Part shown: positions 1 to 41,808 of the stretch, one piece after another
Position numbering within the stretch: the stretch's first letter is position 1
How the letters are laid out: every line of letters starts with the position of its first letter
Assembly: GCF_008085915.1 (NCBI RefSeq)
Contig: NZ_VSJK01000026.1
Span: 1-41,808, forward strand
Direction: 5' to 3'
Length of the DNA: 41,808 nucleotides
From: Oceaniovalibus sp. ACAM 378
GTDB taxonomy: Bacteria > Pseudomonadota > Alphaproteobacteria > Rhodobacterales > Rhodobacteraceae
The notes under the pieces: generated by a model
Databases searched by the model: none
The model's input: only the letters and a program-made list of their open reading frames with translations
What the model was told of the DNA's origin: nothing
Made by a program: the position numbers and the translations under genes

Positions 1-320
1 CGCTCCAGCCTGAATCTATCAAAGTGTCGGCCAGCCTGCCCACGATCGTAAAATGGCTGCCCACAATGGCGTGAAACGCGTGCCCGACATCGCGCGAAAT
101 CAATGCCCACATTCCGCGAAATGCGCAATCAACTTCTCGCTGATGTATTCTGGGCCATTATCGACTCTTATTGTGCCGGGCTTTCCGCGCCATTCGATGA
201 TGCGGTTGAGGCTCCGGATAACCCGTTCGGCGGGCAGGGAAAAATCCACATCGATACCCAACCCTTCCCGGTTAAAGTCGTCCAGCAAGTTCCAGAGCCG
301 GAATGCGCGACCGTCTATTA

Positions 321-354
321 CCCGGCAGTGGTTTGCATGCAAACCATGAGAGGG
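321..354 (+). repeat. Palindromic mini-repeat, copy C (inverted)
   Basis: Inverted relative to copies A and B: CCCGGCAG, then a hairpin with arms TGGTTTGC/GCAAACCA, then TGAGAGGG. It matches the reverse complement of copy A except for four bases in the hairpin that change in compensating pairs. It separates DFMADRL from GRAFRLWN in OrfB and adds roughly 39 bp in frame. Confidence 0.7.
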
Positions 355-377
355 CCCAAGGCGATCGGCCATGAAGT

Positions 378-413
378 CCCCTCTCAGCGATGCCTTGCAT
401 CGCCTGCCGGGCA
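378..413 (-). repeat. Palindromic mini-repeat, copy B
   Basis: Same orientation as copy A: CCCTCTCA, then a hairpin with arms GCGATGC/GCATCGC, then CTGCCGGGCA. It splits the OrfB segment between TWS and DFMADRL. Comparison with the expected uninterrupted coding sequence gives an insert of about 37 bp, which shifts the reading frame. Confidence 0.65.
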
Positions 414-765
414 ATGATCGACCACGTCATGTTCGGCGCTTTTGGAACCGCTAAAGCATCAGGTTTGTCCCGCTTCAACCTCTTGCGGGGTTTGATGCGC
501 AGGCTCAACTCAAGCTCGCAATAGATCCGGTAAACGCGCTTATGGTTCCAGGGATGGCCCTTAAGGTTGCGTAAATGCAGGAAACATAGACCAAACCCCG
601 AAGTCTTGCGCGCGTCTGTCAGATCGGTCAGCAATCTGTTCGTTCTCGTCGCTCAGAAGCGGGCTGTAACGATAGCAGGTCTCGCTGATCCCGAAGGTGC
701 GGCAGGCCAAGGAAATGCTGCACCTGCGCCGCTCTACCGCCGTTGCGGCCATCTCTCGTCGCTGA

Positions 766-805
766 CCCTCTCATGGTTCGCAAGCGAACCACTGCCGGGC
801 AGTAG
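766..805 (-). repeat. Palindromic mini-repeat, copy A
   Basis: The plus strand reads CCCTCTCA, a hairpin (GGTTCGCAAGCGAACC), then ACTGCCGGGCAG. It lies exactly at the orfA/orfB junction of the IS3 remnant. It shares both flanking blocks with the copies at 378-413 and 321-354, while the hairpin differs in sequence between copies but stays self-complementary. It looks like a small mobile palindrome (REP- or MITE-like) of unknown class. Confidence 0.7.
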
Positions 806-1070
806 ATGGCCCTATATTTTTTTCAAGGGCTTCCTTCAGCAACTCGTTCTGCATGCTTAGTTCGGCGAACATCTTCTTCAGCCGCCGGTTCTCGTGTTCA
901 AGCACCTTGGTCTGCGCGATCATTGACGCATCCATTTCGCCATGCTTCGCCCGCCATTTATAGAAGGACGCCGTGCACATACCATGTTCGCGGCAAAGCT
1001 CGGACACCGGAACGCCGCCCTCTGCCTGACGCAGGATCGCAAGGATTTGGGGCTCACTGTATCTCGTCAT
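771..1070 (-). pseudogene. IS3-family transposase OrfA, C-terminus replaced
   Basis: OrfA of IS3 elements is the DNA-binding half of the transposase. It has an N-terminal helix-turn-helix (MTRYSEPQILAILRQAEGG, residues 1-19, then a recognition helix around CTASFYKWRAKHG) and a leucine-zipper-like segment (LEHENRRLKKMFAELSMQNE). Family members normally end shortly after LLKEAL-KKW. Here the frame runs on through the palindromic repeat at 766-805 and ends in residues encoded by the repeat. The normal OrfA/OrfB overlap is destroyed, so productive frameshifting into OrfB looks impossible. Confidence 0.8.
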
Positions 1071-1124
1071 CTGAATCTCCTCAGGTATCTTGCTGAGAAA
1101 ATTCTACATTCGCATCCCATTACT

Positions 1125-1998
1125 TTCGGGGGGGATTACCCTTGGCATGTCGACTCTGAACAAATGGATTACAGCACACCGAGACACTGATGTGGTGTCG
1201 AGAGCCGATTTAAGCCTCGCCCAAGAGAATGACCGGGTTGGACGCGAGAACCTCATTCTCAGGGAGGAGAGGGACATCCTAAAGAGGCCACCCAGTTCTT
1301 CGCGAGCCAAAAGCCATGAGGTTCAGGTTCATCGAAGAACAGTGCGGGGCCTTCCCGATTGGCCGGATGTGCGAAGTGATGAATGTCAGGCCGCGTGAGT
1401 TGCGGGCCTTTGGCAGCCGCCCTGCGAGTCGCAGGCAGCGCACGGATATGGTCGTTCTGGCACATATCAAGGAACAATCGCGCCTGAGCCTTGGCAGCTA
1501 TGGCCGCCGGCTAATGACCGGAGAGCCAAAGGAGATCAGTCTGAACATTGGGCACCGGCGGGTCGGAAGGTTGATGCGGGAAAATGGGATCACCGTTGAA
1601 AGAACGCGGAAGTTCAAGGCGACCACGGACCGCGACCACAAGTTCAACATCGCGCCGAACCTGCGGGATCGTGACTTCACGGCAGATCGACCCAACCAGA
1701 AATGGACGAACGGCATCAGCTACATCTGGACTCGTGACAGTAGGTTTTATCTGGCTGTGATCCTTGACCTGCATTCCCGACGCGTGATCGGCTGGGCTGC
1801 CAGCAACCGCATGAAGCGCGATCTTGCAATCAGGGCGTTGAAGATGGACATTCCCTTCAGGTCACCGCCCAAGGGCTGCATTCATCACACCGATAGAGGC
1901 AGCCAATACTTTTCGCACGACTATCGGAAGATCCTGTGTGAACATGGACTTCGGGTCTCGATGAGTGGAAATGGCAACTGCTATGACAATGCGGCGTC
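1125..1998 (+). mobile_element. Truncated IS3-family insertion sequence (copy 2)
   Basis: A second IS3-family remnant of a different subgroup, on the plus strand. It holds the C-terminal part of OrfA (from about 1147) and most of OrfB (1316 to about 1998). It abuts the upstream end of IS copy 1, so the N-terminal helix-turn-helix of OrfA is missing. The 3' end is cut just after the OrfB motif NCYDNAA. Both ends appear truncated and no inverted repeats are evident. Confidence 0.75.
1147..1319 (+). pseudogene. IS3-family OrfA fragment, frameshifted
   Basis: The translation reads MSTLNKWITAHRDTD and then SRADLSLAQENDRVGRENLI, typical of the second helix and zipper of an IS3 OrfA. After DIL the frame needs a one-base shift (apparent deletion near 1280) to recover the expected KEATQFFASQKP ending, whose TGA at 1317-1319 overlaps the orfB ATG as ATGA. 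The N-terminal helices are missing. Non-functional remnant. Confidence 0.75.
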
Positions 1999-2092
1999 GT
2001 GCCGAAAGCACGCCTCCGGCGGGGCGCTCGGCCTCGTGCCGCGGCAGCATTCCAAGGAGTTTCACAAGGCTACGGCGGCACCAATTTCCTGA
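1316..2092 (+). pseudogene. IS3-family transposase OrfB, C-terminally truncated
   Basis: Begins MRFRFIEEQCGAFPIGRMCE, the normal OrfB start, and keeps the HTH_21 region (SYGRRLMTGEP...GHRRVGRLMRENGI). It also keeps the first two acidic catalytic positions of the DDE core: W-T-NGISYIWT...LAVILDLHSRRVIGW and IHHTDRGSQY. Homology ends at GNGNCYDNAA (about 1998), immediately before the block that holds the third catalytic residue (Glu). The remaining 30 or so codons to the stop at 2092 are unrelated. The transposase should be inactive. Confidence 0.8.
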
Positions 2093-2127
2093 TCTTGTTT
2101 TGATCGACAAAATTCTCCCTTTGGCTC

Positions 2128-2156
2128 TTGCGCTCCCCCGGACCTTGCCGTAGGTA
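2128..2156 (+). promoter_or_regulatory. Probable promoter of tRNA-fMet
   Basis: TTGCGC (2128-2133) and TAGGTA (2151-2156) are separated by 17 bases. They sit about 12 bases upstream of the mature tRNA 5' end, a normal layout for a sigma-70 type stable-RNA promoter. Inferred from spacing and position only. Confidence 0.4.
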
Positions 2157-2168
2157 ATACGAACTTGG

Positions 2169-2245
<77 letters not shown>

Positions 2246-2272
2246 AAAAACAGCGCTAAATCAAACGTTTAG

Positions 2273-2298
2273 AACCCGACTTAATAAGTCGGGTTTTT
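2273..2298 (+). terminator. Rho-independent terminator after tRNA-fMet
   Basis: A perfect 10-bp stem (AACCCGACTT/AAGTCGGGTT) with a 3-base loop and a following T run, 28 bases after the tRNA CCA end. Confidence 0.9.
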
Positions 2299-2489
2299 GC
2301 GTTTCTGGTTTACATCAACGCCACATCAACACCGCACCAGAAAAACCGCACCAGCCCGCATAAGCAGGCAGTGGCATGCATCCACGCCCAAAGGCGCGCT
2401 ACTCACCGTCATTCAAATCAGTTGATCACGGTGGACTGCTTATCGCTTTGCATCTGGCCCCGCGAAAAATCCCGTGGCAGCATCGGGCC

Positions 2490-3212
2490 ATGATCACCTT
2501 CCGCCCTCTTCCCGATGACCATCCCGACCTTGCGCATTCGCCGCTCCTGCGCGCGGCGCTGTTGACGCTGCAGTACGCCCAGGAACACGGAGCCATCGGC
2601 CTGACTAAGACGAAAGCGTTCAAGCGCGTCTTCGTTCACTGGACCGTCGAACACTTCAACTGGCCGGGCTCAAGCGCGGAGGAAATGTTCCGCTACAACA
2701 AGGTCATCAATGAATATGAATTCCCGCCGCTTGAGGTGCTGCATTACTTGTTGATCACCCTGCGCCTGGGGAGGCACTTCAAAGGTGAATTCCGCCTGAC
2801 AAAGCGTGGCGCAGAACTGGCACAGTCCCCAGCGCAGCTGTTTGCTGAACTCATCCCCTTCTTCGTCCTCAAGATCGATCATGCGTCCTATGCCCGCTTT
2901 GAGGATCGCCCTTTTGGCAAATGGGATGTCTGGATGAATGTCATCAACGTCGAGGCCGACCACGGCACCACCGAGCGGGCGCTGTTCGCAGCCTTCTATG
3001 GCGACGAGCATGACTGGGACAATGCAGGATGGCGCGAAATGGCCGCGTTCTCCTCCTGCGTCCTGCGCCCGCTTGAATGGGCCGGATTGCTTGTCCAAAC
3101 CCGTGAAGAGCGCGACGGCAGGCATGTGCATCATGTGTTCAAGACACCGTTGTGGCGCAGCGCCCTCCAGTTGGACACGGACGGCATGTTGCGGCCTGCA
3201 TCAGTTCAGTGA
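2490..3212 (+). CDS. Conserved hypothetical protein, possible winged-helix fold
   Basis: Protein of about 240 aa from the ATG at 2490 (MITFRPLPDDHPDL). The frame is open further upstream to an ATG at 2376, but those 38 residues look non-conserved. The body alternates helices with short charged segments (FKRVFVHWTVEHFNWPG, VLHYLLITLRLGRHFKGEF, LTKRGAELAQSP), and its C-terminal third (LRPLEWAGLLVQTREERDGR) resembles a winged-helix wing. No catalytic motif or membrane segment is seen. It stands alone on the plus strand after the tRNA, so it is probably a chromosomal or accessory gene rather than part of the phage late operon. Function unknown. Confidence 0.65.
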   Translation: MITFRPLPDDHPDLAHSPLLRAALLTLQYAQEHGAIGLTKTKAFKRVFVHWTVEHFNWPGSSAEEMFRYNKVINEYEFPPLEVLHYLLITLRLGRHFKGEFRLTKRGAELAQSPAQLFAELIPFFVLKIDHASYARFEDRPFGKWDVWMNVINVEADHGTTERALFAAFYGDEHDWDNAGWREMAAFSSCVLRPLEWAGLLVQTREERDGRHVHHVFKTPLWRSALQLDTDGMLRPASVQ

Positions 3213-3562
3213 AAACGGCACGAACTGCAAAGAGCTGTTCTTCAAGGTCGATGCAGCGAAGGTCTCAAACGAGCCCAGACTCACCGGTGCTGCAGGCGGC
3301 GCGAACGTCGGCTTTTTTTGCGTGCGGCCAGAAACGTCACAGACTCAAGATTTCTTTTGCCAAGGGTTCGCGGCACCGGGATTTTTAATGGTTTTAGGCA
3401 GCAGGCAGCCAGTGATAAGTACGACGGTGTGTGGCGTACAGGTTTGACAGGGGATTTTTGTCCGCTAAGGCGCGGCCGCAAACAAGATGCGTGCGCTGAC
3501 GCACGAACTTTGATAGTATGCTTGAGTGACAGTCTGTGCAGATGATCAGGAGGAAGATAGAA
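3213..3562. other. Intergenic region, no gene recognised
   Basis: About 350 bases without a convincing coding frame; the short frames here have no ribosome-binding site or recognisable product. A small inverted repeat, GTGCG-CTGA-CGCAC, lies near 3491-3504 upstream of the next gene and could be an operator or a fortuitous hairpin. Confidence 0.5.
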
Positions 3563-4213
3563 TTGATTAGATTTTTTAGTTTATCTTTTGCTTTAGCAAT
3601 CCTGTTGCTCTTGCTTCCAGGTAAGGCATTAGCACAATCGGTGAAATTGGATTGGCTTCGGCAAGCTGGGATATCGTGCGGTGGTGGGCTTGCGATACAA
3701 GTTCAAGGCGAAATCGACAGTGTCATCATCAAGAAGCTCAAGCTGGCTTCTATCGAAGGTGAAGGTGTATACAACCAGTCGCATGTAATCTCGCTATTGG
3801 AACAATTTAGTAACGAGAGAAAAGAACCTGTATTTAGCGAGTATGTCAGGTGTTTACTATCGCTTATGAAGATTGCCAACGATGTAGTTGGTTTGCCGCC
3901 AAGAGAAGTAGTTCTGTCCAGTCCCGTAGCAGTCGCTGGTCTCGATTTAGTAAGTCGGGGTGATCGTTTTGTGATGGTCCCAGGAGATGTAGTTGCTGTC
4001 CGAGACTACAGTTTGATCTTCACGGTGATTTCAATTGGATCGTCGGCAAATGGCACTCGCCTAAGTTACACGTTTTCGAATTCCGAAACCGGCCGTGATT
4101 CCGCCAAATTCACTCATCAAGCGGAGATCATTTCACTGGGTGAAAATTGCGTTCTTGTCCCCTACAAGGTTGATGCGGAACCCAAACAAGTGTCCTTATT
4201 GTCAAACTGTTAA
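3563..4213 (+). CDS. Secreted or periplasmic protein of unknown function
   Basis: Protein of about 216 aa with a clear Sec signal peptide: a short basic start, a Leu-rich core (LAILLLLLPG) and a predicted cleavage after KALA. I place the start at the TTG at 3563 because AGGAGG (3548-3553) sits nine bases upstream. A GTG at 3536 and an ATG at 3542 are in frame but lack such a site. The mature part holds three or four cysteines (ISCGGG, VRCLL, ENCVL, SNC) and a beta-rich C-terminal half. Base composition is clearly AT-richer than the surrounding phage genes, suggesting transfer. No family was recognised. Confidence 0.65.
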   Translation: MIRFFSLSFALAILLLLLPGKALAQSVKLDWLRQAGISCGGGLAIQVQGEIDSVIIKKLKLASIEGEGVYNQSHVISLLEQFSNERKEPVFSEYVRCLLSLMKIANDVVGLPPREVVLSSPVAVAGLDLVSRGDRFVMVPGDVVAVRDYSLIFTVISIGSSANGTRLSYTFSNSETGRDSAKFTHQAEIISLGENCVLVPYKVDAEPKQVSLLSNC

Positions 4214-4465
4214 GCGGTTGCAGAATCACTATTTACTTTGTCACATCACGCTATCATTCAAGATAAGCTATTTTAGGCCAAGAGTGCGTTGACGTTAAGT
4301 AGCGCGTCGCGCAGGTCGTCGACGCTTTTGTCATCGGCGGAAGCGACGGTTTTTGGTTCGTATCGAAACTAGACGTTGGGGCAATCGCAGCGAAAGTCGG
4401 GATCGTCCCGCTCTGCGGTCACTCAAGTTCAATGCCAAGAGTGACCGCGCTGAAGCAGGTTCACC

Positions 4466-4765
4466 CTATCGCAGTCGTTTGTCAGCGACCGACCAGACCA
4501 CCGAGCCGATGGTCAGCAGCGCACCGATAACGGGCTCGATGTCGGATGCCTGGACGTAGCCCATTGCTACCAGCGCGGTGCCCGCTACGGTCAGAACTGA
4601 GCGGATCAGGGCGTCCTGACCGATTCCGAAACCCACATGGCCTCCCGACCCGTGCTCGAACACCAGCACAGTGCCGGTGATCGGCTGCACCTCGCGTCCG
4701 AACAGCAGCCAGTTGCACGCCCAGTATCCGGCGTTCTGAAAATGAAACATGGTTGCAGTCGCCAA
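4466..4765 (-). pseudogene. Decayed lysis cassette: endolysin fragment fused to holin-like fragment
   Basis: The frame first reads a piece of the endolysin (NWLLFGREVQPITG, GGHVGFGIGQD) and then, with no stop, a piece of the holin-like protein (SVLTVAGTALVAMGYVQASD to VADK). Both parts match the intact genes at 7783-8617 closely but not identically. About 205 bases that separate them in the intact copy (roughly 7930-8134) are missing. Everything upstream of the NWLLFG block is also lost, including the catalytic cysteine region. This is an older, diverged second copy of the cassette, not a recent duplication. Together the two copies bracket the helicase gene in direct orientation. Confidence 0.85.
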
Positions 4766-4811
4766 GTGCCAAAGCGCAAGCTACCCAGAATAAGGCACAG
4801 GGCACATATCA

Positions 4812-7754
4812 TTGATTCGACTACAACAAAGACCGCTGTTTGGATTTCTCGTGAATCCCTTTGGCACGACAGCGCGCGCCATTGAGTTAGAGGGTGATCA
4901 TCTTTTGGTCACCGGACGAAACATGCCTGCGGCGCTTTCACTAGCTGATATTGGCGAGGCACCAGCCCTTCAGAAGGGCGTACTCGGAACGACGCTGTCG
5001 CTGCAGGTGTCCGCAAATAGTAATGTCATCTTGCGCGGTGCCGGTCATGCCGATGCTTGCGCCTTCGCGGACACTGTCAAAACCGCGTGGGTTCGCTTCA
5101 ACACGGGCGCTTTTGATCGTGAAGCGCAGCGGTTCAATCAGCTTCATGCCGCAGTTTCCGGCTTGACGCGGCCGGGCCGCTATCCTGCGGCCTGCACTCT
5201 CGAGTTAGCTCTTCAGGACGCGCGGTCCCTGGATGCCTCGCTGCTGTCGAAGGTGAAGGCAGAAGCAATCGGGACAGATCGGGCAGAGCGGGTGACCCTT
5301 GTGCGCAAGTTCGTGGCTGATCCCCGGGCAGCCCGGGCCATTGCGATATCGGTCTTTGTCGCCACTGAACTGGATCGCTGGAAGGAATTCTTCGACACGA
5401 TCGAAAGCAAGCCGCTGACGGCCGAACAGCGTCTTTCCGTCGTGGTGGATGAAGACGCGACGCTTGTGCTGGCCGGTGCCGGATCGGGCAAGACCAGCGT
5501 GATTACCGCTAAGGCAGCCTATCTGGTCAAAGCCGGGATCCGGAAACCGGACGAAATCCTGCTGCTGGCGTTTGCGAAGAATGCTGCCGCGGAAATGTCA
5601 GAGCGGGTTGAAGCGCGATCCGGTGAGCCAATTGTCGCACGGACCTTTCACGCCCTCGCGTATGACATCATTGGCGCGGTGGAAGGGTCAAAACCTGCCC
5701 TTGCCGACCATGCCACCGATGATGCAGCCTTCACCGCGTTGATGAAGCTGATACTGAAGGACCTCGTTCATACGATGTCTGCCGTGTCGCGTGCCATCAT
5801 TGAGTGGTTTTCTCATTTTCTGGTCGAGCCGAAGACAGAATGGGATTTCAAGACCAAGCACGAATTCTACACCCATATGGAACAGCAGGATCTGCGCACC
5901 CTGCAAGGCGAAAAGGTCAAAAGCTACGAAGAGCTGCAGATCGCCAACTGGCTTTATGAAAACGGCGTCGAGTACGAATATGAACCCGTCTATGAGCCGA
6001 AGTTGCCTGAGACAGGGCGGCGTGACTATCAACCGGACTTTCGTTTGATCGAAAGCGGCGTCTACATCGAACACTTCGGGGTGCGGCGTCAGAAGATGGC
6101 GGATGGCACGGAGAAACTGACCACTGCGCCATTCGTGAACCGCGAGGACTATCTGGCCAGCATGGCATGGAAGCGCGAGGTTCATGCCACGCACGAAAGC
6201 ACCATGATCGAAACCTACAGCTACGAACGGCAAGAGGGGAGTCTGCTGACCGGCTTGGCCGAAAAGATCTCGCCACATGTCGAACTAAGACCCCGGCCAG
6301 CTGACACGATCTATGACCGCGTGATCGAAATGAAGCAGGTCGACACGTTTTCGCAATTGCTCGGGACGTTCCTGCGCAAGTTCAAGAGCGGTGGCTACAG
6401 CCTTGAGCACTGCGAAAGCACGTCCGACAAGATGAAGCTCGGCAAACGCGGCCGGGCGTTCCTCGCGGTGTTTACCCCTGTGTTTGAAGAATATCAAAAG
6501 CGCCTGGCGGGACGGATCGACTTTGAGGACATGATCCTGCGGGCGGCCCATTATGTGGAAACCGGCAAGTATCTCAGCCCGTTTCGCCACATCTTGGTCG
6601 ACGAGTTTCAGGATATCTCGCAAAGCCGCGCCAAGCTTGTAAAGGCGCTGAAAGGGCAACATCCTGACGTTCGTATATTTGCCGTCGGCGATGATTGGCA
6701 GTCAATCTTTCGTTTTGCCGGATCAGATATTCACCTGATGCGCAAGTTTGGAGCCGAGTTTGGCGGAACCTTTGACGGCGAAGCTGCGATTCACAGGACG
6801 GTCGATCTAGGCCGAACCTTCCGGTCGGTAGATCAGATCGCCTTTGCGGCTCGAACTTTTGTCCTCAGAAACCCGGCCCAGATCCAGAAACAGATTGTTC
6901 CGGCAGGAATCGCGACTGAACAAGCCATCAAAATTGTGACAACGGCAAAGCAGGAAGGCGTAAAAGCGCTTTCGGATGTGCTAGCCGCGCTCTCGTCCAA
7001 GCTGGATCCGGATGAGAAGATTGCGAGTGTGCTGCTGCTCGCGCGGTATCGATATTTGGAGCCTGACCTGCGGGATCTGCGGCGGCGGTTTCCGCGCCTG
7101 ACGTTCAGTTTCAAAACCATCCATGCCTCAAAAGGGTTGGAGGCCGATCATGTGGTTTTGTTGAACGCCGACAGTGGGCGGGTGGGCTTTCCATCGGAGA
7201 TCGTCGACGATCCCTTGCTGGGATTGGTATCGCCCGATGAGGAGGCATTCCAGAATGCAGAGGAACGGCGCGTGATGTATGTTGCGATGACGCGGGCGCG
7301 GCACACCCTGACGATCCTCGCATCGAACGCCCGCCCGTCGGCCTTTGTCACTGAGCTTTTGAAGGATCCGGCATATGGAATTTCCCAGCAGTCCGGCCCT
7401 GACCAGGAAGTGCATGAATGTGGCGAATGCGGTGGACGGCTGTTGAGTGTGCAAGGTCAAGACGGTCGAATTTGGTACCGCTGCGAGCATTCCGAGCACT
7501 GCGGCAATTTCCTGCCTGCCTGTTCGGAATGTGGGGTAGCCCTGCCGCGACGGGCGAAGGGTGAACCACAATCCAAGTGCAGTTGCGGTAAAGTGCACCC
7601 CGGTTGCGCGGAATGCACTGATGGCTGGCTTGTTGAGCGAACGGGCCCCCACAGTAACTTTCTCGGCTGTGTTCGCTTTCCAGCCTGCCTCGGAAAGGCG
7701 CAATTGCCTCGCGAACCGAGGAGCCGGAGTTCCGCAGGCAAACGCCGAAGTTGA
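4812..7754 (+). CDS. UvrD/Rep-family helicase (HelD/helicase IV-like) with nuclease-like insert and C-terminal zinc ribbons
   Basis: A 980-aa SF1A helicase with a TTG start at 4812. The N-terminal domain (about 1-200) resembles that of E. coli helicase IV. Walker A (LAGAGSGKTS) is near residue 220, with ILLLAFAKNAAAEM and ARTFHALA following, DEFQD near 597, GDDWQSIFRFAGSD near 628, TIHASKG near 770 and YVAMTRARH near 823. Two additions set it apart from HelD. One is an insert at about 370-470 with the pattern E374, PD409, E420-H-F, resembling a PD-(D/E)XK nuclease core whose last Lys is not in the usual place. The other is a Cys-rich tail (about 870-965) ending in a topoisomerase-type zinc ribbon. 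It lies between two copies of the phage lysis cassette on the opposite strand, so it is probably cargo. Repair or anti-phage roles are possible. Confidence 0.85.
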   Translation: MIRLQQRPLFGFLVNPFGTTARAIELEGDHLLVTGRNMPAALSLADIGEAPALQKGVLGTTLSLQVSANSNVILRGAGHADACAFADTVKTAWVRFNTGAFDREAQRFNQLHAAVSGLTRPGRYPAACTLELALQDARSLDASLLSKVKAEAIGTDRAERVTLVRKFVADPRAARAIAISVFVATELDRWKEFFDTIESKPLTAEQRLSVVVDEDATLVLAGAGSGKTSVITAKAAYLVKAGIRKPDEILLLAFAKNAAAEMSERVEARSGEPIVARTFHALAYDIIGAVEGSKPALADHATDDAAFTALMKLILKDLVHTMSAVSRAIIEWFSHFLVEPKTEWDFKTKHEFYTHMEQQDLRTLQGEKVKSYEELQIANWLYENGVEYEYEPVYEPKLPETGRRDYQPDFRLIESGVYIEHFGVRRQKMADGTEKLTTAPFVNREDYLASMAWKREVHATHESTMIETYSYERQEGSLLTGLAEKISPHVELRPRPADTIYDRVIEMKQVDTFSQLLGTFLRKFKSGGYSLEHCESTSDKMKLGKRGRAFLAVFTPVFEEYQKRLAGRIDFEDMILRAAHYVETGKYLSPFRHILVDEFQDISQSRAKLVKALKGQHPDVRIFAVGDDWQSIFRFAGSDIHLMRKFGAEFGGTFDGEAAIHRTVDLGRTFRSVDQIAFAARTFVLRNPAQIQKQIVPAGIATEQAIKIVTTAKQEGVKALSDVLAALSSKLDPDEKIASVLLLARYRYLEPDLRDLRRRFPRLTFSFKTIHASKGLEADHVVLLNADSGRVGFPSEIVDDPLLGLVSPDEEAFQNAEERRVMYVAMTRARHTLTILASNARPSAFVTELLKDPAYGISQQSGPDQEVHECGECGGRLLSVQGQDGRIWYRCEHSEHCGNFLPACSECGVALPRRAKGEPQSKCSCGKVHPGCAECTDGWLVERTGPHSNFLGCVRFPACLGKAQLPREPRSRSSAGKRRS

Positions 7755-7782
7755 CGCGACGAACAAGCGGGTTGCCTGATAC

Positions 7783-7950
7783 CTATCTGTTTCGTTTGTC
7801 GGCGACCGACCAGACCACCGATCCGATCGTCAGCAGAGCGCCGATGACGGGCTCAATGTCGGATGCTTGGACGTAGCCCATGGCGACCAGCGCGGTGCCA
7901 GCGACCGTCAGAACTTGGCGGATCAGCGCGAGGATTGCAGGTTTCAACAT
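7783..7950 (-). CDS. Small holin-like membrane protein
   Basis: About 55 aa, starting at the ATG at 7950 (MLKPAILALIRQVLTVAG), which has AGGA eight bases upstream. An in-frame ATG at 7974 lies inside the end of the endolysin gene and is less likely. Two hydrophobic segments (ILALIRQVLTVAGTALVAMG and PVIGALLTIGSVVWSV) are joined by a short polar turn, ending in basic residues. This size and topology fit a small phage holin. It sits directly after the endolysin, as lysis genes do. A decayed copy exists at 4466-4612. Confidence 0.65.
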   Translation of the reverse strand: MLKPAILALIRQVLTVAGTALVAMGYVQASDIEPVIGALLTIGSVVWSVADKRNR

Positions 7951-7963
7951 GATGGTATCCTGA

Positions 7964-8617
7964 TTAAATTTCATTGGCGGTTGAGAGGAATTCGCCCGGT
8001 TTCATGGTCGGAAGGCGCTGCAAGCGGGGTGGGTAAGTTGCGGGCCAGCGGACACCGAGGAGTCGCGATTTCGCGATCCGGGCGACGGTGACGGCGTCAG
8101 ACTGATTGCCACCCAGTACGTAGAAATGCGTGTCGTCCTGACCGAACGCGAAACCAACGTGGCCGCCCGATCCGCGTTCGAAGATCAGCACCGCACCGGT
8201 GATTGGCTGCACCTCGCGCCCAAACAGCAACCAGTTGCGCGCCCAGTAGGGGTTGGTGCCCAGCGCGCCAAGCAGCGGTTCATCGGGCAGCCCGATGCGA
8301 ATGCAGGTTTCCACGAAGTCTCCACACCAAGGGTTCTTCGACGGATCGCCCAGGGACCTGCCATCGCGTTTCAGCCAATCCATCAGCCAGGATCGATCCC
8401 GTGCTTCGTGGCGGCCCAGCGCTGTCTTGGCCTCGGTGATCCAGGGCAAAGGCCCCGGCGGGGCGACGGATGCCGCGCGGCCATTTGCGGCCAGCAACGC
8501 CTTCATCGCGCGGGTGGTGCGCAGGCCCCAAAGGCCATCAATGGCGCCGGGGGAATGGCCAAGTTTGTCGAGGCCGCTTTGGATCAGGCGGAGGGGTTCG
8601 CGGGTATCGGTGGGCAT
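7964..8617 (-). CDS. Phage endolysin, TIGR02594/CHAP-like peptidoglycan hydrolase
   Basis: 217 aa from the ATG at 8617 (MPTDTREPLRLIQSGLDKLG), chosen because AAAAGGA precedes it; upstream in-frame codons to 8650 overlap a terminator. Residues 5-45 form a peptidoglycan-binding repeat (IQSGLDKLG...IDGLWG-RTTRAM). The C-terminal domain carries the cysteine-peptidase set: Cys98 in NPWCGDFV, His153 in GGHVGF and Asn171 in VLGGNQSD, matching TIGR02594-type hydrolases found in Rhodobacterales prophages. It should cleave host peptidoglycan at lysis. There is no signal peptide, so release would depend on a holin. It is the penultimate gene of the late operon. Confidence 0.85.
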   Translation of the reverse strand: MPTDTREPLRLIQSGLDKLGHSPGAIDGLWGLRTTRAMKALLAANGRAASVAPPGPLPWITEAKTALGRHEARDRSWLMDWLKRDGRSLGDPSKNPWCGDFVETCIRIGLPDEPLLGALGTNPYWARNWLLFGREVQPITGAVLIFERGSGGHVGFAFGQDDTHFYVLGGNQSDAVTVARIAKSRLLGVRWPATYPPRLQRLPTMKPGEFLSTANEI

Positions 8618-8648
8618 GGGATGTTCCTTTTGCCCATGGCGGGGCATC

Positions 8649-8677
8649 AAAAAACCCGCCTTGCGAGCGGGGCGGGT
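8649..8677 (-). terminator. Rho-independent terminator between tail/holin gene and endolysin
   Basis: On the minus strand, CCCGCC pairs with GGCGGG around a 10-base loop and is followed by six T residues. It lies between the 8706-9014 gene and the endolysin start, so the structural operon and the lysis genes may be transcribed or attenuated separately. Confidence 0.65.
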
Positions 8678-8705
8678 GGGATCGAATTGATGGGTGGTTT
8701 GCTGG

Positions 8706-9014
8706 TCAGTCGGTGCGGCCGCGTTGGAAGGCTTCGAACATCAGATCGCGCATCGCGCGGATATCGTTTTCGATCCGTTCCAGCCGGTCCGCGTCGTCAT
8801 CGCGATCCTCAGCACGCTGGCGATCGACGCGGTCGCGTTCCTGGCTGAGTTCACGATCGAGGCGTGCGAGCATCGCGTCGTTGGTGAAGGCCCGCCGTGT
8901 TACTGCGGCCAGTAGAGCGATGAAGCCGCCGATCAGTGCGGTGATAGCGGCCCCGATTCCGTTGTCGCGCAGGGCCTCGGCAACCTCCTGCAGGAAGCTG
9001 GTTTTCTCAGTCAT
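8706..9014 (-). CDS. Membrane-anchored coiled-coil protein, candidate holin
   Basis: 102 aa. A short N-terminal stretch leads into one transmembrane segment (GIGAAITALIGGFIALLAAV, about residues 19-38). A strongly charged helical region rich in Arg/Asp/Glu (about 45-90) is predicted to form a coiled coil. GGAGA lies upstream of the ATG. Proteins of this architecture sit between tail fibre and endolysin genes in many Rhodobacterales prophages and are often called holins. Together with the 55-aa protein this would give two membrane proteins around one endolysin (holin plus antiholin or spanin-like partner); which does what cannot be told. Confidence 0.7.
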   Translation of the reverse strand: MTEKTSFLQEVAEALRDNGIGAAITALIGGFIALLAAVTRRAFTNDAMLARLDRELSQERDRVDRQRAEDRDDDADRLERIENDIRAMRDLMFEAFQRGRTD

Positions 9015-9024
9015 GGAGGGTCTC

Positions 9025-10950
9025 CTAGAAGTCGGTTTCGACGTAGACGCCGGAGCAGTCGTAGGCGACGGCTGCTGCTGTTGCTCCGGTGTTCATGTAA
9101 TTGCGGGGGCTCAGGAGCTGGGTGGCGGCAGGCATGTCCGTGGTGACGGTGAACTCGACAGCCGCGCCGCTGACTTCCTCGACCACGCGCACGCCGATGT
9201 CGGATCCGTTCGGGGCGGCCGCGATGTAAAGCGTCAGCACGTTCGTCAGGCTGTTGACCGGGAAACTGGCCCCAAGGTCGGTCAGCAACGGCGCGCCGGA
9301 GCCGTCGTTGTGCACCAGTTGCCAATTGGTGTGGGTGCCGCGCTGGAAGCCAATGCCGATGCAGTTGACCACAGTCGCCAGCGTCAATGTGGTCGCCAAT
9401 GCCGCGACAGAGCCATAGAGCCCGAAGAACCCCATGCCGGTTGCCTGCAGTGTGGTCAGCGACAGTCGGTTGACGTAATTCCAACCGCCAAGCCCATCGG
9501 CATTGCCGCGCCAGCAGACCCAACCGGCAGAACGTTCCTCGGCTACCGCATCCGCGGTTGCCGCACTAGTCACCCGCCAGCGCCGCATGCTGGTCGACAG
9601 GTTGGTGGTCGCCAACGTCGGTGTGGCGACCGTGCCCACGGCGGTGCGAGGCATCCCATTGGTGTTGACGGTGGTGCCCGACGACGGGGCCCATGTCGCG
9701 ATCCGGTTGACGCCAAAATGCGGCTGCAGCGGAAAAAACCGGCCCGAAGGACGCTGCACATCCAGCCATCCGGTCCCGGCGCGATCCCGGGCATAGACCG
9801 CGAGTTTGCCTGCTGGAGGCGGGTCTGGAGCGGTCGGCAAGCTGGGCATGTGCAGCGGTTCGGGCAGCTCGACCCGGCCAGAGCTGCGGTCGATCTTGAT
9901 GGCCTCGTGAAACGTTCCGCCATCTGGGCTGACCTTGAAGCTGAAATCATCGCTGCCTAGAAGCCCGATCAGCGCCCGGGCCGAGAACCCGGTCTTGAAC
10001 GCGAAGGCCGCATCGTTCCCGGCCGCAGCCTTGTTCACCGTTGCCTCGATCCCGGCGCCAACGTTATTGAACAACATGGCCGGGGCATTGACCGACAGTC
10101 GGTTATAGCCGTCGGCCGTCGCGCCACCAAGGCCCAGCAGTTGCGCCGTCAGGTTTGCCTGCGGCATGCCGACCTGTGTGACCGCGTTGGCGAATGAGAC
10201 TGTCGGCGTGTTCAGGACCGTGGTGCCACCAGCCCCGGATGTGGCTGAGCCGATATTGACCACCGTGTTCGATCCCGAAGCCCCGCCAGTGCCAAGGTTC
10301 AGGGTTTTGGAGAGGCCAGTTGTCGTGGCCCCGGTACCTACGCCATAAGTGGTAGTACCGGTCGCGGTGCCTATTGTCGCTGTTGCCCCGGACGTAGTCA
10401 GCGTTCCCGAGGCGGTCAGCGTTCCGGAAAAGGTCTTGTTGCCGGAAAAGGTCTGGGTTCCTGCAAGGATTGCCAGTTCCGACGAGGTGTTCGGCAGGGT
10501 AAAGCTACGCGTGGTGCCGGTACTGATCCCCGACAGAGAAAACAGCGCCTTCTTCGTCGGATCGACGGCATTCACCAGACTGAAGATCGCATCCGACACA
10601 TCCTGCGGCACGCCGACCGGATCCCAGGCGCTGCCATTCCAGACGACAAATGCTGCTTCATCCGCGATCCAGGCGAGCCAGCCTGGGCGCGGCACCAGCC
10701 GCATCCAGACACCATCAATCCAGAAGGCTACGTTCAGATCCCAGCCCGCCCAGAGGCCAGTGGCGCTGGACGCGACGATATGCCGGACGCCATCGGCCGG
10801 GCTGGCGGGTGGGGACGTCAGATCCCGATCCAGCACTGACAGTTGCACCATGGCATCGAGCAGCCGCAGCGCTTCATTGTGGGTGACATGCTTTTGCGCC
10901 TGCGATGCCAGGATGTAAGGCAGCAGGAGATGGGTGGTAATGTCGGACAT
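9025..10950 (-). CDS. DUF2793 phage tail protein (tail fibre or spike)
   Basis: 641 aa from the ATG at 10950 (MSDITTHLLLPYILASQAQK), which has GAAGG eight bases upstream and lies eight bases after the previous stop. Residues 1-115 match the DUF2793 domain (QAQKHVTHNEALRLLDAMVQ, then GLWAGWDLNVAFW and GW-AWIADE-AFVVW). A Gly/Thr/Ser-rich low-complexity stretch follows (about 165-260, with repeated GTLTTSG and GTATGTT units), of the kind that builds trimeric beta-helical shafts. The C-terminal half is a separate beta-rich domain likely to contact the host surface. It follows the tail-tip megatron gene, as expected for a receptor-binding component. Confidence 0.85.
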   Translation of the reverse strand: MSDITTHLLLPYILASQAQKHVTHNEALRLLDAMVQLSVLDRDLTSPPASPADGVRHIVASSATGLWAGWDLNVAFWIDGVWMRLVPRPGWLAWIADEAAFVVWNGSAWDPVGVPQDVSDAIFSLVNAVDPTKKALFSLSGISTGTTRSFTLPNTSSELAILAGTQTFSGNKTFSGTLTASGTLTTSGATATIGTATGTTTYGVGTGATTTGLSKTLNLGTGGASGSNTVVNIGSATSGAGGTTVLNTPTVSFANAVTQVGMPQANLTAQLLGLGGATADGYNRLSVNAPAMLFNNVGAGIEATVNKAAAGNDAAFAFKTGFSARALIGLLGSDDFSFKVSPDGGTFHEAIKIDRSSGRVELPEPLHMPSLPTAPDPPPAGKLAVYARDRAGTGWLDVQRPSGRFFPLQPHFGVNRIATWAPSSGTTVNTNGMPRTAVGTVATPTLATTNLSTSMRRWRVTSAATADAVAEERSAGWVCWRGNADGLGGWNYVNRLSLTTLQATGMGFFGLYGSVAALATTLTLATVVNCIGIGFQRGTHTNWQLVHNDGSGAPLLTDLGASFPVNSLTNVLTLYIAAAPNGSDIGVRVVEEVSGAAVEFTVTTDMPAATQLLSPRNYMNTGATAAAVAYDCSGVYVETDF

Positions 10951-10958
10951 GATTGCCT

Positions 10959-13900
10959 TCAGAAAATGAGGGTGACAGACTTTGCCGCGCCCCGGCCGAT
11001 CAGAGCCGATAGCTGGTAGATGCGGATTTCGAGGGATTGGCCCGGGCTGAGGGGCGCGCCCCAATCGGCGGTCTGCTGGGCGGCGGTGTAAAGGGCCGAG
11101 GTCGTGGCAGTGGTCAAGGATCGCTTGACAACTGACCCGTCCAGAATGTCGAGCGCGTAAGCCTCAAAGTCCTCGGCCAAGGGCACATCGCCCGCACCCC
11201 AAGTGTCTGCCGCGAGGGACCGTGACCGGCGCGTCCAGCGGATCGTCAGATCGCCGGGACTGCGCGCGGTGCGGCATGGCTGCTCGACATGCGCGACCGA
11301 GAACGGCCGCAGGCCAGCGCCTTCAGGTGTGAAACTGGTGGCGACAAAGGTCTCGTCGCTGACCGGCTTTAAGGCGGGGCCAATGCGCCAGTTCCATGGC
11401 AAGCCCAGATCGGCTTCAGCAATGGGAAGCGACGCCAGCGCAGTATCCAGAACCACGACCCGCGCGCCAATCGGAACCACGCTGACGACAGCACCTTCTG
11501 TGCCGCGCTGTCCACGCAACAATCGGGCCAGACGATATCGCCCGGCTGCGATCAGTTCCGCTGTGCCCGCCTGGACGATCTCCCACTGGCCAGTGCCAGT
11601 TTCCACTGCCAGTGCATTGGCCCCGCCCAGCAAGGCAATATCGGTAACGCTTTCCAGCGTACCGGAATAGAGATCGACCACCAGCGTATTGCCAAGATCG
11701 AAGCGCGACACCGGGCCCGCATAAAAGTCTGCTGCGAGCACGCCGATCCGGGCGCGGCTGTCGAAGATGGTCAGCAGGTCAAAGCCATCTGTCGACGCGC
11801 TGCGATAGACCGCCATTTCTCCCGGCCATGGTTTGGCATGTGCGGAGATCAATGGTCGGTGCGCAGACTGGTCCTCGCGCAGTTGCGGAAGGTCCATAAG
11901 CGCAATGTCAGGCGCGCCGAACACCGTCGGCGTCGACAAGGAAGCGGGACGTGGATCGCCGGGCGGCAGATCGTAAACCGCGCGGTCCTGGCGCACGGCG
12001 TCGATGCTGCGCAGGTCCGAATCCGCGATCGACACCAGCCTCATCTCGTTCAAACGGCCATCGTGATCAAGCAGGATCACGTCGCAAGGATCCAGCGCCA
12101 GCCGTGAGGGCGGAAGGCGGAAGACAGCACTTTCCCGCCCGACCCAAGCCTCCATCAGCGCGCGGCGGCAGCGGCGTTCAGCCTCTTCGGGTGGCACAGT
12201 AACCGGGAAGCTTTCGGAGGCGACGCGCGTGGTATCAACGGTGATGCGCCGGGCTTCGACTTGCGCTGCGTCATAATCCTCGTCGGCACGGGCGACTTGC
12301 CACTTCAGAGCCTGCGGCAGTTCGGTTTCCTGCGCGCGGGTCAGTTCCATCACGTCACCCTGCGCCGATGCAGGGGCCACCATGCTGTCGGGCGATATGG
12401 TCAGACCTGCGATCCGGCCCCGCATCAGGAAGCGGATGCGGCCTTCACTTTCCACCGCATCGAAGCCGAAATGCCGCGCCAGCGTGGAAATTGAGGCACG
12501 CGGCGCTTCCAGCGCGGAAATGACATAGCCCTCGACCGCACCCCAAAGGCCCGAAACGTCGATCTGATCTTCCGGCATCCCGGCGCGCAAGCACAGATGA
12601 CGAACGAGGGCCGCCAATGACACCGCCCCCAACCGTCCCGTCAGCCAGTGCCCCAGCCGCCAGTTCGGCCCATCGGTCCAGACATCGGTCAGTTCTGGAA
12701 AGAACGGATAGGGTCGCGCATCCCAGGTCCAGGCGGCGCATTCGGGGAGATGGACCATCGGGGCCGAATAGACAGACGATGTCGGATTGTTGGCCGGAGT
12801 CCCCCAGAACAAGTAGGTCGCTTCCAGATAGGCGCGCTGGATCGCATCATCCCGCCAGCCGCGCGAGAAATATGGCGTGAAGCTCTCTGACGACTTCGGA
12901 TCGAAGAACATGTTTGGCTGATTGGTGCCCCGGTCGATGGCCGGGCAGCCCAGTTCGGTGAACCAGACGGGTTTCGACTGCGGCACCCATGCCGTCGGCG
13001 TGCCGCTCTCCACGCCTCCCGGCCGGTTGAAATGCGGGCTTTGCCACCAGGCGCGCAGATCCTTGAAGCGAAACATCCACGGTTTGGCTGCAGCGCCGTC
13101 GGTAATTGGCGTCCGGACCTGCGCGGCGCGGTCAGCCGGGTTGGCGTAGAACCAGTCAAATCCCTCGCCACCCTCGATGTTGGATTGCAGATAGCCTCGG
13201 TCATAAATCGCCGGGGCCAATGTAGCATCGGCATGATCGAACCCGTCGCGCCAGTCCGACAGCGGCATATAGTTGTCGATGCCGATGAAATCGATGTTGG
13301 CGTCTGACCAGAGTGGATCGAGGTGGAAATAGACGTCGCCGGACCCATCAGCAGGGTGGTGGCCGAAGTATTCCGACCAGTCGGACGCATAGCCGATCTT
13401 CGGCCCAGCGCCGAGGATCGCGCGCACATCAGCAGCGAGCGCCTTGAAGGCTGTGATCGCAGGATAGGTGCTGGCCCCCGAGCGGATGGTGGTCAGGCCC
13501 GGCATTTCTGAGCCAATCAGGAAGGAATCCACGCCACCAGCTGCTTTGCACAGATGGGCATAATGCAGGATCATCCGGCGCAGCGACCATTCGCCCACGG
13601 GGCCGGTCCAGCTGACGGTTTCGCCGGAAATGCTGAAGCTGGCGGGTGTGGCGGTGCCGAACAGCGCGGAAACCTGCGTGGCAGCCGCAGCAGTTTTGTC
13701 CACCGTCCCGGCATAACCCGCCGCAGGAGAGCAAGTGATCCGCCCCCGCCAGGGGAATGTGGGCTGGCCGATACTGGTGGCATTGTTGGAATACGGGTTC
13801 GGCTTGGTATGGCCGGGGGGCACATCCATCAGGATGAAGGGATAGAAGGTGACGCGCAGCCCGCGCGCCTTCATTTCCCGAATCGCCTGCACCACCGCAA

Positions 13901-14933
13901 AATCAGCCGGGGTGCCGCCATAAACCGGGCGGTCCTCGGAATCACGACTGACCAGAAAGGCATTGGCACGGCTGACACCGTTTACAGTCCATGCCGAGGG
14001 CGTCGTGGTCTTGGCGGCAACCTCCACACCGGGGCGCACCTTGCAGTTCCCCGCGCGCAGATCGTCACCGAACCATGCCACCACCAGCGACACGGATTCT
14101 ACCGCGGGGGCCATGGCCTGCAGCCGGTCGAGTGCCACGACGATGTCCGCAGTGTCAGCAATCGCGTTCAGGTTTTCGGGGCTTGTCGTTTTGCCATAGA
14201 CGTCAGTGGCCTTGCGAATGACATCAGTGGCATAGCTGAACTCGCCAGAGGCTGGGATCAGGGTGACGGCCTTCACCAGCCCTTCGGCGGTGTCAGCATC
14301 CGCCAGCGGGCGGAATACCTCGAAGCTGATCTGTGGCAGACGATTGCCAAAGGCGCCAAGGTCCAGTTCCTCGAAGACCACATAGGCCGTACCGCGATAG
14401 GCCGGGGTATTGGCGGCGCCCATCTTGGCGGCGATGAACGGGTCCGCAGTTTGAGTCTCGTCACCCGGATACCAGCGCCAGGTGACGCCGGTCATGTCCA
14501 TGACCTTGCCGTCGGCCCAGACCCGGCCGATACCGGTGATCTCGCCTTCGCAAAGCGCCACGGCAAAACTTGCGTAGTACAAATACTCGGTTGTCTTGAC
14601 CTTTGGCCCGCCACCCTTTCCGCCACCTTGTCTTGCCGTCTTGGTCTCTTCGCGGAAATCCGTCGCCCAGATCACGTTGCCGCCGATGCGCATCCGCCCA
14701 TAAAGGCGCGGGATCACGGCTCCTTCGGTTGAGGATGTGATTCGCAGACTGTCGAGCCGCGCGCCTTCGATGCGCTGCGCTGGGGCCAGTGAGGAGACGA
14801 TCCAACTGTCGACCAGCGACCCTACGCTCGATCCGATAAAGCCGCCGATGGTGACTGCGCTTATGCCAAGCAGCCCGCCGCCGATGGAGCCACCGATCGC
14901 GGAGCCAACCGCGCCGAGTACAAGCGTTGCCAT
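10959..14933 (-). CDS. RcGTA gp15-like baseplate protein (megatron), GTA TIM-barrel plus phage tail domain
   Basis: 1324 aa, the largest gene in the window. The N-terminus has glycine-rich hydrophobic repeats (LGAVGSAIGGSIGGGLLG). Residues around 330-740 contain the GTA TIM-barrel glycosidase-like domain (KARGLRVTFYPFILMD, then IGIDNYMPLSDWRDG, PVWFTELGCPAIDRGTNQPN). The later part is the putative phage-tail domain shared with GTA gp15 (LALDPCDVILLDHDGR; RLARLLRGQRGTEGAV). In RcGTA the homologue forms the central baseplate and the peptidoglycan-penetrating tip. It is last in the conserved g12-g13-g14-g15 order, all of which is present here. Length agrees with the family. Confidence 0.93.
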   Translation of the reverse strand: MATLVLGAVGSAIGGSIGGGLLGISAVTIGGFIGSSVGSLVDSWIVSSLAPAQRIEGARLDSLRITSSTEGAVIPRLYGRMRIGGNVIWATDFREETKTARQGGGKGGGPKVKTTEYLYYASFAVALCEGEITGIGRVWADGKVMDMTGVTWRWYPGDETQTADPFIAAKMGAANTPAYRGTAYVVFEELDLGAFGNRLPQISFEVFRPLADADTAEGLVKAVTLIPASGEFSYATDVIRKATDVYGKTTSPENLNAIADTADIVVALDRLQAMAPAVESVSLVVAWFGDDLRAGNCKVRPGVEVAAKTTTPSAWTVNGVSRANAFLVSRDSEDRPVYGGTPADFAVVQAIREMKARGLRVTFYPFILMDVPPGHTKPNPYSNNATSIGQPTFPWRGRITCSPAAGYAGTVDKTAAAATQVSALFGTATPASFSISGETVSWTGPVGEWSLRRMILHYAHLCKAAGGVDSFLIGSEMPGLTTIRSGASTYPAITAFKALAADVRAILGAGPKIGYASDWSEYFGHHPADGSGDVYFHLDPLWSDANIDFIGIDNYMPLSDWRDGFDHADATLAPAIYDRGYLQSNIEGGEGFDWFYANPADRAAQVRTPITDGAAAKPWMFRFKDLRAWWQSPHFNRPGGVESGTPTAWVPQSKPVWFTELGCPAIDRGTNQPNMFFDPKSSESFTPYFSRGWRDDAIQRAYLEATYLFWGTPANNPTSSVYSAPMVHLPECAAWTWDARPYPFFPELTDVWTDGPNWRLGHWLTGRLGAVSLAALVRHLCLRAGMPEDQIDVSGLWGAVEGYVISALEAPRASISTLARHFGFDAVESEGRIRFLMRGRIAGLTISPDSMVAPASAQGDVMELTRAQETELPQALKWQVARADEDYDAAQVEARRITVDTTRVASESFPVTVPPEEAERRCRRALMEAWVGRESAVFRLPPSRLALDPCDVILLDHDGRLNEMRLVSIADSDLRSIDAVRQDRAVYDLPPGDPRPASLSTPTVFGAPDIALMDLPQLREDQSAHRPLISAHAKPWPGEMAVYRSASTDGFDLLTIFDSRARIGVLAADFYAGPVSRFDLGNTLVVDLYSGTLESVTDIALLGGANALAVETGTGQWEIVQAGTAELIAAGRYRLARLLRGQRGTEGAVVSVVPIGARVVVLDTALASLPIAEADLGLPWNWRIGPALKPVSDETFVATSFTPEGAGLRPFSVAHVEQPCRTARSPGDLTIRWTRRSRSLAADTWGAGDVPLAEDFEAYALDILDGSVVKRSLTTATTSALYTAAQQTADWGAPLSPGQSLEIRIYQLSALIGRGAAKSVTLIF

Positions 14934-14943
14934 GTGGGGACTT

Positions 14944-15399
14944 TCAGATGCTGTCGGAGGGCGAAAACAGGAAGGCGAAAGCGATGCGCCGCCGCCAAGC
15001 CGGGGTCAGGATTTCTTCGACGACGCCCAGCCGCTCGTATGAATGGATGAAGCCGTTGTGCGCGGTCAGGACCCCGACATGCTTGGCGATGGCGCGTGGG
15101 GCCATCCGGAACAGGATCAGCGCGCCAGGGCTGGCGTCAGAGAGAGCGATTTCCGGCATCATCGCCCTCGCGCCCTCCGCCAAAACTTCACGCGGACCGG
15201 TCTCGCCCCAATCGCGGCTGTAAGGCGGGATCGGGAACGGCTCACCCCCGACCACCTCGCGCCACACCCCGCGCGCAAGGCCTAGGCAATCGCAGCCAAC
15301 GCCGCGCAGGCTGGCCTGATCGTGGTAGGGCGTGCCGAGCCAGCTGCGGGCAGTGGCGATGACACGGGCGGGATCTGCCACGGTTGGGTGTCGCCTCAC
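14944..15399 (-). CDS. NlpC/P60-family cell-wall peptidase, RcGTA gp14-like
   Basis: 151 aa, GTG start at 15399 overlapping the gp13-like stop by four bases (GTGA). Catalytic cysteine Cys38 lies in GVGCDCLGLARG, with His107 in AKHVGV and a further His119 in FIHS, the NlpC/P60 arrangement. The N-terminal WLGTPYHDQASLRG is typical of the GTA and siphophage tail-tip peptidases. The enzyme is thought to cut peptidoglycan cross-links locally during DNA delivery. It is carried in the tail tip, so it is distinct from the endolysin. Confidence 0.93.
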   Translation of the reverse strand: MRRHPTVADPARVIATARSWLGTPYHDQASLRGVGCDCLGLARGVWREVVGGEPFPIPPYSRDWGETGPREVLAEGARAMMPEIALSDASPGALILFRMAPRAIAKHVGVLTAHNGFIHSYERLGVVEEILTPAWRRRIAFAFLFSPSDSI

Positions 15400-16280
15400 A
15401 GCACGTTTCCGTCATGGCCGCCGTCTTGGCTGGCATAGCGCAATACGGCGTCTTGGCCGGGAATATTGGGGAAGCCTCGGAAGTTGGCCGTGTTGGCAAA
15501 CTTCGCGCTGCACGTGGCAATGCGTTTGTCGCAGCCCGCACGCGCGATGAAGCTGTCACCTTCGGCGATGGCGCGCACCGGTGCTTCCAAGAGGGTCAGG
15601 GTCGCGATGGCATCGGTCAATCCATGGGCCAAAACTTCGGTAATCCGGTCGGCGTTGGCACCGCTGGTCCACGTGATCGTGCCGGATGTGAACCACCCCG
15701 CGTCAAACCCAGCCAACCCTGAGGCCATGAAGGCTCGGTCACGCAGCAGGTCAGTGATCACGCCAGCACTCTTGTAGATGGAGTTTTCCAGATCAATGCC
15801 GCAGCGCGCATCGCCCAAGCGCGCATCACAGCCCGCCTGAAACGTCCGCCCGACCGTCTGGCCGAGCACGTGCGCCAGCGATCGCACCTCGGCGACGAAG
15901 GCCATCCGTCCGCGCCGGATTTGCCCTACAGCACCCCGGCGCAGCAGCACGCGCTGGCTGGGGTTGGCCCAGTTGACGCGCCACAACTCCACCGCCGCAT
16001 TGTCCCAGCGCCCATCAATGATGTCGGTTTCGGTGATCCGGTCGGAGGTCAGCACGCCACTCGCGTCCTGCGCATCGACAGCAAGGTCAGAGCCAGACCT
16101 AATTTCGGAGGCGGCAAACCCGCTCTCCGGCTCAAAACCGGTGCCGTCAAAGGCCAGCGTCCGATCATGATCGGTAAAACCCAGCGCCACGCCGTCCGCT
16201 CGTGAAATCCGCCAGCACCAGGACAGGGTGGTGGTGCCATCATCGAGATGGGCCTGCAGCGCCGGGGTGAGGGTTTTCAT
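15396..16280 (-). CDS. DUF2163 baseplate hub protein, RcGTA gp13-like
   Basis: 294 aa from the ATG at 16280 (MKTLTPALQAHLDDGTTTLS), preceded by AGGAAATTTC; the frame stays open upstream but without a ribosome site. Family signatures include WCWRISRADGVALGFTDHDR, then a cysteine-bearing region (GCDARLGDARCGID) and a C-terminal RAGCDKRIATC-KFANTANFRG block with conserved Cys residues, as in DUF2163/phage BR0599-type proteins. In RcGTA the homologue is a hub protein that binds an iron-sulphur cluster. Four-base overlap with the downstream peptidase gene indicates translational coupling. Confidence 0.92.
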   Translation of the reverse strand: MKTLTPALQAHLDDGTTTLSWCWRISRADGVALGFTDHDRTLAFDGTGFEPESGFAASEIRSGSDLAVDAQDASGVLTSDRITETDIIDGRWDNAAVELWRVNWANPSQRVLLRRGAVGQIRRGRMAFVAEVRSLAHVLGQTVGRTFQAGCDARLGDARCGIDLENSIYKSAGVITDLLRDRAFMASGLAGFDAGWFTSGTITWTSGANADRITEVLAHGLTDAIATLTLLEAPVRAIAEGDSFIARAGCDKRIATCSAKFANTANFRGFPNIPGQDAVLRYASQDGGHDGNVL

Positions 16281-16353
16281 GAAATTTCCTTGAAATGACA
16301 GGCAGAGCAAGCCATCCTGAAATCCGAAGCGCGTTGCCGAGATAGGTGTAATG

Positions 16354-16542
16354 ATGGCAGATGACGTCCCAGACGAAGCTGGAACCGAGAATAAGGCCGA
16401 CGAACCGTGCCAGTTTGACGGCAACCCCATCGTTCTTGATGTTGTGACTCTAGAAGCGTTCCTGGCTGCGTTGAGACAATATAAGCCACCCAATGAACGG
16501 CTTTTGACTTTGGTTCGTACTCCGGCCCCTGAGACCGACTAA
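16354..16542 (+). CDS. Small acidic plus-strand ORF inside the tail-tip operon
   Basis: About 62 aa starting at the ATG at 16354 (AGG seven bases upstream; another ATG immediately before). Acidic N-terminus (ADDVPDEAGTENKADEP) and a helical segment (VTLEAFLAALRQY). It occupies a 270-base gap between the gp13-like and gp12-like genes, which elsewhere in this gene order abut or overlap, and it runs against them. That suggests a small inserted cargo gene, but it is short and no family is recognised. A minus-strand frame also exists here without a ribosome site. Confidence 0.4.
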   Translation: MADDVPDEAGTENKADEPCQFDGNPIVLDVVTLEAFLAALRQYKPPNERLLTLVRTPAPETD

Positions 16543-16550
16543 CGATTGCC

Positions 16551-17177
16551 TCATTTGCGGATCTCCAGCAGCGGAATGGATGTGATCGACCCCAACCGTT
16601 CGATATCGAGGGTTACGTCGAGCACGTCGGTGTCGAAACGCACAGGGACATCAAATTCAAATCCGGCGCGGACTATGACGCCATTGCCGGGGGCGGTGGT
16701 AAAGGTGATTACGCCGGTCGTGGCATCCATCGTCCAGCCCGACATCTGCTCCGCCATGCCCAGCGCGACGCGAACCGTGCCTGCCACCGGCTTGGCAATC
16801 GTCCGCGTCCAGCTTTGCGCGCCGGAGACGTAGCGTTTCGACAGCTGGAAAATCTTCATGCTGCCGGTCCCGGTGCCAATCTGCTGGTCAATCGCGGTGA
16901 TCGCCTGCGACGGCAGGCAGGATTTGTAATCGGCCCAATCCTTGTAGCGAAACCCGTGCAGGCGACCATTCCGCGCCTCGAAGAACGCCACGACTGCTGC
17001 CAGATCGTCTGCACGGCGGATGCCATAGGCGACATCATAGCGACGACGGGAGTTCGCCCAACTGGCATTTCGTTCTTCGTCGCCCGAAGCCAACTCCACG
17101 ATCTGAGTGCGCCGCTCGGGACCGCCGCGTGCGCCGCGGCTGATAGTGTCGGGGAAACGAACCTCGTGAAATGCCAT
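16551..17177 (-). CDS. DUF2460 distal tail protein, RcGTA gp12-like
   Basis: 208 aa. The ATG at 17177 follows GGAGG at good distance and overlaps the tape-measure stop by one base. The N-terminus (MAFHEVRFPDTISRGARGGP), central RRRYDVAYGIRRADDLAAVV and GFRYKDWADYK are signatures of the DUF2460/TIGR02217 family. The C-terminal part (PVRFDTDVLDVTLDIE) is also conserved. It forms the distal tail ring joining the tail tube to the baseplate hub in RcGTA. It begins the GTA-like tail-tip block. Confidence 0.93.
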   Translation of the reverse strand: MAFHEVRFPDTISRGARGGPERRTQIVELASGDEERNASWANSRRRYDVAYGIRRADDLAAVVAFFEARNGRLHGFRYKDWADYKSCLPSQAITAIDQQIGTGTGSMKIFQLSKRYVSGAQSWTRTIAKPVAGTVRVALGMAEQMSGWTMDATTGVITFTTAPGNGVIVRAGFEFDVPVRFDTDVLDVTLDIERLGSITSIPLLEIRK

Positions 17178-19603
17178 CACATACCCCTCCGGCCCAGCGA
17201 CACGGCGCGGGCAATGTCGGCCGCAACCTGCGTGCGCGATGGTCGGAAGCTTTCGGCATCGCGGGCCATGATGGTTACATTGACGGCTGGCGCAGAGGAC
17301 TGGCCTTGGCCGTAGCCAGCCGCCTCCCGGCGCGATAGAACCCGCTCGCCGCGTTGCAGGATTGCCGGAACCTCATCCGGTTTGATCCCGGCCCAGCCGC
17401 CGGAATGCATGCGCGGTGCATTAGCAAAAGCTAGTGCTGGCACCATGCGGCCCGGTCCGGGTGATCCGACCACACCGCCCGCGTGCAGGACGTTGGCAAA
17501 GAGACCGCCTGCGCCGCCCAGCGCGCCCGAGAGCGCATTGGCAATCGGGCCAAGGATGAAGCGCCGCGCCGCCAGCTTCGCCAGATCGGCGATCATCGAG
17601 GTGACCAGGTCGCGGAAATCCAGCTTGCCGGTTTTGACAAACTCACCCACCGCGTTCTCGGCCGAGGTGAAGGCAGAGACCAGCGCATTGCCGATATCCC
17701 CGCCAATGTCGCGGGCCTTGGTGGCATAATCGGCAAGGGTGGCCACGGCGGCCTCCCATCCGGTCTTGGCCACTTCGGCGCCTGCTGCTGCGGCAGCACC
17801 CGCGCCACCGGCGGCCCGCCCAGCTTCGGTGACTGATTCATCCAGCCGGTCGGCAGCGTCTGTCGCCCCATCCAGTGCGGCTTCGCCCTCTGTGCCTGCG
17901 CCTGCAACAGCGTCTTTTAGTGCCTGCCAGCTTTGCATCGGGCGCGCGGCGGCGTCGGCCAACATGCCAGAGGCCTCGCGATACGCTTCGGCCCGGAATG
18001 TTGCCTCCTCCGCCATCCCCGTCAGGCCAAGGTCGGGCGTGGAGACATAGGTCTGCGCCATTGCGGCCGAGAAAGCTTCTGCCGCAGCGGTGCCTGCAGC
18101 AGCGGCTGATCCGGCGAAGGGATTGTCGATCCGGCCCAGAGTCAAAGGATCCAGTATGCCAATCCGCACCCCGCCTTCGCCCACAGCCCATTCCGGCAGG
18201 AGGGCGAGGGCGCCGTTCAGGGCATTGATAAAGCTGTTGATGCGGGTGACCACGCCATTCAGCATCGCCTCGACGCCGCCGATCAACCCGTTCGCTGCCT
18301 GAAACGCGAAATCGCCAATGGCAGAAGGCAACTGGCCCCAGATCGCTTTTACGGCGTCGTAAGCACCCTTGAAGATACCAGCCGTCGAATTGCCAAAGCT
18401 GGTCACAGCTTCTACCGATGACTGCATCGCGCGATAGACGATGGCCTGCAATCCGGCCCAGCTGGCCTCGATTTTCGACCAGGCAGAGGCTGCGCCCAGA
18501 CCAATGCGATCCCAAACCTCAAGCGCCAGATCCTTCAACAGGCCAATCGCTGCACCGAACCCGCCTGCGCCCGCGACCAGCCGGGTGAACTGAAACACCA
18601 ACTCGCCTGCACCGACGATCAGGGCGCCGATGCCTGTGCGGATCAATGCGCCGCGCAGGAACACAAGGCCCGTTGCAAGCCCGCGCACTGACAAGGCGGC
18701 CGCCGCGAGTCCTGCAACCCAGCGCCCAGCCATGAGGGCGGCGAAGGTCCCGGCGTAAGTCGTCAGGCGGCCGATGTTGTCGAAAAGTGCTGTGATTGCC
18801 ATGCCGATGGGGCCAGTCGCGCGCGCCATGTCTGCTAGTTTGGTGGCGATAGTCTCGAGGAATGGTGCTACGGCGACGGTCAGCCGGTTGACGAGGCCGG
18901 TCCAGATCAGGCTCAGCCGGGCAATTGCGTCGCCGGTGCGCTCGATCTGGGCGGCGTCGCTGGCGCTGACCGCGACGCCGAAATCGCGTACATCCTGCGC
19001 CGCTTCACGCAGAGTGGCGGAATCAATGCGCAGGAAGGCTAGCGCTGCCTTGTCGCCGAAGAGATCGGAGGCGACAGCCGCGCGCTCGGCTTCGGGGATA
19101 AATTGGTTCAGTGCCTCCTGGATGGCGATGATGCGTTGGTCGAGTGGCATCGCCTGCAATTGCGCCGCTGTCAGGTTCAATCGGTGCAAAGCCTCCACCG
19201 CAGATCCCGATCCGGTGGCCGCTTCCGACAGCCGCGTGGTCAGCTTCTTCGTGGCCTGTTCGATCTCGCCCATCGACACACCAGCCAGTTCCCCGGCCCA
19301 TGTCAGGGTCTGCACACTTTCCACCGTGGTCCGCATCGATTGCGCGAGTTTGGCCTGTGCGTCGACATTCGCGAGGCCCGAGCGGATCATCGCCACGCCA
19401 GCAGCGGCCGCCGCAACCGTCACAGCTGCCAAGGCAATCCCGGCCTTGCGGGCGAAGCTGGCAAGCCGGGCATTGGCTAGTTCCATCTCCGTCGACAAGC
19501 GACCGAAACCCCGCGCGCCAGCATCGCCGATACCTTCCAACTCGGCGCGCACCTGGCGGCCGCCTTCGGCGACAAGGCGGACGGAGACGCGTTTTTCAGC
19601 CAT
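17177..19603 (-). CDS. Phage tail tape measure protein
   Basis: 808 aa, AAGGAT upstream of the ATG at 19603. The N-terminal helical region (RLVAEGGRQVRAELEGIGDA) leads into long Ala-rich amphipathic helices, hydrophobic membrane-like stretches, and the lambda-type C-terminal signature (KTGKLDFRDLVTSMIADLAK, then GPIANALSGALGGAGG, HSGGWAGIKPDEVPAILQRG). It sets tail length and is thought to help DNA cross the inner membrane. It is much longer than the RcGTA tape measure, so the virion tail should be longer than a GTA tail. A vapBC pair separates it from the chaperone gene that normally sits directly upstream. Confidence 0.92.
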   Translation of the reverse strand: MAEKRVSVRLVAEGGRQVRAELEGIGDAGARGFGRLSTEMELANARLASFARKAGIALAAVTVAAAAAGVAMIRSGLANVDAQAKLAQSMRTTVESVQTLTWAGELAGVSMGEIEQATKKLTTRLSEAATGSGSAVEALHRLNLTAAQLQAMPLDQRIIAIQEALNQFIPEAERAAVASDLFGDKAALAFLRIDSATLREAAQDVRDFGVAVSASDAAQIERTGDAIARLSLIWTGLVNRLTVAVAPFLETIATKLADMARATGPIGMAITALFDNIGRLTTYAGTFAALMAGRWVAGLAAAALSVRGLATGLVFLRGALIRTGIGALIVGAGELVFQFTRLVAGAGGFGAAIGLLKDLALEVWDRIGLGAASAWSKIEASWAGLQAIVYRAMQSSVEAVTSFGNSTAGIFKGAYDAVKAIWGQLPSAIGDFAFQAANGLIGGVEAMLNGVVTRINSFINALNGALALLPEWAVGEGGVRIGILDPLTLGRIDNPFAGSAAAAGTAAAEAFSAAMAQTYVSTPDLGLTGMAEEATFRAEAYREASGMLADAAARPMQSWQALKDAVAGAGTEGEAALDGATDAADRLDESVTEAGRAAGGAGAAAAAGAEVAKTGWEAAVATLADYATKARDIGGDIGNALVSAFTSAENAVGEFVKTGKLDFRDLVTSMIADLAKLAARRFILGPIANALSGALGGAGGLFANVLHAGGVVGSPGPGRMVPALAFANAPRMHSGGWAGIKPDEVPAILQRGERVLSRREAAGYGQGQSSAPAVNVTIMARDAESFRPSRTQVAADIARAVSLGRRGM

Positions 19604-19673
19604 GGCAATGGATCCTTGAAATTCGGAGTGGAGCGTCTTACGTTTTACTTATCGATCTAGAGAGGGTATGATC

Positions 19674-19886
19674 ATGTCAGAGACAGCAACCCTGTCCACA
19701 AAGTTTCAAATCTCCATTCCCAAGGCGATCCGCTCAGCCCAAGCTTGGGAGGCAGGACTGACTTTTGCCTTCATCCCCAAGGGAACAGGTGTTTTGCTTG
19801 TGCCCGTCCCGAAGCGGGATGCGCTGAAGGGTCTCGCGCGCGGGGCAAACGTCGCAGACTATCGTGATCGAGAGGACCGCTGCTGA
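19674..19886 (+). CDS. vapB: VapB-like antitoxin, AbrB/MazE-type
   Basis: 70 aa from the ATG at 19674 (MSETATLSTKFQISIPKAIR), with GAGGG seven bases upstream; another ATG at 19668 is too close to that site. The N-terminal half is a SpoVT/AbrB swapped-hairpin DNA-binding domain (STKFQISIPKAIR). The C-terminal tail (KGLARGANVADYRDREDRC) is the flexible toxin-binding part. The stop overlaps the toxin start by one base. The pair is probably autoregulated by binding just upstream, in the 70 bases to the tape-measure start. Confidence 0.9.
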   Translation: MSETATLSTKFQISIPKAIRSAQAWEAGLTFAFIPKGTGVLLVPVPKRDALKGLARGANVADYRDREDRC

Positions 19887-20266
19887 TGGTCCTCGTCGAC
19901 ACATCGGCTTGGATTGAGTGGCTGATAGGATCCCCAACCGGGGACAAATTGACAAAGCACCTGCCGGAGCAATCTGACTGGCTTGTGCCGACGATGGTGC
20001 AGTTGGGACTGGCAAAATGGCTCACGCGTGAGGTCGGCGAAGACAAGGCCGACCAGGTGATCGCCTTCACTCAAGTTTGCCAGATCGTCCCGCTCGACAC
20101 CGAGATCGCACTTGCTGCCGCAGACGCCTGCCGCGCCCACAAACTGGCGACGGCAGATGCCATCATCTTTGCGACCGCACGCCTGCGCGGTGCTACTCTT
20201 TTGACATGCGACGCGCATTTCGACGGCCTTCCCGGTGTGACCTTGATCGCGAAAACCGGCACCTGA
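19886..20266 (+). CDS. vapC: VapC-like PIN-domain toxin with a catalytic Glu replaced
   Basis: 126 aa. PIN-domain RNase fold with Asp5 (MVLVDTSAWIEW), Asp91 (ATADAIIFAT) and Asp109 (LLTCDAHF). The second conserved acidic residue, Glu in relatives that read VQLELAKW, is Gly41 here (codon GGA at 20006-20008; one transition from GAA). PIN nucleases use this Glu for metal binding, so tRNA or rRNA cleavage may be lost or reduced. The module lies on the strand opposite the tail genes, between the tape measure and its chaperone. It could stabilise the prophage or have decayed to an antitoxin-only role. Confidence 0.9.
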   Translation: MVLVDTSAWIEWLIGSPTGDKLTKHLPEQSDWLVPTMVQLGLAKWLTREVGEDKADQVIAFTQVCQIVPLDTEIALAAADACRAHKLATADAIIFATARLRGATLLTCDAHFDGLPGVTLIAKTGT

Positions 20267-20273
20267 TCGGATC

Positions 20274-20609
20274 TCACTCTGATGGAGCGATCTGTTCGTT
20301 CAGTTTGCGCACCATCACCGCCTCGATCTCCGGCAGCAGTTCGGCGGCGATCAGGGGGTTGATCCCGAGGGCCTGTGCCAGAGCCAAGGCAGCCCCCATA
20401 TCCCAGCCCAGCACCGCGCCGGGGATCACGCGCAGCTGCCCGCCGAGGCGACCTACCAAGTCCCAGACCTGCCAGCCCTCTGGCGTTTGCGGCCGGTTCA
20501 ACCTTGTGGGGCAGTCGGGGCAGTTGCTCTCGCGGTCTTTGACGGGCGGGCAGGCCGCGCAATACCGGTCGCCCCCGCCGAAGGACCAGTCGGCGAGGGC
20601 GCGGAGACG
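20274..20609 (-). CDS. Tail assembly chaperone extension, made by -1 frameshift (GT-like)
   Basis: An open frame in -1 register that begins at the slippery site. It encodes 111 residues: first RLRALADWSFGGGDRYCAAC with a further CPDC pair (a possible zinc knuckle, CxxC-x9-CxxC), then a conserved helical part (GWQVWDLVGRLGGQLRVIPG, ALALAQALGINPLIAAELLP). A TTG at 20501 could start a free 75-aa product, but it has no clear ribosome site and would drop the Cys motif. The fusion with the upstream 115 residues would be about 226 aa. By analogy with lambda gpGT, this form recruits tail-tube subunits to the tape measure. Confidence 0.8.
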   Translation of the reverse strand, partial: RLRALADWSFGGGDRYCAACPPVKDRESNCPDCPTRLNRPQTPEGWQVWDLVGRLGGQLRVIPGAVLGWDMGAALALAQALGINPLIAAELLPEIEAVMVRKLNEQIAPSE

Positions 20610-20953
20610 TTTTTTTCCGCGTCCAGCAGCAGGCCGCGCGCGACGTATTGGGTCTGAAACGCCTCGAAGACGGGCCAGATTTCCAAGAGCGCATCGATGC
20701 CTTCAGGGCTGACTGGCACGATATTGCCTGCATCATCTCCGACACCCTCCCAATCCAGCACGGCGCGGCGGGCGACGGCTTTGGCCATAGCCAGCGCCAT
20801 TTCCTCTTGGGTGGCGTGCTCGGGCAATTCCTCAACGGCCAGATCAGCGCGGGCAGAGACCATCAGGGCGGTGGTCAGCGGGCCGACCAGCAAGCGCAGG
20901 CCGGGGGCGAGGTCCAGCCATTCGGGCGTGGCGGTCAGGTTCAGTCGGATCAT
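20498..20953 (-). CDS. Tail assembly chaperone, zero-frame product (G-like)
   Basis: 151 aa from the ATG at 20953 (MIRLNLTATPEWLDLAPGLR); the frame is open upstream into the tail-tube gene but this start fits the three-base spacing after its stop. Residues 1-115 form the conserved domain (LLVGPLTTALMVSARAD, ELPEHATQEEMALAMAKAVA, EIWPVFEAFQTQYVARGLLL). After the slippery codons the zero frame is a low-complexity Pro/Ala/Thr tail that looks non-conserved, the usual sign that the -1 frame is the functional one. It lies between tail tube and tape measure, the fixed place of G/GT chaperones in siphophages. Confidence 0.82.
   Translation of the reverse strand: MIRLNLTATPEWLDLAPGLRLLVGPLTTALMVSARADLAVEELPEHATQEEMALAMAKAVARRAVLDWEGVGDDAGNIVPVSPEGIDALLEIWPVFEAFQTQYVARGLLLDAEKNVSAPSPTGPSAGATGIARPARPSKTARATAPTAPQG
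20609..20615 (-). promoter_or_regulatory. Programmed -1 ribosomal frameshift site (A AAA AAC)
   Basis: On the minus strand the zero frame reads GAA AAA AAC, giving the canonical X XXY YYZ heptamer A AAA AAC. After slipping, the next codon CGT opens a stop-free frame to 20274. The register of both frames was checked against the start at 20953 and the TTG at 20501. The sequence just downstream is very GC-rich and could fold to stimulate slipping. Confidence 0.82.
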
Positions 20954-20955
20954 GA

Positions 20956-21894
20956 TCAATAACTCGCGATGCTGTTGATGAGGGCGGCGGTGCACATCCG
21001 CGCGGGGCTGGTGGCTTTCGCGGCCTGCCAATCGAAGCTGGCCTGCACACCCTGCGGCCCGGCGATCTCGATGCGCGGGCGCGGCAGATAGACGGCATGG
21101 GCCGTGAAGGTGAAACTCGCATTCGCCCCGAGGCTGTAATTGAACTCCAACTCGCAGGGCGTCCCGTCAATGGCTTGGGTGACCAGCGTCGCGTCGGAGA
21201 ACCGCACCTCGATCCGGCCGGTCAGCGCAGCCATGGTCGGGTCTGCCCCGTCGATGCGGCCATCACCCCTGATGGTTTCGATCCGGTCGAGGTTGTTGGA
21301 ATAGGTGATCTCGGCGGACACCACATTGCCCAAGCTGCTGCCGTTGCGCTTCACGGTGCCGTTGAAGTGACCGAAGCGTTGCAGGCCAAGAGCGGTCGGC
21401 GTTCCGGCGGCCGTTGTTGCAGCGATGGTTTCGCCTTGGGCGATCAGCTTTGCCGAGGCGGTCAAAAGGCCGGAGCGCTGCATTTGCCAGGACAGCTGAT
21501 CCAGCACGCAGCCGGAATACATCGCGAAACGCGGCACCTCGGGCATTGCCGTCTCGATCGACATGCTGGGCAGGGTCCAGTTGCCCGACTGGAAGGTGTG
21601 GGTCTTGGGCGTGGTGCCGGTGGTCGTGGGCTGGCCAAACGCCGCCTTCAGCCAATAGCCGAAGGCCTCGACATCAATGGGGATCACCACCTCGCCGTCT
21701 GATGTGACAGCATCTTTGATCGGGGCCAAAGGATCGCGGCCATAGCCTAGCAGTTCGGATTCCAGCAGCGGTTGTTCAGACCCCAGTGTTGTCCGGGCGA
21801 AGGGCATCAGCCGGAACCCAGTGACCGGCGGGGTGCCGTAAACCGTCTCATACGCAAGCGCCATCTGCGCCCGCGCGCCTTGCGCACGTGCCAT
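20956..21894 (-). CDS. Major tail tube protein
   Basis: 312 aa beta-rich protein (MARAQGARAQMALAYETVYG). The N-terminal Y-ETVYGTPPVTGFRLMPF, followed by an LESELLGYGRDP segment and a central EITYSNNLDRIETI-GDG motif, are typical of the phage tail tube family (Phage_tube_2 type). It polymerises into the tail tube around the tape measure. Its place between the tail terminator and the G/GT chaperone agrees. The length is near that of other Rhodobacterales siphophage tube proteins and clearly larger than the RcGTA tail tube. Confidence 0.88.
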   Translation of the reverse strand: MARAQGARAQMALAYETVYGTPPVTGFRLMPFARTTLGSEQPLLESELLGYGRDPLAPIKDAVTSDGEVVIPIDVEAFGYWLKAAFGQPTTTGTTPKTHTFQSGNWTLPSMSIETAMPEVPRFAMYSGCVLDQLSWQMQRSGLLTASAKLIAQGETIAATTAAGTPTALGLQRFGHFNGTVKRNGSSLGNVVSAEITYSNNLDRIETIRGDGRIDGADPTMAALTGRIEVRFSDATLVTQAIDGTPCELEFNYSLGANASFTFTAHAVYLPRPRIEIAGPQGVQASFDWQAAKATSPARMCTAALINSIASY

Positions 21895-21919
21895 GGGAGT
21901 CTCCTTTTATGGTGGGATG

Positions 21920-22342
21920 TCAGGCCAGAGGGCCGGTGGTGGTGTAATGCAAAACGACGGTAATCACCGCCGCCTTTAGCGCCGCCGCGCCCTCGATGGG
22001 CAGGTCGACCGAGGCCGGAGCTTCGGTTTCGACCCAGTCGCAGAGGCCGCCAAGCGTGCGGTCGGCTTCCAGCGCCGTACCGATGGCGGCGATCAGGGTG
22101 TCGAAAGCGCTGGCCCGGCCATTCGGGGCCTGGACGACGACCTCCAGCTCGGCGCGGTGCTGGTAGTGGTATCGCAGCGGTGACAGCGTCACCTCCGGTT
22201 CTCCAGGCTGGCCATCGCGTAGGATGATCAGACCAGCCGCCGGGATACGCTCGGGCGGGATTTCATCGCGCAGGATAAGGGCGGCAAGTGACAGCAGCCG
22301 CGCGTGCAGCGCGACAAGGATGGTTTCGCGGGTGCTGGTCAT
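21920..22342 (-). CDS. Tail terminator/completion protein
   Basis: 140 aa (MTSTRETILVALHARLLSLA). An N-terminal helix is followed by alternating strands (AAGLIILRDGQPGEPEVTLS, RAELEVVVQAPNGRASAFDT), then LIAAIGTALEADRTLGGLCD and a final strand pair. This layout fits the gpU-like tail terminator family, which caps the tail tube at its head-proximal end and stops polymerisation. Identification rests on fold pattern and position directly upstream of the tail tube gene rather than a sharp motif. Confidence 0.7.
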   Translation of the reverse strand: MTSTRETILVALHARLLSLAALILRDEIPPERIPAAGLIILRDGQPGEPEVTLSPLRYHYQHRAELEVVVQAPNGRASAFDTLIAAIGTALEADRTLGGLCDWVETEAPASVDLPIEGAAALKAAVITVVLHYTTTGPLA

Positions 22343-22450
22343 GTCTCAGGTCGATCAGTTCATGTTGTCAGTGCCATTGGTTTCAGGCCTTTCTAATTGG
22401 ACCATTCGACGGCTAAGCTGGTAATTGTTTTTGAAAGCTTGGAGCACGAA

Positions 22451-23257
22451 ATGGGCGTTGCTAAGACCATTCGCCACGGCAACCTTGGGAAACGAACCCT
22501 GCGGTTGGCTGAGAAGGATGGCAAATTCTACGGACTCGCCGATGGAAAAATTTGCGCCGAAGGAGATGACGCGGACCGCGTTTGGCTGCAACTGCACGAC
22601 GAGGCAGGCAAATCCGACCCGCGGTACTTCGGCTACTCCGGTGCGCGAAGTCGCTTCCTAAAGTTTTTCCCTAATGGTTTTCACTCCGACGGCTACGCCA
22701 ATCAGGAAAGAAACTACAAGCTCGCGGCCAAGAATAAGCTGGAAGCTGCTGCGCCGCTTGAAGAAGCGTTGACTGGATCTGGATTTGGTGAAGCTGTGCT
22801 TTCTGTTTATCGCGCGACGAACATGCTCTCACCCTTCGAAAAGACCAAGCTACAGGAGGTCTTTCGTGGCTCGAGCGCGGATGCGGTAATCCAAGCCGCG
22901 GCAGCTTTTGCAAAAAATGCTGACAAAGCTTCGCTGGTTCGGCTGGAAAACACGCTCAAACCGTTTGATTCCGCCAAATGGACCGTCGCGACCTACCTGC
23001 CGTATCTCTGGCGTCCCGAGCAGCATATGTTCCTCAAACCGGAGGTGACAAAGGACTATGCGGCGCGTGTAGGGCATTCATTCGCTTCGATTTACGAGGC
23101 GCGCCTAAACTTTAATGTCTATGTCAGTCTTCTGGATCTCGTTGATAGAACTACCGACGAACTCAACGATTTGAAGCCGCGCGATGGCATCGACATCCAG
23201 AGTTTCATATGGGTGGTCGGCGACTATCAGGAGGACCGCGAGGACATTTACACCTGA
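22451..23257 (+). CDS. Unidentified 268-aa cargo protein, possible defence-related gene
   Basis: Start at the ATG at 22451 (MGVAKTIRHGNLGKRTLRLA), with GGAG six bases upstream; the frame is open to 22397 without a ribosome site. Lys/Arg-rich N-terminal domain with FYGLADGKICAEGDDADRVW, a middle helical segment, and a C-terminal domain with WRPEQHMFLKPEVTKDYAAR and LKPRDGIDIQSFIWVVGDYQ. I recall a similar ending (PRD-ID-QSFIWV) from poorly characterised proteins near restriction-like genes, but cannot confirm it. It runs against the late operon between the DUF6441-like and tail-terminator genes, and its last 10 bases overlap the end of the former. It is therefore an insert (moron) with its own expression. 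Confidence 0.75.
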   Translation: MGVAKTIRHGNLGKRTLRLAEKDGKFYGLADGKICAEGDDADRVWLQLHDEAGKSDPRYFGYSGARSRFLKFFPNGFHSDGYANQERNYKLAAKNKLEAAAPLEEALTGSGFGEAVLSVYRATNMLSPFEKTKLQEVFRGSSADAVIQAAAAFAKNADKASLVRLENTLKPFDSAKWTVATYLPYLWRPEQHMFLKPEVTKDYAARVGHSFASIYEARLNFNVYVSLLDLVDRTTDELNDLKPRDGIDIQSFIWVVGDYQEDREDIYT

Positions 23258-23871
23258 AGCCACTTCGCCACGATCAGCCCCGGTACGCCGTCCACCGCGC
23301 GCTCCGCATCCCGTGCCAGATCCAGCCGTTTGCGCAGTTTGACCTGCGGCACCAACAGGAAGATCGGCACGGTTGCCACGCCGCGTCCGGTTTTCGACTT
23401 GGACGCCACTGCACGGCCCTTTGAATTCAGCCGCCCCTCTGCGACCAGCAGGCTTGGCCCGCGGCGGCGATAGATGAAACGTAGGCGTAGGCCGGTGCGG
23501 CGCTCCCACTCGCCGGGGGTAATGCGGCCACCCTTGGTGCTTTTCCCTGCGGCTGGGGTGGGGATGGCCAACCAGAACCCGTCTTTCGACCGGATCAGCG
23601 GCCCTTTGTCATGTGCGCCGATGATGACCGGGGCGTTGGACCAAACCAGTGCTGCCGCGTTCAGGCTGTCGCCGGATTTTGGGAAGCTGGCGAGGCGGAT
23701 TGAGTTGCCCAGCCGCGTCCCCAGCCCTGCGCCAGTGATCTGGCCACGCCAGGCGGATTTCAGAGAAATGCCCGCTTCTCGCATGGCGGCGGACACTGCT
23801 TTTTCGCCGGCTGCGATCTCGGCCTGCATCAGGGCGACGATGTCGGGGTCAAAGGCGATCTTCAGCTTCAT
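23248..23871 (-). CDS. DUF6441-like tail completion/neck protein
   Basis: 207 aa (MKLKIAFDPDIVALMQAEIA). A long N-terminal helix with AGEKAVSAAMREAGISLKSAWR is followed by a basic, beta-rich body (SFPKSGDSLNAAALVWSNAP, IIGAHDKGPLIRSKDGFWLA) and many Arg/Lys residues near the end. It fits the family found between head-tail joiner and tail terminator in Rhodobacterales phages, in the position of HK97 gp10 or lambda gpZ. It probably helps connect tail to head. Its start overlaps the upstream gene end by four bases. Confidence 0.68.
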   Translation of the reverse strand: MKLKIAFDPDIVALMQAEIAAGEKAVSAAMREAGISLKSAWRGQITGAGLGTRLGNSIRLASFPKSGDSLNAAALVWSNAPVIIGAHDKGPLIRSKDGFWLAIPTPAAGKSTKGGRITPGEWERRTGLRLRFIYRRRGPSLLVAEGRLNSKGRAVASKSKTGRGVATVPIFLLVPQVKLRKRLDLARDAERAVDGVPGLIVAKWLQV

Positions 23872-24182
23872 GATGGGCGCAGGTCCACTGACCAGATCAG
23901 CCGTTCGCGGTCGCGGATAGGCTCCCCTTGAACAGTGAAGCTGTCCGCGCCAATGACAATCAAATCGCCGGGGCGAGGGTCTGGCAGGTCGGAGACGCGG
24001 ACGTCCACCATCATGGTGTCGCTGACAAACCTCGCAGCCCCGAATTCGGTGATGCGGTCCGGGGCGCGGCGGATCACGCGGATCGGGCGTTCCTCCGAGG
24101 TAGTGGCGGAAATCCAGACTGCGGCCGCCGCCATGGACGGGTTGGCATAGATGCGGTCCATGGCGGCTGCGAAAATGGTCAT
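23868..24182 (-). CDS. Head-tail joining protein, gpFII-like
   Basis: 104 aa (MTIFAAAMDRIYANPSMAAA). Small beta-barrel type with VWISATTSEERPIRVIRRAP, then MVDVRVSDLPDPRPGDLIVI and SFTVQGEPIRDRERLIW. The PGD-I-I--D-FTVQG-P--D pattern is usual in the FII/phage_H_T_join family that closes the portal for tail docking. It sits immediately after the capsid gene. Start and stop are coupled by overlaps with its neighbours. Confidence 0.75.
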   Translation of the reverse strand: MTIFAAAMDRIYANPSMAAAAVWISATTSEERPIRVIRRAPDRITEFGAARFVSDTMMVDVRVSDLPDPRPGDLIVIGADSFTVQGEPIRDRERLIWSVDLRPS

Positions 24183-24200
24183 GATGATTGCCCCAACCCG

Positions 24201-25223
24201 TCAGTTTGAGGTGTGCAGGCGGATCGCGATGCGTGGCCGCTTGTTGACAGGCAGGATCGAGGCTTCCGTCATCAGGTCGATCCAGCGGCCTTTCTCGTCG
24301 AGATGCTGGCGGGCGTAGAGCGGCAGGCCGAGTGTGTTGGCCGCCTCCAGCAGGTTGGCCGGGCCGCCATAGGTGGTGAAGGTGTCCATCGTGCCCAGCG
24401 GGAAGGCGATGCCCTCGCTGGCGGGGACAAGCCGTTCGGTGGCTTTGGTCGAGAGGGTGACAGTGCCCGCGTATTCCTCGAACACGATCCCTGCGAAGGG
24501 GAAGTTCCGCCGCACATCCTGGCGCAAGGGCTGCGCGCCGGTGGCGGCGTAAAACTTGTAGGCTTCCTCGGTCTTCGGGTGCGCGATCAGCTTGTCGAAG
24601 AATTCCCGGCTGACGAGGGCATGCACGTCCGACATGCTTTCGCCTAGAAGGTTGTCTTCCATCGCGCGCAAGACCTCGCGGACCTTGCCCTGCACGTTGG
24701 TGCCCGCGGTGCCCAGCAGGAAATCCACCGAGATTTGTGCGAGGCCGAATTCGGTGAAGTAGTTGTAGAGGGTCGTGCCCGCGCCGTCCTTCACGATGCC
24801 GCGGAGAGCGTTCATCTCCATGTATTCGCGGGTCTGGGCGTGCTTGCGGCGCATCAGCTGCAGCTTGCGGTTCATCACCTCGACCAGAGGGTCGGCACCA
24901 TCGAAGACGCCGAGCGCCGGTTGGCCTTGAATGTCGCCCGGCAGGATCACGTCATCATGCGGGATCCACGGCAGGGCAAAGCTGCGCATCGACCGGCCCT
25001 CGCGGGTGCCGACGGTGGCGGGGCCACCGAGGGGGACGGAGGGCAGCAGGTTCAGCACACCCTCGTATTGCTCGATGATGACTGAGCGCTGGGTGACGCC
25101 TTCGAAGCGGAACAGGCCGATCTGACCGAGGCGGGTGTATAGGTTGGGCAGGATGTTGATGGCCTGCGTCATCTCGGCCAGCGAATAGCCGCCAGCGTCA
25201 AAGGGATTGCGGACAAGGGTCAT
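24201..25223 (-). CDS. Major capsid protein, lambda gpE-like
   Basis: 340 aa with GGAG upstream of the ATG at 25223. The sequence shows the gpE family layout: NPFDAGGYSLAEMTQAINIL at the start, then GQIGLFRFEGVTQRSVIIEQ, PWIPHDDVILPGDIQGQPAL, HAQTREYMEMNALRGIVKDG and a C-terminal region with GIAFPLGTMDTF. It adopts the HK97 fold and forms the head shell, with the neighbouring decoration protein binding on top. Length equals that of lambda gpE. RcGTA instead uses an HK97-type capsid gene with fused protease, so this head is not GTA-derived. Confidence 0.93.
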   Translation of the reverse strand: MTLVRNPFDAGGYSLAEMTQAINILPNLYTRLGQIGLFRFEGVTQRSVIIEQYEGVLNLLPSVPLGGPATVGTREGRSMRSFALPWIPHDDVILPGDIQGQPALGVFDGADPLVEVMNRKLQLMRRKHAQTREYMEMNALRGIVKDGAGTTLYNYFTEFGLAQISVDFLLGTAGTNVQGKVREVLRAMEDNLLGESMSDVHALVSREFFDKLIAHPKTEEAYKFYAATGAQPLRQDVRRNFPFAGIVFEEYAGTVTLSTKATERLVPASEGIAFPLGTMDTFTTYGGPANLLEAANTLGLPLYARQHLDEKGRWIDLMTEASILPVNKRPRIAIRLHTSN

Positions 25224-25250
25224 GGGGGGAGCTCCGGAAGAAATGGGGGA

Positions 25251-25631
25251 TCAGACGCCGTCGCGGGCGATGATGCCCACGGCGGCCAGCTGGGTGATCT
25301 TGGCGTTGATCTTGGTCGAGTCGTTGACGGTGGCCTCGTAGGCGAGGCCCGCCCGCGACACGATGGCAGGCCCGCGGGTGACGACGATGCCGACCGCATC
25401 CGCCAGCGTGGTGTTCACCGGATAAAGCAGGACCGCGACGGCGGTCTGGGAACCGTCCGCACCGGTTGCAGGCGAGAGGGTGTATTTGCCGCTTGCCGTG
25501 ATGCGGCCAAGGACGGCCCCTGCGGGATAGGAAGTGCCGATCAGCAGGGTGATCACTTCGCGGGTGTAGTTCGGGTTGACCTCATATTTGAGGACATCGC
25601 CCATGCTGGGCTGTTCCGTCAGGACGGGCAT
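25251..25631 (-). CDS. Head decoration protein, lambda gpD-like
   Basis: 126 aa (MPVLTEQPSMGDVLKYEVNP). Near residue 26 it has REVITLLIGTSYPAGAVLGR, then ITASGKYTLSPATGADGSQT and AVAVLLYPVNTTLADAVGIV. These are signatures of the gpD decoration family that stabilises the expanded head at its threefold sites. Its position between protease/scaffold and capsid genes is the lambda order (C, Nu3, D, E). Confidence 0.88.
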   Translation of the reverse strand: MPVLTEQPSMGDVLKYEVNPNYTREVITLLIGTSYPAGAVLGRITASGKYTLSPATGADGSQTAVAVLLYPVNTTLADAVGIVVTRGPAIVSRAGLAYEATVNDSTKINAKITQLAAVGIIARDGV

Positions 25632-25668
25632 CGGTCAGTCTCCATGATGTTGGGGTTGGGGCGCTGGA

Positions 25669-26055
25669 TTAGCGCTTGGCGTCGGTCGCGGCCTTCTTTG
25701 CGGCGGCAATGATCGGGCTGTCTTTCGCGGCCGCTGCGGCAGGGGCAGTGGTGATGATGCCAGCCGCGTCGCTGCGGGCGGCGAGATCTGCCAACACGCG
25801 AGCGCGCAGGGCTTCAGGCTTCAACCCGCGCGTGACGGCATCGGCAGCGTCGATGGTCACGCCGAGCCGGGCGGCTTGCGCACAGACCTGCGCAACCTCG
25901 GCCGCCTCGGCGCGCACGGCGTCTGCGGTCATGGTTCCGTCGGGCGTTGGCATCGTGGCTTCGGCTGACGGCGAAGACGTGGTCGGTGCGTCCGGTGCTG
26001 CGGAAGGGTTGGCATGGTCAGTCGGGTTCGGCGTGTCGATGGGTTCGGTGGTCAT
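25669..26055 (-). CDS. Nested scaffold protein (Nu3-like), in frame within the protease gene
   Basis: An internal ATG at 26055, in frame with the protease, follows GAAAGGG at ribosome-site distance and begins MTTEPIDTPNPTDHANPSA. The 128-aa product is a Pro/Thr/Ala-rich linker followed by a helical Ala-rich part (DAVRAEAAEVAQVCAQAARL) and a basic end (AAAKKAATDAKR). It matches the place and character of lambda Nu3, which is translated from inside gene C and shares its C-terminus. It would fill the procapsid and be removed by the protease. Confidence 0.6.
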   Translation of the reverse strand: MTTEPIDTPNPTDHANPSAAPDAPTTSSPSAEATMPTPDGTMTADAVRAEAAEVAQVCAQAARLGVTIDAADAVTRGLKPEALRARVLADLAARSDAAGIITTAPAAAAAKDSPIIAAAKKAATDAKR

Positions 26056-26997
26056 TTGTGGACCCTTTCTGCTGGATGGACTGGTACCGCGCGGGGCGGC
26101 GGCGAATGTACGGAAGGCTGTGACTGGGTCGGCCAGTTCATCGGCGAGACCTGCAGCGATGGCATCAGTGCCGCGGAACACGGCAGCTTCTGTAGCAAGC
26201 GCTGCCGCATGTGTCAGCCGATCCCCGCGACCAACGGCGACGGTCTCGGCGAACAGGAAACGCACGACCTCCAACTCGCGCTGCATCTGGTCTTGCACGG
26301 CCTGCGGAAGAGGCTGGTAGGGGTTGGCGTCGACCTTGTGCGATCCGGCATGGATCAGCGTGACAGCAATGCCCTTCTGGTCGAGGGCCCCACTCATGTC
26401 GGTGTGCAGCGCCACAACGCCGATGCTGCCGACAGAACCGGTGCGCGGCAGGATGATCCGGTCGGCTTGGGAAGCCAGAACGTAACCAGCCGAAAGGGCA
26501 TGTTCTGCGACGAATGCGTGGACCGGCTTTTGCAATCGCGCCGCTCGGATGCGGTCCGCCAAGTCAAAAGCACCCGCGACCTCGCCACCGAAGCTGTCGA
26601 TGTCCAAGGCGATGCCGCGAACACCGGGATCCGCTACGGCCGCCTGCAACTGAGCGGCGATGCCTTCATAGGAGGTCAGGCCAGACGATTGCCCGATCCA
26701 CGCCCCTCGATGCACCAGCGTTCCGGAGATTTCGATCACGGCAATGCCGTCGATGATGGCAAAGGGCTGGCTGCCGTTGCGCTGATGGCGCTGGGCGAGA
26801 TCATTGCCAAACAGGGATGCGCGGGCGGGCAGGGCGGCCGTGGTTTGGTCGAGCTGCTCGACACCAAACCCCTGGAAGGTGATGTCTTGCCCGGTGATGC
26901 GCGGCCCGAGCCCTGACAGGAACGCCAGCGCCTTGGCCGGGTCAACCATCAGCGGGGTGTTGAAGGCGCGCTGGGCGATCTGGGCGTGGTGCATCAT
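25669..26997 (-). CDS. S49-family head maturation protease with scaffold C-terminus, lambda gpC-like
   Basis: 442 aa. The S49/SppA-type serine protease domain covers about residues 75-315. It has IDSFGGEVAGAFDLADRI, nucleophile Ser169 in HALSAGYVLASQADRI, and Lys221 in HAGSHKVDANPYQPLP, the Ser-Lys dyad used by lambda gpC. The remaining 128 residues are the scaffold segment listed separately. The start overlaps the end of the portal gene by four bases (26994-26997). It processes the portal and scaffold during head maturation. Confidence 0.92.
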   Translation of the reverse strand: MMHHAQIAQRAFNTPLMVDPAKALAFLSGLGPRITGQDITFQGFGVEQLDQTTAALPARASLFGNDLAQRHQRNGSQPFAIIDGIAVIEISGTLVHRGAWIGQSSGLTSYEGIAAQLQAAVADPGVRGIALDIDSFGGEVAGAFDLADRIRAARLQKPVHAFVAEHALSAGYVLASQADRIILPRTGSVGSIGVVALHTDMSGALDQKGIAVTLIHAGSHKVDANPYQPLPQAVQDQMQRELEVVRFLFAETVAVGRGDRLTHAAALATEAAVFRGTDAIAAGLADELADPVTAFRTFAAAPRGTSPSSRKGPQMTTEPIDTPNPTDHANPSAAPDAPTTSSPSAEATMPTPDGTMTADAVRAEAAEVAQVCAQAARLGVTIDAADAVTRGLKPEALRARVLADLAARSDAAGIITTAPAAAAAKDSPIIAAAKKAATDAKR

Positions 26998-28505
26998 GCG
27001 CCTTCCTTTGCTGCGGGTTTCGCAGCGTCGTCGCCTGCACCCTCTTCGTGGGTACCATCGCGCTGGTCTTCGCCGTCGCTGTCATCATCATTGCCGGTAA
27101 CCGCGCCGGGCCCCTGCGCCGGGGATCCCGGCCGCCGGAAGTCCAGGCCGAGATCGCGTTCACGCTTCCGCTCGGCAGCGATTTCGCGGTCCACCTGTTC
27201 TGCGTCGTATCCCCGCTCCGCCAGCGCCTGCGTGCGCGATTTCAGGCCCGCTTCGATCTGAACGATCTCTGCCGAGGCATCCTTCATCGGGTCGATCCAG
27301 TCCCATTTGGTCGGCAGCCAGGCGCAGGCCTGATATTGGCGGCGCTGCAGGTCATAGCCGGGCAGGTCCAAGGCACCCGAGAGCACAGCTGTATCCATCC
27401 AGCGCGTCCAGACCGCGCGGCAGAACTGATAAACCAGCACGCCATGCTGCCAGGCTGATATCCGGCGGCGGAATTCGATCAGAGAAATTCGAGTGTTGGA
27501 GAAGTTGCCCTTGGCGGTGTCACCGGTCAGATAGCCATAGGGGATGCCCAGCGCCGCCGCGACTTGCAGCAGAGTGCGGTACTGAAACGGCTCATAAGTA
27601 CCGCCGGAATCCGGGGTGGCGGGTGTCGAGATATCCTCGCCGGGATCCAGACGCACCACTTGGCCGGGTTCAACCTCAAGATCCTCCTCAGTCGGTTCCA
27701 GCGGGGTTTCGGGAGCGGGCGAGGTAATGAACATTGCGAACATCGCCGCGATCTTCTTCCGTTCCAGCTCAGCGTCGTCATAGAGGTCGAGCGTGAACAG
27801 CTTCACGATTGCTGCGGCGAAGCGTGACACACCGCGCAGCTGGCCCGCTTCGACCGGATCCAGCACATGGATCACATCGCCTGCCGGGACGCGGACCGTT
27901 TCACCCGCAAGGCCTGGATCGGTCAGATCGCCGGGATGGCGGCGCAGGAAGTGATAGGCCACGCGGCGACCAATGCCGTCGAACTCAATGCCCTGCCGGA
28001 TCAGACCAGCGCCGGGCAGGGTACGGTTCATGTCGAGGGGCAGCATTTCTGACGGCAGCATCTGCAACTGGAGCGGAACGGCCAGACCATCCTCGGCCCG
28101 GCGCGGGCGGAGGCGGATGAAGACTTCGCCCGACAGGAAAACTTCGCGCGTCGCCCGGCGCTGCAAACCGTAAAAGTCAGTCAAACCCTCTGCGTCTGCG
28201 TCATCGGTCCAGGCAAGCCAGAGCGCCTGCAGCTCTTCTTTCTTGGCGGCATCGGCGATAGTCGATGAGGGCTTGATGCCATCGCCGACGACATTGCTGG
28301 CGAAGGACTCCACGGCGTTCGTGGCGTAGCCGTTGTTCCGGACCAGCCAGCGAGCGCGGGCGGTGATGGTGTCGCCCGAGGCGGCAATCAGCGTGTTCAC
28401 ATGCGCACGGCTTGCTCGGAACCCGCGCAGGCGGCGGTGAGCTTGAGCCGCGTCAAACCCACCGATGATCGAGCCAATGCGCTGGCGGAAAGCTTCAAAC
28501 GCCAT
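26994..28505 (-). CDS. Phage portal protein, lambda family
   Basis: 503 aa. Lambda-type portal signatures include RARWLVRNNGYATNAVESFA, VVGDGIKPSS, TREVFLSGEVFIRLRPRR, VEAGQLRGVSRFAAAI and GDTAKGNFSNTRISLIEFRR near residue 345. The C-terminus is a highly charged Asp/Glu/Lys tail (GNDDDSDGEDQRDGTHEEGA). It forms the dodecameric channel through which DNA enters and leaves the head. It is translationally coupled to the protease gene downstream and preceded by the gpW-like joiner, as in lambda. Confidence 0.95.
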   Translation of the reverse strand: MAFEAFRQRIGSIIGGFDAAQAHRRLRGFRASRAHVNTLIAASGDTITARARWLVRNNGYATNAVESFASNVVGDGIKPSSTIADAAKKEELQALWLAWTDDADAEGLTDFYGLQRRATREVFLSGEVFIRLRPRRAEDGLAVPLQLQMLPSEMLPLDMNRTLPGAGLIRQGIEFDGIGRRVAYHFLRRHPGDLTDPGLAGETVRVPAGDVIHVLDPVEAGQLRGVSRFAAAIVKLFTLDLYDDAELERKKIAAMFAMFITSPAPETPLEPTEEDLEVEPGQVVRLDPGEDISTPATPDSGGTYEPFQYRTLLQVAAALGIPYGYLTGDTAKGNFSNTRISLIEFRRRISAWQHGVLVYQFCRAVWTRWMDTAVLSGALDLPGYDLQRRQYQACAWLPTKWDWIDPMKDASAEIVQIEAGLKSRTQALAERGYDAEQVDREIAAERKRERDLGLDFRRPGSPAQGPGAVTGNDDDSDGEDQRDGTHEEGAGDDAAKPAAKEGA

Positions 28506-28508
28506 GGA

Positions 28509-28724
28509 TCACAGACCCTTCGAGGCAACGGTGCCCCAGCGACGACGGCGCGACCTGCCGGAGGTGGCGGTGGCAATCCGGCCCTCCAGATCGGCAATGG
28601 CGTTCGCTAGTTCCGCGTCCGACCCATAGTTGATGCTCTTGCCGTCATAACTGACCGAGCGGACGCCCGCGTAACGCGCCTCTTGCAGCGCCGCCAAAAG
28701 TGCGCGCATCCGTTCCAGATCCAT
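28509..28724 (-). CDS. gpW-like head-tail joining protein
   Basis: 71 aa (MDLERMRALLAALQEARYAG). Two helices flank a short beta hairpin (VRSVSYDGKSINYGSDAELA), and the end is very basic (TSGRSRRRRWGTV). This is the gpW pattern: a small helical protein that binds beneath the portal and fills the channel after packaging. Located between terminase large subunit and portal, exactly as lambda W. Spacing is one base after the terminase stop. Confidence 0.85.
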   Translation of the reverse strand: MDLERMRALLAALQEARYAGVRSVSYDGKSINYGSDAELANAIADLEGRIATATSGRSRRRRWGTVASKGL

Positions 28725-28725
28725 C

Positions 28726-30795
28726 TCAATCCCTCATGAAGTTCGGTGTGTAAGCCCGGCGTTTGCACCGTGGCGTGGTCGGTGTTCCGGCCTTGGGCGG
28801 GGCGGGCGTGGCCGGTTCGGTTGCCGTGGCCGTTTGCGGTGCCGGTCTGGTTTCCACGCCTGCCAGCATCTCCAGTCGCCGCCATGTCGCCTCATCCCAG
28901 CGATCCGCGCCCATGATCCACGCGGCCGCCCGGGCATAGACGCGGGTGTCGAGCGCCTCGTTGCGTTCCCGCATTTTCTGCCATTCGGGGTGGCTATAGC
29001 CGCGCTTGTTGCGCACGGTGACGAGTTGCTCGGCGACCAACTGCTTCAGCCATTCGGTGTCGATCCAGTCTGGCAAATGCACGGTGCCGGGCGCATCGAG
29101 CACGCCCAAGCTTCGGTCTTCATCCGAGGGGCGTTCCAGCCGCAGAAAGCGATAGGTCTCGGTCTTGAAAGTGGCGGTGGCCACCGACCACAGCCGCGCG
29201 CCGCGGCGCAATCGTTTGCCGCCGATGGTGGTGTCGACAAAGGTTGGGCCTGACACCGGTGTCGCGCGATTTAAGCCTTCGAGGCCTTTGACAGGGACTA
29301 CTTGGCTAAACCCCTGTTTGCGCGCCCATGCATAAACTGCCGCCGCTTCATAACCGGTGTCGATGGCGAGCTTGCCGATCACCATCACCGCGCCATTGGC
29401 GCAGGCCCAAGTCCGGCCGAGCAGCGCCGTCAGTTTGTCCCAGCAGGTTGGATCATCCGGACCACCCGCAATGACGATGTGATCGACCAGCCAGCTTTCT
29501 AGGCCGCGGCCCCAGGCCCAGACGTCGAGCTCGATCCGGTCTTTCTGGACATCAACGCCTGCCGTCAGGAACAGCCCGCCCTCGGGAATTTGCACGCCCG
29601 CATAGCTTTCGCGGCGCTCCGCCAGTCGCTGCCATTCTGGCGCGTCACCGCTTTCAACCCAAGTCTCGCCCAGCAGGGTGTTGCGGGCCGCGCGCAGCAT
29701 TTCCTCGGAGCCCTGTGCCGCCAGCCAGTCCCGCGCGATCTGCTGCCAGCTTTTCCAGCCCAAAGGCGAATAGAGCGCCGAGATATGGAAGCCAATCGAA
29801 TGCGGATCGGCCGAGACAGCGGTCGCCCGCCACTCGCCTTGCTCCAGCATTCTTGTCTTGTGATGCTCTGCGATGGGCTTCTCACAGCCTTCACAATGAT
29901 ACGCCGCTGTATCAGGCCGCCCCTTCGCCCAGCGCAGCCTCTCAAACTGCAACCACTGCATCGCGTCGCAATGTGGGCACGGCACGAAGTATCGCCTCTG
30001 ATCAGAAGCCTCGAATTCCCGCTCGATCCGGCTCAGCCCCCGGATCGTCGGGGTCGAGACCATGAACACCTTGCGCCGGTGCGAGAAGGTGGTGGTTCGC
30101 GCTTCCGCCAGCGTGACCGGATCGCCTTCCTCGTCGGCCGAGGCCGGATAGGCATCGACCTCATCCAGAAAGATGTAGCGCGCGGGCATCGAACGCAGGC
30201 CGGTGGCCGAGTTTGCCCCGGTCAGCACTAAGATGCCGCCCGGAAACTCCTTTGAGAGCATCGAGTTGCCCGCGTCGCGAGAGCGGGCCGGATTGACCCG
30301 TTCCCGCAGCGCCGGACTCTCGGCGATCAGCGGATCCAGCCGCCCACGCGAGGTTCGCTTGGCCATTTCCACCGTCGGCAGCACCGCAAGCATTGGACCC
30401 GGTGCATGATGGATGACAAAGCCGATCCAGTTGTTGCCCGCCTCGGTCGCGCCGACCTGCGCTGCTTTCATGAAGCTGATGCGCTGCGCCGGGTGGCGGG
30501 GCGACAGCGCATCCATGATTTCGCGCAAGTACGGCGTACGTGCGGTGCGGTACTGCCCGGGTTCGGCCGAAGCCCGCGACGACAGTTTGCGGTGCTGATC
30601 CGCCCATTGCGAAACGGTCAGGTCCGGATCAGGCCGCATGCCGCGACGCCAAGACCGCAGGATGTCTTCAGCTCCATCAAACCCGAGATCGAGCCCATCT
30701 GTCAGCTGATCATCGGTCAGATCGTCGTTTTCCGTGTCGTCGTTATCCGAGGCTGACCCGGAGATCGGCAAGTGCGTCGAGTTGCTCTCTGACAT
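28726..30795 (-). CDS. Terminase large subunit, lambda GpA family
   Basis: 689 aa. An acidic N-terminal tail of about 45 residues precedes the family core: WADQHRKLSSRASAEPGQYR, the variant Walker A region KAAQVGATEAGNNW (110-123), Walker B YIFLDEVDAYP (Asp211, Glu212), a CPHC pair (FVPCPHCDAMQW), and the nuclease domain starting around GGLFLTAGVDVQKDRIELDV. It cuts cos sites and drives DNA into the head. The start lies 53 bases inside the small subunit gene, as in other GpA systems, with GGAAA just upstream. The C-terminus is Pro/Thr-rich and variable. Confidence 0.95.
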   Translation of the reverse strand: MSESNSTHLPISGSASDNDDTENDDLTDDQLTDGLDLGFDGAEDILRSWRRGMRPDPDLTVSQWADQHRKLSSRASAEPGQYRTARTPYLREIMDALSPRHPAQRISFMKAAQVGATEAGNNWIGFVIHHAPGPMLAVLPTVEMAKRTSRGRLDPLIAESPALRERVNPARSRDAGNSMLSKEFPGGILVLTGANSATGLRSMPARYIFLDEVDAYPASADEEGDPVTLAEARTTTFSHRRKVFMVSTPTIRGLSRIEREFEASDQRRYFVPCPHCDAMQWLQFERLRWAKGRPDTAAYHCEGCEKPIAEHHKTRMLEQGEWRATAVSADPHSIGFHISALYSPLGWKSWQQIARDWLAAQGSEEMLRAARNTLLGETWVESGDAPEWQRLAERRESYAGVQIPEGGLFLTAGVDVQKDRIELDVWAWGRGLESWLVDHIVIAGGPDDPTCWDKLTALLGRTWACANGAVMVIGKLAIDTGYEAAAVYAWARKQGFSQVVPVKGLEGLNRATPVSGPTFVDTTIGGKRLRRGARLWSVATATFKTETYRFLRLERPSDEDRSLGVLDAPGTVHLPDWIDTEWLKQLVAEQLVTVRNKRGYSHPEWQKMRERNEALDTRVYARAAAWIMGADRWDEATWRRLEMLAGVETRPAPQTATATEPATPAPPKAGTPTTPRCKRRAYTPNFMRD

Positions 30796-31279
30796 GGGTT
30801 TCCAGCACCCTCTGCAGGATCGCGGCCTCGATGATCACCCGTTTTCCGGTTTGTTTTTCCACCTCTGATGCCACCTCGGCTGCCATCAGAGCTGCCACTC
30901 TGCTGGGCCAGGTCACCCACGTGTCGCGCTCTTGGCGCGCCAGCCGGAACACCAGAGTTTCCGCCCGGGCGCGATCGACCAGCGTGCCCTTCTTCTTCTG
31001 GATCGCCAGCTGGCGATCTTGTGCTTGGTAGACCGTCAGCGCGGTACGGGCTTTCAAGTAGGACGAGCTGTCGGCCGGACCAGAGAAGCCACTGTCACCG
31101 CCAGTGCTGCGGCGCTGCTGGTCCGGGTCGGTCATGTCAGCGCGGCGCACATCGGACGCGCCCGCGTTGATCGACCCGTCGCTGTAGACTACCAGCCGAC
31201 TGGCTTTTCGGGCCTTCTGGATAGCCCCGCGCGACAGGCCGGAATGGGCGGAATACTCACGCTCGGACATACCTTCCAT
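30743..31279 (-). CDS. Terminase small subunit, Nu1-like
   Basis: 178 aa. The N-terminal winged helix-turn-helix (MSEREYSAHSGLSRGAIQKA) binds the packaging start site. A middle linker (RADMTDPDQQRRSTGGDSG) is followed by a helical C-terminal part (YLKARTALTVYQAQDRQLAI, KGTLVDRARAETLVFRLARQ) that contacts the large subunit. ATGs at 31279 and 31270 are both possible; neither has an ideal ribosome site. It is the first gene of the minus-strand late operon, divergent from 31409, so the late promoter and probably cos lie in or near 31280-31408. Confidence 0.85.
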   Translation of the reverse strand: MEGMSEREYSAHSGLSRGAIQKARKASRLVVYSDGSINAGASDVRRADMTDPDQQRRSTGGDSGFSGPADSSSYLKARTALTVYQAQDRQLAIQKKKGTLVDRARAETLVFRLARQERDTWVTWPSRVAALMAAEVASEVEKQTGKRVIIEAAILQRVLETHVREQLDALADLRVSLG

Positions 31280-31408
31280 GGGGATTCAATGGACCTCAAG
31301 ATATTGGAATTAAACGGAAATGACCTGATTATTCAGTTGATTACACTCCCGCGTCGAGCGATTCTGGGTCCGAGGAAACGATGCAACTCAGCTAAGGACG
31401 ACACCGCC
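31280..31408. promoter_or_regulatory. Divergent intergenic region: likely late promoter and cos neighbourhood
   Basis: 129 bases between the terminase small subunit (minus) and the first small plus-strand gene. It contains TGATTACAC (31338-31346) and AAACGATGCAACTCA (31376-31390), both repeated upstream of the gene at 32265. Being the only divergent gap at the head of the late operon, it is where a late promoter is expected. No -35/-10 pair or cos sequence can be named with confidence. Confidence 0.4.
31376..31390 (+). repeat. Direct repeat upstream of the 31409 gene
   Basis: AAACGATGCAACTCA, identical to 32233-32247. Both copies lie shortly before the start codon of a small plus-strand gene and both have TGATTACAC further upstream. 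Possible shared promoter or leader element. Confidence 0.55.
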
Positions 31409-31606
31409 ATGACCACCAAGACCGCCCCCGCCAAAGCCCCCAGCGAAGCCCTGCTGCTGGAGATCGCGACGAAACATTTCCACAGCATCGAGACGCTGGA
31501 GACCCAGAACAGCGACCGGCTCGACTTCCACGATGTGGCGGTCTGGGCGATCCGCGACGCGCTGGAAGCGGCCTATGCCGCTGGTCACGCCGCCGCGAAG
31601 CGCTGA
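31409..31606 (+). CDS. DUF6900-like small phage protein
   Basis: 65 aa from the ATG at 31409, with AGGA upstream; the long open frame before it has no ribosome site. LLLEIATKHFHSIETLETQN and HDVAVWAIRDALEAAYAAGH match my recollection of the DUF6900 family, small helical proteins common in alphaproteobacterial phage and plasmid accessory regions. Function unknown. First of six closely spaced plus-strand genes transcribed away from the terminase. Confidence 0.8.
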   Translation: MTTKTAPAKAPSEALLLEIATKHFHSIETLETQNSDRLDFHDVAVWAIRDALEAAYAAGHAAAKR

Positions 31607-31620
31607 ATGAGGGCAGGGAC

Positions 31621-31842
31621 ATGAGCATGGCCACCACCACCGTCCGCATCGACATCGGCACGCTGCCTGACCATCTCGACCGCAGCCGCCCAAGCGTGGT
31701 GGCCGAGGTCGTTGAAGCCGCGCTGCGCGAGGGCGGGATCAAAGCCGACTGCTCGGACCTTTTCTCGCACATCAAGATCGACCTGCCGACTGCGCAGCTG
31801 GCCGCCGCCAGCGCCGTGCTGGTTGATCTGCAGCTGATCTGA
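31621..31842 (+). CDS. Small hypothetical phage protein (73 aa)
   Basis: 73 aa with AGGG upstream. Reads MSMATTTVRIDIGTLPDHLD, then SVVAEVVEAALREGGI and a final helix (PTAQLAAASAVLVDLQLI). A compact alpha/beta protein with one cysteine and no recognised family. It follows the DUF6900-like gene by 14 bases and is probably co-transcribed with it. Confidence 0.65.
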   Translation: MSMATTTVRIDIGTLPDHLDRSRPSVVAEVVEAALREGGIKADCSDLFSHIKIDLPTAQLAAASAVLVDLQLI

Positions 31843-31853
31843 CGGAGCACAAT

Positions 31854-32162
31854 ATGAGCACCCGCGCGCAAATCGCCATCCAGATCGGCCCCGAGGAATG
31901 GGCGCATGTGTATGTCCATTTCGACGGCTATCCGGCCCACATGTTGCCCGTGCTGGCGCGCTGGAAGCCCGAGGACATCCTCACCGCCCGGGAAATCCGG
32001 CAGGTCACATCCGAGGCGCTTGATTGCTTCAGCCCGCCCCGCGATCCCCGCATCCTGCCGCGCCCGACGCGGGAATTTGCCCATCTCTACATGTGGATTG
32101 GCTGCCAGTGGGTGCACGTGGTGCCGCAAGCCGAGGCGGGCCGAGCAGCGACGGGAGTGTAA
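31854..32162 (+). CDS. Hypothetical phage protein (102 aa)
   Basis: 102 aa, GGAG upstream of the ATG. MSTRAQIAIQIGPEEWAHVY followed by VHFDGYPAHMLPVLARW resembles small phage proteins of the kind STRA-I-I, where a beta sheet is followed by a YPAHMLP motif. C-terminal FAHLYMWIGCQWVHVV suggests a buried aromatic core. No enzyme motif is visible. Coordinated with the preceding gene (11-base gap). Confidence 0.7.
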   Translation: MSTRAQIAIQIGPEEWAHVYVHFDGYPAHMLPVLARWKPEDILTAREIRQVTSEALDCFSPPRDPRILPRPTREFAHLYMWIGCQWVHVVPQAEAGRAATGV

Positions 32163-32232
32163 TCAGAAAGCACTGTTATTGCTTGTATTTGCCTACACTG
32201 CGCGCCCCGACAGAGCGATGGTGATTACACGA

Positions 32233-32247
32233 AAACGATGCAACTCA
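32233..32247 (+). repeat. Direct repeat upstream of the 32265 gene
   Basis: AAACGATGCAACTCA, second copy, preceded by TGATTACAC (32222-32230). It lies in the only sizeable gap (about 100 bases) in the plus-strand gene run, so it may mark a second promoter. Confidence 0.55.
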
Positions 32248-32264
32248 CCCCCGGAGACCACGCC

Positions 32265-32492
32265 ATGACCACCCGCCGCGCGACAGAGAATACCAAGGCC
32301 CTCGACGCATTAATGACTGCCAAGTTCCAGATCGACGCGATGCTGGAGCGCCTTAAGGCGCTGAGCGACGACCACTTCCAGACCCACCCCGACGAGATCA
32401 ACTGGGGCGATGTCGGCACCCTGAACCATTATGCCAGTCTGCTGCGCCAGATCACCGACGCCGCGTTCAAGGAGGGTGACCATGCCGCTTGA
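32265..32492 (+). CDS. Small helical hypothetical protein (75 aa)
   Basis: 75 aa from the ATG at 32265 with GGAG upstream; an earlier in-frame ATG at 32238 lies within the repeated leader. Largely helical (TKALDALMTAKFQIDAMLER, LNHYASLLRQITDAAFKEGD). No family recognised. The next gene starts inside its last codons, so the two are translationally coupled. Confidence 0.7.
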   Translation: MTTRRATENTKALDALMTAKFQIDAMLERLKALSDDHFQTHPDEINWGDVGTLNHYASLLRQITDAAFKEGDHAA

Positions 32493-32706
32493 TCCCGCCC
32501 AGCGCCATCAGATCGAACAGGATGCCATCACTGCCGCATGGGAGGCCGAGCACCTCGCCGCCTGCGATGACGCCATCGCCCTGTTGCGTGAGATTGCCGA
32601 TCTGGACCGCGATGACGATGGCGACGCGTTCATCGCCACGGATGCCGACGGCCACAACGACCTGATGTCGCGCATTAGCGCCTTCCTTGCCAAGCAGGAC
32701 CAATAG
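32482..32706 (+). CDS. Small acidic hypothetical protein (74 aa)
   Basis: 74 aa. A strong GGAGG site precedes the ATG at 32482, which overlaps the previous gene by 11 bases. Acidic and helical: RHQIEQDAITAAWEAEHLAA, IALLREIADLDRDDDGDAF, then a short C-terminal helix. The frame is open upstream without a ribosome site. Function unknown; phage accessory gene. Confidence 0.7.
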   Translation: MPLDPAQRHQIEQDAITAAWEAEHLAACDDAIALLREIADLDRDDDGDAFIATDADGHNDLMSRISAFLAKQDQ

Positions 32707-32715
32707 GGGAACGCC

Positions 32716-33261
32716 ATGACCAAGATGACCGAAACCCAGACAATCATTCTCAGCGCCGGGGCCCAGCGCCCCGACAACATCGCCCTGCCGCTGCCCAAGG
32801 GGTTAGCCGGTGCGGCGGCGAAGATGGCCGTCACCAAGATGATCGAACACGGCTGGCTGCAGGAGGTCGACGCCAACTTGCACCGGGGCGAACCCCTCTG
32901 GCGCGAGACCGGCGACGGCCATGGCACGACGCTGGTGGTGACCGATGCCGGTCTGCTGGCCATCGGGATTGAGCCAGTGGTGGTGAAGACGGTTGCTGCG
33001 ATCCGCGAACATGCCGCCAAGACCGCCGCCCCCAAGCCGTCGTCCCTGCGCACTGGCACCAAGCAGGCCATGCTGATTGCAATGCTGCAGCGCCCCGAAG
33101 GTGCGTCCATCGGCGAGATCGTCGCTGCGACTAACTGGCAAGTTCACACCGCGAGGGGTGCGATGTCCGGTGCGTTGGGCAAGAAACTCGGGTTGGTCGT
33201 GACCTCGGCGAAGGAAGAGAGTCGTGGGCGAGTGTACCGGATCAGACGTGCGGGTGTGTAA
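32716..33261 (+). CDS. DUF3489 domain protein
   Basis: 181 aa, GGGGA upstream. The C-terminal 80 residues carry the DUF3489 signature: SLRTGTKQAMLIAMLQRPEG, then EIVAATNWQVHTARGAMSG and a final LGLVVTSAKEESRGRVYRI, a small winged-helix-like module. The N-terminal 110 residues (ILSAGAQRPDNIALPLPKGL, WLQEVDANLHRGEPLWRETG) form a second domain usually found with it. Widespread in alphaproteobacterial prophages and thought to bind DNA, possibly as a regulator. Last gene of the run, followed by a terminator. Confidence 0.85.
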   Translation: MTKMTETQTIILSAGAQRPDNIALPLPKGLAGAAAKMAVTKMIEHGWLQEVDANLHRGEPLWRETGDGHGTTLVVTDAGLLAIGIEPVVVKTVAAIREHAAKTAAPKPSSLRTGTKQAMLIAMLQRPEGASIGEIVAATNWQVHTARGAMSGALGKKLGLVVTSAKEESRGRVYRIRRAGV

Positions 33262-33321
33262 TGCGATGCCTTGTCGATTTGTCCCGTGAGGATTTGATGG
33301 ACGACTAACGCTTCCCATGGC

Positions 33322-33342
33322 GCCAAATTCGTTTGGCTTTCT
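33322..33342 (+). terminator. UUCG-loop hairpin terminator after the DUF3489 gene
   Basis: GCCAAA-TTCG-TTTGGC is a perfect 6-bp stem closed by the very stable TTCG tetraloop and followed by TTTCT. It lies between two convergent genes and ends the plus-strand run. Confidence 0.6.
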
Positions 33343-33346
33343 GTAA

Positions 33347-34075
33347 TCAAGCCCGCCAGTTCCAATGAGGATACTGCCAGTAAGGCTTTCCCTCGATCAT
33401 TCCCTCAACGGCTTCATCGATCGTTAAACGGCGATTATACTGGCCTCGTCCAAAGTGGATTTCAGGTGATTGGTCAGGATATTCATCCTTCCCTTTTATG
33501 TCGAACCAGAAGGGTATGATTTCCTCGCAGTCAGCAACAAAAACGCCATGTTCTTTGTAATAGGCCTGATTTTCATAGCAGAGCGCTTTACCAAGTCGAT
33601 TGGCTACAGGCTTGTGTGGCATGAACCAACAGACTGACACACTTGATTGAGAGTACCTCATTGTACGTGAACGAAAGTCGGCCAAGTGCTGGCTCGAGAA
33701 CTGAATTTCAAAAGCAATCAGCTTGTCATCCTTGCGCCGCGCCAAAACGTCGGCAATCCATGCATCGCCATTTGGAGTTTGACCTGAAACCTCAAGATCT
33801 GCCTGATACCCGGTTCGGCGAAGTGCGAGCGCGATTTCAATCTTTAGGCGTGTGTGCGCGTAGCTTTCTGGTGCGGGCAGTTTATCAGGGTAACCGGGAC
33901 GATGAGCGAAGAAGCGTAGGCCGCGAATTGAAGTCTTCGGAGTAGCGGGCCAATCTGTTTGGGGCATCAACCATGTGCCAGCGGGCGATTGGCAGATGTC
34001 TTGCCATACGCTATCTGGCGCTGAAAACGCCTCAGCCATCGCACCAGTTTTAGCATGATAGGCTATCTGTCCCAC
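33347..34075 (-). CDS. CoiA-like PD-(D/E)XK nuclease
   Basis: 242 aa (GTG at 34075; an ATG at 34039 is an alternative). The arrangement follows competence protein CoiA: an N-terminal part ending in LRFFAH (53-58), then ESYAHTRLKIEIA (70-82) and the nuclease core with Asp109 (AWIADVLA) and Glu123-x-Gln125 (IAFEIQFSSQ). The Cys pair seen in many CoiA N-termini is absent. CoiA-type proteins act on incoming single-stranded DNA; in a phage region this one could be a recombination or DNA-processing nuclease. Base composition is lower in GC than the methyltransferases beside it, suggesting separate origin. Confidence 0.75.
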   Translation of the reverse strand: MGQIAYHAKTGAMAEAFSAPDSVWQDICQSPAGTWLMPQTDWPATPKTSIRGLRFFAHRPGYPDKLPAPESYAHTRLKIEIALALRRTGYQADLEVSGQTPNGDAWIADVLARRKDDKLIAFEIQFSSQHLADFRSRTMRYSQSSVSVCWFMPHKPVANRLGKALCYENQAYYKEHGVFVADCEEIIPFWFDIKGKDEYPDQSPEIHFGRGQYNRRLTIDEAVEGMIEGKPYWQYPHWNWRA

Positions 34076-34150
34076 GTACTCCGCCTAGCAACTGGATCAC
34101 CTCGTTCAGAGGCACTGGAAACACAGTATGGGATGTATGGCAGCCAGGGT

Positions 34151-35539
34151 TCAACCTCGAACACGCCGATGCGTCTGGTTTGGAACATGTCGTGCAGACA
34201 CAGTGGCGTCAGCGCCGTTACGCACCGCCAACTTCTCCGTCGCCATCTCCCAGCGGCGCACGGCCACATCGCAATAGACCGGATCCAGCTCCATTGCGAA
34301 GCAGCGCCGCCCAGCGCGCTCAGCCGCGACCAGTTGGGTTCCAGAGCCGCAGAACGGTTCGTAGATCTGATCGCCGGGATCTGAGAACGCTGTCAGCACA
34401 GCCTCGACCAACGCTACGGGGAACACGGCTGGATGCGATCCGGCAGCACCCAGCCCACCTTTGTGCCGCATGATGCGGAAGACAGAATCCGGGATGCGGT
34501 GGCTTTGGATTTCGTTGCCGGTTCCGGTTTTGGCGTGGACGGTGCCGTCGGCTCCGCGCAGCCCACCGCCGCCGAGGGTTTCGCCCGCGTGTTTGGACGG
34601 GATCGTCTTGTGCGGTTTGCGGGGCGCGCGGTTGAAGTGGAAAATAAACTCGTGCGATGGGGCCAGGCGGCCGTTCCAGTCGCCCGGCAAGCCCGGACCC
34701 TGATCCCACACATACCAGCCAAACCGTCGCCAGCCAGAGCCGCGCATCCATTCCACCCATCCTTCCCAATAGGGCTGCCATTCGCTGTCGCGATGTACGA
34801 GGCCAAGGTTGACCAGCAGTTGCGCCTCGGCCGTGACCGGCGCTGCGGTGAACACGCCCTGCATCAGCGCATCCCAATCGCCGACCTTTTCCTTGGCCGC
34901 GCCATAGTCGCGCTGTTGGGCGTAGGGTGGCGAGGTGAAAATCAACTTAACCTGTTCGCCCTGCATCAGCCTCGCGACGGCGGTGGGATCGGTGGCATCG
35001 CCGCAGCACAGCCGGTGTTTGCCCAGCGCCCAGATGTCGCCCGGCTTGGTGATGGGTTCGGCGGGTGGATCGGGGATGGCATCAGCCGCATCGTCGTCGA
35101 TCACCGTCCTGTCGTCGTCGCCCGCGTGCAGCAGAGCGTCCAGTTCATCCTCCGGAATCCCGATCAGCCCGAGGTCGAAATCCTCCGCCAGCAGCGCCTG
35201 CAGTTCCTGTAGGAGCAGGGCCTCGTCCCAGCCGCCCAGCTCGGTTAATTTGTTGTCGGCGATGCGATAGGCCCGGCGCTGCGCCTCGGTCAGATGGTCC
35301 AGAATGATCACCGGTGCTTCGGACAGGCCAAGATGGGCCGCCGCCAGGACGCGACCATGGCCAGCAATCAACTTGCCATCGGCGGCCACCAGCACCGGCA
35401 CGGTCCAACCGAACTCGGCCATGCTGGCGGCGATCTTGGCCACCTGACCGGAATCGTGGGTCTTGGCGTTCCGGGCGTAGGGCCTCAGCCGAGCGAGGGG
35501 CCAGTACTCGATCCGGCCCGGCAGGATTGGCACATTCAT
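34151..35539 (-). CDS. ParB-domain DNA methyltransferase with TSPPY motif
   Basis: 462 aa. Residues 10-135 form a ParB/Srx-like nucleotide-binding domain (RLRPYARNAKTH, LIAGHGRVLAAAHLG, RAYRIADNKLTELG). The rest is a class-beta methyltransferase with catalytic TSPPY (202-206) and AdoMet motif EPFCGSGTQLVAAERAGR near residue 405. TSPPY is more usual for N4-cytosine enzymes, DPPY for N6-adenine. Phage orphan methylases of this ParB-fused type usually protect phage DNA from host restriction; no restriction partner is visible. It overlaps the upstream paralogue by four bases (ATGA). Confidence 0.9.
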   Translation of the reverse strand: MNVPILPGRIEYWPLARLRPYARNAKTHDSGQVAKIAASMAEFGWTVPVLVAADGKLIAGHGRVLAAAHLGLSEAPVIILDHLTEAQRRAYRIADNKLTELGGWDEALLLQELQALLAEDFDLGLIGIPEDELDALLHAGDDDRTVIDDDAADAIPDPPAEPITKPGDIWALGKHRLCCGDATDPTAVARLMQGEQVKLIFTSPPYAQQRDYGAAKEKVGDWDALMQGVFTAAPVTAEAQLLVNLGLVHRDSEWQPYWEGWVEWMRGSGWRRFGWYVWDQGPGLPGDWNGRLAPSHEFIFHFNRAPRKPHKTIPSKHAGETLGGGGLRGADGTVHAKTGTGNEIQSHRIPDSVFRIMRHKGGLGAAGSHPAVFPVALVEAVLTAFSDPGDQIYEPFCGSGTQLVAAERAGRRCFAMELDPVYCDVAVRRWEMATEKLAVRNGADATVSARHVPNQTHRRVRG

Positions 35540-36795
35540 GCCGCCAGCCTCTTGGCCTTCAGCTCGGCGAAGGTTTCATCGGTTTCGGCTAGGACAGCGT
35601 TTGCGCCGGTGAACTGTTGCCAGCGCTCGATGGCCACGTCAACGTAAGCCGGGTTCAACTCGATCCCGAAACAGACGCGCCCGGTCGTTTCCGCCGCGAT
35701 CAGCGTGGTGCCGGATCCCATGAAGGGTTCATACACCGCCTGACCGGGGTTGGAATTGTTCAGCATCGGGCGGCGCATGCACTCGACTGGCTTCTGGGTG
35801 CCATGCACGGTGGCCGCATCCTGGTCCTTGCCGGAAATGTGCCATAGTGTCGTCTGCTTGCGATCCCCGGCCCAATGGCCCTTGCCGGTCTTCTTGACAG
35901 CATACCAGCAAGGTTCGTGCTGCCAGTGATAGTCGCCCCGGCTGAGTACCAGCCTGTCCTTGGCCCAGATGATCTGCGAGCGGACGTTGAAGCCCGCCGC
36001 CACCAGGCTCTCGGCCACAGTCGAGGAATGCAGCGCGCCATGCCAGACATAGGCCACGTCGCCGGGGAACAGCGCCCATGCCTCACGCCAGTCAGCGCGG
36101 TCGTCGTTCAGCACCTTGCCGGTGCGTTTGGTCTTGGCTGCACCCGCTTGGTTGCGCCAAGAAGGGTCATATTCCACACCGTAGGGTGGATCGGTCACCA
36201 TCAAGAGCGGCCGCACATCGCCGAGCAGCCGCCCGACCACATCGGCGGACGTGCTGTCGCCACAGATCAGCCGGTGCGATCCAAGCTGCCACAGGTCACC
36301 CGCCACCGACACTGGCGTGACCGGTGGTGCGGGAATGTCATCCTCACCCTCGACGGCACCACCTTCCGCTTGATCCGGATCGCGCAGCAAGGCGTCTAGA
36401 TCCTCGTCGGCGATGCCCAGCAGCGACAAGTCGAAATCCTCGGCTAACAGCCCCGCGATCTCGTCGCGCAGCATCGCCTCGTCCCAATCGCCCAACTCGG
36501 TCAGTTTGTTGTCGGCGATCCGGTAGGCCCGGCGCTCGGCTTCGTCGAGGTGGCCGAGCCGGATCACCGGCACGTCGGTCAGCCCCAGCATCGCGGCCGC
36601 CAGGACTCGACCATGCCCCGCGATCAGCTCGCCATCGTCGGCCACCAAACAGGGCACGGTCCAGCCGAACTTGGCCATGCTGGCGGCGATCTTGGCGACC
36701 TGGTCCGTGCCGTGGATCTTGGCATTGCGCGCATAAGGGCGCAGCCGATCGAGAGGCCAAGTCTCGATCTGGCTCGGTGCAAAGACCAGGTCCAT
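35536..36795 (-). CDS. ParB-domain DNA methyltransferase with DPPY motif
   Basis: 419 aa from the ATG at 36795 (MDLVFAPSQIETWPLDRLRP); the frame is open further up but this start aligns with the paralogue. The ParB-like domain is nearly collinear with that of the next gene (LIAGHGRVLAAAMLG, RAYRIADNKLTELGDW). The catalytic motif is DPPY (202-205, TDPPYGVEYDPSW) and the AdoMet motif is EPFMGSGTTLIAAETTGR, typical of N6-adenine enzymes. The conserved THGTQKPVE region is present as VHGTQKPVECMRRP. First gene of a two-methylase operon. Confidence 0.9.
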   Translation of the reverse strand: MDLVFAPSQIETWPLDRLRPYARNAKIHGTDQVAKIAASMAKFGWTVPCLVADDGELIAGHGRVLAAAMLGLTDVPVIRLGHLDEAERRAYRIADNKLTELGDWDEAMLRDEIAGLLAEDFDLSLLGIADEDLDALLRDPDQAEGGAVEGEDDIPAPPVTPVSVAGDLWQLGSHRLICGDSTSADVVGRLLGDVRPLLMVTDPPYGVEYDPSWRNQAGAAKTKRTGKVLNDDRADWREAWALFPGDVAYVWHGALHSSTVAESLVAAGFNVRSQIIWAKDRLVLSRGDYHWQHEPCWYAVKKTGKGHWAGDRKQTTLWHISGKDQDAATVHGTQKPVECMRRPMLNNSNPGQAVYEPFMGSGTTLIAAETTGRVCFGIELNPAYVDVAIERWQQFTGANAVLAETDETFAELKAKRLAA

Positions 36796-36975
36796 GGGGC
36801 GGTTCTCAATTTGGGCAGGGCGAATACGACGATGCGAGAGGCCAACAATGGCCACGGCAGAATGTGGATCCGCGATGTGGGGGAAAACGAAAGCGCCCGA
36901 GAGGTGTATCCTCCGAGCGCTATTCTTCGATGGTCAATAGGTAGGTCAAGGGGGGCAGCTTTGTCAAATGGAAAA

Positions 36976-37383
36976 ATGAAGTGGAATCAAGGCATATCGC
37001 CCAACGGCTATGCCGAGCCGGACTTCATGGGATGAGAGGTCAAACAGTACGGTGTGGGTGATTTCACGAAGTATGCCGCAAAAAGCTCTGTCACACTGAT
37101 GACGCCAGAACCGACCTGCGGGATCTATCGTGACGAAGGCGTGGACGTGTTTCTGCGCATGTTCGGCTACTCGGACAAGGCCGGGAACGAAAGCCGGATC
37201 AACTTCGGCGGCATCTACACGATTGACCGAGATTTCCACGCGGACACAGGCTTCGCCCTGCGCATGACCGGCTTTGATGCTGTGACAGGCAATATCACCG
37301 ACGTGGACGGGGCGATCATGCTCATGGACCGCGACGAGACGATAGCGGCCTCATGGGGCTTCAAAGGCATCATGGCGCACTAG
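36976..37383 (+). pseudogene. Hypothetical ORF split by an in-frame TGA, or short gene from GTG 37054
   Basis: From the GTG at 37054 a 109-aa protein can be read (SSVTLMTPEPTCGIYRDEGV, FLRMFGYSDKAGNESRINFG, ending SWGFKGIMAH). The same frame is open upstream from an ATG at 36976 (MKWNQGISPNGYAEPDFMG) but is interrupted by one TGA at 37033-37035, so the gene may once have been longer. No strong ribosome site fits the GTG. The reading is beta-rich and protein-like, with no recognised family. It converges with the glycine-rich gene, seven bases apart. Confidence 0.5.
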
Positions 37384-37390
37384 AACCACT

Positions 37391-38245
37391 TTAGTCATCG
37401 AGGGCCGATACCCAGACCTCTGACATGGGCGCATCCGCAAGATCGTAACGGATCGTGCCGCGATCTCCAAAATACCCGGTGATCATTATGCCGTCATAGC
37501 CGCGCGGTCCAGTTGGCTGAGTGTATACGCCCCACGCACACTTCTTGCCTTTACCCCCGGGCCCACCACGGCCCGGGGCACTGGCGGGGCCGGGTTGCCC
37601 CCCATTGCTCACAAGCCCGATACCGCGTCCGATTGTTAGGGGATCCGGGGCGCCGATAAGCCAATAGTCAATGAAGATATTTCCACCATCGCCGCCACTG
37701 GTCTGATGCCCGGCCCCGCCTCTTCCACCGCGATCGCCGCCGCAACCGTTGTTGCAACTCGCCCCACGTCCTCTGGCGCCGTCTCCCGCTGCGCCCGAAC
37801 CGCCACCGATACCGCCAGAAGCGTCGATGATGAGATCGATGGCACTTTCAAGCCCCATCCGAATCTGGATATTCACACCGCTACCGCCGTTTTTTCCGGG
37901 GCGTGCGTTAAAACCGACGGTCGCCTCGAACTGTACGTCCCGGCATTGTCCTTTCGGATTGCGCCTTTTTTTGGCGGGGTCCGTAACGGTTGTACCTTCT
38001 TCGCCTCGGGCGCTGATCCTGACACGACGGCCAAAGTTCGCCCGAAGGATATGCGCCCTCCATTGGCCGAAGTGGCTGGGCACAATCAGCGTGCTGTCAT
38101 CCTCCATGGTGAGATCCCCAATAATAATGAACTGCTCAGCGTCGGTCAGTGTCCTGACCTCGTTAGCAGCGATGGTCATACCACCGACAGTGCGCAAGGC
38201 GCTTCGCGTATTCGGGGGCAGCTCTTGGGAAATTTGAGACGTCAT
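37391..38245 (-). CDS. Glycine-rich protein of unknown function
   Basis: 284 aa from the ATG at 38245 (MTSQISQELPPNTRSALRTV), chosen because GGAGG lies five bases upstream; the open frame beyond it to 38413 has no such site. The N-terminal 120 residues are beta-rich (QFIIIGDLTMEDDSTLIVPS, RRVRISARGEEGTTV). Residues about 150-245 are strongly glycine-rich with GG-x-GG spacing and two Cys pairs (ASCNNGCGG), and a final beta domain follows. The pattern recalls glycine-rich shafts of surface or tail proteins, but no family is recognised and there is no signal peptide. It converges with the gene before it. Confidence 0.65.
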   Translation of the reverse strand: MTSQISQELPPNTRSALRTVGGMTIAANEVRTLTDAEQFIIIGDLTMEDDSTLIVPSHFGQWRAHILRANFGRRVRISARGEEGTTVTDPAKKRRNPKGQCRDVQFEATVGFNARPGKNGGSGVNIQIRMGLESAIDLIIDASGGIGGGSGAAGDGARGRGASCNNGCGGDRGGRGGAGHQTSGGDGGNIFIDYWLIGAPDPLTIGRGIGLVSNGGQPGPASAPGRGGPGGKGKKCAWGVYTQPTGPRGYDGIMITGYFGDRGTIRYDLADAPMSEVWVSALDD

Positions 38246-38403
38246 GATTTCCTCCAAAACAAAAAGGCGTCCGTCGGACGACATTTCGACCGACATTCCC
38301 CAAGTGGCCTGTCGTCTGACAAAAGGATTGCCTGAAGAGGCCAGCAGATCAAGCATTTTTGGCTCTGGGTGATGCCTGCGGTCAGCCGAGCGCCCTGAGT
38401 TTG

Positions 38404-38431
38404 GCTTCCACAAGGTGGCTTCCGCAAACTG
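38404..38431. repeat. Short imperfect tandem repeat (14-mer, two copies)
   Basis: GGCTTCCACAAGGT is followed directly by GGCTTCCGCAAACT, with further loose matches (GGATTCCGCAAAAG near 38440, CTTCCACAAAGTGG near 38517). It lies upstream of the glycine-rich gene among IS debris. Confidence 0.4.
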
Positions 38432-38698
38432 GCTCAGGTGGATTCCGCAAAAGAATCCAACGGGGCCAGATCGTGATTTGCTAAGTAGCTGAAATACAAA
38501 CGTTTACTCGACTGTCTTCCACAAAGTGGATTCAGCCTGGATTCCCCGGTGAAACTGCCTGCCGCTAGCGAAATGCCGCGCTGCGCCCCCCCGCATACGT
38601 TTGTGGCCGGGGAGGAACCATGCCAGGGGGGCTTAGCGTCGTGATCGGCCCAGAACCGACATCCAGCGGCAACATACCTAGGCTCCAGACTCATTGAT
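38432..38698. other. Non-coding stretch beside the IS5 remnant
   Basis: About 270 bases with no convincing gene. It contains scattered degenerate copies of the TTCC-CAAA repeat and probably IS or recombination debris next to the transposase fragment. No inverted-repeat end could be assigned. Confidence 0.4.
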
Positions 38699-39190
38699 TT
38701 AGAGCCAGAACAGGACGGTTGCTGCAAGCGCGATGGCAGAGAGGAAAACCTTGGGGCAGCGATCATAGCGGATCGCGACACGACGCCAGTCCTTGAGGCG
38801 GCCGAACATAATCTCGATCCTGCTGCGCCGCTTTTAGCGACGCTTGTCATATCTGATGGGCTTGTCACGTGACTTCCGCCCGGGGATGCAGGGCTTTATT
38901 TCTCTGTTCATAAGGGCCTCGCGGAACCAGTCCGCGTCATATCCCCGATCTCCTAGAAACCAATCGGCGGATGGCAGGCTGCTCACCAGAGCCCTGGCCC
39001 CGGCGTAATCACTAACCTGACCGGCGGTCATGAAGAACCGGATCGGGCGCCCTTTGACGTCGGTGATGGCATGTAGCTTCGTGTTCATGCCGCCTTTCGT
39101 CCGCCCGATCAGCCTGCCACGCCCCCCTTTTTTAGCTGCGGTGCGGTCCATCAGACCGGACTTTCGCTGCAATAGCAGGAACAGGTGATG
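38699..39190 (-). pseudogene. IS5-family transposase fragment with premature stop
   Basis: C-terminal DDE part of an IS5-type transposase (IS427-like): GRGRLIGRTKGGMNTKLHAI, RFFMTAGQVSDYAGA, FLGDRGYDADWFREAL, CIPGRKSRDKPI, then after a TAA at 38834-38836 the same frame continues RIEIMFGRLKDWRRVAIRYD to FWL and the natural stop at 38699. The TAA replaces what is Tyr in related KRRYKRR sequences. The N-terminal part, with the first helix-turn-helix, is missing. It is a dead remnant. Confidence 0.85.
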
Positions 39191-39342
39191 GGCGAATTTA
39201 CACAATGCGGACAAAGCTGCTATCCTTCGAGTGTCGGCTTCCGCTCAATGTGCAGAAACGATGGTTTTCTTTGGGGACAGAAACGTATCAGTTTTGACCG
39301 AAGATCAAAATTCTTTCGGCCTGGGGTGACTTGCTTTAAGCT

Positions 39343-40200
39343 ATGAATAGCGAGAGAGGCTTGGTTGTGGCTGACCGTGAAGCAGAAGAAGACTCGAAAG
39401 GGAAGTTCAAGCCAGGTTGGTTCTGGACGACAGTGGCGTTCGTCCTGGGCTTGGCAGCCAGCTCGGTTGGTATTGGCGAAAAGGTTTACGCTTGGTGCTG
39501 CGCGCCTCCCGAAGACGCGCCTGCTATAGCTGCCTCCTATATCGCGATGCCGCTCACCCTCGTTGATGGAGAAGCGGAGTCTTCGGAAGACCTCGCGGTT
39601 CTCGCGGGGTTTAAGGTTCTACGAACTGATGTACTGACCGAGGCAATTCAAGACGAAACTGATTATTCTGCGGTTCTTCTGGAGAGTATAAACGCCCGCC
39701 TTACCGCGGAACAAATTTGCCCGGAGCGTGGCTGTGTGTCCGAGTACAAGCGCTACATCCTCGGCCTAGTCGTGAAGAACCACGGCCATGTTCCGGTGCA
39801 ATCTGGCAACCTATCCGTCGAACGATTTGAGCTTGACCGTACTACACGAGAGATATTTCAGTTTCACTATGGATACGAACTCATACAGGATGGATGCCTA
39901 TATGAATACGAGGGCGGTGATTGTGTACTAGAGGTCGGCGATGTGCTCCCGGAACATAACGACATTGCACTACCTGATCTTGGACCTGGTGAAGCCGTTG
40001 TAGTCCCTATGGCTATGATCATGACGCCAGACAAACAGATACTGGATTTTTGGATGCACTATCTCGTTGGACCAGCAACCTTACCCAAGAGCCTAAGAAT
40101 CGAGTATGGCGTTGGCCAGGATATCGAAATTGAAGTCCGGGAACCGCTAAAGTCAATTTATCGTCTCGACTTCGATGCTATGATCTGGGGGCTTGGTTAG
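39343..40200 (+). CDS. Membrane-anchored protein of unknown function
   Basis: 285 aa (MNSERGLVVADREAEEDSKG). A short charged N-terminus and one transmembrane segment (WFWTTVAFVLGLAASSVGIG, about 27-46) are followed by an exported domain of some 230 residues with several Cys (WCCAPP, ICPERGCVSEYK, DGCLYEYEGGDC) and a beta-sandwich-like body (YILGLVVKNHGHVPVQSGNL; PDLGPGEAVVVPMAMIMTPD). AT-richer than the phage genes. No family recognised. It stands alone between IS fragments, so it may be a host gene or island cargo. Confidence 0.7.
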   Translation: MNSERGLVVADREAEEDSKGKFKPGWFWTTVAFVLGLAASSVGIGEKVYAWCCAPPEDAPAIAASYIAMPLTLVDGEAESSEDLAVLAGFKVLRTDVLTEAIQDETDYSAVLLESINARLTAEQICPERGCVSEYKRYILGLVVKNHGHVPVQSGNLSVERFELDRTTREIFQFHYGYELIQDGCLYEYEGGDCVLEVGDVLPEHNDIALPDLGPGEAVVVPMAMIMTPDKQILDFWMHYLVGPATLPKSLRIEYGVGQDIEIEVREPLKSIYRLDFDAMIWGLG

Positions 40201-40272
40201 CCAATCTGAATGAACCGCCACTTGTTTGCCGGAGACCCAGAAGTAAGGATGCTGGGTTTTGGAAAAGAACAA

Positions 40273-40345
40273 ATGCGGAAAAAAATATTCACCAGATGTG
40301 CGGGAACGTGCTGTGCGGATGGTATTTTGGTCAATCCACGAGAGA
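40273..40345 (+). pseudogene. IS3-family OrfA N-terminal fragment
   Basis: After an ATG at 40273 and one apparent extra A in a run of seven, the frame reads KYSPDVRERAVRMVF, the hallmark N-terminus of an IS3-type OrfA. Homology ends after about 20 residues. It comes from a different IS3 subgroup from either element at the left end. Confidence 0.6.
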
Positions 40346-40385
40346 TCTTTAACCTACTCCAATGCTGGACTTATGTAAAAAATGT

Positions 40386-41747
40386 CTATTTAATGAGGTC
40401 GGGCCTATTTCCGTCGCATTGCCACAAGCTTTCAAATCCATCGAAGTTGTGGCCGACTTCATAGTCATTGGCCATAAACTTTCCGCTTGAGAACTTGCTG
40501 CCCGATACTTCGGCCGCTTGTCTCAAGGAAGAGCCAGAGCAATATAGCCGAGCATCGACTCTTTGCCATATCATATTGCATTCGCGAGGCATTTTTTCAT
40601 CAAGCGTTCCAGCGTCAGGCAATTCTGGATTGTATTGCACCCAAATTTGCATCTCTACAGCATCGCGCTCAACCCCTTCGATTTCCAGTTTTGAAATCGT
40701 TAGATCACTTGGAATATCCGCGCCGCCAGACCCGTCAACAACAGCTCCAAACTCAACATTGACATCTATCAGAGAAATTGTCGCGACTTCATTACCGCTG
40801 CACTCTCCTTCTACATTGAAGTTGATATGCGAAATAAACTGTCCATCTAGGAAACCTTCTGGGCCCTGCGAGAAATCTCCATCGATGGCTTGTGCGAATG
40901 CCAGTATGCGAAAACGATTCTCGTTGCCGTCGAATCCAATCCGTTGGTTGCTTTCGTCTGAAAGCACCAGCGTCTCCAGCGTATCATCGGACAATACTTG
41001 CTCGATGTATGAATACACATCCACGCCCCGCTCGAATGGAACACTATGGGCCATTCGATCACGGACAATGTCGAAGATGAACTCTTCGGTTGGTTGCCAT
41101 TGAAAGGCATATCTCTCCCACAAAGGCCGCCAACCAGCAAAGCTGTGTGGAACAAACACTAGCCGAGGCTTCTCTAAGGGGGTCCCTAAAAAGTCAACTA
41201 TTGCGGGTTTGTCATCAAGTAGACGGAAGCCGCCTGGATCACGTTCAGTCTCTTTGTAAGTCGCTACAATATTACCGTTCGACATCTGCGCCCAGATTCC
41301 ATCTCCCTGATACTCGAAATAATCCTCATTGCTCTTTTGAGAGCGTATTATAATGGAATCATAGCTTTCAAAGAGCAGGCGAATTTTGGTACCGGAATGG
41401 CTCGGGTTTCCGGCCCCAAATACACTTACGTACATTTCATCAAGGTTGGGAAATGCCCCGTTCAAACCGCACTCTCTGCTGTCAAGCTTGATGTCTAGAA
41501 TGCCGCCTTGCGGAGGAATGGGGTCATTAATCCAGCCCTGAATGTCCGCGTTTAGCTGCTTGTTTTCAGCGACGCTTAACCCTTGTCTAAGGCGAAGTGT
41601 GAATGATCGAGTGATCGGTTCTAATATTTCAAAAGTAAGAACTCCGTTACTCTCCGAAACTACTGCTTCGTATGCGCCACTCAGGGCAATCGCGTTTGGC
41701 TCACGCGTCTTACAGCCCATTGAGAACGCTGCATAAGAATGCCTCAT
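40386..41747 (-). CDS. Large protein of unknown function at the window edge
   Basis: 453 aa from the ATG at 41747. The frame stays open to the window end, so the true start may lie outside. A Cys near the N-terminus (FSMGCKTREP) is followed by beta-rich segments (GAYEAVVSESNGVLTFEILE; PITRSFTLRLRQGLSVAENK) and a long acidic body with few helices. Cysteines occur in pairs (SRECGLNG, GECSGNE, PRECNMIW, LYCSGS), as in exported proteins, but no convincing signal peptide is visible from this start. AT-richer than the phage. No family recognised; possibly a partner of the 39343 gene, which has similar composition. Confidence 0.65.
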   Translation of the reverse strand: MRHSYAAFSMGCKTREPNAIALSGAYEAVVSESNGVLTFEILEPITRSFTLRLRQGLSVAENKQLNADIQGWINDPIPPQGGILDIKLDSRECGLNGAFPNLDEMYVSVFGAGNPSHSGTKIRLLFESYDSIIIRSQKSNEDYFEYQGDGIWAQMSNGNIVATYKETERDPGGFRLLDDKPAIVDFLGTPLEKPRLVFVPHSFAGWRPLWERYAFQWQPTEEFIFDIVRDRMAHSVPFERGVDVYSYIEQVLSDDTLETLVLSDESNQRIGFDGNENRFRILAFAQAIDGDFSQGPEGFLDGQFISHINFNVEGECSGNEVATISLIDVNVEFGAVVDGSGGADIPSDLTISKLEIEGVERDAVEMQIWVQYNPELPDAGTLDEKMPRECNMIWQRVDARLYCSGSSLRQAAEVSGSKFSSGKFMANDYEVGHNFDGFESLWQCDGNRPDLIK

Positions 41748-41808
41748 CCCAGCCAGCTCGCTTGAGTTTGATGCTGAGAGAGCCTTTGGATGTGTCGCGT
41801 CGGACGAC

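Follow-up and report, generated by a model that had tools for sequence, protein, structure and literature searches.

A minus-strand gene of the window (the whole stretch of DNA analysed, a 41.8 kb contig of a 5.36 Mb genome) is, from its sequence, very probably (about 95%) a G/GT-type tail assembly chaperone gene with a −1 frameshift, belonging to a siphophage-type prophage (Table 1). This interpretation had been put forward in a sequence-only reading of the same DNA, and it is supported by the register of the slip site, by conservation of the slippery heptamer, by selection on the −1 frame, and by gene order. The majority of ribosomes would stay in the zero frame and produce a 151-residue G-like protein, whereas a smaller share would move back by one base at A_AAA_AAC (20615-20609), aided by a hairpin 7 nt downstream, to give a product of ~226 residues, the first 115 from the zero frame, up to and including the heptamer's Asn codon, and the other 111 from the −1 frame. 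If the proteins act as in lambda, the tape measure protein would be coated by the short form, and the long form would bring the tail tube protein to it. We infer ribosomal slippage itself, the efficiency of the slip, the binding partners of the products, and metal binding by the cysteines discussed below.

Table 1. Features of the chaperone gene and its immediate neighbours in the window.
Feature	Coordinates	Strand	Remarks
Tail tube protein (upstream neighbour)	20956..21894	-	Pfam Phage_tube_2, 4.7e-60
G-like zero-frame product, 151 aa	20498..20953	-	ATG 20953; stop TGA 20500-20498
Slippery heptamer A_AAA_AAC	20609..20615	-	Zero-frame codons GAA AAA AAC at 20617-20609
Predicted 12 bp stem-loop, 7 nt past the heptamer	20570..20601	-	Arms 20601-20590 and 20581-20570; 8 nt loop
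Doubly read stretch	20501..20609	-	−1 frame of 36 codons with CxxC...CxxC, over the zero-frame Pro/Ala/Thr tail
−1 frame extension (putative T-like part)	20274..20615	-	Four-cysteine motif and DUF7697 domain; stop TGA 20276-20274
AbrB-like/VapC-like toxin-antitoxin pair	19668-20266	+	PIN PF01850, 2.4e-19; NCBIfam AbrB and VapC models below cut-offs
Tape measure protein (downstream neighbour)	17177..19603	-	phrog_8462, 1.2e-213; Tape_meas_lam_C, 1.5e-21

The ATG at 20953, the A AAA AAC heptamer and a −1 frame open to 20274 are all present where the sequence-only reading had placed them, and translation reproduces both the low-complexity Pro/Ala/Thr tail that it described in the zero frame and the CxxC...CxxC motif in the −1 frame. 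The zero frame around the site is ...GCG GAA AAA AAC GTC..., with the heptamer in register for −1 slippage, and the tail that follows the slip site (VSAPSPTGPSAGATGIARPARPSKTARATAPTAPQG) is of low complexity, made up of Pro, Ala, Thr and Ser. The heptamer by itself is weak evidence, because AAAAAAC recurs elsewhere; counting any frame across the whole window there are two copies on the minus strand and three on the plus strand. AAG prevails among the lysine codons of 11 neighbouring genes (82 of 127), and the AAA AAA at the slip site is therefore not a mere matter of codon usage.

Related loci were found by searching viral contigs, genomes and 14 phage records with the −1 product or its relatives. 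The analysis covered 436 loci out of a larger number, with three of the searches contributing the best 80 of 586, the best 80 of 385 and the best 80 of 281; within the host's family there were matches in 69 of the 295 genomes searched, including its own. A profile of the −1 product was matched by 433 of the 436 loci, and 381 remain once regions of identical sequence are merged (the window's included, near-identical sequences being counted apart). Two of these (L202 and L434) do not cover the slip site, and the counts below use the remaining 379. Conservation of the −1 protein is partly built into this sample through the search query; neither the heptamer nor the frame relation was used to find the loci. 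A slippery heptamer is present at the identical codon in 378 of the 379 distinct loci listed, the window's own included, and a chance origin is excluded by this count, which we consider decisive. The predominant form is A_AAA_AAC (362 loci), followed by G_GGA_AAC (7) and A_AAA_AAA (6), with single instances of A_AAA_AAT, A_AAA_AAG and G_GGA_AAA. Within a subset of 305 loci, 258 of 260 distinct ones have the heptamer, with the codons GAA AAA AAC in 235 and GAG GGA AAC in seven. Of the 379 distinct loci listed, 373 have their two parts out of register in the way that calls for a −1 shift. The heptamer in relatives had been named beforehand as a test of the frameshift, and it is conserved in register.

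There are departures of two types. First, L243, L355 and L370 have one extra A, which places both parts in a single frame (L046 is the L243 sequence, by contig), and L283 has one A fewer; these run-length variants could be either real or homopolymer errors. L155 contains an N and L195 has no zero-frame match. Second, L043 is the sole locus covering the site that lacks a slippery heptamer (GAAGAAAAC), and its two parts are still offset; here too the absence could be genuine or could come from an error in sequencing.

The sequence-only reading had also suggested a prediction of RNA structure past the heptamer, and this fared less evenly; a 12 bp hairpin is predicted and is favoured by codon choice, but it is unexceptional against shuffled sequences and shows no covariation. 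Stem cells are paired at 97.2% in 183 distinct ungapped segments that represent 243 of 258 loci (the other 15 having no ungapped W...GG pattern, an N, or a short end), compared to 71.5% for random synonymous codons drawn with the window's usage and 67.7% when matched for GC3, and sliding the stem partners by 1 to 6 positions gives at most 58%. Synonymous versions of the window's sequence that fold at least as stably are rare (1 of 1000 and 7 of 2000). With dinucleotide shuffles, z is −1.25 for a 70 nt segment (22 of 200 at least as stable) and 0.12 for 151 nt. Covariation lends the stem no support: of 1000 column-wise synonymous shuffles, 201 pair at least as well as the real segments, and there are two doubly changed cells where 1.4 are expected. 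The case for selection on the hairpin is therefore one of codon bias alone, and this bias could also stem from the overlapping zero frame. We regard the hairpin as likely, though less secure than the heptamer.

In principle, the −1 register could arise when the transcript is made, through slippage of the polymerase on the seven consecutive A at 20616-20610, rather than by slippage of the ribosome. The six of 378 loci with A_AAA_AAA, which lies within runs of 7 or 8 A, would suit such a process, as would L243, L355, L370 and L283, whose A-runs differ in length by one at the DNA level. However, eight of the 378 loci have G_GGA_AAC or G_GGA_AAA, where the longest run is only 3-4 and yet the sequence suits tandem tRNA slippage, and a hairpin 7 nt downstream fits ribosomal sites, at which hairpins typically have a spacing that agrees with this. 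Because the G_GGA_AAC variants lack a long homopolymer we favour ribosomal slippage, and a transcriptional route seems very unlikely.

Substitution patterns in the doubly read stretch were compared between related loci that have A_AAA_AAC and a zero-frame tail of either 30 or 36 codons, taken as 98 disjoint pairs. Third positions of the −1 frame account for 399 of 628 substitutions (64%), and a count over all pairs gives a similar picture (third-position shares of 52% and 63% for the two classes of tail length). The synonymous share of changed codons is 0.544 for the −1 frame (299 of 550) and 0.196 for the zero frame (109 of 557), the third frame having 87 of 561; random placement of the substitutions gives 0.22. 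Whether the −1 frame is conserved upstream of 20501 had been a question of the sequence-only reading, and the third-position excess and the synonymous changes answer it in the affirmative; by this measure the 36 codons ahead of TTG 20501 evolve as −1-frame coding sequence. In all 257 complete loci listed the −1 product extends beyond the zero-frame stop.

These data bear on an interpretation in which two separate proteins are made and the −1 frame is translated alone by reinitiation at TTG 20501. This is the first start codon in the −1 frame, 36 codons past the slip, and it overlaps the zero-frame stop at 20500-20498 as TTGA, an arrangement that would suit reinitiation; the records of Synechococcus phage Sc-Yong805-1 and Nostoc phage Nsp-JY21 are likewise annotated with two genes. 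However, the TTG is not conserved. Where the local motif is present (173 complete loci; the other 84 of the 257 lack it and are uncounted) the aligned leucine is encoded by CTG in 156, TTG in 12 and CTA or CTT in five, and 113 of the 257 complete loci listed have no ATG, GTG or TTG among the 60 codons that open the −1 frame. Moreover, the conserved cysteines sit upstream of TTG 20501, and the AAGG that precedes it abuts it directly, leaving no spacing. Furthermore, the zero frame stops one codon past the heptamer in 13 loci (L331, L175, L176, L170, L172, L174, L180, L321, L323, L205, L177, L377, and L218), and in these an overlap between the stop and a start at the leucine position is impossible; by the same token, the short product can do without its Pro/Ala/Thr tail. 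We regard separate translation from the TTG as highly improbable. A last alternative, that a sequencing error or decay of the gene has split a once continuous reading frame by an indel in the homopolymer, can draw on the error-prone run of seven A and on the three loci with one A more that read as a single frame, but it is refuted as far as the comparative data reach, the same split being present in a second copy in this genome and in 373 of the 379 distinct loci, the heptamer in 378 of 379, and purifying selection acting on both sides of the slip site.

The families matched by the two parts are consistent with a frameshifted chaperone. For the zero-frame product there is a match to PHROG 313 'Tail assembly chaperone' (2.7e-25) and none to any family in Pfam or NCBIfam. 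The last part of the −1 product matches Pfam DUF7697 (PF24752; 1.9e-27), a name that we did not find in the literature searched, and the −1 product also matches phrog_11212 (9.4e-29). Two alignments that differ in part, each of 55 representatives, show no variation at four cysteines of the −1 product (C22, C25, C35, and C38), and of the 257 complete loci listed 246 have at least two CxxC motifs in the first 60 residues of this product and 11 have one. The two parts were modelled separately with AlphaFold, not as a fused protein. The zero-frame model (mean pLDDT 83.5) contains helices and strands and is confident to about residue 110, with low confidence past the heptamer; the −1 model (mean pLDDT 88.3, pTM 0.81) is mostly helical, with a confidence of 72-74 in the cysteine region (residues 21-40).

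Foldseek searches gave no match at an E value of 0.001 or below for either part in the PDB or for the −1 part in BFVD, and sequence searches against solved structures gave nothing significant. The BFVD matches of the −1 part that are named as tape measure chaperones have E values of 0.061 or worse and stand behind two unnamed or uncharacterised matches. We note three chaperones among the matches, none of them significant: the tape measure chaperones of Enterobacter phage F20 (TM-score by query length 0.51, E 0.061, 13% identity) and Klebsiella phage Solomon (TM-score 0.62, E 0.24, 14% identity), and the chaperone of Acinetobacter phage Loki (TM-score 0.65, E 1.1, 9% identity).

The gene is part of a minus-strand tailed-phage structural module that includes a large terminase, a major head protein, head-tail attachment functions and a tail terminator, and goes on through the tail tube, chaperone, tape measure and distal tail genes. 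The succession of tail tube, chaperone and tape measure is similar to the gene order in lambda. The sequence-only reading placed the gene correctly, with the tail tube on one side and the tape measure on the other, although it omitted a convergent AbrB/VapC-like pair that precedes the tape measure gene. Among 352 distinct loci listed with 700 bp of downstream sequence, the window's own included, 312 have neither a toxin- nor an antitoxin-like gene between chaperone and tape measure, 29 have both, 10 only an antitoxin-like gene, and one only a toxin-like gene; leaving out genes that overlap the chaperone, the numbers are 22, 14 and one, respectively. In 18 of 30 instances 2 bp separate the aligned portion of the toxin-like gene from the stop codon of the chaperone, and in seven this portion enters the chaperone gene. 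Cargo that recurs at precisely the same place in a tail operon may merit a study of its own. Another opposite-strand reading frame of 286 codons (22397-23257, plus strand) lies between the tail terminator and DUF6441 genes and is possibly a further cargo gene; it has no match at 0.01 in Pfam, NCBIfam or PADLOC.

The second copy in the same genome (L002, on contig C13) has a chaperone gene with 84% DNA identity to that of the window, in which the heptamer is kept and the zero-frame tail is six codons shorter. The end of this second chaperone gene overlaps the start of a MAEKRV reading frame, which is like the start of the window's tape measure gene, with no toxin-antitoxin pair between them.

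The closest described relatives are in the Rhodobacter phages RcKemmy and RcKai (RcC-type), which are homologous in both frames, with 39-41% identity in the zero-frame product and 52-53% in the −1 part. Their gene order is as in the window, and the chaperone is deposited as a two-piece CDS together with a short CDS. They differ in two respects. First, the slip site is G_GGA_AAC, whereas the window has A_AAA_AAC. Second, the tape measure CDS overlaps the end of the chaperone gene with no VapBC-like pair between, whereas the window has such a pair. Nine other Rhodobacter phage records have two chaperone features each. As described in PMC5009743, lambda G/GT resembles the window gene in that a minor −1 frameshift joins two frames of a tail chaperone gene; set against lambda, as known from the literature, the window gene differs in the four-cysteine motif that opens its −1 extension and in a zero-frame product without a Pfam match. 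The same source has A_AAA_AAC as a weaker slip site than A_AAA_AAG in E. coli (PMC5009743). Other papers describe programmed frameshifting as usual in tail assembly chaperone genes (a survey, PMC8601537), frameshifting of 7% in an HK97-related chaperone cluster (PMC3711429), and the use of joined chaperone genes as training data (PMC10885494). The principle of the G/GT-type frameshift is long established, and because RcKemmy and RcKai already carry the homologue as a two-piece CDS, the window gene is an ordinary further example of it.

The four cysteines suggest a further and rather speculative role for the slipped product. In this lineage, which is mostly alphaproteobacterial, the frameshift may add a four-cysteine and probably zinc-binding knuckle to the slipped product only, such that metal or redox conditions could tune recruitment of the tube and assembly of the tail; we consider this possible but unlikely. 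Two other consequences do not involve metal binding. DUF7697 is listed as a domain of unknown function, and the data indicate that in these loci it makes up the distal portion of a tail chaperone whose gene is read with a frameshift. In addition, an automatic annotation that begins at TTG 20501 or later drops the conserved cysteine motif.
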